From Candidatus Microthrix parvicella Bio17-1 (GTDB lineage: Bacteria; Actinomycetota; Acidimicrobiia; Acidimicrobiales; Microtrichaceae): a DNA stretch of 64,000 nucleotides. The DNA lies in NCBI RefSeq assembly GCF_000299415.1, contig NZ_AMPG01000001.1, positions 620,001 through 684,000 of the forward strand. Reading direction: 5' to 3'. The position numbers and the translations under genes are program-made. Below, one piece after another: positions 1-64,000 of the stretch. Every line of letters begins with the position of its first letter. Position 1 is the stretch's first letter. The notes below the pieces were generated by a model. That model worked only from the letters and a program-made list of their open reading frames with translations, did no database searches and had not been told where the DNA came from.

Positions 1-332
1 TCACCGATGACGCACGGGGCATGGCCCAGGGCATCGCTGCGATGTTCGGAGGCGAGCCCAGCATCGAGCGTGGGGTGGGCGCGGCCGTCAATGCTGCTGC
101 AAACGGGGCTCACGACGACAAGGCCCCAACAAGCGATGCAGCGTCCAACTCGTCGGGCGGATTCACGACCGACACCGTGTTGGGTGCGCCGGCCATCCTC
201 TTGGGGACGCTGGACGAGATGGCCGACACCCTGCGCGAGCGGCGCGAGCGCTGGGGCATCAGCTACATCACGCTGCAAGGGCCCGAGGCGCTCAACCTGG
301 CGCCGCTGATCGCCACATTGACCGGCACCTGA
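1..332 (+). CDS. LLM-class F420-dependent oxidoreductase, C-terminal end
   Basis: Only the last ~110 residues are present; the 5' part lies left of the window. The C-terminal stretch around positions 215-330 (an ERRERWGISYITLQG-like end followed by LAPLIATL) is typical of the luciferase-like TIM-barrel oxidoreductases of the TIGR03621 type, which use deazaflavin F420 or FMN. The reading frame is open from base 3 to the TGA at 330-332. The substrate cannot be deduced. The Ala/Ser/Asp-rich stretch at about 100-160 looks like a loop insertion. The following gene is convergent. Confidence 0.7.
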   Translation, partial: TDDARGMAQGIAAMFGGEPSIERGVGAAVNAAANGAHDDKAPTSDAASNSSGGFTTDTVLGAPAILLGTLDEMADTLRERRERWGISYITLQGPEALNLAPLIATLTGT

Positions 333-372
333 GGCCCCCGAAACACGGCGGGCCCCCCTTCCGGTCCCCGTA

Positions 373-693
373 TCAGGCGACGCGTTGGATCGCTGCGGCC
401 AGGTCGGTGTCTCGCATGGTCAGCGTGCCGGCGTCATGGCTGATGAGGTCGACGGTCACGACGTTGTAGCTGTTTGACCAGTCCGGGTGATGATTGGCCG
501 CTTCGGCCAATGGCGCCACCCGGCTCATGAACGCGAAGGCCTCAGCAAAGTCGGCGAACTCGAAGCGGCGGCGCAGCGCACCGTCGTGCAATTGCCATCC
601 GGGCAGGCGCCGCAGGGCGGCCCGCACCTCGTCGTCGGTGAGGCCCTCGTTCTGGGGCTGGTCATCGCTCTCGGCATTTGATGGTTCGGTCAT
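373..693 (-). CDS. Pterin-4a-carbinolamine dehydratase
   Basis: A 106-residue protein of the PCD/PhhB/DCoH family, which dehydrates 4a-hydroxytetrahydropterin formed by aromatic amino acid hydroxylases. In bacteria without such hydroxylases the role is less clear. The family core is visible: LPGW near the start, FxxAFAFMSRVAPLAEAANHHPDW with the catalytic His pair, then YNVVTVDLISHDAGTLTxRD. I chose the ATG at 693 because GAGGAAGAGG sits 8 nt upstream; longer in-frame starts at 720 and 777 only add a poorly conserved tail. No aromatic hydroxylase gene is nearby. It is convergent with the oxidoreductase fragment. Confidence 0.85.
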   Translation of the reverse strand: MTEPSNAESDDQPQNEGLTDDEVRAALRRLPGWQLHDGALRRRFEFADFAEAFAFMSRVAPLAEAANHHPDWSNSYNVVTVDLISHDAGTLTMRDTDLAAAIQRVA

Positions 694-830
694 CGTCGTG
701 GCCTCTTCCTCTGTGATCATCATGGTTTGCACGGCCGCTGCAGTGGGCGTTCCGAAAGCGCAACGCCCCCAGAGCAATGTAGGGGTAATCCCCGGTTTTG
801 TTGGCGTTCAAACTCGGTCAGCATGGGCAA

Positions 831-3503
831 ATGAGCGCGACCGACCATGTCATGGACAGGCCGACAACGACACCGACGGGTGCACCGTCTTCTCCGGGCG
901 GCGGCTTCGCGGGGGTCTGTCCCCGATGTGGCGCGCCACTCACGGGCCGGAGCGCAACCTGTGGCCGCTGTGGTCTCAACCTGGCTCTGCCGCTGGTGGC
1001 GGAGCTTTCCGACCTGAACCTTCGCCACGAGGTGGCACGGCATCGCCGGATTGAGGTCATCGCGTCGTTGGACGGCGAGTTCGCCGCCATCGACGCCCGG
1101 CGTGCCGAAGTGCTGCGGGAACTCGGCCAGCCCACTCCTGCTGCTCCGGTGGCGGCACCGCAGCGTGCCGGCGGCCACGGCGCCGGCACGCAGACGCTGT
1201 TGTTGGCACTCGGGGTGCTGTGTCTGGCAATCGCAGCGGCCGTCTTCGCCGCCGTCGGCTGGGACCGTCTCAACCCTTGGGGCCAGGCCGCCGTACTGCT
1301 GGGGGCCACCCTTGCCGCCGGCCTCGGCGGCGTGGCGCTGTTTCGCCGCGGACTCCGGGCCACCGGCGAGGCCGTACTGGGACTGAGCGGGTTGATGGTG
1401 ATGGTGAACATCGCCACCTTCGGGTCAGCGCTGGGTGCGGGTACAACCGACCTGCGATTCTGGAGCGTCGGAATGGCCATCCTGGCCGCGCTGGGGGCGG
1501 CCACCCGCCGCTGGGGCGGTCGAGCGGGAGGTCCTCGCCCTCTCGCCGGGGGCATCATCGCTGCGGTCGCGGCCCAGTTGGCCGCTCCGATCGGCGCCGC
1601 CGCTGTGCTGGGGCCCTCGGCGTCGACCGGATTCGACCTGACCTTGTGGGACCCAGGGTTGACCCAAGCCGGGCTTGCAGGCGTTGCGGTGGTGTTGATC
1701 GTGCAGGCACTGGTAGTCGCTCTCGTCGCATGGGTGCGCGGTTGGAAGCCCACCTCCCCGATGGTCGCTGCGACCCTGGTCACCGCCACGTCACTCTGGC
1801 TGGTGGCCATAGGCATGACCGTGGCGCTGTCTCAATCAACCGCCATGACGGCTATTCTGGCCGGAGCCGCACTCGCCGCAGCAGTGGCCGCTGCGCTCCC
1901 GCAGCTCAAGACACCGGGCGCCTCGCTGGCCGCCGGCGCGTCCGCAGCCGCCGCGCTGGGCGCATGGATGGCGCCGGCGCCGCCCGAGGTGTCGTTCACG
2001 ATCTGGGTCGCAGCGGGCGCTGCGACCGTCCTGGTCGCCTCGCGGCTGCTTCCCAGCCGCTGCTCCGCGGGTGCCGGAGCAACCGGCGGGGTGGCCCTGC
2101 TGGGAACCTGCTGGGTGCTGGTGGCGGCCGGGGTGCAGGCGGTGATCCGGCTCACCGAACTGGTCGACGGAAATCCGGTCACCGCCGATGCCACCCCCGG
2201 ATATTCCTGGGTCGACGTGTGCGTGGTGCTGTCGATCGTGACCGCCGCGGCGGTCTTGTGGCCGATCGGAGCAGGGTCATCGAGATCGGCCCGGTGGTCG
2301 CGACGCAGACCACCGGTGGGCCTTGCTCTGGTTGGCTACCTGGCCGTGATCAGCCCGCCGATGTTCGGGGCGAACGGTCCGGTCTGGGCCATGGTCCTGA
2401 TCGCCACCGCGGCCACCGCCGCGGCCGTGGCGGTGGTGAGCCGGTCCGGATCGGCCGAGAGGTACCTCGGATGGTCCCTGGCAGGGCTGGGTGCGCTCTT
2501 GTCGCTGATCCTGGCCCACGCCACACCGGCCTTGGCGCTCGGCGAGCTGGGTCTGCTGGCCCTTGGAGCGCTTGGCGTCGCAGCCTGGTTGGGCTTCACA
2601 GGACGTGACGTCGAGGCCACCTCGACAGCGGCGGTCGGGACGTTGGGCGCCGTCGCCGCCGCCGGCTACACCTGCTGGTTCGTGGGTGCCGATGACATGT
2701 GGATCTCCGTCACCGCGGCGATTGCGTCAAGCGCGATCGCCATCTTGGCCGTCGCCCTCGCTGGACCTGACAAGGACGGCCACGATCCGCTCAACCGAGA
2801 AACCGTCGGCTTCTGGCCAAACTCGGTACTCCCACCCTGGGTGCGAACGCTGACCTGGCCCATCACCGGCCTGATGCTGAGCGCGCAGGGGATACTCGCC
2901 CTGTGGGCGCTGGGAGCCTCGGTCGATGCCGACTCCGCATCCCCGGGTGCCGTCGCATTACTGACCGGCGCCCTCACCTGGATGTTGGTCGCAGCGATCA
3001 CCACGCGGTGGGTCGCAGCCGTCCCGGCCGCCATCCAGGCCCAGTTGGCCGCCTGGCTGCTTCTGGGTTTGGCGGGAGTGAGCATCCTCGAGGCCTACAC
3101 CCTGCCGGGCGCGCTGGCGCTGCTGGCCACGGGTGGCTGGTGGCTGTGGCGATCACCTCGGGTGAGCTCCTGGGGTGCGCTTGGGCCCGCCCTGATGGTC
3201 GGTCTGGTTCCGTCGTCGCTGGTGGCGATGTTCGATGGAGGGCCAAGGGCGCTTGCGGTGATCGGCGCGGCGGCGCTGATCACCGTGCTGGGTGGCGTTG
3301 GACGGCTTGCTGCCCCGGTGGTCATCGGGGCCGCCTGCGTGGTGCTGCTGTCGCTGGTGGAGTTGGCTCCGGTCATCGGCTCACTCCCCCGCTACCTCAC
3401 CTTCGGGGCGGCCGGCGCAGCACTGTTGCTGACCGGCGCCACCTTCGAGCGACGCCGTGCCGACCTGGCCGCTGCGCACCGGCGGCTTCGGGCCCTTCGC
3501 TGA
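831..3503 (+). CDS. Zinc-ribbon, polytopic membrane protein (SCO7613-like)
   Basis: An 890-residue protein. The N-terminus carries a CPRCGAPL...CGRCGLNL zinc ribbon (two CxxC pairs) and a short charged helix (HRRIEVIASLDGEFAAIDARRAEVL). The rest is a long series of Ala/Leu/Val/Gly-rich membrane segments, probably more than 20. This order matches actinobacterial 'SCO7613 C-terminal domain' membrane proteins, whose function is unknown. The ATG at 831 is preferred over an upstream TTG at 798, although neither has a strong ribosome-binding site. The gene stands alone, followed by the two hypothetical genes at 3636 and 4749. Confidence 0.75.
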   Translation: MSATDHVMDRPTTTPTGAPSSPGGGFAGVCPRCGAPLTGRSATCGRCGLNLALPLVAELSDLNLRHEVARHRRIEVIASLDGEFAAIDARRAEVLRELGQPTPAAPVAAPQRAGGHGAGTQTLLLALGVLCLAIAAAVFAAVGWDRLNPWGQAAVLLGATLAAGLGGVALFRRGLRATGEAVLGLSGLMVMVNIATFGSALGAGTTDLRFWSVGMAILAALGAATRRWGGRAGGPRPLAGGIIAAVAAQLAAPIGAAAVLGPSASTGFDLTLWDPGLTQAGLAGVAVVLIVQALVVALVAWVRGWKPTSPMVAATLVTATSLWLVAIGMTVALSQSTAMTAILAGAALAAAVAAALPQLKTPGASLAAGASAAAALGAWMAPAPPEVSFTIWVAAGAATVLVASRLLPSRCSAGAGATGGVALLGTCWVLVAAGVQAVIRLTELVDGNPVTADATPGYSWVDVCVVLSIVTAAAVLWPIGAGSSRSARWSRRRPPVGLALVGYLAVISPPMFGANGPVWAMVLIATAATAAAVAVVSRSGSAERYLGWSLAGLGALLSLILAHATPALALGELGLLALGALGVAAWLGFTGRDVEATSTAAVGTLGAVAAAGYTCWFVGADDMWISVTAAIASSAIAILAVALAGPDKDGHDPLNRETVGFWPNSVLPPWVRTLTWPITGLMLSAQGILALWALGASVDADSASPGAVALLTGALTWMLVAAITTRWVAAVPAAIQAQLAAWLLLGLAGVSILEAYTLPGALALLATGGWWLWRSPRVSSWGALGPALMVGLVPSSLVAMFDGGPRALAVIGAAALITVLGGVGRLAAPVVIGAACVVLLSLVELAPVIGSLPRYLTFGAAGAALLLTGATFERRRADLAAAHRRLRALR

Positions 3504-3635
3504 CGCCCACCGGTCCTCGACCCCCGATCGCTCCCCGTCCGGCTCGGCACCAGGCAACGCTCTGTCCAGGTACGCCGCCCACCTTCCAGCGGGCGGCGCA
3601 GCGCCGGGTCCAGTTTGGGCAGTAGGTTCATCGAC

Positions 3636-4673
3636 GTGCCCGACTTCAGCGATTCCACTCCCGGCAACAACGAACCACTCATCCACTGGGTGGACACCGC
3701 CGGAGTCCCTCAGGCCCCCGTGCCCCGAACCACACTGCTGGGCTGGATCGATGCGGGACACCTGCCCGTCGACACCCCCGCCTGGTGGGAGGGACTCGAT
3801 GGGTGGACCACCGCCGCTCAGCTGCGGGTCTCACCCGCCCTCCAGGATGCTCCGGCCATGCCTCCCTTGCCGACCGACAACGCTGCGACCGGGGTGGCCC
3901 CAACCGACCAGCCGGCCGCCTCCACCCCGCAGCTCAGCGAACCCCAGGTGAACACCCCACAGGTCACCGAGCCGCAGGCCGACGCCCCGCAGCCCGACGC
4001 CCCGCAGGTGGCGGACCTCCCGGTCGCCGCGGCGTCCCCGGAAATCACCGACGCCTTCGACGACCAGGAACTCGATGACGCGTTCATGGACCTGGTGTCA
4101 CGCAGCTCCGACCTCTACAAGGAGTCCGAGCGGGCGACGTCGATGGACGAGGTGTTTCTCGGCGGCGTGATCGCCGCGTTCGGCGCCAACGGTTTCCTCC
4201 TCATCGACATCTTCACCGGGGGCTCGCTGCGGTCCAGCGGCTCTGCCTCCGCCGCTCCGCAGGTGTCCACCCCGATCAACCGTCACGAACTCCGCTTCGA
4301 ACACCCGCCGAGCGGTGCCCGGGTGGCGCTCATCGTGGATCACCTCACCCCGGACGTGGGCTCGGCCAAGGTGTTGGGCCAGCGGGCCCGCCTCCAGCTG
4401 GGCTACGGCGAGCGCATCCCAAACTTCGGGCAGGTCGGCCGAGCCCTCCGCCAGGAGATGGCGTCGACCTTCGTGGTGTCGCCCGAACCCGGTCGGGTCA
4501 CCTTCGACGCCGATCTGTCCAGTGGATTCGTGTACTGCCAGACCGACCTGCTGTGGGAGCTGGATCGTTATGTGGACGACTCGATGGATGTCGACGCGGA
4601 ACTGCTCCACAAGCACCTCGCCGCAATCGTCCACACCATGCGGAAGTTTCTCAGACTCCGTTTCGCCGGGTGA
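3636..4673 (+). CDS. Hypothetical protein with GYF_2-like N-terminus and Pro/Gln-rich linker
   Basis: A 345-residue protein I do not recognise as a named family. Residues ~10-60 (HWVDTAG...LLGWIDAGHLPVDTPAWWEGLDGW) resemble GYF_2-type modules, in which a short peptide-binding domain contains W and G landmarks. Residues ~75-135 are a low-complexity linker with repeated PQ-V/A-D motifs. The C-terminal ~200 residues (LRFEHPPSGARVALIVDHLTPDVG onward) form a globular domain of unknown type. The start is taken as the GTG at 3636 with AGTAGG upstream; a TTG at 3615 would add seven residues. It is followed by the gene at 4749 in the same direction, so the two may act together. Confidence 0.6.
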   Translation: MPDFSDSTPGNNEPLIHWVDTAGVPQAPVPRTTLLGWIDAGHLPVDTPAWWEGLDGWTTAAQLRVSPALQDAPAMPPLPTDNAATGVAPTDQPAASTPQLSEPQVNTPQVTEPQADAPQPDAPQVADLPVAAASPEITDAFDDQELDDAFMDLVSRSSDLYKESERATSMDEVFLGGVIAAFGANGFLLIDIFTGGSLRSSGSASAAPQVSTPINRHELRFEHPPSGARVALIVDHLTPDVGSAKVLGQRARLQLGYGERIPNFGQVGRALRQEMASTFVVSPEPGRVTFDADLSSGFVYCQTDLLWELDRYVDDSMDVDAELLHKHLAAIVHTMRKFLRLRFAG

Positions 4674-4748
4674 CCCGCCGGCCGGCCGATCACACCGCCT
4701 CCAACCGCAAACCACCGTCATCCCACCAAAGCGTTCCAGGAGTTCAAC

Positions 4749-5282
4749 ATGGGCCTGTTCGACACCGCCACCAACTACCAGCACAAGGCCGAGCTCCGAG
4801 AGTCCAAGGACGAAATGCTGTTCGGCGAGTTGATCCGTGGGCTCTCGGAACTGGGATGGAACCCGTACCGTCTGGTGGCCGACGCCGATCGGCAGGCTGT
4901 GGGCTTCAAGGTGCCGGGCGACGACGTGATCTCCGACTATTCCCTCATCGTTGACCGCAAGAGTGGTTCCGGGGTGGTCTCCCAGAAACTGGGTTCCCGC
5001 ACCGTTCTGGGATTCATCGCCGAGATCCACAACAAGATCGTCGACCCCGACGACCTGGCGCTGATGTGGCGGACCGACATGGCCAACATGTTCAAGTTGC
5101 CCGTCGCCGGGGAGGTGCGCATCAACCATCAGCTGAACCGTGTGGTGGCCCGCACCCACCACCTGGTGGACATCGACCAGTACGTGTCCGGCGCCCAGGT
5201 CAGCCTGGGCGCCCTGGTCGAGTGGGCCCAAGCCCAGTTTCTGGAGCTTCGCGCCCAGCTGGAGCCGCTCAAGAAGCGCTGA
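4749..5282 (+). CDS. Hypothetical protein, possibly YbjN/CesT-like fold
   Basis: A 177-residue soluble protein starting at an ATG with AGGAG 6 nt upstream. It has no signal peptide or membrane segment. The pattern of short strands (GWNPYRLVADADRQAVGFKVPG, DYSLIVDRKSGSGVVSQ) followed by amphipathic helices loosely recalls YbjN or secretion-chaperone folds, but no diagnostic motif is visible. It ends in a basic tail (LEPLKKR). It lies 75 bp after the gene at 3636 and 57 bp before the ABC exporter, all on the same strand, so co-transcription is plausible. Function is unassigned. Confidence 0.6.
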   Translation: MGLFDTATNYQHKAELRESKDEMLFGELIRGLSELGWNPYRLVADADRQAVGFKVPGDDVISDYSLIVDRKSGSGVVSQKLGSRTVLGFIAEIHNKIVDPDDLALMWRTDMANMFKLPVAGEVRINHQLNRVVARTHHLVDIDQYVSGAQVSLGALVEWAQAQFLELRAQLEPLKKR

Positions 5283-5339
5283 TCGGCGCCCAGCCAGACG
5301 CGCTGGGTCGCAGCACGGCATCGGCATAACTTGAGCGGC

Positions 5340-7196
5340 ATGGCACCACCCGAGCCCCAGGCGCAACAGATCCCCCGTCACCCGCTTCGACGGTTATGGG
5401 ACTTCGCCCAGGACGACCACCGCGCCGTACGCCTGGGCGCCGGGCTGTCGGTGCTCAACAAGTTTTTTGATGTGCTGCCGGAGCTGCTCATCGGTGTGGC
5501 CGTGGACGTGGTGGTGCGCGGCGACGCCTCCCTCCTGGCCGACTGGCTCGGTATCGATGACCGCTGGACCCAGTTGCTGGTGTTGGCGGCGGCAACGGTG
5601 GTGATCTGGGTACTCGAATCGATCACCGACTACGCCGCCACGCTGGTTTGGCGAAACCTGGCACAATCGATCGAGCATTCCGCCCGCTCGGAGTTGTACC
5701 GCCATCTGCAAACGTTGGAACTCGCCTGGTTTGAGGACCGTTCCTCGGGTGGGTTGTTGTCGGTGGTCAACGACGACGTCAACCAACTGGAACGGTTCCT
5801 TGACGTTGGCGCCGCGGAGGTGATTCGCACGGCCACCAACGTGGTGCTGGTCGGCGCGTTCTTCTTCGTGGTCTCCCCAACGCTGGCCCTGGTGGCATTC
5901 GTGCCGATCCCGGTGATCGTTGCCGGTTCGCTGCGATATCAGCGTCGCCTCGAACCCCACTACGCCGCCGTTCGGGAAAGCGTCGGCGACCTGTCTGGCA
6001 CGCTCACCAACAACCTGGGCGGTATCGCCACCATCAAGGCCTTCGTCGCCGAGCGGCGGGAGGCGCAGCGGGTCGATGGGCTGAGCGCGCAGTACCGCGA
6101 CGCCAACCACCGTGCAATCAAGGTGAGCTCAGCATTCGTCCCGCTGATCCGCATGGCCATCCTGGCCGCATTCGTGGTGACCCTGCTGGTCGGCGGCCGC
6201 GCCGCCATCGCAGGCACGCTTGCGGTGGGAGTGTTTTCCACACTGGTGTTCATGACCCAACGGTTGCTCTGGCCGCTCACCCGCATGGGTGAGGTGCTCG
6301 ACCTGTATCAGCGTGCCGCGGCATCGGTGGTTCGCATCCTCGATCTGCTGGAGGTCACGCCCGGCATCATCTCCGGTACCCGCCGTTTGGTCGCGCCTGT
6401 TCGAGGCGACGTGGTGTTTCGCGACGTGGATTTTGTGTATGGGGTCGAGCGTGACACCGAGATGGAACTCGCCGGAGGGGAACCGCCACGTCGCACCCTG
6501 CCGGTATTGGCGGGCTTCAACCTGGACGTTGCCGCCGGCGAGACCCATGCCCTTGTCGGCACCACCGGCGCCGGCAAGTCGACCGTGCTCAAGTTGTTGT
6601 TGCGGTTCTATGAGCCAACCGGAGGATCGATCACCATCGACGGGGTCGACACCGCCGAACTGGGGTTCGCGTCGCTGCGCGGGGCCATCGGCTACGTCAG
6701 CCAGGACGCGTTTCTCTTCGATGGCACCGTCGCCGAGAACCTCGCATACGCCCGCCCGGACGCCGGTCGCGACGAGTTGATACGAGCCGCCGAGTTGGCC
6801 GAGGCCGCCGGGTTCATCCGGGCGCTACCCGAGGGGTTCGACACCCGGGTGGGTGAACGTGGCCAGAAGCTCTCTGGTGGTCAACGCCAGCGGCTGTCGA
6901 TCGCCCGTGCCATTGTGGCCGACCCTGCAATCCTGGTACTCGACGAGGCCACCTCGGCGGTCGACAACGAAACCGAGGCCGCCATCCAGCGATCGCTGGC
7001 GAAGGTATCGATCGACCGTACGACCATCATCATCGCCCACCGGCTCTCGACGGTTCGTCGAGCCCATGCCATTCATGTCTTGGAGGGCGGACGCATCGCC
7101 GAGTCCGGCACCCACGACGAGTTGCTGGAGCACGGCGGCCTGTACGCGGCACTGTGGCGAGTGCAGACAGGCGAGGCCGCGCTGAACGCAGGCTGA
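5340..7196 (+). CDS. ABC exporter, fused permease and ATPase
   Basis: A 618-residue half-transporter of the MsbA/LmrA type. Residues ~1-320 are the six-helix transmembrane domain (charged loop FEDRSSGGLLSVVNDDVNQLERFLD is the intracellular coupling region). The nucleotide-binding domain follows with Walker A GTTGAGKST, signature LSGGQRQRLSIARA, Walker B ILVLDEATSAVD and the switch His in IIIAHRLSTV. A short insertion (MELAGGEPPRRTLPVL) sits before Walker A. All catalytic residues are intact. There is only one half here, so it probably works as a homodimer. The substrate is unknown. A strong hairpin follows the stop codon. Confidence 0.9.
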   Translation: MAPPEPQAQQIPRHPLRRLWDFAQDDHRAVRLGAGLSVLNKFFDVLPELLIGVAVDVVVRGDASLLADWLGIDDRWTQLLVLAAATVVIWVLESITDYAATLVWRNLAQSIEHSARSELYRHLQTLELAWFEDRSSGGLLSVVNDDVNQLERFLDVGAAEVIRTATNVVLVGAFFFVVSPTLALVAFVPIPVIVAGSLRYQRRLEPHYAAVRESVGDLSGTLTNNLGGIATIKAFVAERREAQRVDGLSAQYRDANHRAIKVSSAFVPLIRMAILAAFVVTLLVGGRAAIAGTLAVGVFSTLVFMTQRLLWPLTRMGEVLDLYQRAAASVVRILDLLEVTPGIISGTRRLVAPVRGDVVFRDVDFVYGVERDTEMELAGGEPPRRTLPVLAGFNLDVAAGETHALVGTTGAGKSTVLKLLLRFYEPTGGSITIDGVDTAELGFASLRGAIGYVSQDAFLFDGTVAENLAYARPDAGRDELIRAAELAEAAGFIRALPEGFDTRVGERGQKLSGGQRQRLSIARAIVADPAILVLDEATSAVDNETEAAIQRSLAKVSIDRTTIIIAHRLSTVRRAHAIHVLEGGRIAESGTHDELLEHGGLYAALWRVQTGEAALNAG

Positions 7197-7219
7197 GCCC
7201 ATGTCCGCCGGCTGGTGGC

Positions 7220-7246
7220 GAGCGCCCCGGCCAAACCGGGGCGCTC
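7220..7246. terminator. Hairpin terminator between convergent genes
   Basis: A perfect 11-bp inverted repeat (GAGCGCCCCGG / CCGGGGCGCTC) with a 5-nt loop CCAAA lies between the stop of the ABC exporter (7196) and the stop of the catalase (7261). There is no clear U-tract, so it may act in both directions with Rho or as an RNA stabiliser. Confidence 0.6.
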
Positions 7247-7260
7247 AGCAACAGCCAGGT

Positions 7261-8745
7261 TCAGCCCCGCAGTTCGGCCACTTTGGCCTGCACCCGGGCG
7301 CCATACTCGGCATCAGCAGCGCTGAAGTGCGCCACCGACCTGGCGATGATGTCGTCTTTCGACACCTGTGCCAGACCGCCGGCGATGCGATTTACCAGGC
7401 GCTCCTGTTCGTCGGAGCCCATCAGGCGATACAGGTTGCCCGCCTGAACGAAATCGTCGTCCTCGGTGTGCAGGTGCGGCTCGTAGTGGCCCGACGGGCC
7501 ATCGGTGGGCATCGGGGGGTGGGGGGGCACCCCGGTTTCAACCGGGCCGTCGAAGCTGTTGGGCTCGTAGTTCTTGGAACGGCCACCGTTGTCACCGCCC
7601 GCCATGACGCCATTGCGCTGGTACGTGTGCACGGCGCCGGCCTTCGCCGCGTTCACCGGCAGTTGGTGGGAGTTGCCGGTGAGGCGGTAGCGGTGCGCAT
7701 CGGCGTAGGCGAACAGCCGCCCCTGCAGCATCTTGTCGGGCGACGGACCGATGCCCGGCACAAAGTTGGCGGGGTCGAACGCCGACTGCTCGGCCTCGGC
7801 AAAGAAGTTCTCGGGGAATCGGTCGAGGGTCATCACCCCCACCTCGCTGAGCGGATAGTCGGCGTGCGGCCACACCTTGGTCAGGTCGAAGGGGTTGAAG
7901 CGGTAGTCCTGAGCGTCGGCGAACGGCATCACCTGCACCTTGAGCGTCCAGGAAGGCGGATCGCCGGCCTCGATGGCCTGGCGGAGGTCTTGGAGGTGCA
8001 TGGTGGGGTCCGCGCCGCCGGCTGCGTCTGCGGCAGCGTCGTCGGTGACCGAGTCGATGCCCTGGTTGGTCTTCCAGTGGTACTTCACCCAGTGCCCATC
8101 GTCGGAGGCGTTCACCCAGCTGTAGGTGTGCGACCCGAAGCCGTCCATGTGGCGCACCGACGTGGGACGCCCACGGTCCCCGTTCAGCCAGGTGAACTGG
8201 TGGGTCAACTCGGGTGACAGGCTGAAGAAGTCCCACACGTTGTCCGGCTCTTGGCGGTTGGTGCGGGGATCGGCCTTCTGTGTGTGGATGAAGTCGGGGA
8301 ACTTCAGTGGGTCACGAATGAAGAAGATCGGTGTGTTGTTGCCCACCAGATCGTAGTTGCCGTCCTCGGTGTAGAACTTGATGGCGAACCCGCGTGGATC
8401 GCGCACGCTGTCGGCGGCACCGCGCGAGCCCGCCACGGTGGAGAACCGGGCAAACACCTCGGTGCGCCGACCCACCTCACCGAGGAAGTGCGCTCTGGTC
8501 AACCCGGAGACGTCGTGGGTGACCTCGAAGGTGCCTCCGGCGGCGATTCCCACCGCGTGCACGATTCGTTCAGGGATCTCCTCCCGATTGAAGTGCGCCA
8601 GCTTCTGGGTGAGGTGCTGGTCCTGCAACAGCAGGGGACCCCCGGGCCCGGCGCTCTGTGAATTCTGATTGTCGGTCACCGGCGCACCCGCCTCGTTGGT
8701 GAGGGTGGGTCGTGAACCTGGGCCGGCTGGTGATGATGAGGTCAT
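7261..8745 (-). CDS. Catalase, monofunctional haem type
   Basis: A 494-residue small-subunit catalase that converts hydrogen peroxide to water and oxygen in the cytoplasm. Visible landmarks: distal His in PERIVHAVG, distal Asn in DLVGNNTPIFFIRD, and the proximal haem Tyr motif RLFAYADAHRYRLTGNS. The length is normal for clade 3 catalases. The ATG at 8745 leaves a short Ser/Pro/Gly-rich N-terminal extension. The gene begins almost back to back with the remains of a Fur-family regulator. Such divergent fur/perR-catalase pairs are usually peroxide-regulated; here the regulator looks dead, so control may have been lost or moved. Confidence 0.95.
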   Translation of the reverse strand: MTSSSPAGPGSRPTLTNEAGAPVTDNQNSQSAGPGGPLLLQDQHLTQKLAHFNREEIPERIVHAVGIAAGGTFEVTHDVSGLTRAHFLGEVGRRTEVFARFSTVAGSRGAADSVRDPRGFAIKFYTEDGNYDLVGNNTPIFFIRDPLKFPDFIHTQKADPRTNRQEPDNVWDFFSLSPELTHQFTWLNGDRGRPTSVRHMDGFGSHTYSWVNASDDGHWVKYHWKTNQGIDSVTDDAAADAAGGADPTMHLQDLRQAIEAGDPPSWTLKVQVMPFADAQDYRFNPFDLTKVWPHADYPLSEVGVMTLDRFPENFFAEAEQSAFDPANFVPGIGPSPDKMLQGRLFAYADAHRYRLTGNSHQLPVNAAKAGAVHTYQRNGVMAGGDNGGRSKNYEPNSFDGPVETGVPPHPPMPTDGPSGHYEPHLHTEDDDFVQAGNLYRLMGSDEQERLVNRIAGGLAQVSKDDIIARSVAHFSAADAEYGARVQAKVAELRG

Positions 8746-8754
8746 GGTCAGAGG

Positions 8755-9052
8755 TTACGTCTGCGTCTGCGTGGCCGGCGGTTGGCCGCGCAACGACGCA
8801 CCGTCCACAACACTCTTGGCGAGTTGGTCGCCATGGGGGAGGTTCGCCGGGCCAATGTGGGGGCGGGCCCAACTCGCTACCACGCCAATGCGTCCGTCCA
8901 CCATGACCATCTGGTGTGCGACGGCTGCGGCCTGATTCTGGATGTCGATGCTGATCCCTCCGCCCAAACCGCCCCCGCAGGCGACCCTCACCAGTTCGAA
9001 GTGACCGCCACCGAGATCATCTACCGAGGTCGTTGCAGGACCTGCCAACGGT
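8755..9052 (+). pseudogene. Fur/PerR-family regulator remnant with internal deletion
   Basis: Reading from about 8755 gives the usual Fur N-terminal LRxRGRRLxAQR, which jumps directly to RTVHNTLGELVAMGEV. The intervening ~28 residues of the DNA-binding helices are absent. The C-terminal half is intact, with HHDHLVCDGCG, the hydrophobic dimer strands and a second CxxC in RGRCRTCQ. Upstream in the same frame are three consecutive TGA codons (8731-8739) and no good start, and no stop follows the final CxxC for several hundred bases. I therefore call it a pseudogene. It is divergent from the catalase, the expected place for its regulator. Confidence 0.6.
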
Positions 9053-9582
9053 CAGCGATGCTCCAACATCGCCATCAGCGCCGCCCACTGGCCCGGCGTG
9101 ATCACCGACGGGTTGCCGATTCGGGGCACGCGCCGAACCTCCAGCGAGCGCAACGCCCCCACGGCGTCGATGCGCTCCACCGGTACCGGCACCTCCAGAA
9201 CCCGCAACGCCACCCCAACCCTCGGGCGGGGACGGTCCCGCTCCGAGGGGCTGACCCAGCGATGGTCGTCGGGATCACCGGGACGCTCAGCGGCGAGATC
9301 CGGAGGTTCGTTCACCTGCCCGATCGCCACCACGCCCGAGGGGCCGGACCACCCCCTGGTGCGCCACAGCACCACCGGGTCGCCGTCGTTGATGAGACCC
9401 ACCCGATAGCTGAACGCCAGACGCCACGACGTCGGCACGTCGCCCTCGGCCAGGGCGGCCTCCAGGTCCCACACTCCGGGTGCCGCCTTCAGCAACCATC
9501 CGCCGATTTCGGTGCCGTCACGGAGCCGGCGCACCTCCACGGGATCGCCGGGGGATGTACTCAGCGCTTCCAGAACTTCCAT
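9052..9582 (-). CDS. EVE/PUA-like domain protein
   Basis: A 176-residue protein. The middle part (FSYRVGLINDGDPVVLWRTRGWSGPSG followed by VVAIGQV) has the pattern of EVE domains, PUA-fold modules that bind modified bases in nucleic acid. The flanking Pro/Arg-rich region and C-terminal helix (GQWAALMAMLEHR) are unremarkable. The start overlaps the end of the upstream gene by 22 bp, indicating translational coupling with the Cys-containing protein at 9561-9908. EVE proteins often sit near defence or nucleic-acid modification genes, but none is adjacent here. The family call is by pattern only. Confidence 0.5.
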   Translation of the reverse strand: MEVLEALSTSPGDPVEVRRLRDGTEIGGWLLKAAPGVWDLEAALAEGDVPTSWRLAFSYRVGLINDGDPVVLWRTRGWSGPSGVVAIGQVNEPPDLAAERPGDPDDHRWVSPSERDRPRPRVGVALRVLEVPVPVERIDAVGALRSLEVRRVPRIGNPSVITPGQWAALMAMLEHR

Positions 9583-9908
9583 CGTTTCGGGCGAGCGGCC
9601 TTCTCGCGGTCGGCATCCACCTCCGACCGGATGCGCGGCCCGGCCTCGTTCACGATGTCCTCGGCGGCATCGAGCAGCGCTGCGATGGAGGGGTCCTCAC
9701 CAACGCTCTTGGGGGCCTCCGGCGTGGGTGGCGTGATCAGGGAACCGTGCTTCCAGTTGATGTCGGCCAGGCGGGGCGTGAACGCCTCGCAATTCTCTGG
9801 ACAGCGCCACGGCGCCTCCGGCGCAAGGTCCAGGTCGCACTTTCGCACTGTTTCGCCGTTTGGGTAGCTGCGGCTCTCGTAGTACTTGCAGTTCTCCCGC
9901 ATGGGCAT
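9561..9908 (-). CDS. Small Cys-containing hypothetical protein
   Basis: A 115-residue protein. The first 45 residues hold conserved-looking cysteines (ENCKYYESRSYPNGETVRKC, WRCPENCEAF) in a pattern suggesting metal binding or disulfides. A helical segment and a strongly basic tail (RPKRWKFWKR) follow. The start is the ATG at 9908, with GGAAGG about 11 nt upstream; the frame is open further upstream but composition changes there. It is translationally coupled to the EVE-like gene. The protein resembles small actinobacterial hypotheticals of unknown role. Confidence 0.6.
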   Translation of the reverse strand: MPMRENCKYYESRSYPNGETVRKCDLDLAPEAPWRCPENCEAFTPRLADINWKHGSLITPPTPEAPKSVGEDPSIAALLDAAEDIVNEAGPRIRSEVDADREKAARPKRWKFWKR

Positions 9909-10040
9909 CGTGGGGGCATCCTTCCAGATCGACCCTCCCACGATATTGCCGTACCACCGCGATCGAACGGCACCACCCACCGACAGCGGATGCCCGGTCT
10001 CCGCCGCCCCACCGGCACCCGGCGTCGATAAGGTGGGCAC

Positions 10041-10550
10041 GTGAGCGTGCAAGACACCCAACCGGCCCACCAGGTGGTCGATCCGGGCGGGCCGCCCGTC
10101 GAGGGTCTCACTTCGGTGACCCCTGGGCTTTCCCCTTCGATGCGCCGGCTCGCACCGGTGGCGACCGGTGCGTTCACAGCGCTGGCAACGCTCGGCATCA
10201 TGTGGTGGAACCCGGGCGACACCGGCTTCCCCCTGTGCCCGTCGAAGTTTCTGCTCGGCATCGACTGCCCCTTCTGCGGAGCGACACGAGCCACTGCGGC
10301 CTTGGCCCGCGGTCACCTCGGCCGGGCCTTTGATCACAACGCCCTCTGGACCGCCATGGTGCCGTTCGTCGTGGCCTGGTTCATGGTCTGGGTGTTCGTC
10401 GCCTTCACCGATCGGCCGATGCCGAAGGTTTCACTCCCGCGCTGGGTGTGGGTGTCGGTGCTGGTGGCACTGGCGGCCTTCGGGGTGGCGCGAAACCTGG
10501 ATGTGTCCCCGCTGACCCGTTGGCTCGGCGCCGATTCGGTTTCGATCTAG
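10041..10550 (+). CDS. DUF2752 membrane protein
   Basis: A 169-residue protein starting at GTG 10041. It has about three membrane helices and the DUF2752 signature, a Cys-rich stretch between helices (CPSKFLLGIDCPFCGATRATAALARGH). The function of DUF2752 is unknown; the conserved Cys residues suggest metal or redox chemistry at the membrane. The first ~30 residues are a non-conserved cytoplasmic tail. A 6-bp hairpin (10549-10565) overlaps the stop codon. It converges with the carbonic-anhydrase-like gene. Confidence 0.85.
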   Translation: MSVQDTQPAHQVVDPGGPPVEGLTSVTPGLSPSMRRLAPVATGAFTALATLGIMWWNPGDTGFPLCPSKFLLGIDCPFCGATRATAALARGHLGRAFDHNALWTAMVPFVVAWFMVWVFVAFTDRPMPKVSLPRWVWVSVLVALAAFGVARNLDVSPLTRWLGADSVSI

Positions 10551-10565
10551 CCACCCCACGTGGCT
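10549..10565 (+). terminator. Short hairpin at the end of the DUF2752 gene
   Basis: AGCCAC / GTGGCT, a 6-bp stem with a 5-nt loop starting inside the stop codon region. A second inverted pair (GATCCCG at 10567-10573 and CGGGATC at 10594-10600) follows, covering the end of the convergent gene. There is no U-tract; this is a weak prediction. Confidence 0.35.
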
Positions 10566-10582
10566 CGATCCCGACCCGGTCG

Positions 10583-11113
10583 CTACCCGCTACCGGGATC
10601 AACCACCCGGAGCGACTCCAGATACCACCTGGCCTTCTCGACATAGACGGCCACCCCCTCCGACCACTGGTCGAAGGAGGCCATGCCCTCGGAGATGACC
10701 GCCGGCACGCCCAGCGCACGTGCGCCCGCTGGGACCGTCTTGTTGTTGCCCACCAGCGCGCCGGCCCCGACCAGGGCCGCTTCGCCGACCACCGCCCGGT
10801 GCAACACGATCGACCCCGAGCCCACCAGCGCCCGGTGCTCCACCCGGCAGCCCTCCAGGTGGGCGTTGTGGCCGATGGTCACCTCATCTCCGATCCAGGT
10901 GGGCGACCAGGGAATCGTGTGCACGATGGTGCCATCCTGGACCGAGGTTCGAGCGCCGACCACGATCGGGCCGTTGTCGCCTCGGAGTACCGCCGTGGGC
11001 CACACCGAACTGTGCTCCCCGATCGTGACATCACCAATCACCACGGCATCGGGATGAACGAACGCACTCGGCGCGATGGTCGGTTCGAATTCGCCGATGC
11101 CGTAGAGCGTCAT
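10583..11113 (-). CDS. Gamma-type carbonic anhydrase family protein (hexapeptide repeats)
   Basis: A 176-residue left-handed beta-helix protein. Hexapeptide turns run through GDVTIGEHSSVWPTAVLRGD, IVVGARTSVQDGTIVH and DEVTIGHNAHLEGC. The three zinc His positions of the CamH/YrdA group are present (in DGTIVH, TIGHNAHLEGC). Family members bind a metal at trimer interfaces; some are carbonic anhydrases and some have no proven activity. The ATG at 11113 lies 4 bp beyond the stop of the flavin reductase gene, and an ATG at 11137 would overlap it. It is the downstream gene of that pair. Confidence 0.85.
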   Translation of the reverse strand: MTLYGIGEFEPTIAPSAFVHPDAVVIGDVTIGEHSSVWPTAVLRGDNGPIVVGARTSVQDGTIVHTIPWSPTWIGDEVTIGHNAHLEGCRVEHRALVGSGSIVLHRAVVGEAALVGAGALVGNNKTVPAGARALGVPAVISEGMASFDQWSEGVAVYVEKARWYLESLRVVDPGSG

Positions 11114-11117
11114 CGGT

Positions 11118-11672
11118 TTACGACGCCGCCCGCTCATCGGTGGCAGCGCCTGAAACCGCACCGCCGACCTCACCGTTGGACCCTCCCTGGACCTGCACGA
11201 AACCACCGAACAAACGTCGGTGAAAGATCAGCGGCTCGAGGTTGTCACCGGCCACATCGAAGGCCTCAACACGTCCAACCACCAGGTCGTGGTCACCCGC
11301 CGGGTGGATGGCATCGATGGTGCAATCCACCCAGGCCGGCACGCCGTCGAGCAGCGGTGCCCCGCTGACGGGCGCGTCACCATGACTGATCCCCTCAAAG
11401 CGATCTCCCGGCCCGGACATGCGGGCTGACAACTCCAGCTGATGGGTGCCCAGCACGTTGACGCAGAACGAGCCGGTTCGCTTGATGGCCGACCAGGTGT
11501 ACGAGTTGCGTCCTGCGGCAAAACCCACCAACAACGGATCGAGCGACACCGAGAAGAACGAACCCACGACGAACCCAACCGGTCCATCCGACGTTCGAGA
11601 GGTGACGACGGTGACCCCGGTCGGGAAGTGTCCGAGACACTCCCGAAACGCCTCCGCGTCGCTGATCGCCAC
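11118..11672 (-). CDS. Flavin reductase family protein (FMN-binding split barrel)
   Basis: A 184-residue protein of the HpaC/RutF type, which reduces FMN or FAD with NAD(P)H for a partner monooxygenase. The typical pattern is present: FPTGVTVVTSR, GFVVGSFFSVSLDPLLVGF, and the NADH-side segment SFCVNVLG. The start is a GTG at 11672 with GGGAG 8 nt upstream. The C-terminal ~20 residues are a Gly/Ala tail. No monooxygenase oxygenase component is adjacent, so the partner is unknown. It is followed within 5 bp by the gamma-CA-like gene. Confidence 0.85.
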   Translation of the reverse strand: MAISDAEAFRECLGHFPTGVTVVTSRTSDGPVGFVVGSFFSVSLDPLLVGFAAGRNSYTWSAIKRTGSFCVNVLGTHQLELSARMSGPGDRFEGISHGDAPVSGAPLLDGVPAWVDCTIDAIHPAGDHDLVVGRVEAFDVAGDNLEPLIFHRRLFGGFVQVQGGSNGEVGGAVSGAATDERAAS

Positions 11673-11757
11673 AGCTCATCTCCCTTGAAATCGGTCTCGC
11701 CCATGAACCTGGTCGACCACCTCAGTGTAGTTCAGCGGTTTCGCACGCCCGATCGCT

Positions 11758-12726
11758 TCATCGGTTCGCCAGCACCGAGACGGCGACACCCGATGCTCTT
11801 GCGACCTCAGTGCCGACACCCAAATCCGGAGCTACAGCTGTGGAGGGTTCTACGTCGGAAGGCGGACGCATCGACAACGTCAACCCCTCCGACGCTGCGA
11901 TCACTTCGCTCACACCCAAGTCCGCTGCATGGAGGGAGGCGGCGTCGGCCAGGGCATCGATCGTGTCGTCATCGTGGCTCGGGTCGTGATGAAACAGCGC
12001 CAGGCGCCGGGCACCGCATTGCGCCGCAACCCGAACTGCATATTTCACGGTGCAATGGCCCCAGTCGGATTTTGCCTCAAAATCAACGGCATCAAACTGT
12101 GCGTCGTGAATGAGCAGGTCGACGTCTCTGGCCAACTCCAGCACTGCGGGTGCAACGTCGATGGCCTCAGGGCCCGGCTGCTGGTGGTCGGGCACGTACG
12201 CCACCGACACTCCACCGGCCTCGATGCGGTACCCCAAGGTCCGACCGCAGTGGGGAACCTCGGCGGAGGTCACGTGCGCCGACCCGATAGAGAACGGCTC
12301 CCGGGGGGTGGACCGCACGGTGACCTCACCTCGCAGCGCGTCCAGCGACACCGGAAAAAACGGTGGTGCCAAAAACGACCGCACGGCCTCATCAGCCTCG
12401 ACCTCGACGCCGTGTTGGGCGGTGGCCGGTGCAAAGACCTCCAACTTCGACCCGGGAGCCAGCACGGGCGTGAAGAATGGAAGCCCCTGAATGTGATCCC
12501 AGTGCAGGTGGGATACCAGCGCGGTGCCTTGAAATGGCACCGATGGATCGTGGCTGCGACCGAAGAACCGCAAGCCGGTGCCAAGGTCACAGATGATCGG
12601 ATGCTCACCGGGCTGCTCCAAGACCACGCAGGCCGTATTGCCGCCGTAGCGCTGCAATGCCGGCTCGCAGCTGGGCGTCGAGCCCCGAACCCCGTAAAAC
12701 GTGACGTTGAGCGTGGCGTCCTCCAA
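11758..12726 (-). CDS. MBL-fold metallohydrolase
   Basis: A 322-residue metallo-beta-lactamase fold protein. It starts with the phage-tail/PhnP-type opening (VTFYGVRGSTPSC), then the zinc motif LVSHLHWDHIQGLPFF. A later Asp/His pair (LLIHDAQFD, DWGHCTVKYAVRVA and LFHHDPSHDD) completes the two-metal site. This group resembles 'MBL fold, GVRGSTP' hydrolases, sometimes phosphodiesterases. The start is uncertain: TTG at 12726 gives the best N-terminus but has poor spacing, and an out-of-frame ATG lies at 12749. The C-terminal ~30 residues are variable. Confidence 0.8.
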   Translation of the reverse strand: MEDATLNVTFYGVRGSTPSCEPALQRYGGNTACVVLEQPGEHPIICDLGTGLRFFGRSHDPSVPFQGTALVSHLHWDHIQGLPFFTPVLAPGSKLEVFAPATAQHGVEVEADEAVRSFLAPPFFPVSLDALRGEVTVRSTPREPFSIGSAHVTSAEVPHCGRTLGYRIEAGGVSVAYVPDHQQPGPEAIDVAPAVLELARDVDLLIHDAQFDAVDFEAKSDWGHCTVKYAVRVAAQCGARRLALFHHDPSHDDDTIDALADAASLHAADLGVSEVIAASEGLTLSMRPPSDVEPSTAVAPDLGVGTEVARASGVAVSVLANR

Positions 12727-12961
12727 GCCTCGATGTCACGATCGGTCATCGACCGACCGCCCCCTCCCAGCTACCAGTGTGCCCGCTGCACGAACCTTGG
12801 CCGGGTCGGCCACAACGGATCGAGACCCGCCAACAACGTCCCCGGGTCCGCTTCACATCTTCGGCCACTCTGAAATTCATCGTAACTTCCCCAAGCAGTC
12901 GAGTCGTGTGACATGTTGCACGTCACGCGAGGGATAGAGTGCGGCCGGTCGAGGGGGTCCG

Positions 12962-14410
12962 ATGAGTGACGACGACGCACTGCTGGCGGTGGTCAAGGCG
13001 GATTGCCCCACCTGTGTCATGGCCACTCCCGCCCTTCAGCGGTTGGCCGCACAGGGCGCCTCGCTGCTGAGCCAGGACGACCCGCACTTCCCGGAGGGCA
13101 TTGCCCACGTCACCGACGACACCGACCTCGTGTTGTCGGCTCGGTGGGGCATCGAGGTGGTTCCCACGCTGCTCCGGGTGAGTGACGGCGTCGAGGTCGA
13201 CCGGGTGGAGGGTTGGGACCGGGCACGCTGGGTCGAGGTGTCCGGCATTGACGGCCTGGGCGCCGGGCTCCCCGACCGCCGGCCGGGCTGCGGTTCACTC
13301 ACGCTGGATCCGTCGCGGGCCGACGAGTTGTTGGTGCGGGCGCGCTCGGACGAGTTGATCGGCCGCCGCATCACCCTCACCGCCCTGGAGGACGACGCAG
13401 ATGCCTACGAGGCCAGGGGTTGGAGCGACGGCCTGCCCGTGGTGCCCCCCACCGAGGCCCGAGTGCTCCGCATGTTGGAGTGCACCGACCGGACCCCCGG
13501 CGACGTCGTGGCCATCGTCCCCCCCGACCTCACCCCTGCCACCGTGGAAAAGGTGGCGATCAACGCCGTGCTGGCGGGTTGTCGCCCGGAGTACCTACCC
13601 GTGGTACTGACCGCGGTGGAGGCGGCATGCACCGATGCCTTCAACATGCACGGGCTGCTGGCCACCACCTGGTTCGCGGGTCCGATGGTGGTGGTGTCAG
13701 GGCCGATCGCCCGCGACATTTCGATGAACGACGGCCTGGGTGCGCTCGGGCAGGGCAACCGGGCCAACGCCACCATCGGCCGGGCCCTCAACCTGGTGGT
13801 TCGCAACATCGGAGGGGGTCGTCCGGGCGGGGTCGACCGGGCCACGCTTGGCAATCCAGGCAAGTACACCTTCTGTTTCGCCGAGACGCCCGCGCCGGAT
13901 CCCGACTGGCCGAACCAGGCCACCGAGACGGGCCTCGCTCCCGACACGTCGGCGGTCACGCTGGTTGCCGCTGAGGGGGTGACGGGCATCATCGATCAGC
14001 TCTCCCGTACTCCCGAGTCGCTGGCACGAAGCTTCGCCGAGGTGCTGGCCACCGTCGCCCATCCCAAGCTCGCCTTCATCTTCGACGCCTCACTGGTGAT
14101 CTCGCCCGAGCACCTGCGGGTGTTCCGCGAAGCCGGGTGGAACAAAGCCCGACTGAGGGGGGAGTTGTCCAAGCTGCTCACGCTGGATGGCGCGGATTTG
14201 GTCCGAGGCGCTCGTGACATCGCCGAGGGCATGCCCGAAGGGTTCTGCGGCGGCACGCTGCCAAAGTTTCGCGAAGGCGGCCTGTCCATCTTTCAGGCCG
14301 GAGGCGGCGCCGGCATGTTCTCGGCCGTGATCGGCGGCTGGGCGGCGGGCGACCTGGGATCGACGCCGGTGACGCTGCCGATTCATACGCCCGAGGAGGC
14401 AACCACATGA
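12962..14410 (+). CDS. Thioredoxin-like/large-domain fusion, operon partner of the UGSC selenoprotein
   Basis: A 482-residue protein with a GAGGGGG ribosome-binding site. Residues ~1-110 look like a thioredoxin fold with a CPTC motif (KADCPTCVMATPALQRL) and a cis-Pro strand (GIEVVPTLLRV). Residues ~150-470 are one large conserved domain (SDGLPVVPPTEARVLRML, DLTPATVEKVAINAVLAGC, NDGLGALGQGNRANATIGRALNLV) that I have seen only described as hypothetical. The stop overlaps the next start (ATGA at 14407-14410), so the two products are made together. With a Cys pair here and Sec in its partner, a shared redox function is likely. The substrate is unknown. Confidence 0.7.
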   Translation: MSDDDALLAVVKADCPTCVMATPALQRLAAQGASLLSQDDPHFPEGIAHVTDDTDLVLSARWGIEVVPTLLRVSDGVEVDRVEGWDRARWVEVSGIDGLGAGLPDRRPGCGSLTLDPSRADELLVRARSDELIGRRITLTALEDDADAYEARGWSDGLPVVPPTEARVLRMLECTDRTPGDVVAIVPPDLTPATVEKVAINAVLAGCRPEYLPVVLTAVEAACTDAFNMHGLLATTWFAGPMVVVSGPIARDISMNDGLGALGQGNRANATIGRALNLVVRNIGGGRPGGVDRATLGNPGKYTFCFAETPAPDPDWPNQATETGLAPDTSAVTLVAAEGVTGIIDQLSRTPESLARSFAEVLATVAHPKLAFIFDASLVISPEHLRVFREAGWNKARLRGELSKLLTLDGADLVRGARDIAEGMPEGFCGGTLPKFREGGLSIFQAGGGAGMFSAVIGGWAAGDLGSTPVTLPIHTPEEATT

Positions 14411-15003
14411 CCACCAGGCCCGCTTCGACCGCCGATCCGATTCCAGGCGCTCAGCCCATGCCCGGCGAGCGCACCGTGCTCGATCCCACCGGCGAACGCT
14501 CCGAGGCCATCCGCGAGCTCAGCGCCCGGCCCCCCTCGTTGGACGGGCTCACAGTGGGCCTGCTCGACATCTCCAAGCCCCGCGGGAACGTGTTTCTCGA
14601 CCGCATCGAGGCGGTGTTCGAGGAGCGGGGTATCAGCACCAAGCGCTACCGCAAACCCACGTTCACCAAACCGGCACACCCCGACCTGCGAGCCGAGATC
14701 GCCCGGGAGTGCGGGGCCATCGTCGAGGCGCTCGCCGATTGAGGCAGTTGCACGTCGTGCAGTGTGCACGACCTGGACGATCTGGAGCGACGGGGCGTGC
14801 CGTCGGTGTTCGTGGCCTCAACCGAGTTCATCGACGCTGCCGATACCCAACGGGCAGCCCTGGGGTCCGCGGTGCGTGGTGTCTTCGTGGCCCATCCCAT
14901 TCAGGACCGCACCGATGAGGAGATGGCTGCGTTGGCCGACGGCGCCGTCGACGATCTGATCGCCGCCCTCACCGGTGGACCCTCACCATCTCCGGCCCCC
15001 TGA
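14407..15003 (+). CDS. UGSC-family selenoprotein with in-frame UGA (Sec112)
   Basis: The frame from ATG 14407 meets a TGA at 14740-14742 and continues open to a TGA at 15001-15003. Reading the first TGA as selenocysteine gives a 198-residue protein with ALAD-U-GSCTSCSVHDLDDL, exactly the Sec-Gly-Ser-Cys motif for which the UGSC (seleno)protein family is named. Both halves look conserved: before it, LLDISKPRGNVFLDRIEAVFEE and RECGAIVEALAD; after it, LERRGVPSVFVAST and RGVFVAHPI. A perfect hairpin suited to a bacterial SECIS starts 11 nt after the UGA. A standard gene finder would report two broken pieces. The gene is translationally coupled to the upstream fusion protein. The Sec machinery must be elsewhere in the genome. 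Confidence 0.88.
14740..14772 (+). promoter_or_regulatory. UGA codon and candidate bacterial SECIS hairpin
   Basis: After the UGA (14740-14742) there is an 11-nt spacer, then GTCGTGCA (14754-14761), a GTG loop (14762-14764) and TGCACGAC (14765-14772): a perfect 8-bp stem. The apical loop is 20 nt from the UGA and contains GU, as expected for bacterial SECIS elements recognised by SelB. The stem also encodes SerCys-containing residues, so part of the conservation could be protein-driven. Confidence 0.7.
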
Positions 15004-15028
15004 TACACCACTCCCCGGCGCTCAACTT

Positions 15029-15337
15029 TTGTGGACCTCCGAATGGTCACCGGGCACCACGTGGCCATCCGCCAACCGGGCCGATCTGGCGCTGATCGCC
15101 AACCTGTCCCAGCGGATGCCGACTCCGGTGCCTCGCCTGGCGGTAGCAGCACACCTGCTGGACGCCGCCCATCCGGGCGATGCCCCGGCTACTGCTGCCC
15201 GGCGCCTGCTGCTCCTGGCACCGGCGCTGTTTGGGTCGCGACGCACCAGCGGCCGCTACGCCGGTCGTATCGCCGCCGCATGCGGTGCCCACCCGTCGGC
15301 ACAGCTGCGTTTCCGAGGGCCGGCCAGGACCCCATGA
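15029..15337 (+). CDS. Small uncharacterised ORF
   Basis: An open frame of about 100 residues in the 430-bp gap between the selenoprotein and the LMF gene. The translated middle (NRADLALIANLSQRMP, LAVAAHLLDAAHPGD, ARRLLLLAPALFGSRR) looks like real helical protein rather than noise. The start is unclear (TTG 15029, or a GTG at 14975 inside the previous gene), and I recognise no family. It could also be a fragment of a larger gene. After 15337 I see nothing coding before 15436, only the ribosome-binding site GGAGGAGTAGGAAGG of the next gene. Confidence 0.3.
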   Translation: MWTSEWSPGTTWPSANRADLALIANLSQRMPTPVPRLAVAAHLLDAAHPGDAPATAARRLLLLAPALFGSRRTSGRYAGRIAAACGAHPSAQLRFRGPARTP

Positions 15338-15435
15338 CGCCCGACTTCCCGTCAGACCTCGGCCCGACCGGGTTCTCCACGCTCCAGGTGGGTACCCGTC
15401 TGGTTGGCGATTTTCCGGAGGAGTAGGAAGGACCC

Positions 15436-16878
15436 ATGGATTGGTGGATGCCACCCGGCGACGCGTTGGCGAGGCTGGCGTTCACGCGGGGCCTGGCGCT
15501 CGTCTACCTGATCGCATTTGTCGCTGCGCTGCGACAGTTTCGCCCGCTCCTTGGCGAGCGGGGGCTGCTGCCGATCCCCCGCTTCATCGCAATCACCCCG
15601 TTCCGGCGGAGCCCCAGCGTGTTTCACGTGCACTACAGCGACCGGTTCTTTGCCGCTTCCTGCTGGGCCGGCATCGCGCTGGCCACGCTGGCGCTGGTTG
15701 GCCTGGTCGAACGATCACCGATCTGGACCTGGGTGCTGGTATGGGCGACGTTGTGGGCGCTCCAACTCTCCATCCTCAACGTCGGGCAGCGCTGGTACGG
15801 CTTTGGCTGGGAGATCCTGTTGGCCGAAGCCGGATTCCTTGCGATCTTCGTGGGGCCGGCGCACGTGGCCCCGCCGCTGGTGATCATGTGGGCCCTGCGT
15901 TGGCTGTTGTTTCGGGTTGAGTTCGGCGCCGGGCTGGTGAAGCTGCGGGGTGACCGATGCTGGCGCGATCTGACGTGTCTCGATTTTCACCACGAAACCC
16001 AGCCGATGCCCAACCCGTTCAGCCGCTCCTTTCACCGCCTGCCATCCAAGCTGCACCGGGTGGAGGTGCTGGCCAACCACGTCACTCAACTGGTGGTGGT
16101 GTTCGGGCTGTTCGCGCCCCAGCCGATAGCCACTGTTGCCGCGATGATCATCATCGTCACGCAGGGGTGGCTGATGCTCAGCGGCAACTTTGCGTGGCTC
16201 AACCTGCTGACCGCAGTGCTGGCGCTCGGCGCGTTGGACGGGCGGCTTCTGGCATGGCTGCTTCCGGTGGGGCAACCGATCGATCTGTCCAAACCCGCTT
16301 GGTTTGGCATCCTCACCGCTGCGGTTGCCGTGGGGCTGGTGGCGCTCAGTTACCAGCCGGTTCGAAATCTCCTGTCCAAACGGCAGCAGATGAACGCCAG
16401 CTTCGACTCGTTGCGCCTGGTCAACACCTACGGAGCGTTCGGCAGCGTCACCAAGGAGCGGCGCGAGGTGGTGTTCGAGGCCACCGATGACCCAAGCCCG
16501 GGCCCCGAGACCGTGTGGTTGGAGTACGAGTTCAAGGCCAAGCCCACCGACGTGTCCCGACGCCCCCCGCAGTTTGCGCCCTACCACCTGCGTCTCGACT
16601 GGCTGATGTGGTTCGTCGCGATCTCACCGGCCTACGGCGCCGGATGGCTGCAGCCGTTCGTCGAGCGCCTGGCCGCCAACGACCCCGGGACGCGTTCGCT
16701 GCTGCGCCGCTGTCCGTTTGAAGCTGAAGGCCCCGCCTTCGTTCGCGCTCGCCTGTATCGGTACCGGTTCACCAGCCGCGATGAGCGCCGGGCCACCGGC
16801 AACTGGTGGCACCGCACGTACATCCGGGAGTTGATCCGACCCGTCGGGGCGCCCCCGACCCGCTACTCGCCCCGGTAG
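15436..16878 (+). CDS. Lipase maturation factor (LMF) family membrane protein
   Basis: A 480-residue polytopic protein homologous to vertebrate LMF1/LMF2, which help lipases fold in the ER. The bacterial role is unknown. Landmarks: HYSDRFFAASCWAGIALATL near TM2, a conserved loop (NVGQRWYGFGWEILLAEAGFLAIF), RVEFGAGLVKLRGDRCWRDLTCLDFHHETQPMPNP, and a C-terminal soluble domain (LRLVNTYGAFGSVTKERREVVFE). All family blocks are present, so it looks intact. GGAGGAGTAGGAAGG precedes the ATG. Its end overlaps the convergent VOC gene by 16 bp. Confidence 0.9.
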   Translation: MDWWMPPGDALARLAFTRGLALVYLIAFVAALRQFRPLLGERGLLPIPRFIAITPFRRSPSVFHVHYSDRFFAASCWAGIALATLALVGLVERSPIWTWVLVWATLWALQLSILNVGQRWYGFGWEILLAEAGFLAIFVGPAHVAPPLVIMWALRWLLFRVEFGAGLVKLRGDRCWRDLTCLDFHHETQPMPNPFSRSFHRLPSKLHRVEVLANHVTQLVVVFGLFAPQPIATVAAMIIIVTQGWLMLSGNFAWLNLLTAVLALGALDGRLLAWLLPVGQPIDLSKPAWFGILTAAVAVGLVALSYQPVRNLLSKRQQMNASFDSLRLVNTYGAFGSVTKERREVVFEATDDPSPGPETVWLEYEFKAKPTDVSRRPPQFAPYHLRLDWLMWFVAISPAYGAGWLQPFVERLAANDPGTRSLLRRCPFEAEGPAFVRARLYRYRFTSRDERRATGNWWHRTYIRELIRPVGAPPTRYSPR

Positions 16879-17273
16879 TCGCCGAAGCTCCAGAGGTTGC
16901 CCTCGGCATCGGCGACCGTGCCGCCACGCCCCCCGTAGTCCTGGCCCTCCATCTGCCGAAACACCGAGGCGCCGGCAGCAACCGCCCGCTCAAACGCCTG
17001 ATCCGGGCCGGCCGTCACCACGTAGACCGCACCTCCTCCGGTGGGGCGTTGGGAAAATTCGTTGCCGTCACGCCCGGCGGTACCCAACATGACACCGCCC
17101 CCCTCGGGCCACCGCAGCTGGCAGTGCTCGATCACCGAGGCGTCTTCATCGTTCGGCACGACGATGGCGGCGGTGAAGCCGACCGCTTTCAAAAACTTGA
17201 TGGCAGCAGGTGCGTCGTTGTAGATCAGTGTGGGCCAGACCATGCTGGGCGTTTCGGTGATGTTGTTCTCCAT
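16863..17273 (-). CDS. VOC-superfamily (glyoxalase/PhnB-like) protein
   Basis: A 136-residue protein with the beta-alpha-beta-beta-beta pattern of vicinal-oxygen-chelate domains (WPTLIYNDAPAAIKFLKAVGF, VIEHCQLRWPEGGGVML, GGRGGTVADAEGNLWSFGDY). Members bind metals or act as resistance or isomerase proteins. The ATG at 17273 gives the family's usual N-terminus (MENNITETPSMVWPTLIY). It lies 57 bp downstream of the AraC-family regulator on the same strand, so the pair probably forms an operon in which the regulator controls the VOC protein. Confidence 0.8.
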   Translation of the reverse strand: MENNITETPSMVWPTLIYNDAPAAIKFLKAVGFTAAIVVPNDEDASVIEHCQLRWPEGGGVMLGTAGRDGNEFSQRPTGGGAVYVVTAGPDQAFERAVAAGASVFRQMEGQDYGGRGGTVADAEGNLWSFGDYRGE

Positions 17274-17329
17274 GTGCCCACCATGCCACCGCCCCACGTC
17301 GATGTCTTGAACAAATGTGACCTTGGCGA

Positions 17330-18154
17330 TTACGCCGAGTCGTCGAGCAACACCAGGGTGTCATCGCGCATCCAGCGGGTGGGCGATGAGCCCGCAAACG
17401 CGGACCACTCCCGGGTGAGGTGCGCCTGGTCGGCGTAGCCACACGCAGCGGCCACGCCGGACAGCGATGGGCGGGTCGGCGCCTGGATCAACCCCTTGGC
17501 CCGCTCAAAGCGAAGTACTCGGCTCATCACCTTCGGGGTCAAGCCGAAGGTGGAGGTGAATCGTTGGCCCAGGTGGCGTCGGCTCCAACCGACCTCGTCG
17601 GCCAACCGGCCAACCGGCATCAGGCCGTGGCTGCCCACGATCAGCGACCATGCGTGCTCGAGTTCGCTCGGCAGCGAAGTGTCGAGGCACACTTGCCGAA
17701 GGAACACGTCATCGAGGACCTCCCATCGTGCGGCCCAGGTGGTGGCTTCCGACAGGCGGTCGACGAGCTCCGCAGAAAACGTCGGGACGATGGCATCGAG
17801 GTGGACCACCGAAGACGCGAGTGCCCCCGCAGGTACCCCGAAAAGCGCCGCAGCACCCCGCGGGGTCACCCCCAACTGCACACCGTGTTGACGGCCATCG
17901 TGTCGAACGACCGCAGGGGCATCGTGGAGTCCGCCCAGCATCGCCCAGTAGGTGTCCCGATGGGGCCCGTCGATGGCCGTCGTCACGTCGAGTGGCTCGT
18001 CGAACGCCACGATGAACGTCAACGACCGGGAGGGCAGCCCCATGTGCAGGCCGGGCTCGGCGCCGACGATGCGATACCCGGAATACTCCGAGACGTACGG
18101 CCGCAGACGCGCATGCGGCAATCCCGTCGCAAACTCGTTGATCAGCACTCCCAC
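17330..18154 (-). CDS. AraC-family transcriptional regulator
   Basis: A 274-residue protein starting at GTG 18154. The N-terminal half (YVSEYSGYRIVG, GLPSRSLTFIVAFDEPLDV) is a cupin-like ligand-binding domain. The C-terminal ~100 residues form the AraC double helix-turn-helix (VGWSRRHLGQRFTSTFGLTPKVMSRVLRFERA, then LSGVAAACGYADQAHLTREWSAFAGSSPTRW). The ligand is unknown. It is followed by the VOC gene, which it may regulate. It is tail-to-head with mutY (18176 stop), with about 20 bp between. Confidence 0.88.
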   Translation of the reverse strand: MGVLINEFATGLPHARLRPYVSEYSGYRIVGAEPGLHMGLPSRSLTFIVAFDEPLDVTTAIDGPHRDTYWAMLGGLHDAPAVVRHDGRQHGVQLGVTPRGAAALFGVPAGALASSVVHLDAIVPTFSAELVDRLSEATTWAARWEVLDDVFLRQVCLDTSLPSELEHAWSLIVGSHGLMPVGRLADEVGWSRRHLGQRFTSTFGLTPKVMSRVLRFERAKGLIQAPTRPSLSGVAAACGYADQAHLTREWSAFAGSSPTRWMRDDTLVLLDDSA

Positions 18155-18175
18155 ACGATCACCTTATGGCTCCCC

Positions 18176-19093
18176 TCAAGCGACGGCAGGGTCCCCGGCA
18201 AGCGTCACGATCGACGCGGAGACCGCAACCAGCCCGTCGGCCTCCAGCTGCGTGAGGGCCTCGACGACCCGCACGTCAAGGGGTTCTGCGTGATGGGCTG
18301 CGCTGGGCGCCAGTGCCCGCACCGACGAGGCGATCACGTCGTCGGTGGTGGCACCACCCTCGGCGAGCACGTCCAGCACACGACCGCGAACCTCGCGCAT
18401 CGACCCCCGGTATGGGGCTTGGCGCACCGACACCCCCGCCGACTTGGCGGCCGGATCGGGGTTTGTCCACCCGTCCAGCGCCCAGCGGCACGAGATGGCC
18501 AGAGCGCAGTCGTGGCATCGGGGCACCGGTCGGCACAACAACGCCCCCACATCGAGCATCGCCTGGTTCCACGCCCATCCCTCACCCGCCGGCACCCACG
18601 CGTCTGCGGCGACCTGCGCGGCGCGGGCGCCCAGACGCCGGCCGCCGACGCGGGCCAGGATGCGGCCGGTGTTGGTGTCGACCACGCCAACGTCGGCCTC
18701 GTGGGCGAACGCCAGGACCGCCCGGGCGGTGTAGGGGCCAATACCGGGTAACGCCAGCAGTCCTTCCAGGGTGTCGGGTAGTGAACCCCCCAACCCCGGG
18801 TCGGCTACCACCACCTGGGCGCTGCGGTGCAGGTTGGCCGCCCGGCGGGGGTAGCCCAACCCCTGCCAGGCCCGCAGCACGTCGGCCAATGACGCAGCCG
18901 CCAGCACCGCCGGTGTTGGCCAGCGTTCAAGGAACTCGTGCCAGCGCGGTACCACGCGGTTCACCTGGGTCTGTTGCGCCATGATCTCGGCGATCAGCAC
19001 GGCCCATGGGTCGCGGGTGTCTCGCCATGGCAGGTCGCGCCGATGCCGGTCCCACCAGCTCAGCACCAGCCCCTGCGCTGCGGCCGAGATCAT
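18176..19093 (-). CDS. mutY: A/G-specific adenine glycosylase
   Basis: A 305-residue DNA repair enzyme that removes adenine mispaired with 8-oxoguanine. The HhH motif LPGIGPYTARAVLAF, catalytic Asp in DVGVVDTNTGRILAR, and the 4Fe-4S cysteines (CRPVPRCHDCALAISC) are all visible. The C-terminal NUDIX-like 8-oxoG recognition domain is reduced to a short, diverged region, as in many actinobacteria. The ATG at 19093 overlaps the stop of the upstream methyltransferase (ATGA), so the two are translationally coupled. Confidence 0.92.
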   Translation of the reverse strand: MISAAAQGLVLSWWDRHRRDLPWRDTRDPWAVLIAEIMAQQTQVNRVVPRWHEFLERWPTPAVLAAASLADVLRAWQGLGYPRRAANLHRSAQVVVADPGLGGSLPDTLEGLLALPGIGPYTARAVLAFAHEADVGVVDTNTGRILARVGGRRLGARAAQVAADAWVPAGEGWAWNQAMLDVGALLCRPVPRCHDCALAISCRWALDGWTNPDPAAKSAGVSVRQAPYRGSMREVRGRVLDVLAEGGATTDDVIASSVRALAPSAAHHAEPLDVRVVEALTQLEADGLVAVSASIVTLAGDPAVA

Positions 19094-19938
19094 CGGTTCA
19101 GGCGGCACCAGTAGATCTGGGTGTTGTAGGGGATGGTGATCTGGTCACGGCCCCTGGTGTCGGGGTGGGTGGCCAACAGCTCGGCCACCGCGTCCAGCGC
19201 ATGCTGGTGACGCTCGGGCGGTAGGGCAGCGATGAAGCTGGTGGAACGCGTGCGCTCAATCACGAGCTCCGGAGTGCCGGTTTGGCCTTGCGGAACCTCC
19301 AGATGCTCCAAGGGCGTGAACAGCCCGCTCTCGGCCACCACGTCCTCCCACAACAGCTCGCGGTGGTCCTGATATGGGCGGCCGCCACCCAGATCAGCCA
19401 CCAGGTCGCCCCACTGGCGCATCCAGTCGACGTTCTCGTCTCGGGCGTTCCACACCATCAGCAACACGCCACCGGGCTTCAGCACCCGGGCGATGTCGGT
19501 CAGTGCCGGTTGGGGGTCAAACCAATGGAATGCCTGACCGACGGTGACCGCATCGACCGACCGATCGTCGAGTGGCAGGTGCTCTGCGGTGCCATCGAGG
19601 ATGTCGACGCCAGCCTTGGCCAGCTGCCGCTCAAGCTCCTCGCGCATGCCCCCCACCGGCTCGACGGCGGTCACCCGGTAGCCGCTGTCGAGCAGCTGCC
19701 GGGTGAGGATGCCGGTGCCGGCGGCCAGGTCGCAGACGTGTACGTCCGGCGTAGGCGGCAGCAGGCTCGTGAGGGTCTCCATCACTGCCGCTGGATAAGC
19801 CGGACGCACCTTGGCATAGGAGCCCGCCTGTCGGCCGAACCCCACCGCAGCGGCCGGTTCCACCCCGTCGCGGTGCAGGTCTGCCGCATCCAACTCGACG
19901 TTTCCGTTTTTCTCGGTGTCGGTCACCCCGGTCCCCAT
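19090..19938 (-). CDS. Class I SAM-dependent methyltransferase
   Basis: A 282-residue methyltransferase. Motif I is VCDLAAGTGILTRQLL, motif II/acidic loop is VTAVEPVGGMREEL, and the post-I region TVGQAFHWFDPQPALTDIARVLKPGG is typical of Methyltransf_11/25 proteins that act on small molecules. The C-terminal ~80 residues (PELVIERTRSTSFIAALPPERHQHALDAV) match the family lid. The substrate is not deducible. It is the first gene of a two-gene unit with mutY; the pairing may be incidental. Confidence 0.88.
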   Translation of the reverse strand: MGTGVTDTEKNGNVELDAADLHRDGVEPAAAVGFGRQAGSYAKVRPAYPAAVMETLTSLLPPTPDVHVCDLAAGTGILTRQLLDSGYRVTAVEPVGGMREELERQLAKAGVDILDGTAEHLPLDDRSVDAVTVGQAFHWFDPQPALTDIARVLKPGGVLLMVWNARDENVDWMRQWGDLVADLGGGRPYQDHRELLWEDVVAESGLFTPLEHLEVPQGQTGTPELVIERTRSTSFIAALPPERHQHALDAVAELLATHPDTRGRDQITIPYNTQIYWCRLNR

Positions 19939-20069
19939 CGCCCGATCCTACGACGCCGCATCACTCGGGTGGCCCGGATCTCATGGCTTTCTTTGGCAGT
20001 CCTGTCCCGGGTCTCGGAGGCGACGAACGATCCGATCCCGGGGCGACCGACCGTTTACTCCCCGATGTG

Positions 20070-21983
20070 TCATGGCAGCTCGACCTCTGCGGACACGATG
20101 TCGGCGTTATCGCCAAAGTCGGTGACGCCGAGCTCGATCTGGAGGAGGGTTCCCGAGGCGAGGGGGCGGAGCTCGTAGGACAGGCTCGGCAGATCGGCGA
20201 ACAGGCCGACGCCGCTCGTCGGTTCCCAGGTTTCGCCCCCATCATCGTCGAGGACCAGGACCTCGGGAACGACGATGCCTTCAGGGCTCGTCTGCAGCTC
20301 GCCGTATCCACCGGTGTTTTCGTGGTAGGCGTAGTAGGTCTCTTGCAGGACGTCGCCCGATTCGGTGTCGAAGGTGATCGAGAGCAGCGCATCCTGGTAG
20401 TCGCTGCCACCGGCCTCGTCGTCCGGTCCGTAGTAGGCGATCGGGACGTCGATGGTCCCGACCTCGTCGTCCTCCTCGAACTGGAGGTCGACGTACGCCC
20501 GGGCTTCGTCCTCCCCGTCGGAGATGACCAGCTCGGTGAGGTCGTAGGTCCCCTGGGCGGTGCCGTCGTCGAAGCTCGTCGCCGGTTCCTCGCCGAGGTA
20601 GGTGACCGTGCCGTCGTCGCCGACGACCCCATAGCGGATGAACGAGTCGGCAACGTTCGGCGTCGTTGCGGACTCGATTTCGGCCTGGATGTTGACACCG
20701 TCGTCGTCGAAGAACACCTCGGGTTCCGCGTCGACGAATCGGGCCTGGTCGGTGTCGGGAATCTCGGCGCCGGAGCCGTAGTAGCCGTCGAGGAAGGCGG
20801 ACCACGGGCCGGTCGACGGCGCGTCCTCGTAGCCGGCGTCGTAGTAGTCGACGGCCGGCGGGAAGTAGATGGTCATGCCCGACGCGCCGAGGTTGGCCGG
20901 GCTGTCGATCGACTGGACCACCACGTCGTTCAGCGACTTCTCGACCTCGTCGGTGAACTCCGACAGGTCGAGGGACTCGACGCCGATCTGGGAGGCCAGC
21001 ATGCGCAGGTCGACCACGTGCGAGGCTTCGGTTTCGTCGGGTGAGCGGCCGAACTCCAACGTTGAGGCACGCTCCCTACCCACCACAGGCGCAACGTTGG
21101 CCCCGCGCTCGGTGAGGGCACCGGCAAAGTCCTCGATCGCCTGGTCGAGGGCGCCCATCTTGGTCAGATCGAGGAGCGAGAGGGTGATGTCCTGTTCGGT
21201 ATCGGACTCGACGGCCTGTTCGGCAAACCCCTCGATCACCGCTCGCCCGAACGTGTCGGCATCGACCTCGTCGGCGAGCACCTGGAACGACCGGTAGTCC
21301 CAGCCATGGCCAGGTTCGAGCTGCTCCGAGGCGATCATCCGGTCGGCGAACGGCGCCATGGCGCTCGCCACCTCGTAGCTGGCCATAAGGCAGGCGTCGA
21401 AGCCGAGGACATCGAGCCGCTCGACGCCCGCAGCTTCCAGGCCATCGCCGAGCGCGGTCTGCAGCTCGGCGAGCTCGAGGCTGTCGTCGAAGGAATCGTC
21501 AGGACCGATCCCGGGCCACGATGCGCCGTGATCGGAGATCACCAGGCCGTAGTGATCAGCGGGGTTCTCCTTGATCGATTCGCTGATGAAGTCCGCCAGC
21601 AACGCGGGGTCGCCGGTGTTCACGTCGCCGAGTTCGCTCAGGGTGCTGAACTCGCCGTTCCCCAGCCGCAGAATCCTCGCTCCGGCCCAGTCACCCTGGT
21701 CACCGAGAGCCACTTCGGACTCCTCTTCGCTGCGATCGACCAGGGCAACGATGTTGGGACCGTCGTCGGATTCGACCTCCGCGAGCTCCTCGAGGTCCAC
21801 CATCATGAACTCCTCGAGGTTGTTGTCCGCCATCGAGTACTGAAGGATCGTCCAGCTCCCGTCTTCGGCGGCGGCGTCCTCGCCGCGTGCCGATGGCTCC
21901 CCGGATATCGAGGCGTCGTCGGTGCGACTGCAGGCACCTGCCAACATCACGAACACAAGCCCGACCACCGCTGCGCGTCTCAC
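20070..21983 (-). CDS. Clostripain-related (C11) cysteine peptidase, lipoprotein
   Basis: A 637-residue exported protein. The N-terminus has a signal with lipobox (VMLAGAC, Cys ~18) and a short acidic linker. The peptidase C11 core shows WTILQYSMADNNLEEFMMVDLEELAEV, the catalytic His in LVISDHGASWPG and the catalytic Cys in VLGFDACLMASYEVA. The ~250 residues after the peptidase domain are acidic beta-rich repeats, perhaps for substrate or surface binding. The start is GTG 21983 with AGGAG 9 nt upstream. It stands alone. Proteins of this family self-process after Lys/Arg and degrade external proteins. The target is unknown. Confidence 0.88.
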   Translation of the reverse strand: MRRAAVVGLVFVMLAGACSRTDDASISGEPSARGEDAAAEDGSWTILQYSMADNNLEEFMMVDLEELAEVESDDGPNIVALVDRSEEESEVALGDQGDWAGARILRLGNGEFSTLSELGDVNTGDPALLADFISESIKENPADHYGLVISDHGASWPGIGPDDSFDDSLELAELQTALGDGLEAAGVERLDVLGFDACLMASYEVASAMAPFADRMIASEQLEPGHGWDYRSFQVLADEVDADTFGRAVIEGFAEQAVESDTEQDITLSLLDLTKMGALDQAIEDFAGALTERGANVAPVVGRERASTLEFGRSPDETEASHVVDLRMLASQIGVESLDLSEFTDEVEKSLNDVVVQSIDSPANLGASGMTIYFPPAVDYYDAGYEDAPSTGPWSAFLDGYYGSGAEIPDTDQARFVDAEPEVFFDDDGVNIQAEIESATTPNVADSFIRYGVVGDDGTVTYLGEEPATSFDDGTAQGTYDLTELVISDGEDEARAYVDLQFEEDDEVGTIDVPIAYYGPDDEAGGSDYQDALLSITFDTESGDVLQETYYAYHENTGGYGELQTSPEGIVVPEVLVLDDDGGETWEPTSGVGLFADLPSLSYELRPLASGTLLQIELGVTDFGDNADIVSAEVELP

Positions 21984-22154
21984 GTCATCGACTCCTCTCG
22001 CCCCGGAGGTGCCAGCGACTCACGCAGAACATAGCTCGACACGTGAGGTGGCGGTCAGGTCGAGCTGGATCCTGTGAACCGCCGGAGAAGATCCGTCGCG
22101 AGTCCCGCTGATTGCGTCTGGGAACACAAGGCTACCCACCCGTAACATGGCCCG

Positions 22155-23771
22155 ATGACCGACGTCGCTGCACCCCCCGTCACCCCCGACCTCGCCGCCG
22201 CCGCAGCCGCCCTGGATGTGGGCCAGGCCGTGATCGACTCGGCGGTCGGCAGGCTCGCCGAGCACGGCATCGACGCCAACCAGGTGTTGGCCTACGACGT
22301 CGCTCACGCCGCCGCCGCCCTGATGTGCGGTCGAGGCCTGCTCGACTACGGCTCGAAGGGCGACGACGAGGGCCGCATCACGGCGGCGTTCATCGCCGAC
22401 GCATTGGCCGACCTGGGCGCCAAGCTGTTCGGCCGGGAGGCCGAGTGGGGGGTTGCGAACGACGCCCTCGACAATGCCCGAGATTTCGTCGCCACCTACC
22501 GGGCGTCCGATTTCCTCGCCTCCTTGGCCAACACCGACGGCCCCCGCCACCTCGGCGACGACTTCGAAATGGTGCAGGACGCCTTTCGGCGTTTCGCCGA
22601 GGACAAGATCATGCCGATCGCCGAAGAGATCCACCGCCACAACGGCGACATCCCCGAGGAGATCGTCACCGGCCTCGCGGAGATGGGGGCCTTCGGTCTG
22701 TCGATTCCGGAGGAGTACGGCGGCTACGCCTCGGGCGGCGCATCGGACTACATCGCCATGGTGGTCGCCACCGAGGAACTGTCCCGCGGTTCGCTCGGCG
22801 CCGGCGGCTCGCTGATCACCCGACCCGAGATCCTGGCCCGCGCCCTCGAGGCCGGCGGCACCGAGGAGCAGAAGCAGGAGTGGATGCCCAAGCTGGCAAC
22901 CGCCGAGGTGATGAACGCGGTTGCGGTCACCGAGCCCGACTTCGGTTCCGACGTGGCCGGCGTGAAGGTGACCGCCACGCAAACCGACGGCGGCTGGCTA
23001 CTGAACGGCGTGAAGACGTGGTGCACCTACGGCGCCCGCGCCGACGTGCTGATGGTGCTGGCCCGCACCGACACCGACCGCTCGGTGGGCCACAGGGGCC
23101 TGTCGATGTTCATCGTGCCCAAGGAGCGCGGCGATGGCCACGGCTTCGAGCTCACCCAGGAGAACGACTCCGGCGGTGGCAAGATGGAGGGCCGCCCGAT
23201 CGACACGATCGGCTACCGCGGCATGCACAGCTACGAGGTGGCCATCGAGAACTGGTTCGTGCCCGCCGACAACCTCATCGGCCTCGAGGGCGGTGAGGGC
23301 CGCGGCTTCTACTACCAGATGGCGGGCTTCGAGAACGGTCGTCTTCAGACCGCCGCACGCGCAGTCGGCGTCATGCAGGCCGCCCTTGAGGCTGCCCGCG
23401 ACTACGCCAACAACCGTGTGGTGTTCGGCGAGAACATCGCCGAGTACCAGCTGACCCAGGCCAAGCTGGCCCGCATGGCGGTCATCATTCAGGGCGCTCG
23501 CCAGTACAGCTACGAGGTGGCCAAACTGATGGCCAAGGGCGAGGGGGCCATGGAGGCCTCCATGGTGAAGGCGTATGTCTGCAAGGCTGCCGAGTGGGTC
23601 ACCCGCGAGGCGATGCAGATCCACGGCGGCATGGGCTACGCCGAGGAGTACACGGTGAGCCGCCTCTTCGTCGACGCCCGGGTGCTGTCGATCTTCGAGG
23701 GCGCCGACGAGGTGCTCTGCGTCAAGGTGATCGCCCGCCAATTGGTCGGCCGCCACAACGCCGACAAGTAG
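22155..23771 (+). CDS. Acyl-CoA dehydrogenase
   Basis: A 538-residue FAD enzyme of fatty-acid beta-oxidation type. Residues ~1-125 are an extra helical domain (RLAEHGIDANQVLAYDVAHAAAALMCGRGLLDYG), as in longer actinobacterial ACADs. The core follows, with GLSIPEEYGGYA, the flavin-site NAVAVTEPDFGSDVAGV and the C-terminal IHGGMGYAEEYTVSRLFVDARVLSIFEGADEV. All usual motifs are intact. The acyl chain preference is unknown. The gene has its own upstream region and no obvious operon partner. Confidence 0.92.
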   Translation: MTDVAAPPVTPDLAAAAAALDVGQAVIDSAVGRLAEHGIDANQVLAYDVAHAAAALMCGRGLLDYGSKGDDEGRITAAFIADALADLGAKLFGREAEWGVANDALDNARDFVATYRASDFLASLANTDGPRHLGDDFEMVQDAFRRFAEDKIMPIAEEIHRHNGDIPEEIVTGLAEMGAFGLSIPEEYGGYASGGASDYIAMVVATEELSRGSLGAGGSLITRPEILARALEAGGTEEQKQEWMPKLATAEVMNAVAVTEPDFGSDVAGVKVTATQTDGGWLLNGVKTWCTYGARADVLMVLARTDTDRSVGHRGLSMFIVPKERGDGHGFELTQENDSGGGKMEGRPIDTIGYRGMHSYEVAIENWFVPADNLIGLEGGEGRGFYYQMAGFENGRLQTAARAVGVMQAALEAARDYANNRVVFGENIAEYQLTQAKLARMAVIIQGARQYSYEVAKLMAKGEGAMEASMVKAYVCKAAEWVTREAMQIHGGMGYAEEYTVSRLFVDARVLSIFEGADEVLCVKVIARQLVGRHNADK

Positions 23772-23792
23772 TCGCCCTCGGGTAAGCGCCGC

Positions 23793-24193
23793 TCAGCCGG
23801 CTGATGCAACCAAGCGGAACTCGCACTGTGGCCCTGGCGCGTCCGCCAGTCGGCGATCCGCAGTGATGAGCGGGCACTCCAGCAACTCCGCCAGCACCAC
23901 GTAAGCGGCGTCGTACGGGATCATGGTAAGGCGCAACTCAAACGCGCTGGGGAAAGCGGGAGCGCGGGGTACCTCGCCATCTCGAGTTGCCACAACGCGT
24001 CCACGCCGTCGGCGAACTCCTCATCGGTCAGCTCGTGCCCCCAACCAGTGCTTGCGCATGACCGACATCGTCACCAGATCCACCAGATCCGGCGCCGCCA
24101 GACCCTCGCCGAAGAGCCGCAGCCCGGGCGGCGTCGCCGGCCGCTGATCCATCACCGTGCGTTCACAAGCACCGAAGCGTCGACGACGATCAT
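23793..24193 (-). pseudogene. VapC-type PIN toxin, multiply frameshifted
   Basis: Homologous pieces appear in sequence but in different frames: MIVVDASVLVNA at 24193, a GDGSAAGDAARAA segment, RLFGEGLAAPDLVDLVTMSVMRKHWL, ELTDEEFADGVDALWQLEMARYPALPL, and finally the LRLTMIPYDAAYVVLAELLECPLITADRRLA end before the stop at 23793. At least three shifts are needed. The order and spacing are those of a ~130-residue VapC RNase, with acidic PIN residues (D in VVDASV, D in AYD and TAD) retained. It is dead unless the base calls are wrong. Confidence 0.75.
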
Positions 24194-24437
24194 CGCTCTG
24201 CCCTAATGCCACGGAGGTCGGCGACCGCCGCCTCGATGCCGATCGTGCCGGTCGCTCGCCGAGCAACCCGTTCCAGAAGCTCGTCGGACGTTGGGTGCGT
24301 TCCACCATGCGGGCCAACTGCATGGATAGGTAGCTCTGGACCGACTGCCCGCTTGCCTCGGCCCGTCGGCGCAGTTCTCGATGAACATCGTCGGGAAGAT
24401 CTCTGATCAACCGTTCGTCATAGCTTGCATGTCGCAA
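24190..24437 (-). pseudogene. VapB-type antitoxin, frameshifted
   Basis: The N-terminus (MRHASYDERLIRDLPDDVHRELRRRAEASG) is a ribbon-helix-helix/FitA-like antitoxin. After TQRPTS the frame shifts near 24293. The expected continuation DELLERVARRATGTIGIEAAVADLRGIRAER lies in another frame and ends at a TGA that overlaps the VapC ATG (ATGA), the normal vapBC arrangement. One base change in length would restore it. Confidence 0.7.
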
Positions 24438-24537
24438 GCACCCTTACAGGCTGTCAACCGAGTTGGGCGCCCTTATTCGGGGTATATTCGTCGTAATCGC
24501 CCTTGTGCTCTCAGTTACGGTCCCGTACGGTGACGGG

Positions 24538-25038
24538 ATGAAGACCAAGCCTCACCTTTCTGGGTTCGTCAGCTACGCCCACGACGACGCCGTCTTGGCC
24601 GACACCTTCCTGAACTTGATGTCGCCCCGATGCAACATTCTCCGCCAATGCACCATTGACCCATGGTGCGACCGTCGCCTATTGGTCGGTCAGACTTGGA
24701 AGTCCGAGATTGAGGCTGCGATCGAGGTGGCCGATTTCGGACTTCTGCTGCTCTCCCCTTCGTTCCTCGCCAGTCCCTTCATCGTCGGTGTTGAACTCCC
24801 CGGGCTCCTCAGGCGGCCAGGCAACCTCATCATTCCCGTGGGGTTGGAATCGATTGACCTCGGCCGCGCCGACCTGCGGAAGCTTGACCACTTACAGATC
24901 TTTCGTCTGCTCTTGAAGGGAGAACCGGACCCGAGGTGGTTTAGCGAGCTCGGGGGCAATAATCGCAAGCGATTCTGCGAGGACCTATTAGGGCAGATGG
25001 TGGAGCGGTTCGAACGGGAAGGCCTGATCGATGAGTAA
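24538..25038 (+). CDS. TIR-domain protein
   Basis: A 166-residue, essentially stand-alone TIR domain. Strand A is GFVSYAHDDAVLADTF, the BB-loop region is TIDPWCDRRLLVGQTWKSEIEAAI, strand D is ADFGLLLLSPSFLAS, and the Glu in VGVELPGLL (E86) occupies the catalytic position of TIR NADases. Bacterial TIRs cleave NAD+ or make cyclic ADP-ribose-type signals. The ATG at 24538 is preferred; 25 upstream codons are open but hydrophobic and unlike TIR. The stop overlaps the NACHT-WD40 start by 8 bp, so the proteins are made together; the TIR is the likely effector or signal-maker and the NACHT the sensor. Confidence 0.85.
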   Translation: MKTKPHLSGFVSYAHDDAVLADTFLNLMSPRCNILRQCTIDPWCDRRLLVGQTWKSEIEAAIEVADFGLLLLSPSFLASPFIVGVELPGLLRRPGNLIIPVGLESIDLGRADLRKLDHLQIFRLLLKGEPDPRWFSELGGNNRKRFCEDLLGQMVERFEREGLIDE

Positions 25039-28000
25039 GCCGCTCCTCTGGCCAGCAGGCGTGGTCCGCCTGACCGCTGGCCAGGCAGAGTCTGCCCTTC
25101 GTCAGTTGGTGGCTGAACTCGACGAGGCCAAGGTCCTCCACCGGCGGGCCATTGCCCTGCTCAGCGCTGTAGCCGCCTCCGCGCCTCACCTGGCCACCTT
25201 TGACTACGAGTTACTCGTAGAAGGGACCGTTGGTGCAGGTGAGGTGGACGCTTTTCGCAAGTTCAGGGGAGACCTCAACGACGCCGCCAAAGAACAAGGC
25301 TTATCGCTGTCGCTCGAAGCGGACACCAACCGCAAGAGCGGTGCTACGGGCCGACAGTGTTGGTTCGAAGGTGCACCGCTGACGGCTCAACAGATCGAGC
25401 GTTCTTCATCGGCAACCACCACCCAAGGTCCAACCGTTCCATCGGACGGGCTCCCCCAAGAGGCGGTCGAGACCCGTCGGCGAGCTGCAGCCGCAAGGAC
25501 CACCTTGAGCGTGCATATCGACCACGCCGCTGACCAACTCGATACCGCTCGAAAACTTGGCGAGTCGCTCGGTCTTCGGTTGGGGTTACTGCCGCAGTTC
25601 ATCATCAACGACGTGTCGTCCATCGTGACGACATGCGAACTTCTAGGCGGTCAGGAGTTCTCCCAAGTTCAGACGCGCCGAGATGAGGCAGACGTCATCG
25701 TCGTGATCCTCAGTTACTCCTGGCTGAAATACAACAGCACCCATGCGCCCTGGTCGGCCAATCAATTCGTCGTCCCCATTTGTGGCGAACTGGTGCCAAC
25801 TGCCCTCACGAATGGGATTGTCCATCTGGGCAAGGAAACTGCGCTCGGGGTGTTTCGGCCGACGGAGAGCTGGCCCAAACAAAAGGAGCGACAAGGCAGG
25901 TTTGCAGATGCGCTTGTGGAGCACCTCGCCACAGAACTGCCCAAGCAAGCTCCGAGGGATAGTCAGCAGCGGTTCGACCGAGATACGCCGCTCGAACACG
26001 GAACCCACATCCCTGGCGAGGGTGTCCGGTTTGACTTAGCGGCGCGTGGCGCCGACTGGGCGGCGTCTGCTGCGTTCAGATCGCGCCGTCCCGACGCGGT
26101 GCAGGTAGTGGACTTCCTCGAACGGTGGGCCTGCTCGGCCGAGTACAAGCCCTACGGGGTGATCCTTGGCGAAACCGGAAGCGGAAAGACGACAGCAGCC
26201 AAAGTGTTGAACAATCGCCTCAACGCTCGTTGGCGGTCGCAGTCACCGGGCGACCGGGAATTGGCACCGCTCTCGATCTATCTCGACCTTCGTTTGGTGG
26301 ACACGACACATAGACGCTCACCAGACCTGCATTCGCTGATCAACAACGTCATCGCCAAGGTTTGGTCAACCGACGAGGCTCGTTCCATCGACTCCGAGTC
26401 GGTGCTTGACCAGGTTCGGAACCATGGTGCTCTGCTGATTTTCGACGGCCTCGACGAAGTGCTGGTACATCTGGACGACCAAGAAGGCCGAGACTTTGTG
26501 CGGCAGCTGTGGCGAGCACTCCCACCACCACCTGCTGTCGACCCACCGAAACATGGTGGTTCACCAGGTCGCCTGCTCCTGACCTGCCGCACCCACTATT
26601 TCCCGAGTATCCATGCCGAGAGGTCCTTTCTAGGGGGTGAGGACAGGGAGGGCGGAATCGAAAAGCGCTACGAGGCAGTCCACCTGCTCCCATTCACCGA
26701 AACTCAGGTTCGTGCCTACTTCGACCACTTCCTTTCTCAAGCGAGCTCGTCCGGCACCGACAACGCGCTGCCCAGGCTGAGCACCGAGGCGGCCATGTCG
26801 CTACTGGCGGAGATTCACAACCTCACCGAGTTGGCGGAACGCCCGTACAACCTGTTGTTGATCGCCAGTCAGGTTGAACGGTTGGAGCAGGTCCGCGCTT
26901 CGGGGCGAGTGGTCAGTCTGTCAACCCTGTATGAGGGCTTCGTCACCGACTGGCTGCACCGCGACGATGGCAAGCATCAGTTCGACATCCCCCAAAAGCG
27001 GCTACTGATGGAACGACTCGCCGCGCAGCTCTGGCGAGACGGAACCCGCTCCATGAATTACGCGGCGCTCGATGAGTGGCTGTCCGTTCAGTTGGACGAG
27101 GTGCAATCGCTTCGTCGCTGGTTCCAACAGCAGCGACCCGATCTGAGCAGGCTGATAGAAGATCTCCGGACGGCCACCTTCGTGGTGCGCCCTGGGGTGG
27201 ACCGATTTGAGTTTGCTCACAGCTCACTCCTGGAGTTTTTCCTTGCTTCACATCTCGCGCGAGGGCTCACTACGGGTGACCCAGAGACTTGGTCCGTACC
27301 CCAACCGTCAGATGAGACCCTCACGTTCCTGGTCGACCTCATGGGTTCGCTAGCGCAGGACCCCGAGCGGACCGAGGAATTTGAGGCAGCCAAGCGGACG
27401 TTGCAGTCGCTAGGGGACAGCTACACGCCTCGGGCAACCGAACTGGCTTTTCGCTACTGCGTGATGGCGCCACGGTCGGGTGCTCCCGCTCGGGCCCTCG
27501 CCGGATTTGATCTCGCCGGGGCATCGCTCAGGCATCTGAATTTACACGGGCTGTCAGACCATCTTCTCAACATCAGCGGCTGCGACTTACGGGGCGCCGA
27601 CCTGCGGGACATGCACATCAGTCGCGCCCGCTTTGACCATTCTGATCTCGCCGACGCCCGCTTGGACCGAGCAGAACTTCATGGGTGTTCGCTACATCAA
27701 GTGCAGATGAAGAACGCTGGCCTGTCCGGAACCATCTTCCGAGACTGCCGCCTCACCGCCCTCGGTTTGGACGCTGCGCGCACCAACCGAACCCGGCTGC
27801 TGCGATGTGACACGACCGATGCAACCCGTTCAGCACATTCGGCGCCAGCACTTCTCCAGGCGTTGAATGTCACTTCTGGCGAAATCACCCCGGCAACTCC
27901 TTCTGTCTCCTACGGGGCGCTTCGTGCATTCCCCAGAGGCCACACCGGCCTGGTGTTGGGGGTGGCGTACTCCCCCGACGGCACCCGCATCGCCACCGCC

Positions 28001-29386
28001 AGCGACGACGACACCGCCCGCATCTGGGACACCACCACCGGCGAAACCCTCCACACCCTCACCGGCCACACCAGCCCGGTGTGGGGGGTGGCCTACTCCC
28101 CCGACGGCACCCGCATCGCCACCGCCAGCGGGGACAACACCGCCCGAATCTGGGACACCACCACCGGCGAAACCCTCCACACCCTCACCGGCCACACCAG
28201 CCCGGTGCCGGGGGTGGCCTACTCCCCCGACGGCACCCGCATCGCCACCGCCAGCGACGACAACACCGCCCGCATCTGGGACACCACCACCGGCGAAACC
28301 CTCCACACCCTCACCGGCCACACCAGCCCGGTGCGGGGGGTGGCCTACTCCCCCGACGGCACCCGCATCGCCACCGCCAGCCGGGACAACACCGCCCGCA
28401 TCTGGGACACCACCACCGGCGAAACCCTCCACACCCTCACCGGCCACACCAACCCGGTGCGGGGGGTGGCCTACTCCCCCGACGGCACCCGCATCGCCAC
28501 CGCCAGCGACGACGACACCGCCCGCATCTGGGACACCACCACCGGCGAAACCCTCCACACCCTCACCGGCCACACCAGCCCGGTGTGGGGGGTGGCCTAC
28601 TCCCCCGACGGCACCCGCATCGCCACCGCCAGCTGGGACGACACCGCCCGCATCTGGGACACCACCACCGGCGAAACCCTCCACACCCTCACCGGCCACA
28701 CCGGCCTGGTGTTGGGGGTGGCGTACTCCCCCGACGGCACCCGCATCGCCACCGCCAGCGACGACGACACCGCCCGCATCTGGGACACCACCACCGGCGA
28801 AACCCTCCACACCCTCACCGGCCACACCAGCCCGGTGTGGGGGGTGGCGTACTCCCCCGACGGCACCCGCATCGCCACCGCCAGCGGGGACAGCACCGCC
28901 CGCATCTGGGACACCACCACCGGCGAAACCCTCCACACCCTCACCGGCCACACCAGCCCGGTGTGGGGGGTGGCGTACTCCCCCGACGGCACCCGCATCG
29001 CCACCGCCAGCGACGACGACACCGCCCGCATCTGGGACACCACCACCGGCGAAACCCTCCACACCCTCACCGGCCACACCAGCCCGGTGTGGGGGGTGGC
29101 CTACTCCCCCGACGGCACCCGCATCGCCACCGCCAGCTGGGACGGCACCGCCCGCATCTGGGACACCACCACCGGCGAAACCCTGCGATCTCACCATCAT
29201 CTGGACCACCAATCCACTGCTACGTTCTCGGACTCGGGGGACCTGTTATGGGCAGAGGGAGACGCCTGGCGGTACCTCGGTTACCTGGCGAACTTGCCCG
29301 ATGGGCAGCAGGTCCGCCTACCCGCCGAAACCTTCGGACCTCTCCCGGGTACCGGCCCCGGGCCGTTTGCTGCGCGGGTACCGTAA
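25031..29386 (+). CDS. NACHT STAND NTPase with pentapeptide-like and WD40 repeats
   Basis: A 1451-residue NLR-like protein. Residues ~1-110 are a helical/globular N-terminal module. Residues ~160-310 contain a TIR-like or Rossmann-like segment (EADVIVVILSYSWLKYN). The NACHT ATPase spans ~360-760, with Walker A GETGSGKTTA near residue 380, Walker B ALLIFDGLDEVL near 468 and sensor LLLTCRTHYF. Residues ~820-960 show A(D/N)LxxADL-type pentapeptide-like repeats (DLRGADLRDMHISRARFDHSDL). Residues 970-1389 are ten 42-residue WD40 units. The architecture fits bacterial Avs/bNACHT defence ATPases that sense phage proteins, with the propeller as receptor. The start overlaps the TIR stop (ATGAGTAA). 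Confidence 0.9.
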   Translation: MSKPLLWPAGVVRLTAGQAESALRQLVAELDEAKVLHRRAIALLSAVAASAPHLATFDYELLVEGTVGAGEVDAFRKFRGDLNDAAKEQGLSLSLEADTNRKSGATGRQCWFEGAPLTAQQIERSSSATTTQGPTVPSDGLPQEAVETRRRAAAARTTLSVHIDHAADQLDTARKLGESLGLRLGLLPQFIINDVSSIVTTCELLGGQEFSQVQTRRDEADVIVVILSYSWLKYNSTHAPWSANQFVVPICGELVPTALTNGIVHLGKETALGVFRPTESWPKQKERQGRFADALVEHLATELPKQAPRDSQQRFDRDTPLEHGTHIPGEGVRFDLAARGADWAASAAFRSRRPDAVQVVDFLERWACSAEYKPYGVILGETGSGKTTAAKVLNNRLNARWRSQSPGDRELAPLSIYLDLRLVDTTHRRSPDLHSLINNVIAKVWSTDEARSIDSESVLDQVRNHGALLIFDGLDEVLVHLDDQEGRDFVRQLWRALPPPPAVDPPKHGGSPGRLLLTCRTHYFPSIHAERSFLGGEDREGGIEKRYEAVHLLPFTETQVRAYFDHFLSQASSSGTDNALPRLSTEAAMSLLAEIHNLTELAERPYNLLLIASQVERLEQVRASGRVVSLSTLYEGFVTDWLHRDDGKHQFDIPQKRLLMERLAAQLWRDGTRSMNYAALDEWLSVQLDEVQSLRRWFQQQRPDLSRLIEDLRTATFVVRPGVDRFEFAHSSLLEFFLASHLARGLTTGDPETWSVPQPSDETLTFLVDLMGSLAQDPERTEEFEAAKRTLQSLGDSYTPRATELAFRYCVMAPRSGAPARALAGFDLAGASLRHLNLHGLSDHLLNISGCDLRGADLRDMHISRARFDHSDLADARLDRAELHGCSLHQVQMKNAGLSGTIFRDCRLTALGLDAARTNRTRLLRCDTTDATRSAHSAPALLQALNVTSGEITPATPSVSYGALRAFPRGHTGLVLGVAYSPDGTRIATASDDDTARIWDTTTGETLHTLTGHTSPVWGVAYSPDGTRIATASGDNTARIWDTTTGETLHTLTGHTSPVPGVAYSPDGTRIATASDDNTARIWDTTTGETLHTLTGHTSPVRGVAYSPDGTRIATASRDNTARIWDTTTGETLHTLTGHTNPVRGVAYSPDGTRIATASDDDTARIWDTTTGETLHTLTGHTSPVWGVAYSPDGTRIATASWDDTARIWDTTTGETLHTLTGHTGLVLGVAYSPDGTRIATASDDDTARIWDTTTGETLHTLTGHTSPVWGVAYSPDGTRIATASGDSTARIWDTTTGETLHTLTGHTSPVWGVAYSPDGTRIATASDDDTARIWDTTTGETLHTLTGHTSPVWGVAYSPDGTRIATASWDGTARIWDTTTGETLRSHHHLDHQSTATFSDSGDLLWAEGDAWRYLGYLANLPDGQQVRLPAETFGPLPGTGPGPFAARVP
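27938..29197 (+). repeat. Ten near-identical 126-bp WD40 units
   Basis: Each unit encodes the pattern GHTxxVxGVAYSPDGTRIATAS-xDx-TARIW-DTTTGETLHTLT. At the DNA level the copies differ at only a few positions. The differences concentrate at unit residues 4, 5, 7, 23 and 25 (SP/GL/NP; W/P/R/L; D/G/R/W; D/N/S/G), on one face of the propeller. Units 1 and 7 share GLVLG and DDD. The tract creates long shadow frames on both strands that are not genes. Confidence 0.95.
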
Positions 29387-29407
29387 CCCTGACCGACCCA
29401 CTTGATC

Positions 29408-31447
29408 TCAGCGCGTTACCACCAACCCGGCCGCTGCGAGGACCGCTGGGATCTGGCGGATGGGGGCCAAGTCCTTCTCCTGCTCGGACGCGGGCAGCTC
29501 GTCCCACGGGAGCAGGCTGGGATGACGCAGGTCTGCCCCTTCCAGAATCAGCTCCGGACCGAAGCGGTAGCCCTGCTCACGCTTCTGATGTGACCACCGG
29601 TCATGTTCGGCGATTCCCATTCTTTCGATGTAGGCCTCCCCCAGGCGGACGGGTTCGCTCGTGAACGAACTTGTCGCCACGACCCTCAGCGCAAGGGAGT
29701 GCAGCTTTGAGATGTTGTCCCGCGCCTGGTCCCGGTTCTGGGCTCGAAACCTCTCGTCGAGCTCTGCCCAAGGGCGCAAGGCAGGAAGGTTCGCCTGCTC
29801 GGCCTGCTCGGCCAGATAGTGGTCGTGGATCGCTTGGGCCATCACCTCGATGGTCTCGTCCGGGGGCATCTCAACCGGGCCGACGCCGCGATCGGACTCC
29901 CAGTGACGAGGGATTGCCATCAAACCCTCGCGCTGCAGCTCGTACAGCAGCTGGGAGGGGTCCTCTGCAAGACCGGGCAACGAGCGGAGGAGCCGGGCGG
30001 TGTGCTGGTCGACGTACCTGGGCAGTCGGCCTCGCTCGGCGGGTTGCAGGTCCGATTCGGGCACCACGGCCCACCCCTCGTCAAGCAAGATCGCAACCGC
30101 CCGCCGCACAGCATCCGCCGACGGACGCGAGGGCGGCTGTCCAGAGCGCGACGCCCGCGCAGCCGCTATTCGGCCGAACGGTCCGTGCAGCGTCCCCGCC
30201 ATGGCCGCCGCCGACAGCGACACCTGGCGCAGGTCGACCGGCGAACCGTCGGCAGGGCATCCGGTCGTCGCCCACGGCAGAGCGAAGCCGTGCGTCGTCC
30301 ACACCACGCTCCCCCGGCGCCGCAGCGCCGCCTCCATCGCCAGCCGGGTCGACATCTCCTCGTCATGCAGATCGATCACCAGGTGGTCCGGCGCACCCGG
30401 TTGGAAGATGTCATCGATCCGGTCGACGACATCCACCACGACCCGATGGTTGTCAACGATCTGGGCCTCGCGCTCACTCCCACCGGGCCGCACCCGCAGG
30501 ATGCATGGTCTGACGGCGCCTCCCCGAAGCGCCGAACGCGTGAAGGCCCGCACCAACTGGGCGGTCACCCGGTCACACGTGGGAGTGTCACCCACGATCG
30601 AGACGGCCCAACCCCGATCCGACCCGTGGGAACCGACCAACTCGTCGGTCACGCTGGCGGAGATCAACAACGCGTCCAGTTCCTCCGGGCAGACAAAATC
30701 GATGTCGGCGTCGGGCCGTTTGCCCGCCACCGCCACCGCCATCCGACCGCTTAGCTCGATGTCGTCCAACTCAACCACCAGGCTGCAGCCCGCCTCGGGG
30801 AGACCATGGTCGAGCGCTCCCCGCAGCGCCGACAACGTCAGGTCGTCCCGGCCGAGGGCCAACACGATCCGGCGTGCGGCCCGTGCCGGGGTGACGGCAA
30901 CCCACTCGATCGGGGTGGGCGTCGCCGGCAATCCGATGACGGTCGGCCCTAAGGCCGAACCGTCCTGTCCGATATGCACGATCAACTCGGTGCCGTCGCC
31001 CAGTCCTCGATCGTCAGCAGAGCCCTGGAGGTATGGACGCACCCGCTCCGTCGGACCAACCACGAGCACGTGGCCCGATGCCCTCGACGCAGCCCAGCGG
31101 CGAATTCGCTGAGCGGAGCCCACCAGCAACACCTCCACCAACACGCCGAAGGTGACCAGCGGCGCCAACATCCGCGCAACACCGAGCTGCCATGGGACGG
31201 GCGCAACATCGGCACCGTTGATGAACAGGTTCATCGTGCCGTAAAGCCACTCCGGCCAGCCCAGCCCGACATCGGGGTGCTGCCCCGAATACCGGGCGAA
31301 GCCCCACCACCCGAACACCACGGTGACCAGTCCGACCAGCGCCAAGGCGGTTCGCCTCACCGCCACCGCATGGTCGCCCATGGAGCTCAGGCGAGCCAGC
31401 AGCACCGACCACCCACCAGCAGGCCGCAACGCCCACCCCGCCCTCAT
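29408..31447 (-). CDS. Membrane protein with Rossmann-like domains and C-terminal RyR domain
   Basis: A 679-residue protein. Two hydrophobic helices (ALALVGLVTVVFGWWGF, LAPLVTFGVLVEVLLVG) flank a re-entrant-like segment (WPEWLYGTMNLFING), resembling a 2-TM channel pore. Next come TrkA/RCK-like Rossmann folds (GHVLVVGPTERVRPYL; WAVSIVGDTPTCDRVTAQLV). The last ~120 residues are a RyR domain (IEVMAQAIHDHYL, ERMGIAEHDRWSHQKREQGYRFG, RHPSLLPWDELPASEQEKDL). RyR modules in prokaryotes have been predicted to bind nucleotide-derived signals and occur with TIR genes. It is convergent with the NACHT gene and divergent from a second TIR gene. A ligand-gated channel effector is inference. Confidence 0.8.
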   Translation of the reverse strand: MRAGWALRPAGGWSVLLARLSSMGDHAVAVRRTALALVGLVTVVFGWWGFARYSGQHPDVGLGWPEWLYGTMNLFINGADVAPVPWQLGVARMLAPLVTFGVLVEVLLVGSAQRIRRWAASRASGHVLVVGPTERVRPYLQGSADDRGLGDGTELIVHIGQDGSALGPTVIGLPATPTPIEWVAVTPARAARRIVLALGRDDLTLSALRGALDHGLPEAGCSLVVELDDIELSGRMAVAVAGKRPDADIDFVCPEELDALLISASVTDELVGSHGSDRGWAVSIVGDTPTCDRVTAQLVRAFTRSALRGGAVRPCILRVRPGGSEREAQIVDNHRVVVDVVDRIDDIFQPGAPDHLVIDLHDEEMSTRLAMEAALRRRGSVVWTTHGFALPWATTGCPADGSPVDLRQVSLSAAAMAGTLHGPFGRIAAARASRSGQPPSRPSADAVRRAVAILLDEGWAVVPESDLQPAERGRLPRYVDQHTARLLRSLPGLAEDPSQLLYELQREGLMAIPRHWESDRGVGPVEMPPDETIEVMAQAIHDHYLAEQAEQANLPALRPWAELDERFRAQNRDQARDNISKLHSLALRVVATSSFTSEPVRLGEAYIERMGIAEHDRWSHQKREQGYRFGPELILEGADLRHPSLLPWDELPASEQEKDLAPIRQIPAVLAAAGLVVTR

Positions 31448-31573
31448 GGTGTCGCTTCCGTCAGCTGGCCCAGTCCGGCGCGGACGTGATGAGTTTCGAT
31501 GGGGTTCAATTTACTCCCACGGTGTGCGGACAGCGCAGAGTTGGTCGGCCGAGCATTATTAGAAGGAGCACCC

Positions 31574-32042
31574 GTGGGAGCAGGAGTATTCGTCAGTTAC
31601 CGCAAGGACGACGACCCCGGCTGGGCAGGCCGGGTGCGTGACTCGCTGGCTCACCACTTCGGCGACGACAACGTGTTCTTCGACGTCAACTCGATCCGTG
31701 CCGGTCAGCGTTGGGAGGATGCGCCATCGACTCGGCGCTGATCCAGTCGCAGTCGGTGATTCTTATCGTCGGCCCGAGGTGGTTGCGGTGCATCCAGGAA
31801 CGGACCGCACGTCCCGAAATCGACTACCACCTGAGAGAGCTCACCATGGCACTCGACCGGGGGATTCCCGTTAACCCGGTTCGTGTCCACTCGGCGGCCA
31901 TGCCAGACCTGGCGGACTTACCCGAGGAACTGAGGGCCAGGCTGCCGGCTGTCCAGTGGATGGAAGTGTACGAAGACCTGTTTGCGGCGAGCATGCAGCG
32001 GATCATCGCGGACATTGAGCATTCGACGGGACTCATCTCACC
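31574..32042 (+). pseudogene. TIR-domain protein, frameshifted
   Basis: GTG 31574 has AGAAGGAG 5 nt upstream and encodes VGAGVFVSYRKDDDPGWAGRV...FFDVNSIRAGQRWED, a classic TIR start. The frame then hits a stop at 31739, while the expected continuation (AIDSALIQSQSVILIVGPRWLRC, RPEIDYHLRELTMALDRGIP) lies in another frame from about 31722. GAGGATGCGCCATCGAC looks like a 2-bp GC duplication of GAGGATGCCATCGAC. The C-terminus after ~32042 does not look native. Divergent from the RyR gene, with a shared 126-bp upstream region. If the shift is a sequencing error, this is a functional TIR. Confidence 0.75.
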
Positions 32043-32242
32043 GACGGCGTACCTGCCGGACCATGTGAGTGTTGTCCTGATTAACACGTCCTCGAGCGCG
32101 TGCCCATGGATGAGGCCGAAAGGGCGAGGGACCTCTCAATCTGTCCCGGTGCGTGGTCGATACCCCGGCAGACCTTCGAGCCTCAGACACCGCAAGCCGA
32201 GTGCAAAGGCAGTTGCATGCTCCTCCGGCGTCCCACCAATGC

Positions 32243-32944
32243 CTATTCGCCCAGGCGTCTGAAGGCGGCGCCATAGCGGGGAAGCTCCTGATCGAGCACC
32301 CGGTCGAGGCCGGCCGCACGCGCCTTGATCACGGCGTCGGTCCGATCGAGCGCCGGCAGCTTCATCAGGATGTTGGAGACGTGGTTGGCCACGGTTCGGG
32401 GGCTGATCACCAGCGACCTGGCGATCGTCTGGTTGGCTTCGCCCCTCGCAAGATGGCCGAGCACCTCAAGCTCGCGGTCGGTCAGCATCGGGAAAGGCCG
32501 CTCCGCCACCGGAGCCGGATGTTGGTGGACCAGCCGTTCGACCATCCGGGAATCGAAGACGGCGCCTCCCGCGGCGACCGTGCGGATGGCGTGCGGCAGC
32601 TGGTCGGTGGTCGAGGCCTTGAGGATGTACCCCGACGCCTTGGCTTCGATCGCCGCGGCCAGGCTGGCGTCGTCCTCGACCATCGACAGCACCAGCACCA
32701 CCACCTCGGGATGCCGTTCCAGCACCAGCCGGGTTGCGGTGATCCCATCCATGCCCGCCATGTTGACGTCCATCACCACCACATCCGGCCGGGTGGCCTC
32801 GACGACGGCCAGCAACGCTTCGCCGTCGGCGGCGTCGCCCACCAGCTCGAGGTCGTCCAGGGAGTCGAGCAGCGTGGCGATGCCCGTCCGGATCAACGCG
32901 TGGTCGTCGGCGACCACCACCCGGATCGTGGCGGGCTCACCCAT
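32243..32944 (-). CDS. NarL/LuxR-family response regulator
   Basis: A 233-residue regulator. The receiver domain has the acidic pair (VVVADDHALIRTG), phosphoacceptor Asp in VVVMDVNMAGMDG, and Lys in ASGYILKAST. The C-terminal LuxR helix-turn-helix is LTDRELEVLGHLARGEANQTIARSLVISPRTVANHVSNILMKL. The ATG at 32944 overlaps the histidine kinase stop by one base, so kinase and regulator are coupled. The targets are unknown; the divergent lipoprotein gene at 35163 is a candidate. Confidence 0.92.
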   Translation of the reverse strand: MGEPATIRVVVADDHALIRTGIATLLDSLDDLELVGDAADGEALLAVVEATRPDVVVMDVNMAGMDGITATRLVLERHPEVVVLVLSMVEDDASLAAAIEAKASGYILKASTTDQLPHAIRTVAAGGAVFDSRMVERLVHQHPAPVAERPFPMLTDRELEVLGHLARGEANQTIARSLVISPRTVANHVSNILMKLPALDRTDAVIKARAAGLDRVLDQELPRYGAAFRRLGE

Positions 32945-35034
32945 CAGCTCACCGGCACCAGGCACGAGACGGTCGCCCCGCCGTCACCGCTGGCGATGTC
33001 GAACCGGCCGCCGAGGCGCTCGATGCGGTGCCGCATCGAGCCGACGCCCACACCGGGGGTGAAGCCACTACCCAGGCCGCCCCCATCGTCGCTGATGGTG
33101 AGCAACAGGTCACGGTCGCGTCGCAACTCGACGCAACAGGTCCGAGCTGCGGTGTGTCGCAGCACGTTGGTCACCGCCTCGCAGGCGACGGCCAGAACGG
33201 CCGATTCGATCGCGGCGGACAACGCCCCGAGGTCACCGATCGTCACCCGCATGTCCACCGGCCGAGCGCTGGTCAGGCTGGCGATGCGTTCCAGCAGCGC
33301 GTCTCGCAGCCCGGATGCGGCCACCACCTGATCGCCCAACTGGTTGATGTAGGTGCGGATCTCGTCCACCCCGTCCCGCAGCTCAGCCCGGGCGTCGTCC
33401 GCCAGCACCCGGGCCGTGTCGGGTCGACCAGCGTTCAGGTGATTGGAGATCGCGTCCAGCTTGAACACCACCGAGGTCAGCCGCGGCCCCAGCCCGTCGT
33501 GAAGATCTCGCTGGTACCGGGAACGCTCCTCGTCTTGAGCGATCAGCAGGCGGTCCCGGGCCACCTGGAGGTGATCCGCCGCCCGGCGCGCCGCCACGAC
33601 GGCGGCGATGGCGTCGGCCAGCGAGTTGAGCAGCGGACGGTCGGCCTCGGTCAGGCCGTCGGTCCCCCGCCGCGCCGCAATCTGCAGTGTGCCGACCCGC
33701 TCCCCGAGGTGACGGAGCTCGAGCCGGTCGGCGGCGGGCAGGTCGGCGTCACCGACCAGAGCGAGCACATCGCCGTCAGCGGCCCTCACTGCGGCGCCCG
33801 GCAGCCGAAGCTCGGCGCAGATCGATGCGAGCAGACGGTCGAGGGCATCATCGGCGTCCGACGCCTCCGCCTGTCCGCGGCCGACCGATGCCAACACCGA
33901 GTACGGGTCGTCCCGCTGCCCGTAGAAGAGTCGGTTGACCCGGCGCCGGACCACCAGCGACAGCGGTCCGAAGGCAAAGACGGCCACCATCGCCCCCACC
34001 GTCGCCGGCAGCGGTCCGAACCCACCGACGGCCACGGCCGTGACCACCACCACCGCGCCGTACACCCCCAGTGCGACGGCCAACAGGGCTGCGGCCAACG
34101 CCGATCGCCGCAGCACCACCCCTGCCTCGTAGACGTCCCATTTCAGGATGGCCACCACCACCAGCATCTGAAACGCGAAGGTCGTGGTAACAGCTACGAA
34201 CGGGCCGATCCACACCGGGAACACGACCACGAGTGGTAACACCAGCGAGCTGCCGACCGACAGAAGAAACACCCAGCGGTACTGACGCCGTTCGATGCCT
34301 GAGGCCCTCCACCAACGGGTGGCGATCAAGCCGAGAATCACCACGTTCAGCGCCAATCCCAGGACCAGATACGAGCCTCCGATCGAGTTGACGATGCCCT
34401 TGAGCCCCGGAATGCCCACCGGGTTCGGCGTGCTCACCGGGGCACCCCCGGGGTTGTCCGGCGTGGTCACGATCAGCCCCGGCCGCAACGCCGCAGCCAG
34501 CATCGAGACGCCCGTCGAGACCGCGACGATCCCGATCAGCAGCCGATCCAGCCGGCCGCGGGGCACCCGACGGGGAAACAGCACGACCACGACGGTGATC
34601 ACGGAGTCGTGCACCAGCCACAGCCACGACACCACCCACATCGACCAGGCCACCAGCGCCCCGTGGTCCGGGTAGGCCACGCCGGCGATCCCGGCGGCCA
34701 GCCCGGTGACCGCCGTCGTCAGGCCCGCGACCAGGTACAGCCGGCCAATCCACATGCCGGGTCGGCGGCTCAGCAGCCACCAACCGGCCACGGCGAAGCC
34801 GGGGGTGAACGTGACGAAGATCCATTCGCCCACGAACTGCTCCGTCCCCTGTCGGACGCTCACGAGCACCAGCGGGATGGTGGCCAATGCGCACACGGAC
34901 GTGACCGCAAGGGTCAGGACCCACGGCACCGGCAACGACGCAAGCGATCTGCGCAGCGGAGCCTCTCCCCCACGCAGCGGAGCCGCTCCGTGAGACAGCG
35001 CAGCTTGTACGGCCGGCTGGCCGTCGATGGTCAT
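32944..35034 (-). CDS. Membrane sensor histidine kinase (HisKA_3 type)
   Basis: A ~696-residue kinase partner of the downstream regulator. About 7-9 membrane helices occupy residues ~30-330. A GAF-like segment (RLLASICAELRLPGAAVRAADGDVLALVG) follows. The HisKA_3 dimerisation helix has the phospho-His in RYQRDLHDGLGPRLTSVVFKLD, and the ATPase has ACEAVTNVLRHTAA (N box) and DDGGGLGSGFTPGVGVGSMRHRI (G boxes). I chose ATG 35034; a GTG at 35082 would add 16 residues. The stimulus is unknown. It is divergent from a cupredoxin-like lipoprotein gene. Confidence 0.9.
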   Translation of the reverse strand: MTIDGQPAVQAALSHGAAPLRGGEAPLRRSLASLPVPWVLTLAVTSVCALATIPLVLVSVRQGTEQFVGEWIFVTFTPGFAVAGWWLLSRRPGMWIGRLYLVAGLTTAVTGLAAGIAGVAYPDHGALVAWSMWVVSWLWLVHDSVITVVVVLFPRRVPRGRLDRLLIGIVAVSTGVSMLAAALRPGLIVTTPDNPGGAPVSTPNPVGIPGLKGIVNSIGGSYLVLGLALNVVILGLIATRWWRASGIERRQYRWVFLLSVGSSLVLPLVVVFPVWIGPFVAVTTTFAFQMLVVVAILKWDVYEAGVVLRRSALAAALLAVALGVYGAVVVVTAVAVGGFGPLPATVGAMVAVFAFGPLSLVVRRRVNRLFYGQRDDPYSVLASVGRGQAEASDADDALDRLLASICAELRLPGAAVRAADGDVLALVGDADLPAADRLELRHLGERVGTLQIAARRGTDGLTEADRPLLNSLADAIAAVVAARRAADHLQVARDRLLIAQDEERSRYQRDLHDGLGPRLTSVVFKLDAISNHLNAGRPDTARVLADDARAELRDGVDEIRTYINQLGDQVVAASGLRDALLERIASLTSARPVDMRVTIGDLGALSAAIESAVLAVACEAVTNVLRHTAARTCCVELRRDRDLLLTISDDGGGLGSGFTPGVGVGSMRHRIERLGGRFDIASGDGGATVSCLVPVS

Positions 35035-35162
35035 GTCGTCATCGTCGCACGGAGCGTGTCCGGTGTCACGGGAAAGGGTCACGACCCGACCGTGCAGATC
35101 TCACGGATGATCGGCGTCTGTCACCGATGACGGCGTGATCCCCTCCGAGGTCCACTCGGACC

Positions 35163-36047
35163 ATGACCAATCACCTCAAGCAACGCAGTCAGCAACAACC
35201 ATCCAAGATCCGTGGCGCCTCGCGGTTCGGCACAGCCCTCACCGGTGTGCTGCTGCTCACCGGCGTCGCAGCATGCGGCGACCAGGACAGCGCGCCGCAA
35301 GCACAGGCCGAAGCGACCGTCGCCAGGCCGAAGAGCGAGATCAAGCTGAGCGACACGGCGGTCGACATGCCCGCTCAGATGCCGGGCGGCCTGGTCGACG
35401 TGCAACTCGACGCCTCGCCGAGCACCAAGCGCAGCCACCACCTGGCCTTCTTCCGCCGGGACGACGGGGTCAGTGCCAAGCAACTGGAGCAGGCCAGCGA
35501 CGCCGAGTTCGAATCCCTGGTCACCTACGAGGGCGGCAACGCCCAGGTGAACGCCGGAGCCTCGCAGGCTCTTACCTTCGACCTCGACCCCGGCAACTAC
35601 ACCGTGATCGACTTCGACGAACAACAGAACATGCTCATCGGAGAGACCACGGTGGGTGCCCGAACTCGGGGAGCCGCCGAGCCGACCGCCAAGGGAACGA
35701 TCAAGCTCGGACCGGGCATGAAGATCACGCTGCCCAAGGGGTTCGACGGCAGCGGGGTGTGGAAGGTGGTCAACGACGACCCGTCCCTGCCCCACGAGGC
35801 GGGGGTCGGCAGGCTCGCTCCGAACAAGACCAGCGCCGACGCGGTCGCCTGGGCCAAGGACTTCAATGGCCCGCCGCCGATCGAGACCGTGGGCGGGTTC
35901 GGGGCGATCAGCCCAGGACATCAGGGGTGGGTCGACCTCGGCCCGAAGCAAGCCCCGGGCAACTACCTCGTGTATTGCGCCCTGCCCGGCAGCGACGGAG
36001 TGCTCCATCTGGCCATGGGCATGGCCACCGAGTTCCCCGTCAACTGA
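35163..36047 (+). CDS. Cupredoxin-like lipoprotein
   Basis: A 294-residue exported protein. The N-terminus ends in a lipobox (LLLTGVAAC, Cys ~38), so it is likely membrane-anchored outside the cell. Two similar beta-sandwich halves follow. The second keeps a possible type-1 copper set: His in DDPSLPHEAGV, Cys in YLVYCALPGSDG, then LHLAMGM with His and Met. The first half lacks the Cys. Copper binding is inferred from this pattern only. A small membrane protein gene follows 11 bp downstream, and a divergent two-component system may regulate it. Confidence 0.7.
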   Translation: MTNHLKQRSQQQPSKIRGASRFGTALTGVLLLTGVAACGDQDSAPQAQAEATVARPKSEIKLSDTAVDMPAQMPGGLVDVQLDASPSTKRSHHLAFFRRDDGVSAKQLEQASDAEFESLVTYEGGNAQVNAGASQALTFDLDPGNYTVIDFDEQQNMLIGETTVGARTRGAAEPTAKGTIKLGPGMKITLPKGFDGSGVWKVVNDDPSLPHEAGVGRLAPNKTSADAVAWAKDFNGPPPIETVGGFGAISPGHQGWVDLGPKQAPGNYLVYCALPGSDGVLHLAMGMATEFPVN

Positions 36048-36058
36048 AAGGACACGTC

Positions 36059-36328
36059 ATGGTTCAACTCGCAGCACTGCTGCTCGGCTTTCCGGCCGGA
36101 TACTTCATCCGTAACCAGCGCGTCGCCCTCGTGGCGATGGGGGTCCTCTTGACGGCGTTGCTCGCCGCCCAGACGATCGCCGTCGGACACGACGACCGCA
36201 TCGACGCCATCTACTGGGTGATCCAGGCGGTCACCTATGCGGTGGCGGCGGGCCTGGTCGTGTGGGGGCACCACGCCTCGACCAACCGCCGTGCGGCGAC
36301 GCAACATCCGGTCGCAACTCGACGGTGA
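36059..36328 (+). CDS. Small membrane protein
   Basis: An 89-residue protein with three predicted membrane helices (LAALLLGFPAGYFI, VALVAMGVLLTALLAAQTIAV, YWVIQAVTYAVAAGLVVWG) and a basic C-terminal tail (NRRAATQHPVATRR). AAGGA is 8 nt upstream of the ATG. It lies 11 bp after the lipoprotein gene, so the two are probably co-expressed. No family is recognised. Confidence 0.7.
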   Translation: MVQLAALLLGFPAGYFIRNQRVALVAMGVLLTALLAAQTIAVGHDDRIDAIYWVIQAVTYAVAAGLVVWGHHASTNRRAATQHPVATRR

Positions 36329-36400
36329 CACGGCGGGTCGCTCAGGACCGAATCAGGCGCACGGTGAACGGGAGTTGCAGACGTCGGCGTCGCCAGAGGC

Positions 36401-37009
36401 TCAGACGCGCCGGCCCAGTTCGGCCTTGGCGACGATCGTTGCGATCCGTCGCCGGCGCGTCGAGTCCTGAGCGGCGCTGACCACCGACCACAGCATCATC
36501 TTGCGGGCGCTGGGGGGAAATCCGTCCCACGCGAGCCGGGCGGACGGATTGGCATCGAGCGCCTCACGCAACTGGTCCGGCTCGATCAGATCCTCCACCT
36601 GGTCGTAGATCGACCACCAGCCGTTGTCCCGAGCCACCCGAACCGCCCGGCGACCGGCCTCGGTCATCAGCCCGGCCGCCTCCATCTCCGCCACCCGCCG
36701 ACGGTTCAGCCGGGTCCAGGAGCTCTTCGGCTTTCGTGGGGTGAGCATCTGCAACCCGCGCTCCTCGTCCAGCGTGCCGGCCGTCGAGTCGATCCAGCCG
36801 AAACAGATCGCCTCCTCGACGAGCTCGGGGTACGGGCACCTGGGCCTCCCGGTCGGCGTGCGCCACGAGCACAGCCAAACGCCCCTCGCTGTGTCGTGGT
36901 GCCGCTCCAACCAAGCGCGCACCTGGCCCCGCGATTCGGCGTGGTACATCGGATACTCGAACTTCCACACGGCCGGATGGCTCGATGACGACGGCGACAC
37001 GGTTGCCAT
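36401..37009 (-). CDS. YdeI/OmdA-family protein
   Basis: A ~202-residue cytoplasmic protein. The YdeI pattern is visible: RAWLERHHDTARGVWL, EEAICFGWIDSTAG, TPRKPKSSWTRLNRRRVAEMEAAGLM, and near the end WDGFPPSARKMMLWSVVSA with a KRIATI-like helix (RRRIATIVAKAELG). In other bacteria these proteins are linked to resistance to cationic peptides or are of unknown function. The start is uncertain (ATG 37009, 37015 or 36949). It lies downstream of the ECF sigma gene on the same strand. Confidence 0.8.
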   Translation of the reverse strand: MATVSPSSSSHPAVWKFEYPMYHAESRGQVRAWLERHHDTARGVWLCSWRTPTGRPRCPYPELVEEAICFGWIDSTAGTLDEERGLQMLTPRKPKSSWTRLNRRRVAEMEAAGLMTEAGRRAVRVARDNGWWSIYDQVEDLIEPDQLREALDANPSARLAWDGFPPSARKMMLWSVVSAAQDSTRRRRIATIVAKAELGRRV

Positions 37010-37058
37010 CACCACAGGCTACGGCCCAGTCGTCACCACCGGGCCGTGTCCGAGGTAC

Positions 37059-38213
37059 TCACCGGTCGCGCAGGAGCTGATTGATCCGGGCGGCCTGCCT
37101 GGTCAGGTGCTGACGTTCCGGCAGGCTGGGCGCCTGGAGCGCCGCTTCCGCGTACAACTGCGCAGCCGTCTGGAAGGCACCGTTGCGTTCGTGCAAATAG
37201 GCCGCCACCGCGCTGCGTCGGGGCACGCCCTCGTCGACCTCTCCCAGTGCCGCCAGCCCCGAAGGTGCTCCATCGGCCTCGCACACCGCCACCGCCCGGT
37301 TGAGCCTCACGACGGGTGTGTCGGTGAGCGCGAGCAGCTCGTCGTACCACTCGACGATCTGGATCCAGTCGGTCTCCTTCACGCTGCGTGCGTCGGCGTG
37401 CAGCGCCGCGATTGCAGCCTGGGCCTGGTACGGCCCAAGCCGGTCCTCGGCGAGCGCCCGCTGCAACAGCGTCACGCCCTCGGCGATCGACCCGACGTCC
37501 CACAGGCAGCGGTCCTGTTCGGCCAGCGGCACCAGGCTGCCGTCGGTGCGGGTTCGGGCCGGTCGTCGGGCGTGGTGTAACAGCATCAGGGACGCCAGCC
37601 CGGCCACCTCGGGGTCGTCGACGACACGGGCCAGCCGCAGCGCCAGCGCAATGGCCTCGGCCGCCAGGTCGACGTCGCCGGAGTAGCCCTCGTTGAACAT
37701 CAGATACAACACGTGCATCACGGCGACGAGGTCGCCGGGCTGGTCGAGGCTGACGCCGGACACCTTGGCCTTGGCCCGGCTGATGCGTTGAGCCATCGTC
37801 GCCTCCGGCACCAGGTATGCCTCGGCAATCTGTCGGGTGGTCAGCCCCCCGACCGCACGAAGCGTCAACGCAACCGCCGATGACGGCGACAGCGTCGGGT
37901 GGGCGCACAGGAAGTAGAGCGCCAGCGTGTCGTCGGCACCCGAAGCGTCGCCCGGCCGGGGTTCGGTGGCCACGCGCCGTTCCCGGTCGCTGCGGGCCGA
38001 CTGCGACCGCATCAGGTCGAGGTACGACCGCCACGCAACGGTGGTCAGCCAGGCCGTGGGGTCGTCGGGCACGGTCCGCTCCCATGCACCGAGCGCCTTG
38101 ATCAGCGCCTCCTGCACGGCGTCCTCGGCCGTCGCAAAGTCGGCTCCGCGACGGACGAGGACGGCGAGCACCTTGGGTACTGACGAGCGCAGCAGCGATG
38201 CGTCGACACCCAC
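37059..38213 (-). CDS. ECF42-type RNA polymerase sigma factor with TPR-like C-terminus
   Basis: A 384-residue sigma factor. Region 2 is RRGADFATAEDAVQEALIKALGAWERT...WLTTVAWRSYLDLMRS; region 4 is AVALTLRAVGGLTTRQIAEAYLVPEATMAQRISRAKAKV. The long C-terminal half (LYLMFNEGYSGD, LHHARRPARTRTDGSLVPLAEQDRCLWD, GPYQAQAAIAALHADA, WYDELLALTDTPVVRLNRAVAV) is the conserved extension of ECF42 (DUF6596-type). Such sigma factors pair with DGPF proteins, and one ends 9 bp upstream. There is no anti-sigma gene; regulation in this group is thought to act through the C-terminal domain. Confidence 0.9.
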   Translation of the reverse strand: MGVDASLLRSSVPKVLAVLVRRGADFATAEDAVQEALIKALGAWERTVPDDPTAWLTTVAWRSYLDLMRSQSARSDRERRVATEPRPGDASGADDTLALYFLCAHPTLSPSSAVALTLRAVGGLTTRQIAEAYLVPEATMAQRISRAKAKVSGVSLDQPGDLVAVMHVLYLMFNEGYSGDVDLAAEAIALALRLARVVDDPEVAGLASLMLLHHARRPARTRTDGSLVPLAEQDRCLWDVGSIAEGVTLLQRALAEDRLGPYQAQAAIAALHADARSVKETDWIQIVEWYDELLALTDTPVVRLNRAVAVCEADGAPSGLAALGEVDEGVPRRSAVAAYLHERNGAFQTAAQLYAEAALQAPSLPERQHLTRQAARINQLLRDR

Positions 38214-38221
38214 CGCCTTGG

Positions 38222-38629
38222 TCAGACGTCCGCTGACGAGGGGGCCGACATGAACTTTCGCAGCTCGAGCCATTCGTGGATCGGCTCGCCGCCCGCACCA
38301 GGCGCAGCGGAGAGCTCGCCGGCGATCTCGATGGCACGCTCCTCGCTCTCGACGTCGATCACCAACCATCCGGCGATCAGGTCCTTGGACTCGGCGAACG
38401 GCCCGTCGGTGACGGGCGGCTTGCCCGCCCCATCGGAGCGAACCCACATCCCGTCGGGCGACAGGCCCTGGCCGTCAACGAACTCGCCGGTCGTCTCCAA
38501 CCGCGAGTTGAGGTCGTGCATGAACTGAACGTGAGCATCGACCTCCTCCGGCGACCACCGGTCCATCGAAACGTTGTTGATCGGTGCCGGAGCTCCCCGG
38601 TAGTGCTTGAGCAGCAGGTACTTGGCCAT
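38222..38629 (-). CDS. DGPF/YCII-family protein, ECF42 partner
   Basis: A 135-residue dimeric alpha/beta-barrel protein. It begins MAKYLLLKHYRGAP and carries the diagnostic VTDGPFAESKDLIAGWLVID block. A GGAG site precedes ATG 38629. DGPF genes are regularly next to, and controlled by, ECF42 sigma factors. The biochemical role is unknown. Confidence 0.9.
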   Translation of the reverse strand: MAKYLLLKHYRGAPAPINNVSMDRWSPEEVDAHVQFMHDLNSRLETTGEFVDGQGLSPDGMWVRSDGAGKPPVTDGPFAESKDLIAGWLVIDVESEERAIEIAGELSAAPGAGGEPIHEWLELRKFMSAPSSADV

Positions 38630-38830
38630 GTCGTTCTCCTTGGTGTTGAGCGACCGGGGTGGTCGCACTCATCTTGATGACGGAGCCGCCGTCGGGTTCT
38701 CGACATCGTGCGTCAACAAAATGCACCGATGCCCGTTCTACCTAACGACTTCGGCTGGAGGGGTGACAGTGTTGCCCAATGGTCGACCCTGCGCCCTGCC
38801 CGATGGGCCCCGCCCGATGATGCCAGCCCG

Positions 38831-39863
38831 GTGAGCGACGTTGACTTCGTTGTCGTCGGTGCGGGCATCAGCGGCCTGGCCGTCGCCGACGGACTGACCC
38901 GGGCAGGCCGGTCCGTCCGGGTGTTCGAGGCCGGGCCCATCCCCGGTGGCCGGATTCGGTCCGTCGAGGTACCCGGCGGGCACGCCGACCTGCCCCACCT
39001 GGTTTTGGCCCGGCGAGCAACGGGTCGCTCGACTGGTCGACGAGTTCGGTCTCCCGGTTCACGATCAGTGGACCACCGGCGGCGCGCTCGTCGCCGCCGA
39101 CGGGGTTGTTCGACGCATCGATCGTCCGGTGATGCCGCCGTCCTACCGGTTCACCAACGGCGCCATCTCGCTCGTCGACGGACTGGCGGGCCGACTGCCC
39201 TCCGGCACGGTGACGGTCGACTGCCCGGTCACGCGGGTCGAGCGAGCCGACGATCGCGTCACCATCTACACGTCGCAGGGCTCATCTACCGCCGGAGCGG
39301 TCATCGCCGCCGTTCCGCCGTCGCTCGCACTGGACACCGGGATCATCGACCCGGGCGATCTCGAGCCGTCGGTCGCCGAAGCAGCGTCGTCGATACCGGT
39401 GTGGATGGGCGGCGTCACCAAGGCGGTGGCCATCTATCCCGTGCCGTTCTGGCGCCAGCTCGGGCTGTCCGGAACGGCCTTCGGTCCCGGCCAGCCGTTC
39501 GGTGAGGTTCACGACATGAGCGGCCCGGACGGCACACCCGCCATGCTTTTCGGGTTCGGCCAGGCGCCGCTCGCGGATCCAGCCGAGGCGTTCGTCGAAC
39601 AGCTGACCGCCCTGTTCGGGCCGAAGGCCGCAGAACCGGCACAGGTGCTCGTCGTCGACTGGGGCCGGCAACCGTTCACTGCGCCGACCCGCCTCGGACT
39701 CACCAGCCGGTATGACCTGTACGGATCGCCGCACCTCACCACGCCGAGCTGGGCGGGTCGGCTCCACTGGGCGTCGACCGAGACCGCCACCACCGCGCCG
39801 GGTCACATCGAGGGGGCCCTCGCCGCCGCCGAGCGAACCCTCGGGGCCCTTCTCGCTCCCTGA
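38831..39863 (+). pseudogene. FAD-dependent amine oxidase-like protein, frameshifted (copy 1)
   Basis: GTG 38831 starts VSDVDFVVVGAGISGLAVADGLTRAGRSVRVFEA, the NAD(P)/FAD dinucleotide-binding fold. After GGHADL the frame is broken near 38997: CTGCCCCACC replaces the expected CTGGGCCCCACC (2 bp lost). The rest (TWFWPGEQRVARLVDEFGLPVHDQW ... SSIPVWMGGVTKAVAIY ... LHWASTETATTAPGHIEGALAAAE) continues to the TGA at 39863. The second copy at 55.6 kb reads GHADLGPTWF at the same point, supporting the deletion. The family is flavin monoamine oxidase/phytoene-desaturase-like, with unknown substrate. Confidence 0.75.
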
Positions 39864-39890
39864 GCGAGCGTGCGCTCTCGACGTGTGAGG

Positions 39891-40637
39891 TCAGACGACG
39901 TCGCGCCGCTCGACGGCCCAAAGCCCGATCGCAGCCGGGACGAGCGCCCAAGCGGCGAGCGCTGCCAGAGCGGCCGGTGTGCTGACGTCGGTTCCGGCGC
40001 CGGCGAGCACGTTTGCGAGGATGTTGGGCATCCAGGATGCGGTGTCGTTGGCCATCTGCACGATCAGCGGTGGGGCGATGATGAGCGCGATGGTGGTGCC
40101 GGTGACGGCCCCGCCGACGGAGCGCACGATCGAACCAAACCCGGCGCCAAATACCGCACCGGCCGCTCCGGCGAACGCGGCAGCGCCGAGCAGTCGCAGC
40201 ACGTTCCCGGCCGACACGAGAAAGCCGTAGTCGGTGGTGGGCAACGCCAACGCAACCGCGGCAATCGTCAGTGCCGTACCGACGACGCTCAGAACGGCCC
40301 CGCCGACTGCGACCGCGCCGAGTTGCGCCCCGACCGCCCGGTGCCGTCGGGGCGAGGCGAGAAACATCGGAATGACGGTGTGATGCCCGTATTCGCGGGC
40401 GACGGCGATCGCACCGAACAGTGCGGCGAGAATGAAGCCGTTGGCGGCGAACGCAACCAGCGATTGCTGGTCGGCAGCGGTCGAGATGAAGGTTTTGGAA
40501 CCGTCCATGTCGGTACCGGCAACGACGATGACCGCGTTGATGACCGCAAAGGCGAGCAGCACCCCAAGGAACGCCAACGGCATCTTGGTACTGGTGAGCT
40601 TGCGAAACTCCGACCGAACCAGTCGTCTCATGGTCAT
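39891..40637 (-). CDS. ABC-2 type transporter permease
   Basis: A 248-residue membrane protein with six helices and the usual start MRRLVRSEFRKLTSTKMPLAFLG. It pairs with the upstream ATPase gene, and its ATG overlaps the ATPase stop (ATGA). The pair resembles exporters for antibiotics or peptides (DrrAB/bacitracin type). The substrate is unknown. It lies between the amine oxidase and the small lipoprotein in copy 1 of the duplicated block and is absent from copy 2. Confidence 0.88.
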   Translation of the reverse strand: MTMRRLVRSEFRKLTSTKMPLAFLGVLLAFAVINAVIVVAGTDMDGSKTFISTAADQQSLVAFAANGFILAALFGAIAVAREYGHHTVIPMFLASPRRHRAVGAQLGAVAVGGAVLSVVGTALTIAAVALALPTTDYGFLVSAGNVLRLLGAAAFAGAAGAVFGAGFGSIVRSVGGAVTGTTIALIIAPPLIVQMANDTASWMPNILANVLAGAGTDVSTPAALAALAAWALVPAAIGLWAVERRDVV

Positions 40638-41608
40638 GGCGTGAGGCCCTCCTCGGCGGTGGCCAGGTCGGAGGTCCAACCCAGAAACAGCTCTTCGAGC
40701 GATGCTCCGTGTGGAGACAGCTCGTTCAGCGCGATGCCGTTGGTGAAGGCCCGGTCGCCGATCTCGTCGATCGGCATGCCGCGAACGACCAGCGTGTTGG
40801 CTGCGTGGGCCGACGTGGTGGCGCCCTCGCCCTCGAGCACTGCGGCCAGACGATCCGACTCGCGGGCTCGGACGAGCGACGCCGGCTGCTGAAGATCTGC
40901 GAGGGCACCCTGGGCGACCAATCGGCCCTCGTTGATGACGACGACATCGTCGACCAGGTGCTCGACCTCCCCGAGCAGGTGGCTCGACACCAGCACCGTT
41001 CCGCCACCAGCGGCGTGGGCACGGAGCAGGTCGCGCAGCGTCCGGGTGCCCTGGGGGTCGAGCCCGTTGCCCGGCTCGTCGAGGATAAGCACCTTCGGCT
41101 CACCGAGAAGCGCAGCGGCAAGGCCGAGGCGCTGACCCATGCCGAGGGAGTAGGCACCCGCTCGTCGGTTCGCTGCGTGGGCGAGCCCGACCTGTTCGAG
41201 CATCTCGTCCACCCGCGAGTAAGCGGTACCGGTGGCATCGGCCAGAATCATCAGATGGTTGCGGCCACTTCGGCCCGGGTGAAAGGCGTTGGACTCGAGC
41301 AGCGCCCCGACGGTCCGGGCGGGGTTCACCAGGTCGCGGTAGCGGCGACCGCCGATCGTGCACGTCCCTTGATCGGCGGCGGCAAGATCGAGCATCACCT
41401 TCATGGCCGTGGACTTTCCGGAGCCGTTCGGCCCAAGAAATCCGGTCACCCGGCCGGGCGACGCCACGAAGGTGAGGTCATCGACCACCGTGTGGTCGCA
41501 GTAGCGCTTCGTGAGGTGATCAACCCGAAGAACAACGTCACCGTCGGCCGAAGCGTCCTCCGGGTTCCGTCCCGTCGGTGCAGCGGATGCGTGCGATTCC
41601 GGTCTCAT
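40634..41608 (-). CDS. ABC transporter ATP-binding protein
   Basis: A 324-residue ATPase. Walker A is GPNGSGKSTAM, the signature is YSLGMGQRLGLAAALL (degenerate relative to LSGGQ, as usual for this group), Walker B is VLILDEPGNGLDPQG and the H-loop is TVLVSSHLLGEVEHL. The C-terminal ~70 residues form the regulatory extension typical of DrrA-like proteins. It couples to the ABC-2 permease downstream. Upstream of 41608 lies a ~290-bp gap. Confidence 0.9.
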   Translation of the reverse strand: MRPESHASAAPTGRNPEDASADGDVVLRVDHLTKRYCDHTVVDDLTFVASPGRVTGFLGPNGSGKSTAMKVMLDLAAADQGTCTIGGRRYRDLVNPARTVGALLESNAFHPGRSGRNHLMILADATGTAYSRVDEMLEQVGLAHAANRRAGAYSLGMGQRLGLAAALLGEPKVLILDEPGNGLDPQGTRTLRDLLRAHAAGGGTVLVSSHLLGEVEHLVDDVVVINEGRLVAQGALADLQQPASLVRARESDRLAAVLEGEGATTSAHAANTLVVRGMPIDEIGDRAFTNGIALNELSPHGASLEELFLGWTSDLATAEEGLTP

Positions 41609-41900
41609 AGGTCGTTGCCTCGCTGAAACGGGTGCGTTCCCTCGTCGTGCGTCAAGCGCATGCGTCGTCCACGCGTCACCCTAGGGGAGCGGCCAGACAG
41701 TTCCACCGGCTGAGCTGATCGCCTCGGCGCCGCCCTCGCTCGGATCCGCAGGCGGTCACTGCCTGTTCTCAAGCAAGCCCACTACATCTGCGGTATTTCC
41801 CCTTGTTCCAGCCCTTCATGAGGCGCAAGATTTCGGAGATCATTCACACGAGGTTGTGTCGGACCGCTCGGCGAACAGCGCTTGAGACTGGACACACCAC
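41609..41900. other. Intergenic region, nothing identified
   Basis: About 290 bp between divergent promoters of the ABC ATPase gene and the small lipoprotein gene. It must hold both promoters, but I see no clear -35/-10 pair, palindrome or short gene. Confidence 0.5.
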
Positions 41901-42431
41901 ATGAAGATGCACGAACACCGTCACGCAATCTGGGCAACCACGCTCGTCGTCACCGTGGCCCTGTTGGCCGCCGGCTGCGGTTGCTCTCCCGCCCCGGTCA
42001 AGCCCAAGGCTGAGGGGTCCGGTTGCAGCGGCCTGACGACCGGCATCCCTGCCGGCACCTGGTACGGCGCCGTCAAGAGCTCGTCGACCACGGGCAAGCT
42101 CTCCTTCGACGTGGAGTGTCTGTACGTCGGTCCCAGCGCACGCGCTGCGGCCATCGAGGACGGCCGGGACCCAACCGACATCTTCGACTTCTACATCCGC
42201 AACGCTTCGACCAAGGCCCGAAGCGTGCCGGTGTGCAGCGGAGCCAAGGCCTTTGCCCCAAGCGCTGCCGACATCGACATCATCAAGCAGCTCTCCGTCG
42301 GCGACTACCTCAAGCACGTCAAGGGCACGTTGAACAACCCCAGCATCTATTCATATGGCGGCCTCACCAAGCTGACGGTCCGCTCAAACGGTGCCTGCGC
42401 AACGACGATGACCCAGATCTACCTGCCGTAG
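41901..42431 (+). CDS. Small lipoprotein, paralog copy 1
   Basis: A 176-residue exported protein. The N-terminal signal ends in LLAAGCGCS, a lipobox with Cys. The mature part is conserved with the copy at 56841: VKPKAEGSGCSGL, GTWYGAVKSSSTTGKLSFDVECLYVGP, AAIEDGRDPTD, KGTLNNPSIYSYGGLTKLTVRSNGAC. Several invariant Cys suggest disulfides outside the cell. The family is unknown to me. The nearby copies of an amine oxidase gene at both sites indicate an old block duplication. Confidence 0.75.
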   Translation: MKMHEHRHAIWATTLVVTVALLAAGCGCSPAPVKPKAEGSGCSGLTTGIPAGTWYGAVKSSSTTGKLSFDVECLYVGPSARAAAIEDGRDPTDIFDFYIRNASTKARSVPVCSGAKAFAPSAADIDIIKQLSVGDYLKHVKGTLNNPSIYSYGGLTKLTVRSNGACATTMTQIYLP

Positions 42432-42474
42432 TTCAGCAGGGTCGTTCGTCGCCGTTGGCGTAGGGTCGCACGAC

Positions 42475-43077
42475 GTGGGGACGACAGCAACCGTCTTGGC
42501 TATCGCCGCGCTGGTAGCGCTTGCCGCAGCCGTCGCCGGCCTGGTCCAACTCCATCGCGTGGCGCCCGACGTGGCACCGATGCATGACCCGGTCAGCGAC
42601 TACGGCGCCGGCCCGCACGCTGCGTGGTACCGAGCTCAGGTCATCCTCGTCGGGCTCGCGTCCGTCGCCATCTGGTTTGGGCTGCGATCGGCCGATCTCG
42701 ACGGCGACGACAGCACCTGGCTGCTCGTGTTCGCAATCAGCCGCCTGGCGATCGCCGGGTTCGCGACCGACCTGCCCGGGGCCGAACGGACCAGCACCGG
42801 CATCATCCACAATCTGCTCGCCGCCACGGCTTTTGGGTCCATCGCGATCGCAGCCAGCAGACTCGGCGGCGGACTCGCGGACAGTCCATCGTGGGTCTTT
42901 GCCGGCTCGTGGTTCGGATGGCTGGGAGCCTTGGTGGCGATCACCGCCGTGGCGCTGGCGGTCGCCTGGCTGGCTCCCTGCATCTTGCGCACCTACTTCG
43001 GCCTGGTCGAGCGGTGTTGGTATGCGGCGATGCTCGCCTGGCTGTTGGCCACGGCGGTTGGTCTGCTCGTCGGCTGA
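42475..43077 (+). CDS. DUF998 membrane protein
   Basis: A 200-residue protein starting at GTG 42475, with six membrane helices. The DUF998 pattern includes MHDPVSDYGAGPHAAWYRAQ in the first loop and DLPGAERTSTGIIHNLLAATAF with the conserved His. The function is unknown. It lies 43 bp after the lipoprotein gene in the same direction. Confidence 0.8.
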   Translation: MGTTATVLAIAALVALAAAVAGLVQLHRVAPDVAPMHDPVSDYGAGPHAAWYRAQVILVGLASVAIWFGLRSADLDGDDSTWLLVFAISRLAIAGFATDLPGAERTSTGIIHNLLAATAFGSIAIAASRLGGGLADSPSWVFAGSWFGWLGALVAITAVALAVAWLAPCILRTYFGLVERCWYAAMLAWLLATAVGLLVG

Positions 43078-43163
43078 GCCGTCATGAGACCGCTCGTTGA
43101 CGCACTCCCATCGGTGTTGACCGGCAAACCGTGTGGCAGCACCCCGCCACGATTGGGATTCGA

Positions 43164-43179
43164 ATACCCCTGGGGGTAT
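43164..43179. promoter_or_regulatory. CsoR/CstR-like palindrome ATACCCC-TG-GGGGTAT
   Basis: A perfect 7-bp inverted repeat (43164-43170 / 43173-43179) ending 41 bp before the zinc-ribbon gene. TACCC/GGGTA palindromes are typical operators of CsoR-family (copper) and CstR (persulfide) repressors. No csoR gene is in the window, so the repressor would be encoded elsewhere. Confidence 0.45.
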
Positions 43180-43219
43180 GATCGGAAACCGACCCTTGAG
43201 ACCCCGCTCTGGAGTGATC

Positions 43220-43918
43220 ATGGCCGAAACCCCCAACACCATCTGCCCCAACTGCGGGACCCCCGCCGCAGACCAAACCCACTTCTGTGCCTCGTGTGGC
43301 ACCGAACTCCCGATGCAGGTCGAGCCCCAGGTGGACGGCGCAGCACCCCGAGCGTGGTGGGTCATCGGCGGAATCGCCGTGGCTCTCATCATTGCGGGGA
43401 TCGCAGCGTTGCTCCTGCTCCGCGATGACGGGTCTGTCTCCACCGAGGACGTCGTAGCCGAGCCAGGTGCCACCGAGACATCCCTCTCGACGACCACCGG
43501 GGTGCCGCCCGCCGAAGCTCAGCCCGCCGCCGGCGACACCGAAGAGACGCGGGCGCCGACCACCAAGGGTCCAGCGTCCACCACCACCCCCAGGCAGTCG
43601 CCGACGACCAAGGGTTCGCAGACGACCACAGCCGCCCCGAGCCCGACGTCAGCGCCGACCACTGAACCCGAAGCGGCACCGACCGACCGAAGCGAAGTGG
43701 CCGCCGGACTCGTCGGTGACGCCATCGAGAACTGCGGAGGGCTGGGGTTTGTCGACACCATCAAGGGTTCCCCGACCGGCAACGACAGCATCTACAAGGT
43801 TGAGGCCCGCTTCGTGTGGGACGACTCCGACCCATTCACCGCCTCCTACACGGTCGACGTCGACTCGGGCAGCATCACCACCGCCGATTCGGAGGCGGCG
43901 TACCTGGCCTGCCTGTGA
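43220..43918 (+). CDS. Zinc-ribbon, single-TM protein with Thr/Pro-rich stalk
   Basis: A 232-residue protein. The N-terminal zinc ribbon is ICPNCGTPAADQTHFCASCGTEL. One membrane helix (WWVIGGIAVALIIAGIAALLLL) follows, then a ~90-residue Thr/Pro/Ala-rich stalk and a small extracellular domain (AIENCGGLGFVDTIKG...TASYTVDVDSGSITTADSEAAYLACL) resembling a PepSY-like or DUF4333-like fold. It likely spans the membrane with the ribbon inside. The ATG at 43220 has GGAG upstream. A CsoR-like palindrome precedes it. Confidence 0.75.
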   Translation: MAETPNTICPNCGTPAADQTHFCASCGTELPMQVEPQVDGAAPRAWWVIGGIAVALIIAGIAALLLLRDDGSVSTEDVVAEPGATETSLSTTTGVPPAEAQPAAGDTEETRAPTTKGPASTTTPRQSPTTKGSQTTTAAPSPTSAPTTEPEAAPTDRSEVAAGLVGDAIENCGGLGFVDTIKGSPTGNDSIYKVEARFVWDDSDPFTASYTVDVDSGSITTADSEAAYLACL

Positions 43919-43939
43919 CCGCGCTGGTGGCGAGCACGG

Positions 43940-44521
43940 TCAGCACCCGGACGCACGGTAGGCCGCCATCAGAACCCCGGAGTCAAACCGTCGGCTGGAC
44001 TCAAGCTGGAACGAACGGGTCGGGGCAGGGCCGGGTTGGAACAACGGGATGCCATCGCCGAGCATCACCGGGTTGATCTTCAATACCAGGCGGTCGATCT
44101 CGTCGCGAACCGCAGCCGCAACCACTCCCCCGCCACACAGCCAGATCCCCGCCCCGGGCTCTCCTTTTAAGGAGCGAACCAGGGCAATCGGATCGTCGGA
44201 CACAAGCTCGACGCCGACGCCCACATCCTCGAGGCGGCGCGTTCGACTGAGGACGTACTGGCGCAGGTGCGGGTAGGGGCTGTCGATGCCGTGCGGCAGC
44301 CCTACGGCGAATGTGTTCCACCCCATGATTACGGTGTCGAACGTATTGGTTGTCGCCTCGACACCGAGCGCTGCCAACACGTGGCCGGGCATGGTCTCGG
44401 GCCACTCGTCCAGCAGCGCATCGATGTGGTCGCCGGTCTGAGCGAACGCATCGAACGATCCGCCGGCGGCGGCGATGTAGCCGTCGAGGCTGACGGCGAC
44501 CTGATAGGTGAGTTGTCGCAT
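43940..44521 (-). CDS. Dihydrofolate reductase/RibD-family protein
   Basis: A 193-residue protein of the DHFR-like family (YyaP/RibD C-terminal). It starts MRQLTYQVAVSLDGYIAAAGG and has FDTVIMGWNTFAVGLP, LVRSLKGEPGAGIWLCGGGVVAAAV and NPVMLGDGIPLF, the NADPH-binding pattern. Such proteins are not true DHFRs; functions are mostly unknown. It is divergent from the TetR regulator at 44598 across a 76-bp region holding a palindrome, so it is the probable target of that regulator. Confidence 0.88.
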   Translation of the reverse strand: MRQLTYQVAVSLDGYIAAAGGSFDAFAQTGDHIDALLDEWPETMPGHVLAALGVEATTNTFDTVIMGWNTFAVGLPHGIDSPYPHLRQYVLSRTRRLEDVGVGVELVSDDPIALVRSLKGEPGAGIWLCGGGVVAAAVRDEIDRLVLKINPVMLGDGIPLFQPGPAPTRSFQLESSRRFDSGVLMAAYRASGC

Positions 44522-44535
44522 CGTTCTCCTGGTTC

Positions 44536-44576
44536 ACGACGGGTGTAGCGGTTTGACAAACTACAGCATCCGTCGT
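44536..44576. promoter_or_regulatory. 41-bp interrupted palindrome, probable TetR operator
   Basis: Centred on base 44556: GTTTG-A-CAAAC in the middle, flanked at symmetric distance by ACGACGG (44536-44542) and CCGTCGT (44570-44576). It fills most of the gap between the divergent DHFR-like and TetR genes, where autoregulation is usual. Confidence 0.55.
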
Positions 44577-44597
44577 GGTTTGCCTAGTGTTGCGGCT

Positions 44598-45164
44598 ATG
44601 GCTGCCAACGCTCTACGACGCGAGGCGCTCCTCGACGCCGCCATCGCTGTCCTCGCCGAACGGGGCACCCGAGGGCTGACGTTCCGAGCGGTCGACGCCA
44701 ACGCCGGCACCCCGGTCGGCACCGCATCCAACTACTTCGCCAACCGGGACGAGCTGATCGCTCAGGTTTTCGAACAGATTGGCGTCCGCCTGGCGCCTGA
44801 CCCCGACGAGGTTGACCGGCTGTCGCAGCGGACGCCCTCCACGGAGCTGTTCGCCGACTACATGCGCTACATCGTCGCCCGGCTCTCGGCCGAGCGCGAC
44901 GTGACCATCGCACTGTTCGAACTGCGCCTCGAGGCGAGCCGAAACCCCAGGATCGCCGAGCTGGTGCAGAACTGGGTCAGCACAGGGTTTGCCGCCGACG
45001 TGGCCTTCAACGATGGGGCGGGCCTGCCCGGCGGCCGAGAACAGCTCGCGCTGTTCCACTATGCGCTCGACGGACTCATGCTCGATCGCCTGACGGCGCC
45101 GATCGATCCGTCGACGTCGACCGACCAGGTCATCGATCGGCTCGTCGATGGGCTACTGAAGTAG
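44598..45164 (+). CDS. TetR-family transcriptional regulator
   Basis: A 188-residue regulator. The DNA-binding domain is REALLDAAIAVLAERGTRGLTFRAVDANAGTPVGTASNYFANRDELIAQVF. The rest is the helical ligand domain (RYIVARLSAERDVTIALFELRLEASRNPRIAEL). The ATG at 44598 is chosen because upstream codons are unlike TetR. It is divergent from the DHFR-like gene and probably represses it. The ligand is unknown. Confidence 0.9.
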   Translation: MAANALRREALLDAAIAVLAERGTRGLTFRAVDANAGTPVGTASNYFANRDELIAQVFEQIGVRLAPDPDEVDRLSQRTPSTELFADYMRYIVARLSAERDVTIALFELRLEASRNPRIAELVQNWVSTGFAADVAFNDGAGLPGGREQLALFHYALDGLMLDRLTAPIDPSTSTDQVIDRLVDGLLK

Positions 45165-45244
45165 CCGAAGCGAATCCACACCTTCCAGAAGCGCACCGCA
45201 CGAGACAGTTCCAGTTGCGTCGCTCAAGTGCGATGATCGAAACC

Positions 45245-45617
45245 ATGCTCGACCATCTCTCCATTCAATGCTCCGATGTCGATGCCAGCGCCCAGTTCTA
45301 CGACCAGGTTCTGGCCACCCTCGGCGGCCAACGGATCATGGAGTTCCCCGGCGTGATCGGCTACGGCGTTCCGCCGATGCCCACCTTCTGGCTGGGGGCG
45401 CAGACAAGCGGCGACGGCTTCCGAGAGAGCCACATCGCCTTCGCCGCACCCGACCGCCAAGCGGTCGACACGTTTTTCGAGGCGGCGGTCGCATCGGGCG
45501 CCGAGGCGCTCCACCCGCCCCCGGGTGTGGCCGGAGTACCACCCCAACTACTACGGGGCGTTCGTCCGCGACCCGGACGGCAACAACGTCGAAGCGGTCT
45601 GTCACTCCCCCGGCTGA
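45245..45617 (+). pseudogene. VOC/glyoxalase-family protein, frameshifted
   Basis: From ATG 45245: MLDHLSIQCSDVDASAQFYDQVLATLGG, HIAFAAPDRQAVDTFFEAAVASGAEALHPP. The frame then shifts in a C-run (CCGCCCCCGGG, about 45524); the expected end RVWPEYHPNYYGAFVRDPDGNNVEAVCH lies one base over and ends at TGA 45615-45617. One surplus C in a homopolymer explains it, so a sequencing or assembly error is as likely as true mutation. With the frame restored, this is a ~124-residue VOC protein. Confidence 0.75.
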
Positions 45618-45649
45618 CGCGGCCGGAGCGCGGGCAGCAGTGGCCTGGG

Positions 45650-47134
45650 TCAGCGGTCTGTGGACGCGCCGAACCAGGCGGTCAGCGCTGCGGGCAGATC
45701 GTCCTTGCCGACGTCGCCGGTCCATGCGACGTAGCCGTCGGGGCGGATCAGCACTGCGGCGGGAGCCGGCACCTCGCCGATGACCGGCAGCTCCCACGCA
45801 CCGCTGTGCGTGGCGGCGACCACGGTGACCCGGTCGGCCCACGGCCCGATGTCGACGTCGCCCGAACCGGCGAGGTTCAACAGGACCGGCCGGGCCTCGT
45901 GGAGCAGATCGAACACCCGGATCCGCCCTTGGGCGGTGTCGAGGTCGAGGTCGGGCATCCGCCGTCCCAACAGCGGGTGGCCGGCGCTCAGGTCGTAGTG
46001 GACGTCGAGACCGGAGAGCATGGCGGCCACGTGGCGACGTGGTTCGTCCATCTCGAGCAGTTCGCTCATCGCGTCACGCAGCGCCTGGTGCCGATCGTCG
46101 GGCTTGCCGAGCGCCGCCTGAACCATCGTGTTGCGCAGCACCCGGGCGCCGACCGGGTGGCGTTCGTCCGTGTAGGTGTCGAGCAGGCTGCCCGGTGAGA
46201 CGCCGTCGACCACCTGGGCGAGCTTCCAACCCAGGTTGACCGCATCCTGAACGCCGATGTTGAGGCCCTGGCCGCCCTGCGGCGGGTGGACGTGGGCGGC
46301 ATCGCCGGCCAGCAGCACCCGCCGGTCGCGGTAGGTCGTCGCCTGGCGGGTCATGTCGGTGAACCTGGAGATCCAGTCGGCGCTGCGCAGGCCAAAGTCG
46401 CTGCCGTAGACAACTTCGAGGGCGGCGCGCAGGTCGTCGAGGTCGGGGCGGCCGTCGCCGAGCTCCCGTTCGGTCAGCACCACGCGCATCAACCCGTCGT
46501 GACCGCTCGGGCCGATGCCGTGGGTGCCAAGGCTGTCGTGTCGCATCCCCACCTCGGGTTCGCCGTCCATCACCACCTCGGCGATGATCCAGCTGGTGGC
46601 TGCATCCACCCCGACAAAATCGATGCCGGCGGCAGTCCGGACCGTGCTGCGGCCACCGTCGCATCCCACCAGAAACTGGCTGCGCAGCACCCGGCCATCG
46701 GCCAGTTCGGTCTCGACGCCGTCGTCGTCCTGGACGAAGCCGGCCACGTCGGTCTGCCGGTAGAACGGCACCCCGAGCTCGTCGATCCAGCCGGCCAGGA
46801 TCGGCTCGAAGTCCTTCTGCCACAACGCCAGCACGTAGGGGTGGCGGGTCGGGAAATCGGTGATATCCAGCCAGAGCCCGGAGTAGCCGAGGGCCGGGTG
46901 CGTCTGCCCGGCCTCGACGAACCGATCGACGATGCCGCGCTGGTCGAGCAGCTCGAGCGTGCGGGCGTGCAGCCCGCCCGAGCGGGAGCCGTCCAGGCTC
47001 TGGTCCGCTCGCCGTTCGACGATGGCGACGTCGACGCCCGCGATCGCCAGTTCTCCCGCCAGCATCAAGCCGGTCGGCCCACCTCCTGCAACAACCACCG
47101 CATGATCTTGCGCCGACGCGTCGTGTTGATCCAT
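45650..47134 (-). CDS. FAD-dependent aromatic monooxygenase (PheA/TfdB type)
   Basis: A 494-residue flavoprotein. The FAD fold starts AVVVAGGGPTGLMLAGELAIAGVDVAIVERR, the DG motif is FLVGCDGGRSTVR, and the GD motif is RRVLLAGDAAHVHPPQGGQGLNIGVQDAVNLGWKLA. The C-terminal thioredoxin-like domain is retained. The closest known activities are phenol/polyketide hydroxylases and rifampicin monooxygenases; the substrate cannot be fixed. GGGGAG precedes ATG 47134. It is convergent with the broken VOC gene. Confidence 0.9.
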   Translation of the reverse strand: MDQHDASAQDHAVVVAGGGPTGLMLAGELAIAGVDVAIVERRADQSLDGSRSGGLHARTLELLDQRGIVDRFVEAGQTHPALGYSGLWLDITDFPTRHPYVLALWQKDFEPILAGWIDELGVPFYRQTDVAGFVQDDDGVETELADGRVLRSQFLVGCDGGRSTVRTAAGIDFVGVDAATSWIIAEVVMDGEPEVGMRHDSLGTHGIGPSGHDGLMRVVLTERELGDGRPDLDDLRAALEVVYGSDFGLRSADWISRFTDMTRQATTYRDRRVLLAGDAAHVHPPQGGQGLNIGVQDAVNLGWKLAQVVDGVSPGSLLDTYTDERHPVGARVLRNTMVQAALGKPDDRHQALRDAMSELLEMDEPRRHVAAMLSGLDVHYDLSAGHPLLGRRMPDLDLDTAQGRIRVFDLLHEARPVLLNLAGSGDVDIGPWADRVTVVAATHSGAWELPVIGEVPAPAAVLIRPDGYVAWTGDVGKDDLPAALTAWFGASTDR

Positions 47135-47341
47135 CAATCGCTCCCCTGTTCTACCGGCCGAGCTGACTGCCATCGCCCGGCGGTGCTGCCGGCCGGCGAG
47201 CCCGGATCGGGCTCAAGGCAAGGTTGACGAAACCAGAAATCTGCACTTGCTACAAGCCCCCCGACACGCCCTACATTGAGAATGGCGGGATCGGTCAGCT
47301 TCAGGGACGGTGGGGGCAACCACGCCAGATTCATAAAAACA

Positions 47342-47378
47342 AACGTCCTGCGGTATCTGAGCGATACCGCAGGACGTT
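47342..47378 (-). terminator. Strong intrinsic terminator of the baeRF gene
   Basis: AACGTCCTGCGGTATC (47342-47357), loop TGAGC, GATACCGCAGGACGTT (47363-47378): a perfect 16-bp stem. On the minus strand it is followed by TTTGTTTTTATG, a U-rich tail, and it lies 36 bp after the stop of the gene ending at 47414. Confidence 0.85.
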
Positions 47379-47413
47379 GATCAATCCAGATGCGGGGCCA
47401 GGCCCCGACGGCG

Positions 47414-48517
47414 TCAGACGACGAAGCGCAACAGGCCGGCCAGCGGGCCGCCTTGGGGGATGTCCTCGGCACGAACGGCCAACACCCTGCCTCCGGCGAG
47501 CAGCACCCGGCGGGCGATCTCGTCGGTCACTCCGTAGTTGCCGGCGCCCTCGGCGTCGGCCAACGTGACCGCACCAATGTCGTCAATGGTGCCGGGGACG
47601 CTGGCGTCGATGTCGACCAGCAGCGTGTCGACCGCACCGAGCGTGGACAGGCGGGCCAGGTCGGACGCGTCGGTTGCAGTGCGCCCTTGTCCGCTGAGGT
47701 CACCGAAACGCTCCGCCAACTCGGCGACCTGGTTGGCATAGACCTCGTCGAGGATCGTCCGGGCCGCGTCGGCCAGCTCGGCGTCGGTGCTGGTCTCGGG
47801 GTTACCGTGCTCGCGCTCGGCCACCAGGTGGGGGTAGGTGTTGACCGACCGGTAGAGCGCGGCCATCGGCTGGGAAGCCGCCAGGATCAGCGGCAGGTCG
47901 GAGCCGGTCAGCACGGTGCGCAGCGCCGTGTCCACCCTGCGGGCGTAGGCGCCCTCACGGGCCCGGACGACTTTGTTGCCCGACGACTGCCACGCATCCT
48001 TGGGCAGGTCCTCGACCCGGACCTCCACGGGGGCGCCCGACGGGCCGACCTCAAGTAGCCGAACTGCGCCCTGGGACAACGCCAGGATCCACGCAGCGTG
48101 GGGGAACGTCACCGCCCGCAGCAGCGGGGTGATGTGGAAGCGGTCCGACACCTCAACCATGGCGGTGAGATGGTTGGGCAACCGGTGGGTTTCGAAACGG
48201 CCCGGACTGGCAAAGATGGCCAGGCTCTCAGCCTGGTTGGCCCAGAACTCCTCAACGGCAGGATCGTCGCCCTCGTCATCACCCTCGGCGAGGTGCACCA
48301 GGTTGGCCTCAATGTCGGCCACCGCATCGGCATCGGCGCCGGCGGCTTCGAGTTGCTCGACCGCCTGACGGGTGAGGTCACGCAACACCAGGCGGTCCTG
48401 ATGGGTTTCCTGGGTCACCCGGTGGGTCGGCAGGTAGATCGAGACGCAATGATCGGCGGTCGCCGTCAACAGCCGCTCGAGTTCGGGCCGGGTCGGAATG
48501 TCGGTATGCAGCGCCAT
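47414..48517 (-). CDS. Bacterial eRF1-like (baeRF) family protein
   Basis: A 367-residue protein of the baeRF group, bacterial relatives of eukaryotic release factor 1. The pattern CVSIYLPTHRVTQETHQDRLVLRDLTRQAVEQL, FASPGRFETHRLPNHLTAMVEVSDRFHITPLLRAVTF and LARLSTLGAVDTLLVDIDA fits baeRF3/11-like proteins. They lack a canonical GGQ loop and are thought to act in ribosome rescue or stress responses. The gene is single, with a strong terminator. About 240 bp upstream of the next gene leftward (47174-47413) hold only this terminator. Confidence 0.85.
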   Translation of the reverse strand: MALHTDIPTRPELERLLTATADHCVSIYLPTHRVTQETHQDRLVLRDLTRQAVEQLEAAGADADAVADIEANLVHLAEGDDEGDDPAVEEFWANQAESLAIFASPGRFETHRLPNHLTAMVEVSDRFHITPLLRAVTFPHAAWILALSQGAVRLLEVGPSGAPVEVRVEDLPKDAWQSSGNKVVRAREGAYARRVDTALRTVLTGSDLPLILAASQPMAALYRSVNTYPHLVAEREHGNPETSTDAELADAARTILDEVYANQVAELAERFGDLSGQGRTATDASDLARLSTLGAVDTLLVDIDASVPGTIDDIGAVTLADAEGAGNYGVTDEIARRVLLAGGRVLAVRAEDIPQGGPLAGLLRFVV

Positions 48518-48687
48518 GCGGGTGCGATCCCTTTGTCAGATTGGGGAATGGGGTCGCAACAACCTACTGGGTTCGTCACCGGCGCCCAGCTTCGCCGCCC
48601 AGCTGCGAGGTCGGAGTCCGCAGCATCCGGAGGTGCCGATGCTCACGTCGAACGGAGCGTCCCAAACCAACTGACATACTCGCAGAC

Positions 48688-50046
48688 GTGACATTCGCGC
48701 CCGCTTATCACGTTCTCGCCAAGCCGACCGGCCCGATCTGCAACCTGGATTGTGAGTACTGCTTCTTCCTGTCGAAGGAGATGCTCTATCCGGGAGACCG
48801 GTTCCGAATGGCCGATGAGTTGTTGGAGACCTACCTCCGCCAGCTCCTCGAATCTCACCTGACCCCCGAGGTGACCGTCGCCTGGCAGGGGGGCGAGCCG
48901 ACCATGATGGGTTTGGACTTCTTCAAGCGATCCGTGGAGCTGGTCGAACAGTTGCGCCGGCCTCACCAGCGGATCAGCTACTCGATCCAGACCAACGGTG
49001 TCCTCATCGACGAGAGCTGGGCGGGGTTCTTCAAGGAGAACAACGTGCTCGTCGGCGTGTCGGTCGACGGGCCAAGGGCCCTTCACGACGCGTATCGGGT
49101 CGACAAGCGCGGCGAGGGCTCGTTCGACCGGGTCATGGCCGGCTACGAGCATCTCCGGGCGGCCGATGTCGACGTGAACGTTCTGTGCACGGTCAACGCC
49201 GCCAACCAGGATCACCCGCTCGACGTCTACCGGTTCTTCCGTGACGAGATGGGGGTCAAGTTTGTGCAGTTCATTCCCGTCGTCGAGCGGACCACCCAAA
49301 CCCTCCTGCCGCTGGCCAACCTCGGCTGGAGCAGTGCCAACAAGGAGAAACGCCCGCTGTACGTTCAGCAGGGGGACCTGGTCACCGAGCGAAGCGTGGC
49401 GCCCGAGGCGTTCGGGCGGTTCCTCACCACCATCTTCGACGAGTGGTCACGCATGGACATCGGCGAGATGTACGTCCAGCACTTCGATGCCGCACTGGCC
49501 AACTGGTACGGCGAGCCTGCCGGCGTCTGTGTCTTCTCCGAGACGTGCGGGTCGGCGGTGGCCCTCGAGCACAACGGCGACGTGTACTCGTGCGACCATT
49601 TCGTCGAACCGGACTACCTCTTGGGCAACATCACCGAGACGCCGCTGGGCGAGCTGGTCCGGTCAGATCGTCAGATGAGGTTTGGCCAGGACAAGCTCGA
49701 CAGGCTGCCCGAGTTCTGCCGGACCTGCAAGGTCCGGTTTGCGTGCCACGGCGGCTGCCCCAAGAACCGGTTCACGCAGACACCGGAAGGCGAGGACGGG
49801 CTCAACTACCTCTGTGGCGGCTACAAGGTCTTCTTCGACCACATCGACGAGTCGATGCGGATCATGTGCGACCTGCTGCGCGAGGATCGCGCCCCTTCCG
49901 AGCTGCCTGACGTACTCGCCGCCCGCGAGGCCGCCCTCTACAAGGACGCAAAGCGCAATGAGCCGTGCCCGTGCGGAAGCGGAACCAAGTACAAGAAGTG
50001 CCACGGCGGCCCTGTCACCCCGGCGGCGTCACCCGTCGCACTCTGA
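48688..50046 (+). CDS. Radical SAM maturase (anaerobic sulfatase-maturase type) with SEC-C tail
   Basis: A 452-residue enzyme. The radical SAM cluster is CNLDCEYCFF; QGGEPTMMGLDFFKRSVEL follows. The SPASM region shows CGSAVALEHNGDVYSCDHFVEP, then CRTCKVRFACHGGCPKNRF for auxiliary iron-sulfur clusters. Related AnSME enzymes convert Cys or Ser to formylglycine in sulfatases. The last ~25 residues are a SEC-C zinc motif (NEPCPCGSGTKYKKCHGG), unusual here. No sulfatase or peptide substrate gene is in the window. The start is GTG 48688. Confidence 0.85.
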   Translation: MTFAPAYHVLAKPTGPICNLDCEYCFFLSKEMLYPGDRFRMADELLETYLRQLLESHLTPEVTVAWQGGEPTMMGLDFFKRSVELVEQLRRPHQRISYSIQTNGVLIDESWAGFFKENNVLVGVSVDGPRALHDAYRVDKRGEGSFDRVMAGYEHLRAADVDVNVLCTVNAANQDHPLDVYRFFRDEMGVKFVQFIPVVERTTQTLLPLANLGWSSANKEKRPLYVQQGDLVTERSVAPEAFGRFLTTIFDEWSRMDIGEMYVQHFDAALANWYGEPAGVCVFSETCGSAVALEHNGDVYSCDHFVEPDYLLGNITETPLGELVRSDRQMRFGQDKLDRLPEFCRTCKVRFACHGGCPKNRFTQTPEGEDGLNYLCGGYKVFFDHIDESMRIMCDLLREDRAPSELPDVLAAREAALYKDAKRNEPCPCGSGTKYKKCHGGPVTPAASPVAL

Positions 50047-50080
50047 ACCCGACCCGCCGGTCACACGCGCTTGACGTCAT

Positions 50081-51988
50081 TCAGTCGATGACCACCAGCC
50101 GGCCGTCCGGCGCCAGGTCGACGGTTCTCGAAACATGTGGGTCCAAGACCACGTCCCCGCCGTCCGAGGCGCCGGATCGCCAACCGATCGCCAGCAGCCC
50201 CGCTGCCTGCGCCGCCGCGACCACATCGCCGAAGCAGATGGTTCCACTCAAACCGAGATCGGCGACCGTGATGAGCCTGAGTGATGGTTCTCCTGGCGCA
50301 TACAACGACAGGAGGACCTGGCGGCGCTCAGGTTGTTCGGCCAACTGGGTCATGATGCGGCCGGCGATGGCGTCGCTCACGATGTAGTCATCCGCGCCCG
50401 ACCGACGGGCGAGTTCGACGTTGCCGGCATCCCTCAACTCGACAATCACCCGCGGCCGGGGCCCGCTTCTCTGCTCAAGTTGCTGTCGGAGCAACATGAG
50501 CGCCAGCAGCGTTCTGCTGTCGGCCTCACCGGCGGTCAACCCCCGCTGGTAGGCGAGCAACACGATGGAGGTGACCCGCCCGCCCTCGGGATCCTCGTTC
50601 AACTCCCAGGTGAGTCGAGGGCTCGGCGTCAGCCGCACCTCAAGGTTCTCCGAGCGGGGGACCGCAATCTCCTCGACGTCAAAGAGTTCGGGGTCGAACG
50701 CGATCTCGGCGGTGGAGCCAGGAGAGCAGAACTGACCGACCGAGCCGACGAGCGTGGCGCCGAGCCCGTTCCAGCCGACAACCACCAGGTGTTCAGCAGG
50801 CTGGGGAGTCGCTACTTCGTGGTGCGCGGCGGGCTTCGCTGCCGCAGCGGCAAACGACAGTGCGCTGGGGACGGCAGGACCCGCGTGATCGGTGATCATC
50901 ACCAGACGGTCACCCTCCTTTGGGGCGGTCGCTCCATTGGGGTTGAGCGTGACCACCCCATCGGTTCCGAGCAGGCCGATTGGGCGCACGGCGCCGAAGC
51001 GTCGAACGATCTCAGCGAACGGAACGCCGACAAGTTCAGGCACCTCGACCAGGTCGATACCGCATCCGCGGGCATCCATCAGTTCGTCAACGATCCCCCG
51101 CAGGCCGGGCTCCCGAAGGAAGTAGGAGGTGAGCCGCGCGATGGTCACCGTGGTCACCACCGGGTGGACGTCTCCCCCGCAGGCACGGGCAAGACGCTCG
51201 GCCATCGCCGGCTCCTGCAACTCGACGATGATCGGCATACGGTCAAACCCGCCGTTGGCGGCACCAACCGCCAACACGGTCTTCACCACACCGGTGTCGT
51301 TGTCGGCATCGTCGTCGGCCATGACGATCACGGCCCGTGCGTCCTGGACGCGAACCATCTCCAGGTCGCCGACCGTGTCGGTCTCCCCGGACCTGACCAC
51401 CAGCCGACTACTCCGAAGCCCGGCCGCATGGGCCGCTGCGGTCTCCCGAAGCTCCCGCGGCTCCCGGTTTGCCAGTACAACGATGACGTTGTCACGACGG
51501 GCTCGATCGGCGATTGCCAACTGCTCGATGAGCACCGGCAGCCGTGCTGATGTACCCAGGATCACGATGTGGCCCGTTTCGACGACGGTGTTCTTCCCCC
51601 GTTGCATCTGCTCAACCCGTTGCTCAACGCCGTTGGCGATCAGTCCGATGAGGGTGCCCGCAAGGAGGAGCCCCGACAGCGTGACGATCAGCGCAATCGC
51701 CCTCGGCCCCCAACCGACGTCGGCCGCCATGGTTCCGGAGTCGATCGTCCGCAGCAGGCTTTGCCAGGTGTCCTCCCCCCAGCTGCGATCTCCGCCGCCT
51801 GAGAACGTGACCCGGAAGATGGCCATGATCGCAGAGCTGGCCAGCACCACCATCGTGGTGACGCCGGCCAGCCAAAGAAGCACGGCCCAGGTGCCGCGCG
51901 ACAACAGGTTGTCGACCCGATAACGGATCAGCGACCGGAGGCCGCCGGGAAGCCTGTCCGGCCGGTCTTGGTCGGCATCTTGTGCCAT
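50081..51988 (-). CDS. CASTOR/POLLUX-like ion channel protein
   Basis: A 635-residue protein. Two membrane helices (WAVLLWLAGVTTMVVLASSAIMAIF; IALIVTLSGLLLAGTLIGLIANG) flank a pore-like region (LLRTIDSGTMAADVGWG). Two RCK/TrkA-N-like Rossmann domains follow (GHIVILGTSARLPVLIEQLA; NLVVVGWNGLGATLV-type). This matches plant CASTOR/POLLUX-related bacterial channels, ligand-gated (K+/Ca2+) proteins. The ligand is unknown. It is convergent with the radical SAM gene and has no partner in the same direction. Confidence 0.85.
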   Translation of the reverse strand: MAQDADQDRPDRLPGGLRSLIRYRVDNLLSRGTWAVLLWLAGVTTMVVLASSAIMAIFRVTFSGGGDRSWGEDTWQSLLRTIDSGTMAADVGWGPRAIALIVTLSGLLLAGTLIGLIANGVEQRVEQMQRGKNTVVETGHIVILGTSARLPVLIEQLAIADRARRDNVIVVLANREPRELRETAAAHAAGLRSSRLVVRSGETDTVGDLEMVRVQDARAVIVMADDDADNDTGVVKTVLAVGAANGGFDRMPIIVELQEPAMAERLARACGGDVHPVVTTVTIARLTSYFLREPGLRGIVDELMDARGCGIDLVEVPELVGVPFAEIVRRFGAVRPIGLLGTDGVVTLNPNGATAPKEGDRLVMITDHAGPAVPSALSFAAAAAKPAAHHEVATPQPAEHLVVVGWNGLGATLVGSVGQFCSPGSTAEIAFDPELFDVEEIAVPRSENLEVRLTPSPRLTWELNEDPEGGRVTSIVLLAYQRGLTAGEADSRTLLALMLLRQQLEQRSGPRPRVIVELRDAGNVELARRSGADDYIVSDAIAGRIMTQLAEQPERRQVLLSLYAPGEPSLRLITVADLGLSGTICFGDVVAAAQAAGLLAIGWRSGASDGGDVVLDPHVSRTVDLAPDGRLVVID

Positions 51989-52113
51989 CGGTCATCTACC
52001 TCGTCTCGCACGTGACCGTAATGGTTGCGCTGTGTCCGTGAGAGTCTGGCAACAATCCGTCGACCCGCGTGCGCTGCCGGGCACCTGTTGGAGCCGATCC
52101 GAGGGGACACTCG

Positions 52114-52917
52114 ATGACCAAACCCGTGGTTGACACGGATGACGATCTGGACACCAGGGCCCGCAATCGGTCGTTGTGGTCTCAGGTCAATGCCGACTTC
52201 ACCGATACCGACGCGCAACAGATGTGGACGCGGTCGGGCGTCTCCTGGGGCCTGTTTCGACAACCCGAGGGCTCACTGCAACTGCTGGGGGATCTCACTG
52301 GCTCCGACGTCCTCGAGATCGGGTGCGGCACCGCGTACCTCTCGGCCTGGCTGACCCGAGCAGGCGCACGGGTGGTCGCGCTCGACCTGAGCCCGGAGCA
52401 GCTCGTGACCGCCCAACGCTGCCAAGACCGGTTCGGGCCCCACTTTCCCCTTGTCGAGGGCGACGGGGCCACCCTCCCCTTCCGAAACGGTTCGTTCGAT
52501 CTTGTATTGAGCGAGTATGGAGCCAGTCCCTGGTGTGACCCGGCCAGGTGGCCGCTCGAGGCGGCCCGAGTGCTGCGACCCGGTGGGCGGCTGGTGTTTC
52601 TCACCAATTCCGTTCTCGCAGCCATGTGCGTTCCGGCCGAAGGTGGTCCTGCCGGCACCACGCTGCTACGCGGCGCGACCGACGTGAACCCGGTGAGTTG
52701 GCCTGGGGGAGGCGTCGAGTACCACCCAGGCCACGGCGAATGGATTCGCCGACTCGCCGAAGCCGGACTTGTGGTGGATGCACTGCACGAATTGGAACCA
52801 CCCGACAAGGGACCCGACCACGAGTACTACGAGATCGTGACGCGGCGTTGGTCGGAGCGCTGGCCGGCCGAGGACGTGTGGGTGGCACATCGCCCGAGAG
52901 TCGTGCGCTCGCGCTGA
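52114..52917 (+). CDS. Class I SAM-dependent methyltransferase
   Basis: A 267-residue methyltransferase. Motif I is VLEIGCGTAYLSAWLTRAGA, followed by VVALDLSPEQLVTAQRC and LPFRNGSFDLVLSEYGASPWCDPARWPLEAARVLRPGG. The tail (PDHEYYEIVTRRWSERWPAEDVWVAHR) is typical of this actinobacterial group. The ATG at 52114 is the natural start; the open codons upstream are not conserved. It stands alone. The substrate is unknown. Confidence 0.9.
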   Translation: MTKPVVDTDDDLDTRARNRSLWSQVNADFTDTDAQQMWTRSGVSWGLFRQPEGSLQLLGDLTGSDVLEIGCGTAYLSAWLTRAGARVVALDLSPEQLVTAQRCQDRFGPHFPLVEGDGATLPFRNGSFDLVLSEYGASPWCDPARWPLEAARVLRPGGRLVFLTNSVLAAMCVPAEGGPAGTTLLRGATDVNPVSWPGGGVEYHPGHGEWIRRLAEAGLVVDALHELEPPDKGPDHEYYEIVTRRWSERWPAEDVWVAHRPRVVRSR

Positions 52918-52955
52918 CCGGGGTATAACTTCCGCACGAGCGAAATGGAGCCCAG

Positions 52956-53381
52956 ATGACCAACACGAACACCCACGCCCCGATCGACTTCCTGTTGATC
53001 GAGTTCCCGCTCGCAGCGGACGCCTCTTCGATGGCTGCGGCACTCTCAGACCTGGTCGACCAGGGCACGATCGTTCTCTTTGACATCGCGCTGGTGTACA
53101 AGGCCGGCGAGGCAGACTTCGGCCGACGGGACCTGACCGCGGACACCACACTTGCGGCGTTCGTCGGAGCCCAGTCCGGACTCTTCGACGACGAAGACAT
53201 CAGCCAGGCCATCGGCGCCATGGAAGCCGGCACGCAGGCGCTGATGGTGGCGTACGAGAACTCATGGGCCATTCCATTCGTGGCTGCTGCGCTCGACGCC
53301 GACGGTCAGGTCATCGCGGGCGGACGCATCCCGGCATCGGTGGTCAACGAAGCGCTCGACGCAACAGAATCCCAGTCCTGA
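52956..53381 (+). CDS. DUF6325-family protein (divergent paralog 1)
   Basis: A 141-residue protein: PIDFLLIEFPLAADASSMAAALSDLVDQGTIVLFDIALVYK and MEAGTQALMVAYENSWAIPFVAAALDADGQVIAGGRIP. It is clearly related to the gene at 53924 but more diverged. The family is often next to SHOCT and DUF1269 proteins in stress-type clusters. The function is unknown. The SHOCT gene follows by 31 bp. Confidence 0.8.
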   Translation: MTNTNTHAPIDFLLIEFPLAADASSMAAALSDLVDQGTIVLFDIALVYKAGEADFGRRDLTADTTLAAFVGAQSGLFDDEDISQAIGAMEAGTQALMVAYENSWAIPFVAAALDADGQVIAGGRIPASVVNEALDATESQS

Positions 53382-53412
53382 CGAATCCCCACCCCGACGA
53401 GAGGACCACAAC

Positions 53413-53721
53413 ATGCCAGGACTACTCAGAGGTATCGTCCGAACAGCGGCCGTAGCCGGAACCGCCACCGCTGTGAGCGGTCGGGTGCAGCGCCGCCAGG
53501 CCGAGCGCTTCGCCGGTCGCGACGCAAACATCTACGCAGAACGTGAGCAGGCTTACGAGCAGCAGACCGCTCCCCCGCAGGCCTCCGCCGCGCCGGGCCC
53601 CGCTCCATCGAGTGAGCCCGACACGCTTGATCAGTTGCAGAGGCTCGGCGACCTCAAAGAACAAGGGATCCTCACCGAAGCAGAGTTCTCTGCACAGAAA
53701 GCCAAGATCCTCGGCCTCTAA
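53413..53721 (+). CDS. SHOCT-domain protein
   Basis: A 102-residue protein. The N-terminus is a short basic, Ala-rich helix (GLLRGIVRTAAVAGTATAVSGRVQRRQ), followed by a Gln/Pro/Ala linker and a C-terminal SHOCT motif (DTLDQLQRLGDLKEQGILTEAEFSAQKAKIL). SHOCT helps oligomerisation or membrane association. It forms a pair with the DUF6325 gene before it; the same pairing is repeated 0.6 kb downstream. Confidence 0.85.
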   Translation: MPGLLRGIVRTAAVAGTATAVSGRVQRRQAERFAGRDANIYAEREQAYEQQTAPPQASAAPGPAPSSEPDTLDQLQRLGDLKEQGILTEAEFSAQKAKILGL

Positions 53722-53923
53722 TCAGGCCGGCGGTTGGCTTCCGTCTGAGCGCGATCTTCATCACCGGCCGATCGCCGGTTGATCGCGCTTGCCAAGAAAC
53801 CACCTCCCCTGTGTCGTTTCACCCCAACTGGGTGACGGCACGGCTCCGTCAAATTCGTAAGTTGCCCTGAGCGCCCATGACGAGTGGCGCCTCCGTGTTC
53901 CCACAGCTACGAAGGGCAAGGCT

Positions 53924-54376
53924 ATGAACGATGTCTCCGAGGAAGAGCTAGGGCCGATCGACTACGTGGTTGTGGAGTTTCCAGCCGGTACGTCCAACTT
54001 CAGCGGGGCGATGGCCGCCGAGCTCGCGGCCCTCGCTGAAGCAGAACTCATCCGGGTGCTCGACCTGATGATTCTCACGAAGGACCAGGACGGCAACATC
54101 GAGGTGCTCGAGGTTGAAGACCTCGACGGGACCGGTGAGCTTGGTTCGATCGAGGCGGATCTCGCGGAGATCCTCGCCTTCGAAGACGTGGAAAACCTCG
54201 CTGCAGCGATGGAACCCGGATCAACGGCTGGTGTGCTCATTTGGGAGAACACCTGGGCGGCGCCCTTCGCAGTGGCCGCTCGGCAGTCGGGCGGACAACT
54301 GATCGCCAGCGGACGCATCCCGACCCAGGCGCTGATCGCCTCATTCGAAAACGATGACAACGAAGGAGCTGAGTGA
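53924..54376 (+). CDS. DUF6325-family protein (paralog 2)
   Basis: A 150-residue acidic protein with the family core intact: GPIDYVVVEFPAGTSNFSGAMAAELAALAEAELIRVLDLMILTKDQDGNIEVLEVEDLD and PGSTAGVLIWENTWAAPFAVAARQSGGQLIASGRIP. A 203-bp gap separates it from the SHOCT gene. It is followed with a 1-bp gap by a tiny basic ORF (54378). Confidence 0.85.
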   Translation: MNDVSEEELGPIDYVVVEFPAGTSNFSGAMAAELAALAEAELIRVLDLMILTKDQDGNIEVLEVEDLDGTGELGSIEADLAEILAFEDVENLAAAMEPGSTAGVLIWENTWAAPFAVAARQSGGQLIASGRIPTQALIASFENDDNEGAE

Positions 54377-54377
54377 C

Positions 54378-54530
54378 ATGCCACTACGACCCGCACGACG
54401 CAGACGACGAGGTGTGATCGGCGCTCCAGTAGCGCGAACCGCCGCAACCGTAGGGACCGCAGCCGTGGTCGCCCGAGGCGTACGACGCCGCGGTGACCGG
54501 CGTGAGGACCGTCGCCTCGGCCGACGCTGA
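54378..54530 (+). CDS. Tiny Arg-rich protein downstream of DUF6325
   Basis: A 50-residue ORF starting 1 bp after the stop of the DUF6325 gene, with GGAG upstream. It reads MPLRPARRRRRGVIGAPVAR...VVARGVRRRGDRREDRRLGRR. Its Ala-rich basic helix resembles the N-terminal segment of the SHOCT protein at 53413 (VRTAAVAGTATAVSGRVQRR), which also follows a DUF6325 gene, but the SHOCT part is missing. It may be a short functional membrane-binding peptide or a truncated relative. Confidence 0.55.
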   Translation: MPLRPARRRRRGVIGAPVARTAATVGTAAVVARGVRRRGDRREDRRLGRR

Positions 54531-54944
54531 CATCCGCGTCGGCTCACGTCACAAAGCAAGCGACAAGATAAAGAACACCAACGAGCACGGGACTTCCAGA
54601 GCAAAGGTGGCCTCATGCTGAGACCAATGAGGTCAGTGATTGTGGCGTCGTACTATGCGCCGGCGCCTCATTCGTTTACCGATGTTTCTGCCGGCGCGTC
54701 CACACCCACGCCCGTGGCCGGGCTCGTTTAGCTCCGGTTTCCGTCGTCAGCGGCGTCTTGCGTTGTGCAGATGACCGACCACGAAATCCTCCACTCTGGG
54801 CGATGCCCGGGACCTGGCACATCCTTACTCTGAGCCTGTGCAGCCCGTTGGAATTATCGACGTCTGCTCTGCCAATCAGTCGAGGTGCCCGGTGTCATCG
54901 CATGCCGTCTCCCTCGGTTTCCAACCATCGAGAGGAATTCCACC
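54531..54944. other. 414-bp intergenic region
   Basis: No known gene. A possible 38-codon ORF (ATG 54615 to TAG 54731) has AGGTGG 6 nt upstream but no recognisable homology. The rest presumably holds the promoter of the DUF1269 gene. No clear hairpin or palindrome was seen. Confidence 0.4.
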
Positions 54945-55466
54945 ATGTCCAACAAACCCGTCACCGTTGCGGTCGCCACCTATGCCAACAAGGCACTCGC
55001 CGAGCAGGACTTTGATGCCCTTCACGGCGTAAAGCACGAGGGCCAGATCGACCACCTTGCGGTCGCTGTCGTCCGGAAGGACGCCGACGGCAAGCTCAGC
55101 ATCGATCGGCACAACACGAGCGCCAAGCATGCGGCTTGGGGCACCGGAGTGCTGGGCGGCGCGCTCGCCGTCATTTCCGCACCCTTGGGAATCGTGTTCC
55201 TTGGCCCCCTCGCCGCCACGTCCGCCGTGTGGGCGGGCGTGGGTGGTTTTGCCGGCCACTTCTGGAACAACATCCCCAAGGATGAGGTCCGCAAGATGGG
55301 CGACCTGCTCGAGAGCGGTGATGCCGGTCTTGTCATCGTTGCCGTTAACCCGCAGGGTGTCGATATCGCCGGTCTCCTGACCAACGCTGCGAGCGTTGTC
55401 AGCTCGACAGGTATTGGCGATGCCGACGGCGCGCTCGACCAGGCCTTCGAGACCGCCGAGGCGTAA
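54945..55466 (+). CDS. DUF1269-family membrane protein
   Basis: A 173-residue protein: VTVAVATYANKALAEQDFDAL, IDHLAVAVVRKDADGKL, then a hydrophobic hairpin (AAWGTGVLGGALAVISAPLGIVFLGPLAAT) and ...MGDLLESGDAGLVIVAV. This is the DUF1269/stress-response membrane pattern. ATG 54945 has AGGAA 8 nt upstream. It closes the DUF6325/SHOCT cluster. The function is unknown. Confidence 0.85.
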   Translation: MSNKPVTVAVATYANKALAEQDFDALHGVKHEGQIDHLAVAVVRKDADGKLSIDRHNTSAKHAAWGTGVLGGALAVISAPLGIVFLGPLAATSAVWAGVGGFAGHFWNNIPKDEVRKMGDLLESGDAGLVIVAVNPQGVDIAGLLTNAASVVSSTGIGDADGALDQAFETAEA

Positions 55467-55624
55467 CTCCCGCGGTCGAACCCCTACCGGCTTCATCAGT
55501 GATTACGGTTGAAGCCGGTAGGTGGTGCCGCCCAGTTTCCGGCGCAGAATACGAACAAGGTCGGCGTTCCGCTCGGGTATATCTGGAGCCAGGCCAACAA
55601 GGAGTGCAAGCGAGTGCCCAAGGT

Positions 55625-56020
55625 CGGTGTTCAGCGGGCTCACTCTCGACGCTGGCTGCTCAGGCGGGCCGGTCGGTGCGAGTGTTCGAAGCCCGACCCT
55701 ACCTCGGTGGTCGGATTCGATCCGGCGAGGTGCCCGGTGGTCACGCCGACCTGGGCCCCACCTGGTTCAGGCACGGGGAGCAACGGCTCTCCCGCCTGGT
55801 GCCGACCTCTATCCTTCGGTCGCAAGAACCGCAACGTCGATGCCGGTGTGGATGGGCGGTGTCACCAAGGCCGTCGCCGTCTATGTCGTCAACTGGGGTC
55901 AGGAAGCGTTCACCACGCCAACACGGTTGGTCCCAGCCCCCGCTACGACCTCTTCGGCGCTCCCCACCTGGAGGGAGCGGCTGCTCTACATCGGCACGCC
56001 GCGGCAAAGCGCACCGTCGA
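55625..56020 (+). pseudogene. Amine oxidase-like remnant (copy 2)
   Basis: Fragments of the same protein as at 38831-39863, with large internal deletions and frame changes: AGRSVRVFEARPYLGGRIRSGEVPGGHADLGPTWFRHGEQRLSRLV, then SMPVWMGGVTKAVAVY joined to VNWGQEAFTTPTRL, then RYDLFGAPHLEG. It keeps the G-P residues deleted in copy 1. The order of remaining blocks equals copy 1, so it is a decayed duplicate. Confidence 0.75.
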
Positions 56021-56840
56021 ATCGCAGAGTGCCGGGAAGATTTCCGCGTCGGGAGTCTCTCTCGATTCGAGGCGGAAGACGCTGATCCATCCGTCGAAAA
56101 GTTTCGTGGCGCTCGCGCCCGATGGTGACGGACGCCGGGGAGGTCTCGCTTTCGGACGTCGCCCACTCCGAACGGAGCATCTGCTGTGCGATGACCGCCG
56201 TAGGTCCTCAGTTCGCCACGCTGCGGCCCCTGAACCTCAAGGGCGGAAATGAGCACGTCGGGCGGGCCAGGGGCTCGAACAATCTCAAAGCAGTCCCTGT
56301 TCACGTGGTGACCTGAGATCCTGACGTAGCGGATCCCTCCCGGGATACCACCGGGCACCACTCCCTCGAAGGCGTGGCACACGTACCCGTAGTCATTCGA
56401 CATCGAATGGAGACAGTGAGCGTCGACCACCATGTCGTGCGCCAGGCAGGACTGCGGCAGGTAGTCATCGACCTGGGTGTTCTGGACGGCAGCAGACCGT
56501 GGGCCCGAGAGAACGCATGGAGCAAATCGGGCGCCGGCGTGTTGCGTGCCACCTGCAACTCGCCCGCTCTGGCGATCTGAGATGAACAGAAATCAGATCG
56601 TGGTGCTCGGAGAAGCCGGGCGCATTCCGGCACTGTCCCGCAACCGTGGGTCCGCGGTTCAACAAGTGTGGCCGCCGTACGCGATCGACGGCCGGCCCGA
56701 AGCACCTCATCAAGGGAGAGCTCGGCATTTCCTTACATTGCCCCTTGTGTCATGCCATTAGGGCTGGCATGATGAAGAGATCATTCGGCAGTGTTATGCC
56801 GGGAATTCCGGTGATTGCCTCAGGGGATTGGAAATACATC
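56021..56840. other. 820-bp region without a clear gene
   Basis: A minus-strand frame between about 56500 and 56090 (NDYGYVCHAFEGVVPGGIPGG, IRYVRISGHHVNRDCFEIV) looks protein-like but has no good start or known relatives; it may be a decayed gene. Plus-strand frames look random. The right end (from ~56730) is AT-richer and probably carries the promoter of the lipoprotein gene. Confidence 0.35.
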
Positions 56841-57371
56841 ATGAAGTCGCAATATCGCCATCTCGGAATTGGGGTGACGACCTTGGTTGTCGCCGTCGCC
56901 CTCCTGGTCGCCGGTTGCGGGTGCTCCCCCGCTCCCGTCAAGCCCAAGGCCGAGGGGTCGGGATGCAGCGGCCTCAAGAGCACCATCCCCGCAGGCACCT
57001 GGTACGGCGGCGTCAAGAGTGCATCCACCACCAAGACCATCTCCTTCGATGTCGTCTGCCTCTTCAACGGGCCCAATGCTGTTGCGGCCGCCATCGAGGA
57101 CGGCAAGGACCCCATTGACGCCCAAGACTTTTACATCCGCAACCAGTCTGCCGTAGGCCGAAACGTTCCGGTGTGCAGCAACGCAAAGGCCTACGCCCCC
57201 AAGTACCTCAACGGTGACGGTTACAAGCAACTCACCATCAGCAACTATCTGAAGCAGGTGAAGGGCACCTTGAACGATCCCTCCATCTACTCCTACAGCG
57301 GTCTGACCAAAATGACGGTTCGATCGAGCGGAGCCTGCGCCAGCGTGCTGACCCAGGTGTACACGCCATAG
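56841..57371 (+). CDS. Small lipoprotein, paralog copy 2
   Basis: A 176-residue protein, the same length as the copy at 41901. The lipobox LLVAGCGCS and the following VKPKAEGSGCSGL are identical or nearly so; GTWYGGVKSASTTKTISFDVVCLFNGP, AAIEDGKDPID, KGTLNDPSIYSYSGLTKMTVRSSGAC also align without gaps. This copy is intact although its amine-oxidase neighbour has decayed, suggesting selection on the lipoprotein itself. The function is unknown. Confidence 0.75.
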   Translation: MKSQYRHLGIGVTTLVVAVALLVAGCGCSPAPVKPKAEGSGCSGLKSTIPAGTWYGGVKSASTTKTISFDVVCLFNGPNAVAAAIEDGKDPIDAQDFYIRNQSAVGRNVPVCSNAKAYAPKYLNGDGYKQLTISNYLKQVKGTLNDPSIYSYSGLTKMTVRSSGACASVLTQVYTP

Positions 57372-57419
57372 CGCTCGGGACGTTTGGTGGTTCTCCTGAT
57401 GTTTGTGTGGGTGTTCAGG

Positions 57420-57900
57420 CGGCCTGAACTTGGGTCGGGTGGGGGCCGGGGACTGGGTGCGATGAACTGCGGCAGCTGGGACCGTTGGACCTGGGAGATC
57501 CAACGGTCGAGAAGCCACCTTGAGTCATCAAAGCTGAGCGTGTGGTCAGCAGAGTCGCCCGAAGCGCTTCTTTGAATTGGTAGGCACGCCAGATCCCCCG
57601 CCCGAACCGTTTGATGTCGGTGAGTTGGGTGGCGTGGTTGTCTGTGAGGTTCTCAAGGGTGACCGCTGCGCAGTCTTTCGCGCCCCAGATGACATCACCG
57701 GTGCCGTGATCGACAACCAACGTCAGATATTTGTGGTCGCGTTTCCAGGAGATCTCATCGACACCGATGTGGACGAGCCCCTCGATGCGTGAGAGGTCCG
57801 GTGTCGGTGATAGGCCGCAGACGTCGAGGTGCCGCCGGCGTGATGGTTTGGGGCGGTGTCAGACAGGCCAAGAAGACGGTTGAATGCTGTGGTGACGCGG
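57420..57900 (-). mobile_element. ISL3-family transposase fragment
   Basis: Minus-strand reading gives RRRHLDVCGLSPTPDLSRIEGLVHIGVDEISWKRDHKYLTLVVDHGTGDVIWGAKD, with the first catalytic Asp of an ISL3 DDE transposase, and IWRAYQFKEALRATLL. The last part needs a frame change (DDSRWLLDRWISQVQRSQLP). The N-terminus and the ends of the element are missing, and I see no inverted repeats. It is a dead remnant next to a truncated surface protein gene. Confidence 0.7.
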
Positions 57901-58067
57901 GAGTGATCTCCGTTCGATGACGGTCCTAGAACAACCCTGATTCCGCTCCAGTCACAACCGACCGATGAAGCCCGCGTCTCACCGCCCTTCGGGCCGCTCG
58001 CTCCAACAGATCCGCCGTTCCTCAGCCTGAAATCAGGCTCACACGAACTTCAGGAGCTTCGGTTTGA

Positions 58068-58880
58068 TCAGCCGGTGAATGCGACCGGCAGCGGGGCGGC
58101 GATCGGCACTCCGTCTTCAACGGATGCCGGTGCGTTGTCGGTGGACGACGGCGCGTCGTCGGACGACGATGGCGCATCGTTTGAGGACGACGGTGCGTCG
58201 TCGGCGGACGACGGTGCGTCGTCGTCAGACGACGGCGCAGTCGAGGAGGGCGGTGCTTCTGCACAGTCGGCGTTCCCGACCGTGAAAGCACCACCGACGA
58301 CGGGATCCCCGTTGATGGCGAAGTCTCCGGCAGAGAGTCCGCTGGGAGCGTCCTTAGTGACGGTGGCGCCTGCTCCCACAACAAAGGTGGAACCGGCGAC
58401 GGTAACCACGACGTCACGGGTGCCCTCGTTGGTGACCGTGTTGGTGACCGTCACGGATCCGGGTCCGGTGTCACCAGAGCACGCCGGGGTGTATTCGACC
58501 GTGTATTTGGAGGGCGGGCTCAAGCACGAGGGAATGCTCACTGGAATTTCCGCTGGGGTTGCGCCGTCGACTCGGATGGAATCCTGAAGACCGTTGCCTA
58601 AGGCGGCTTCGGGGAACTCGATGTAATCCAAGCCGCCAGCGGGGACGGACAAAGTGCTCCCAAGTGCAGAAACCTCGATCGTGGCTGCACTGTTGTTCTT
58701 TATCACCAACGTGTAGATCGACAGTTCGTTGATGGATGGGCAGGTGCCGGAGATATTGAGCGTGTAGGCGGGCGGATCTGCGGCGCCGGCAGCATTCGGC
58801 ATGACCAGTGCCACGAAACTGCACAACACCGCTGTGACCGCCAAAGGGATCCATCGACTTCGGCTTGCAATGCGGTTCAT
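58068..58880 (-). CDS. Secreted Ser/Asp-repeat protein ending at an LPxxTG-like motif
   Basis: A 270-residue protein. Residues 1-33 are a signal peptide (AVTAVLCSFVALVMPNAAGA). Two Ig/CARDB-like beta domains follow (YTLNISGTCPSINELSIYTLVIKNNS; GSVTVTNTVTNEGTRDVVVTVAGS). A DDAPSSx heptad repeat lies at ~220-254. The protein ends LPVAFTG and stop, where a sortase-type protein would continue into a membrane helix and basic tail, so the anchor appears lost. The nearby IS remnant may have caused this. Alternatively it is a freely secreted protein. Confidence 0.7.
   Translation of the reverse strand: MNRIASRSRWIPLAVTAVLCSFVALVMPNAAGAADPPAYTLNISGTCPSINELSIYTLVIKNNSAATIEVSALGSTLSVPAGGLDYIEFPEAALGNGLQDSIRVDGATPAEIPVSIPSCLSPPSKYTVEYTPACSGDTGPGSVTVTNTVTNEGTRDVVVTVAGSTFVVGAGATVTKDAPSGLSAGDFAINGDPVVGGAFTVGNADCAEAPPSSTAPSSDDDAPSSADDAPSSSNDAPSSSDDAPSSTDNAPASVEDGVPIAAPLPVAFTG
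58119..58223 (-). repeat. 21-bp tandem repeat (DDAPSSx)
   Basis: Five tandem 21-bp units encoding variations of DDAPSS plus one residue, inside the secreted protein gene. Such tracts can change length by slippage and form flexible stalks. Confidence 0.8.
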
Positions 58881-59058
58881 GTATCTGCCTCCGGTGGCCT
58901 CGCCCCAGTGGAGGGCTCGCTCGTTGCCACGCTAACAACTGGGACCGACCCCGACAATTTTTCGGGTAGCGAATGGACCTGCCCTTTGCCGCTCGATCTC
59001 GCCATAGTTGGTTTTCGGGGTAGACCTGGATGTTCCATCAACCGACGGAGGACAGACG

Positions 59059-59487
59059 ATGGGCGACCGCAACTTGAATGACGAGGGACCAAACCCGTTC
59101 GTCACGAACATCGAGGCCGACACGCTGGCCAACGACAACTACCGCACGACCCGCTGGACCGGGTCCAACATCCAGCTCACGCTGATGAGCATTGAGCCGG
59201 GCCGAGACATCGGCCTCGAGGTCCACGAACACGGCGACCAGTTTCTGCGGGTCGAAGCCGGACGGGCACGGGTGCAGATGGGCCCGTCCGAAGATGACCT
59301 GAACTTCGACCGCGAGGTTGGCGACGACTGGGCGATCTTCGTGCCGGCGGGGTCGTGGCACAACATCACCAACATCGGTGACGACCCGCTCAAGGTCTAT
59401 GCGATCTACGGACCACCCGAGCACCCCCACGGCACCGACCACGCAACGAAGGCCGAGGCCGACGCGGACGAGCACCACCACCACTGA
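59059..59487 (+). CDS. Cupin-domain protein
   Basis: A 142-residue single-domain cupin. Motif 1 is GLEVHEHGDQFLRVEAGRARVQ; motif 2 is AIFVPAGSWHNITNIGDDPLKVYAIYGPPEHPHGT. His and Glu metal ligands are present. The protein ends in a His-rich tail (DEHHHH) that could bind metal. ATG 59059 has GGAGG upstream. Its partner and function are unknown. Confidence 0.9.
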   Translation: MGDRNLNDEGPNPFVTNIEADTLANDNYRTTRWTGSNIQLTLMSIEPGRDIGLEVHEHGDQFLRVEAGRARVQMGPSEDDLNFDREVGDDWAIFVPAGSWHNITNIGDDPLKVYAIYGPPEHPHGTDHATKAEADADEHHHH

Positions 59488-59574
59488 GCCCAACCGAGAT
59501 CCCCGCTGTGCGCCTTGGGGGTTCATCAGCCGACCGCGGGTACCGTGCTGCTCGGCTGAAACGAGGAGGCTGAG

Positions 59575-61245
59575 ATGAGCGGGAACCGGCGAACGGCGAC
59601 ACGGCGCGCGGTTGGTTTGCTGTTGGCGACGGTGCTCCTCGGCGCCTGTTCCTCCGGTGAGGGCGACGAGGCCGCTTCGGCCGACAGCGGGGCCGCCTCG
59701 ACGACGGCCGTCGCCTCCGCCCCGACATGCGAGCAAGGCGCCACGACCGACGACATCGAGGTCGAGGCAGTGGCCAAGCCCGCCTACGACCGGGTGATCA
59801 CCTCGTTCGACGACACGAAGATTCGAGTGCACTGGTTTCCTGCGCCGGGCGCAGCGGACAAGCCGGCACCAACCGTGCTGATGGGCCCGGGGTGGTCGCT
59901 GGCCGGAGCCACCCAGGACAGCGACATCGAGCTGTTCGGGGCGCTCAGCATCGGGTCGCTCAACGACGACGCCTACAACGTGCTCACGTGGGACCCGCGC
60001 GGCTTCGGCAAGTCGGGCGGGGTCGCCTCGGTGAACGACCCGAAGCGCGAGGGACGCGACGTGCAGATCCTGCTCGACTGGGTGGCCGAACAGCCCGAGG
60101 CGGAGCTCGACGCAACGGGTGATCCCCGGAGCGGCATGATCGGAGCCTCCTACGGCGGCGGCATCCAGCTGACGGTGGCCAGCATCGACTGCCGAGTAGA
60201 CGCCCTGGTGCCCAACATGGCCTGGCACTCCCTCAAGACCAGCCTGTATCCCAACAAGATCGTCAAGGAGGGCTGGGCGGGCAAGCTGGTGAGCATCGGC
60301 GGCGACAACCTCGACCCACACATCACCAGCGCAGCGAAGTCGGGGCTGAACGGTGGCACCCTGAGCGACGAGGACTACCAGTGGTTCCTCGATCGGGGTC
60401 CCGGCGACCAGGTGTCCAACATCGGGGTCCCCACGTTGTTGCTGGCGGGAACGGTGGACACGCTCTTCGCCCTGCAGGAGTCGGTTGCCAACTACGAGAG
60501 CCTGTCTGCGGCCGGCACCCCGGTGCACCTGATGTGGTACTGCGGCGGCCATGGCGTCTGCCTCACCAGCGACGGCAACACCGACCGGGTGACCGAAGCA
60601 ACGACCGCATGGCTTGCCCGCTACCTGAAGGACGACACCTCGGTCGACCTGGGCAGCCCGGTGGAGGTCGTCGACCAGAACGACCAGCACTGGTTGGGCG
60701 ACGACTACCCCACCGCTGACCAGCCCGGCTCGGGGACGGTCACCGGTAACTCCGACGGCTCGACGTTGAAGCTGACCGCCGACAGCCAATCCGGGCCGCT
60801 CCCAGACGGTGCGGGAAAGGGCCTGCTCGGCGGGCTCGTCACGACGATCACCCCGTATCCCGTGGCGGCCGACCAGGCGGTTGAGGCCAAGGTGACCGCC
60901 AAGGGCGACGTGCTGGTCGTGGGTGCCCCCAAGCTGACGATGACCTACTCGGGCACCACCCCGGGCGAGGCCTCCACCCACGTGTTTGCGCAGCTGGTCG
61001 ACCCGGAAACCAACACGGTGGTCGGCAACCAGATCACCCCGGTGCCAGTGACCCTGGACGGCGAGGAGCACACCGCCGAGGTCGATCTGGAGATCATCGC
61101 CCAGCACATGTTGGCCAAGTCGTCGCTCACATTGCAGGTGGTGGCCTCGACGGGTGCCTATGCCAAGCCCGAACTCGGCGGCGAGATCGACGTGTCCTCA
61201 CTGAACGTGTCGCTTCCCACGACCACGGAACTCACCGAGGCGTAG
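59575..61245 (+). CDS. CocE/X-Pro dipeptidyl-peptidase-like hydrolase, lipoprotein
   Basis: A 556-residue exported alpha/beta hydrolase. The signal ends in a lipobox (LLGACSSG). The oxyanion/nucleophile motif is GMIGASYGGGIQ (Ser), the Asp is in LLLAGTVDTLF and the His in YCGGHGVC, the S15 catalytic set. The C-terminal ~180 residues are the jelly-roll domain of CocE/NonD proteins. Likely substrates are peptides or acyl esters outside the cell. A hairpin starts at the stop codon. Confidence 0.88.
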   Translation: MSGNRRTATRRAVGLLLATVLLGACSSGEGDEAASADSGAASTTAVASAPTCEQGATTDDIEVEAVAKPAYDRVITSFDDTKIRVHWFPAPGAADKPAPTVLMGPGWSLAGATQDSDIELFGALSIGSLNDDAYNVLTWDPRGFGKSGGVASVNDPKREGRDVQILLDWVAEQPEAELDATGDPRSGMIGASYGGGIQLTVASIDCRVDALVPNMAWHSLKTSLYPNKIVKEGWAGKLVSIGGDNLDPHITSAAKSGLNGGTLSDEDYQWFLDRGPGDQVSNIGVPTLLLAGTVDTLFALQESVANYESLSAAGTPVHLMWYCGGHGVCLTSDGNTDRVTEATTAWLARYLKDDTSVDLGSPVEVVDQNDQHWLGDDYPTADQPGSGTVTGNSDGSTLKLTADSQSGPLPDGAGKGLLGGLVTTITPYPVAADQAVEAKVTAKGDVLVVGAPKLTMTYSGTTPGEASTHVFAQLVDPETNTVVGNQITPVPVTLDGEEHTAEVDLEIIAQHMLAKSSLTLQVVASTGAYAKPELGGEIDVSSLNVSLPTTTELTEA

Positions 61246-61270
61246 CGGTCCAGCCGGTTACGGACCGCTA
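61243..61270 (+). terminator. Hairpin at the end of the S15 hydrolase gene
   Basis: TAGCGGTCC / GGACCGCTA, a perfect 9-bp stem with a 10-nt loop, starting at the TAG stop codon. There is no U-tract. The following ~180 bp to the convergent PIN gene look empty. Confidence 0.55.
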
Positions 61271-61453
61271 ATCGAAGCAGCCCACCTCTTGGGGGCCGCC
61301 ATCGAAGCCAACGGATATCGACGTCTCCGACGACGTCAACGGGCACTCCGAGTACAAGCCGAACGTCACGCTGCTTTGAGGCTCGTCCTTCGCACAGCTT
61401 GCGCTCTGGCCGGATCATCTCGTGAGCGATCCGGATTGTACCGCCGTGCTCGT

Positions 61454-61921
61454 CTACGCGTTGGCTCCCGTTGGACCGACGAGCACGACTTGAGGGCTCG
61501 ACCAGCCCCGGCCAACCACCGTCCGGTCGAGCTCGGCGTTACCCATCACTTGAGCCCGGAGTCTTGCGTCCTCGGTGAGCAGTCGATGTCCACCGATGAT
61601 CGAAGCCGCAACGATCCACTTGTCGTTGTGTGACAACTTTCCGCTGGTGCACGCCGAGAGACGGCCGAAGCACTCTGCATCAACTTCGGACGGCCCCGGC
61701 GTTCGACCGAGCCGTTGCAGTACGAACTCGAGCGTCTGCCTGCGCTGATCGGTGCTCGCTGCGCCAACTGCTTCGGCCCGAGCGACCCCCTCTTCGAGCT
61801 CGGCCAGCGTGGCGATGTGGATCAGCGGAGTCGCTCCGGTCGAGCGGACAGCGTCGCTGACCCCAGGAGTCTTCCGTTCAAGCCAGCCGAGCACGGCCGA
61901 CGTGTCGAGCATCAACGCCAC
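61454..61921 (-). CDS. PIN-domain toxin (VapC-like)
   Basis: A 155-residue RNase toxin. PIN acidic residues: D in MLDTSAVLGWL, E in LAELEEGVARAE, and D in SHNDKWIVAASIIGGHRLLTEDARL. It is intact. The gene overlaps the upstream Phd antitoxin gene by 10 bp, the usual toxin-antitoxin layout. VapC-type toxins cut tRNA or rRNA; the target is unknown. Confidence 0.85.
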   Translation of the reverse strand: MALMLDTSAVLGWLERKTPGVSDAVRSTGATPLIHIATLAELEEGVARAEAVGAASTDQRRQTLEFVLQRLGRTPGPSEVDAECFGRLSACTSGKLSHNDKWIVAASIIGGHRLLTEDARLRAQVMGNAELDRTVVGRGWSSPQVVLVGPTGANA

Positions 61922-62181
61922 AGGGCGTCTCGGTCGGACTGCGCAGCAACGTCGTCGTCCTTGGCCTCGAACAGTTCGTCGTACATCCCGGTGTCGACAG
62001 CGGGCAACCGGTCGGCGTCTGCGAGAAGCCGTTCGATCTCCTCGACCGGCTCGGGCACCCGTAGCTCTGCCACCCTGGCACCGCGCCGCGTGATGAAGAC
62101 CTGGTGCCCGGAGTCAAGGGCATCAAGGAGCGAGTTCGTGTTGTTGCGAAGTTCACGCATCCCAAACTCTTTGACGGCCAT
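61912..62181 (-). CDS. Phd/YefM-family antitoxin
   Basis: An 89-residue antitoxin: MAVKEFGMRELRNNTNSLLDALDSGHQVFITRRGARVAELRV, the prevent-host-death fold that binds DNA, followed by an acidic C-terminal tail that blocks the toxin. It starts the operon with the PIN gene. A ~200-bp stretch upstream (62182-62381) holds its promoter; nothing else is seen there. Confidence 0.85.
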   Translation of the reverse strand: MAVKEFGMRELRNNTNSLLDALDSGHQVFITRRGARVAELRVPEPVEEIERLLADADRLPAVDTGMYDELFEAKDDDVAAQSDRDALWR

Positions 62182-62381
62182 ATTCCAAAATGTAGCACCA
62201 AGGATACGCAGGTGCTACCACTGTCACGACCCGAACAGTTGGCCAACTGGTGGGTTCCAAGTGGCGAGCCATGTCGCCAGCCGAGAAGTCGGCACGCGAC
62301 GATGGCCTTGGACGCGATCGAACTCCCCTGGGTTCTCGGCAGTTCAATGGCCACAGGCCAAATGGGTCGATACCCGACGGC

Positions 62382-62819
62382 TCAAGGATTCAGGTCCAGT
62401 CGTTCGATCCGGCGCTCCTGAACGGCGTAGATGAACGGACCTGGCTCCTGGCACGCCGCTGCAATCGCATCCAGGTGAGTCAGATAGCGCTCCACCATCT
62501 GTGCGGCGGTCAGATCCTGGCGTGTGATGCAGAAGCATCGGACACCGAAGGCTTGAACTGCTTCGCGCTCCACCGCTCGGCCTCGAATGCGTGCATCCTT
62601 CATGAGCTCAGCCCAGCCCTCGGTGCCTGCCAGCTCCAGCCAGTCGACATCGGACACATCTTCGTCCGAAGGAATTCCGTAGTGCTCTGCGAGCGTGACG
62701 AGACGCAAACCGGAGTCTCGCAACAGCCGCGGAACCTGGATCCTCCCAAGGCTTCGATCAAGGAAGAGGTCAGGCAGCCCGTCGGGATGCGACACGCAGG
62801 GCGTCCTCAAGATCGTCAA
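62382..62819 (-). CDS. PIN-like toxin (VapC45-like)
   Basis: A 145-residue protein: PDLFLDRSLGRIQVPRLLRDSGLRLVTLAEHYG, DVDWLELAGTEGWAELMKDARIR, IRGRAVEREAVQAFGVRCFCITRQ. This is the PIN-like family partnered with DUF433 antitoxins, as in M. tuberculosis Rv2018/Rv2019 (VapBC45) from memory. The start at 62819 overlaps the antitoxin end by 50 bp; a start further in is possible. Confidence 0.75.
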   Translation of the reverse strand: MTILRTPCVSHPDGLPDLFLDRSLGRIQVPRLLRDSGLRLVTLAEHYGIPSDEDVSDVDWLELAGTEGWAELMKDARIRGRAVEREAVQAFGVRCFCITRQDLTAAQMVERYLTHLDAIAAACQEPGPFIYAVQERRIERLDLNP

Positions 62820-63492
62820 TCGGGACGCCGAAGTCTTCCGAGAGGTCGGGCAGCGACTCGCCCGCTTGGAAGCGATCGATCACATCGCTGACTTTGGCCC
62901 CTCCGCTGACGAAAACGGGCTGGCCGAAGGACCGCTCGGGGTCGACCACCACTTGTCGGTGTTGATATCCGGGCAGATGGAGGAGACGTGCGTACCCATC
63001 GTCCCCGTAGTCGATTCGTTGCAGATAGTCGCTGACGGTTTCGGTGAAGACTCGTTGGCCATTGCGAAGAACAACCAGGTCCCGCGCAGCCGTTGTTGCT
63101 TCAGCCGCCTCGTTGCTCTGCTGGGCGAAGTCGAACAGCACCTCGGCACCGTCGGAGTACAACCGCTGGCTCGCCAAGGCGTGCTCAATGCCAAGATGAT
63201 CCTGCAGCGCGAGCAGCGCCGGACGGATCCGCTGCATCGGAACACCGGTCTTCCGAATCGCTGCCAACACCATGCCCTCGGCCAAGGTGATGAACGGCAC
63301 AGAGGCTCCGTCTGCGCTGGTTGGCGTCGAGAGCACCGGCGCGCTGCTGACTGGCTGCCGGCCGAGAGCATGACGGACGTACCCCTTCGCCCAGCTTGAG
63401 AAGGTCGTGTTGGCCACGCCCAAGAACCGCGCTGCCTCAGCCACCGAGTAGAGCGGGACGTCGAAGCGGAGATCACTGTCGACAACAGACAT
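62770..63492 (-). CDS. DUF433-type antitoxin (VapB45-like)
   Basis: A 240-residue protein. An N-terminal HTH (LYSVAEAARFLGVANTTFSSWAKGYVRHA) is followed by a long middle domain and a C-terminal DUF433 HTH (GQPVFVSGGAKVSDVIDRFQAGESLPDLSEDFGVPIDDLEDALR). Length and layout match the VapB45 type. ATG 63492 has GAGGAGG 6 nt upstream, so it is a separate gene although the frame is open upstream into the APH gene because of a frameshift there. Confidence 0.85.
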   Translation of the reverse strand: MSVVDSDLRFDVPLYSVAEAARFLGVANTTFSSWAKGYVRHALGRQPVSSAPVLSTPTSADGASVPFITLAEGMVLAAIRKTGVPMQRIRPALLALQDHLGIEHALASQRLYSDGAEVLFDFAQQSNEAAEATTAARDLVVLRNGQRVFTETVSDYLQRIDYGDDGYARLLHLPGYQHRQVVVDPERSFGQPVFVSGGAKVSDVIDRFQAGESLPDLSEDFGVPIDDLEDALRVASRRAA

Positions 63493-63541
63493 ATCGAACC
63501 TCCTCAGGTAGCCAATCCTGCCCAGCCGCAGGGCCTTCAGA

Positions 63542-64000
63542 TTATCCCCGAGGGTCCGCAACCGACTCGGTGAGGCGTTGCAGCGAGGCGAGCGCTGGCG
63601 GACCCAGCTGGGTTGCCCGCCGGGGTGACCAGCCGTTGCGACCGTGAGGCTGCCGCTGGCCCGCCAAATGGCCCAGCCCCGGGCTCGACGCCAGGTCGCC
63701 TTGTCCGCAGCCAGCGGGTAGGCCGCTCGGAAGTGTTCGATTGCTTCGTGATCGGGAAGGAGTATCCAGCAGGCGGCCAGGTCGAAGGCCGGATCGCCAG
63801 CGCACAGGTCGCCGAAGTCGACCATGCCACAGAGGTCTCCGTCCGAGGTGAGCACGTTGGCTGGGTGCAGGTCCCCGTGGAGCCACAGCGACTGCCCAGC
63901 CCAGCGGGGTGCGGCCACGGCGTCGTCCCAGATCGCACGGATGACGTGTGGATCGGGGGGTCGGCTTCTGCTCGGTCGTCGCGATTGCAGCGCACGCGTC
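63542..64000 (-). pseudogene. Aminoglycoside phosphotransferase family protein, frameshifted, cut by window edge
   Basis: The C-terminal part of an APH kinase: PDPHVIRAIWDDAVAAPRWAG, Brenner motif LWLHGDLHPANVL, metal-binding VDFGDLCAGDPAFDLAACW. After AGHPGGQPSW one G is missing near 63612 (TGGGTCC versus an expected TGGGGTCC); the natural end GPPALASLQRLTESVADPRG lies in the next frame and stops at 63542. The 5' end is beyond base 64000. A G-run error could explain it. The substrate is unknown. Confidence 0.7.

Follow-up and report, generated by a model that had tools for sequence, protein, structure and literature searches.

A UGSC-family selenoprotein of Candidatus Microthrix parvicella and its thioredoxin-armed partner: a probable selenocysteine-dependent reductase

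The genomic stretch of 64,000 nucleotides from Candidatus Microthrix parvicella that was analyzed here (the window) contains two adjacent open frames separated by a single TGA. This raises the question of whether they are one gene in which UGA is read as selenocysteine (Sec) and, if so, what the encoded protein does. The UGSC family concerned was described in marine metagenome work in 2008 (PMC2398784), is known from marine and freshwater metagenomes since that year or earlier, and with 255 sequences in the GOS data is among the commonest selenoproteins of water metagenomes. It is also treated in PMC5330540 and was listed in 2026 without a function (PMC13188914). No function is given in these accounts, whereas the gene in the window can be tied to an obligate partner bearing a thioredoxin domain and to the thioredoxin system.

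The UGSC gene and its in-frame TGA

The gene lies on the forward strand at 14407-15003. It starts with ATG at 14407, contains an in-frame TGA at 14740-14742 followed directly by codons for GSCTSC, and ends with a TGA at 15001-15003; with the internal TGA read as Sec112 the product has 198 residues, including the motif ADUGSCTSC and, at residues 112-115, the [U/C]-G-S-C family motif. An alternative start is Met18 (14458). The ATG forms an ATGA overlap with the end of the upstream gene, and the same overlapping start is frequent among homologous genes. An earlier note on this DNA had joined the two frames into one gene, and this reading holds, as the homology spans the TGA: the translation matches the Pfam model UGSC (PF24696) over residues 23-189 with 149.2 bits (E-value 1.7e-43; cut-off 25 bits) and the NCBIfam equivalog model UGSC_fam (NF041046) with 148.1 bits (cut-off 125), so that it belongs to an already known family, which it matches along its whole length. 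It shares the motif, the Sec position and the SECIS element with the family. A search of PDB sequences with UGSC gave no match. One copy of the family is present in the host genome (4.2 Mb in 13 contigs, estimated 95% complete). The note had also expected standard annotation to truncate the protein at 111 residues. A mechanical ORF call without read-through does yield a 111-residue ORF and a separate 79-residue ORF with a GTG start, but truncation is not inevitable, since genes of this kind are now labeled 'UGSC family (seleno)protein' by NCBI.

The open frame 3' of the TGA is not significant alone, because spurious ORFs abound in this GC-rich DNA. The closest homologues are found in Candidatus Microthrix and other Acidimicrobiia, and a TGA stands at the same codon in all 80 of the closest homologous loci, which come from independent assemblies and whose flanking protein is 55-71% identical; none of these homologues stops before GSC. 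When the sample was widened to 396 genomes of the phylum, 28 contained a UGSC match; most of these matches have a single in-frame TGA, and some have no stop. The position is occupied by cysteine in distant relatives, and the Cys forms examined, from Arthrobacter, Roseovarius, haloarchaea and some Actinobacteria, carry DCGSC.

A perfect 8-bp hairpin had likewise been claimed to begin 11 nt past the UGA, and it is exact: 14754-14761 pairs with 14765-14772 around a 3-nt loop, GUG. Since its folding energy is ordinary in comparison with dinucleotide shuffles (z = -0.73), a codon-level test was used instead. Among 81 sequences the hairpin codons are frozen, with AGT (Ser), GTG and GAC in 81/81 and TGC in 80/81, while the same amino acids near the hairpin are encoded by mixed codons and AGT makes up only 5.8% of the Ser codons of the neighboring gene. 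Against synonymous shuffles the hairpin reached a mean z of -2.87 in the 80 loci, compared with +0.86 for the next stretch as a control. In addition, G-C is replaced by A-U at pair 18-30 of 12 sequences, with U30 present wherever position 18 is A (12/12; Fisher p = 2.6e-11, a statistic that ignores the relatedness of the sequences). On this comparative evidence the hairpin at 14754-14772 is a real bacterial SECIS element that acts at the RNA level.

The Sec insertion machinery predicted for the host by the earlier note was found. A tRNA-Sec scores above the Rfam cut-off and has the anticodon TCA according to ARAGORN, the genes for SelA and SelB are adjacent on contig 4, and that for SelD lies on contig 3 (C3:23101-24048, locus L019), where an in-frame TGA in HGAGUACK marks the Sec form of selenophosphate synthetase. 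An in-frame TGA also occurs in a gene for a TlpA-like lipoprotein on contig 6 (C6:65806-66225; locus L178, TGA at 1573-1575) with the sequence WFWAPHUPAC, and this protein (PHUPAC) is a probable further selenoprotein of the host.

Two other readings of the TGA have to be weighed against these data. It could be an ordinary stop, the real genes being one for a 111-residue protein and a downstream ORF with its own start, as the mechanical ORF calls would have it, or it could be a sequencing error; the persistence of the codon in independent assemblies, the freezing of the SECIS codons, the presence of Sec machinery and the Cys of distant homologues make this extremely improbable. Alternatively, TGA might be reassigned as a sense codon, for example for Trp, without any Sec, which would equally explain a frame that is open across it. 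However, TGA also serves as an ordinary stop in this organism, where it terminates UP, the gene upstream (14408-14410), and UGSC itself. Because the very same UGSC gene ends in TGA, the codon is not reassigned; moreover, the TCA-anticodon tRNA is called tRNA-SeC by ARAGORN, selA, selB and selD are present, and the aligned residue of homologues is Cys and not Trp, so that we assign virtually no probability to reassignment. Homology across the TGA, its conservation in 80/80 loci and the codon constraint on the hairpin take the Sec reading beyond chance, and there is thus strong bioinformatic evidence that 14407-15003 is a true UGSC-family selenoprotein gene whose UGA is read as Sec.

The upstream partner gene

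Although the earlier note read the UGSC gene correctly, it overlooked an obligate partner directly upstream. This gene, here called UP, lies on the forward strand at 12962-14410 and encodes 482 residues that comprise a thioredoxin-like domain, an arm with the motif PGCGS and a core domain. A UP homologue is located directly 5' of UGSC in 80/80 loci. Among the 396 genomes of the phylum, strong matches to the UP core were found in 28, 27 of which also belong to the 28 with UGSC.

The thioredoxin-fold domain (residues 1-96; 12962-13249) contains CPTC at residues 15-18, the cysteines of which are invariant in the alignment. A profile of these residues matches PDB thioredoxins with an E-value of 1.4e-4, and the AlphaFold model superimposes on thioredoxin with a Z-score of 9.5 over 86 residues (rmsd 2.0); a single UP sequence scores below the Pfam Thioredoxin cut-off. 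The arm cysteine, Cys110, is encoded by TGC at 13289-13291, and its column is invariant in 62 sequences (Sec being printed as Cys in this alignment). The core domain follows at residues 130-482 (13349-14407) and has two near-invariant cysteines, Cys207 in 16/16 and Cys305 in 15/16 sequences of an alignment that includes distant homologues. No Pfam match above threshold was obtained for the core in the 62 members scanned, nor any NCBIfam match above threshold for the UP protein of the window, and a fold search with the whole of UP was dominated by its thioredoxin domain.

The gene surroundings of homologues contain parts of the Sec and thioredoxin systems. In at least 10 relatives selB is located immediately 5' of UP-UGSC (loci L042, L044, L051-L053, L056, L068, L075, L083 and L088, at about 700-2400), preceded by selA in some, and selB lies near UP on a Paracoccus plasmid. 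The gene order is trxB-trxA-UP-UGSC in Arthrobacter and UP-UGSC-trxB in Roseovarius, and trxB lies near UP in Variovorax. On plasmids, stand-alone UP cores adjoin Cys-UGSC genes.

UGSC and UP are fused into one protein (UGSC-UP) in Vibrio, Sporomusa and Variovorax, which suggests that the two proteins form a physical complex; in V. boronicumulans a TrxB-like flavoprotein is encoded two genes from the fusion. A UGSC/Unknown_1 fusion was reported in the GOS data (PMC2398784), in which UGSC is likewise joined to a conserved unknown domain, and Unknown_1 may be the UP core. The fusions of Vibrio and Sporomusa (L132:4395-6080 and L133:5323-7047) have MGTS in place of CGSC and adjoin genes for aconitase-X and DUF126; they are a redox-dead branch, perhaps with another job. 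As these fusions lost the redox motif, a non-redox role of the UP core is possible in the two genera.

A second selenocysteine in related bacteria

In 12 related loci TGA stands exactly in place of the UP codon for Cys110, giving PGUGS, and the frame then runs on for roughly 370 residues. In a tree calculated with residue 110 masked, these loci form a single clade (support 100/99), so that one Cys/Sec switch suffices to explain them. The hairpin 3' of this TGA has on average 7.3 of 8 pairs in the Sec sequences versus 5.2 in the Cys sequences, and both inner pairs are fully formed in 12/12 of the former versus 13/63 and 15/63 of the latter. It is weakly favored over synonymous shuffles in the Sec loci (mean z of -1.05 versus -0.25). 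From these sequence features we predict that UP of the 12-locus clade is a second selenoprotein of the operon.

The same motif occurs elsewhere. Other Actinobacteria encode related thioredoxin-like proteins that stand alone and end in a PGUGS tail (L164:1408-1887, L163 on the minus strand, and L179-L187), with one TGA in all nine full-length matches and, in those examined, a SECIS-like hairpin that extends over the stop codon. NCBIfam selenoprotein models did not match the members scanned, and neither the UP-arm motif nor the thioredoxin-tail motif was found in the table of 119 families of PMC13188914. These predicted new selenoproteins would be split at the UGA by current gene callers.

Fold and possible function

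The model of UGSC (pLDDT 88) shows alternating beta strands and alpha helices with five strands in a Rossmann/flavodoxin-like arrangement and places the Sec where a helix begins. A fold search returned generic matches of this type only, without a functional lead. Glycine reductase, a system linked to thioredoxin, contains the Sec reductase subunit GrdB, and D-proline reductase contains the related protein PrdB. UGSC resembles these proteins (PF07355, TIGR04483; see also PMC13188914) in that Sec-Gly-[Ser/Thr] follows a beta strand and is itself followed by a helix, ERxGIP and a strand; thioredoxin and its reductase as electron source would be a further likeness. However, UGSC is much shorter, has another partner protein and occurs in Actinobacteria and haloarchaea instead of clostridia. 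An hhalign comparison placed Sec on Sec over 74 columns with a score of 37.0, a probability of 46% and an E-value of 2e-4 (for one comparison), while the maximum score in 30 column-shuffled controls was 18.1. This alignment provides moderate evidence for a possible link between the Sec module of UGSC and GrdB. No match above the cut-off of Pfam GRDB (PF07355) was found in the host genome.

UGSC and its thioredoxin-armed partner are probably a thioredoxin-driven, Sec-dependent reductase that is similar in principle to glycine and proline reductase. The host SelB and tRNA-Sec would insert Sec at UGA 14740-14742, guided by the downstream SECIS, into the second product of a two-gene operon. As modeled, UGSC would provide a Rossmann-like domain with Sec at a helix N-terminus, similar to the Sec module of GrdB/PrdB, and would bind a small substrate together with the UP core. 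This substrate is probably a carboxylate, a guess based on several plasmid loci that lie among genes for CoA transferases, TRAP/tricarboxylate (TTT) transporters and dehydrogenases; within the window, none of the genes beside the operon names a substrate. Sec, with Cys115 and Cys118 as resolving residues, would attack and reduce the substrate and be left as a selenenylsulfide, and the PG[C/U]GS arm and the thioredoxin domain of UP would relay electrons from NADPH and thioredoxin reductase, so that the selenol is restored. The arm of the host protein carries Cys, whereas Sec is predicted at this position in Candidatus Microthrix-type relatives, where the result would be a two-selenoprotein operon. 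Mammalian thioredoxin reductase has a C-terminal GCUG tail, a flexible arm containing Sec and Cys that serves a redox domain. The arm of UP differs in its motif and in following a thioredoxin domain, and the comparison is an analogy only.

It is conceivable that UGSC is a selenoprotein but a general oxidoreductase of the thiol-disulfide or peroxide type, UP then being a regulator or chaperone of it and not a subunit that binds the substrate. The UxxC motif is typical of thiol oxidoreductases, and a thioredoxin-like fold was guessed for UGSC in PMC2398784. We consider this unlikely, as the modeled fold is of the Rossmann/flavodoxin type and not that of thioredoxin, the strict pairing of one UP with one UGSC and the fusions to a large conserved core domain fit an enzyme, and the carboxylate-related surroundings of the plasmid loci speak in the same direction. 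A UP core that is a hydratase like class I fumarases, with UGSC as a redox accessory, appears very unlikely. Its starting point is the top Foldseek match of the UP model, a Leishmania class I fumarase (E-value 1.8e-3, probability 0.51), along with the aconitase-X genes beside the redox-dead fusions, but a TM-score of about 0.2 is too low for trust and hhalign against class I fumarases found nothing (probability 0.5%).

Since UGSC always lies beside a thioredoxin-armed UP that is itself a predicted selenoprotein in related bacteria, the two together probably make up a selenium-dependent reductase that is so far undescribed. We propose only tentatively, and with some doubt, the wider claim that it is a third Sec-dependent reductase beside glycine and proline reductase, and that the UP thioredoxin-arm subunit (PG[C/U]GS) and the stand-alone PGUGS-tail thioredoxins are uncatalogued selenoprotein families. 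In the literature on selenoproteins of Microthrix and Acidimicrobiia we found nothing about a UP-UGSC system, and in the literature searched we found no description of the obligate pairing, the Cys/Sec exchange in the arm or a coupling to thioredoxin reductase. The obligate partner, the Cys/Sec exchange and the trxB neighbors offer a concrete and testable electron path for a common selenoprotein.

Two further genes lie on either side of the pair in the window. A homologue of lipase maturation factor (LMF1) is encoded downstream at 15436-16878 on the forward strand; it is probably unrelated to the operon, as it has no match in the homologous loci. Upstream, at 11118-11672 on the reverse strand, lies a gene for a flavin reductase-like protein, and in 13 loci genes resembling it, again on the opposite strand, occur in the vicinity of the operon.
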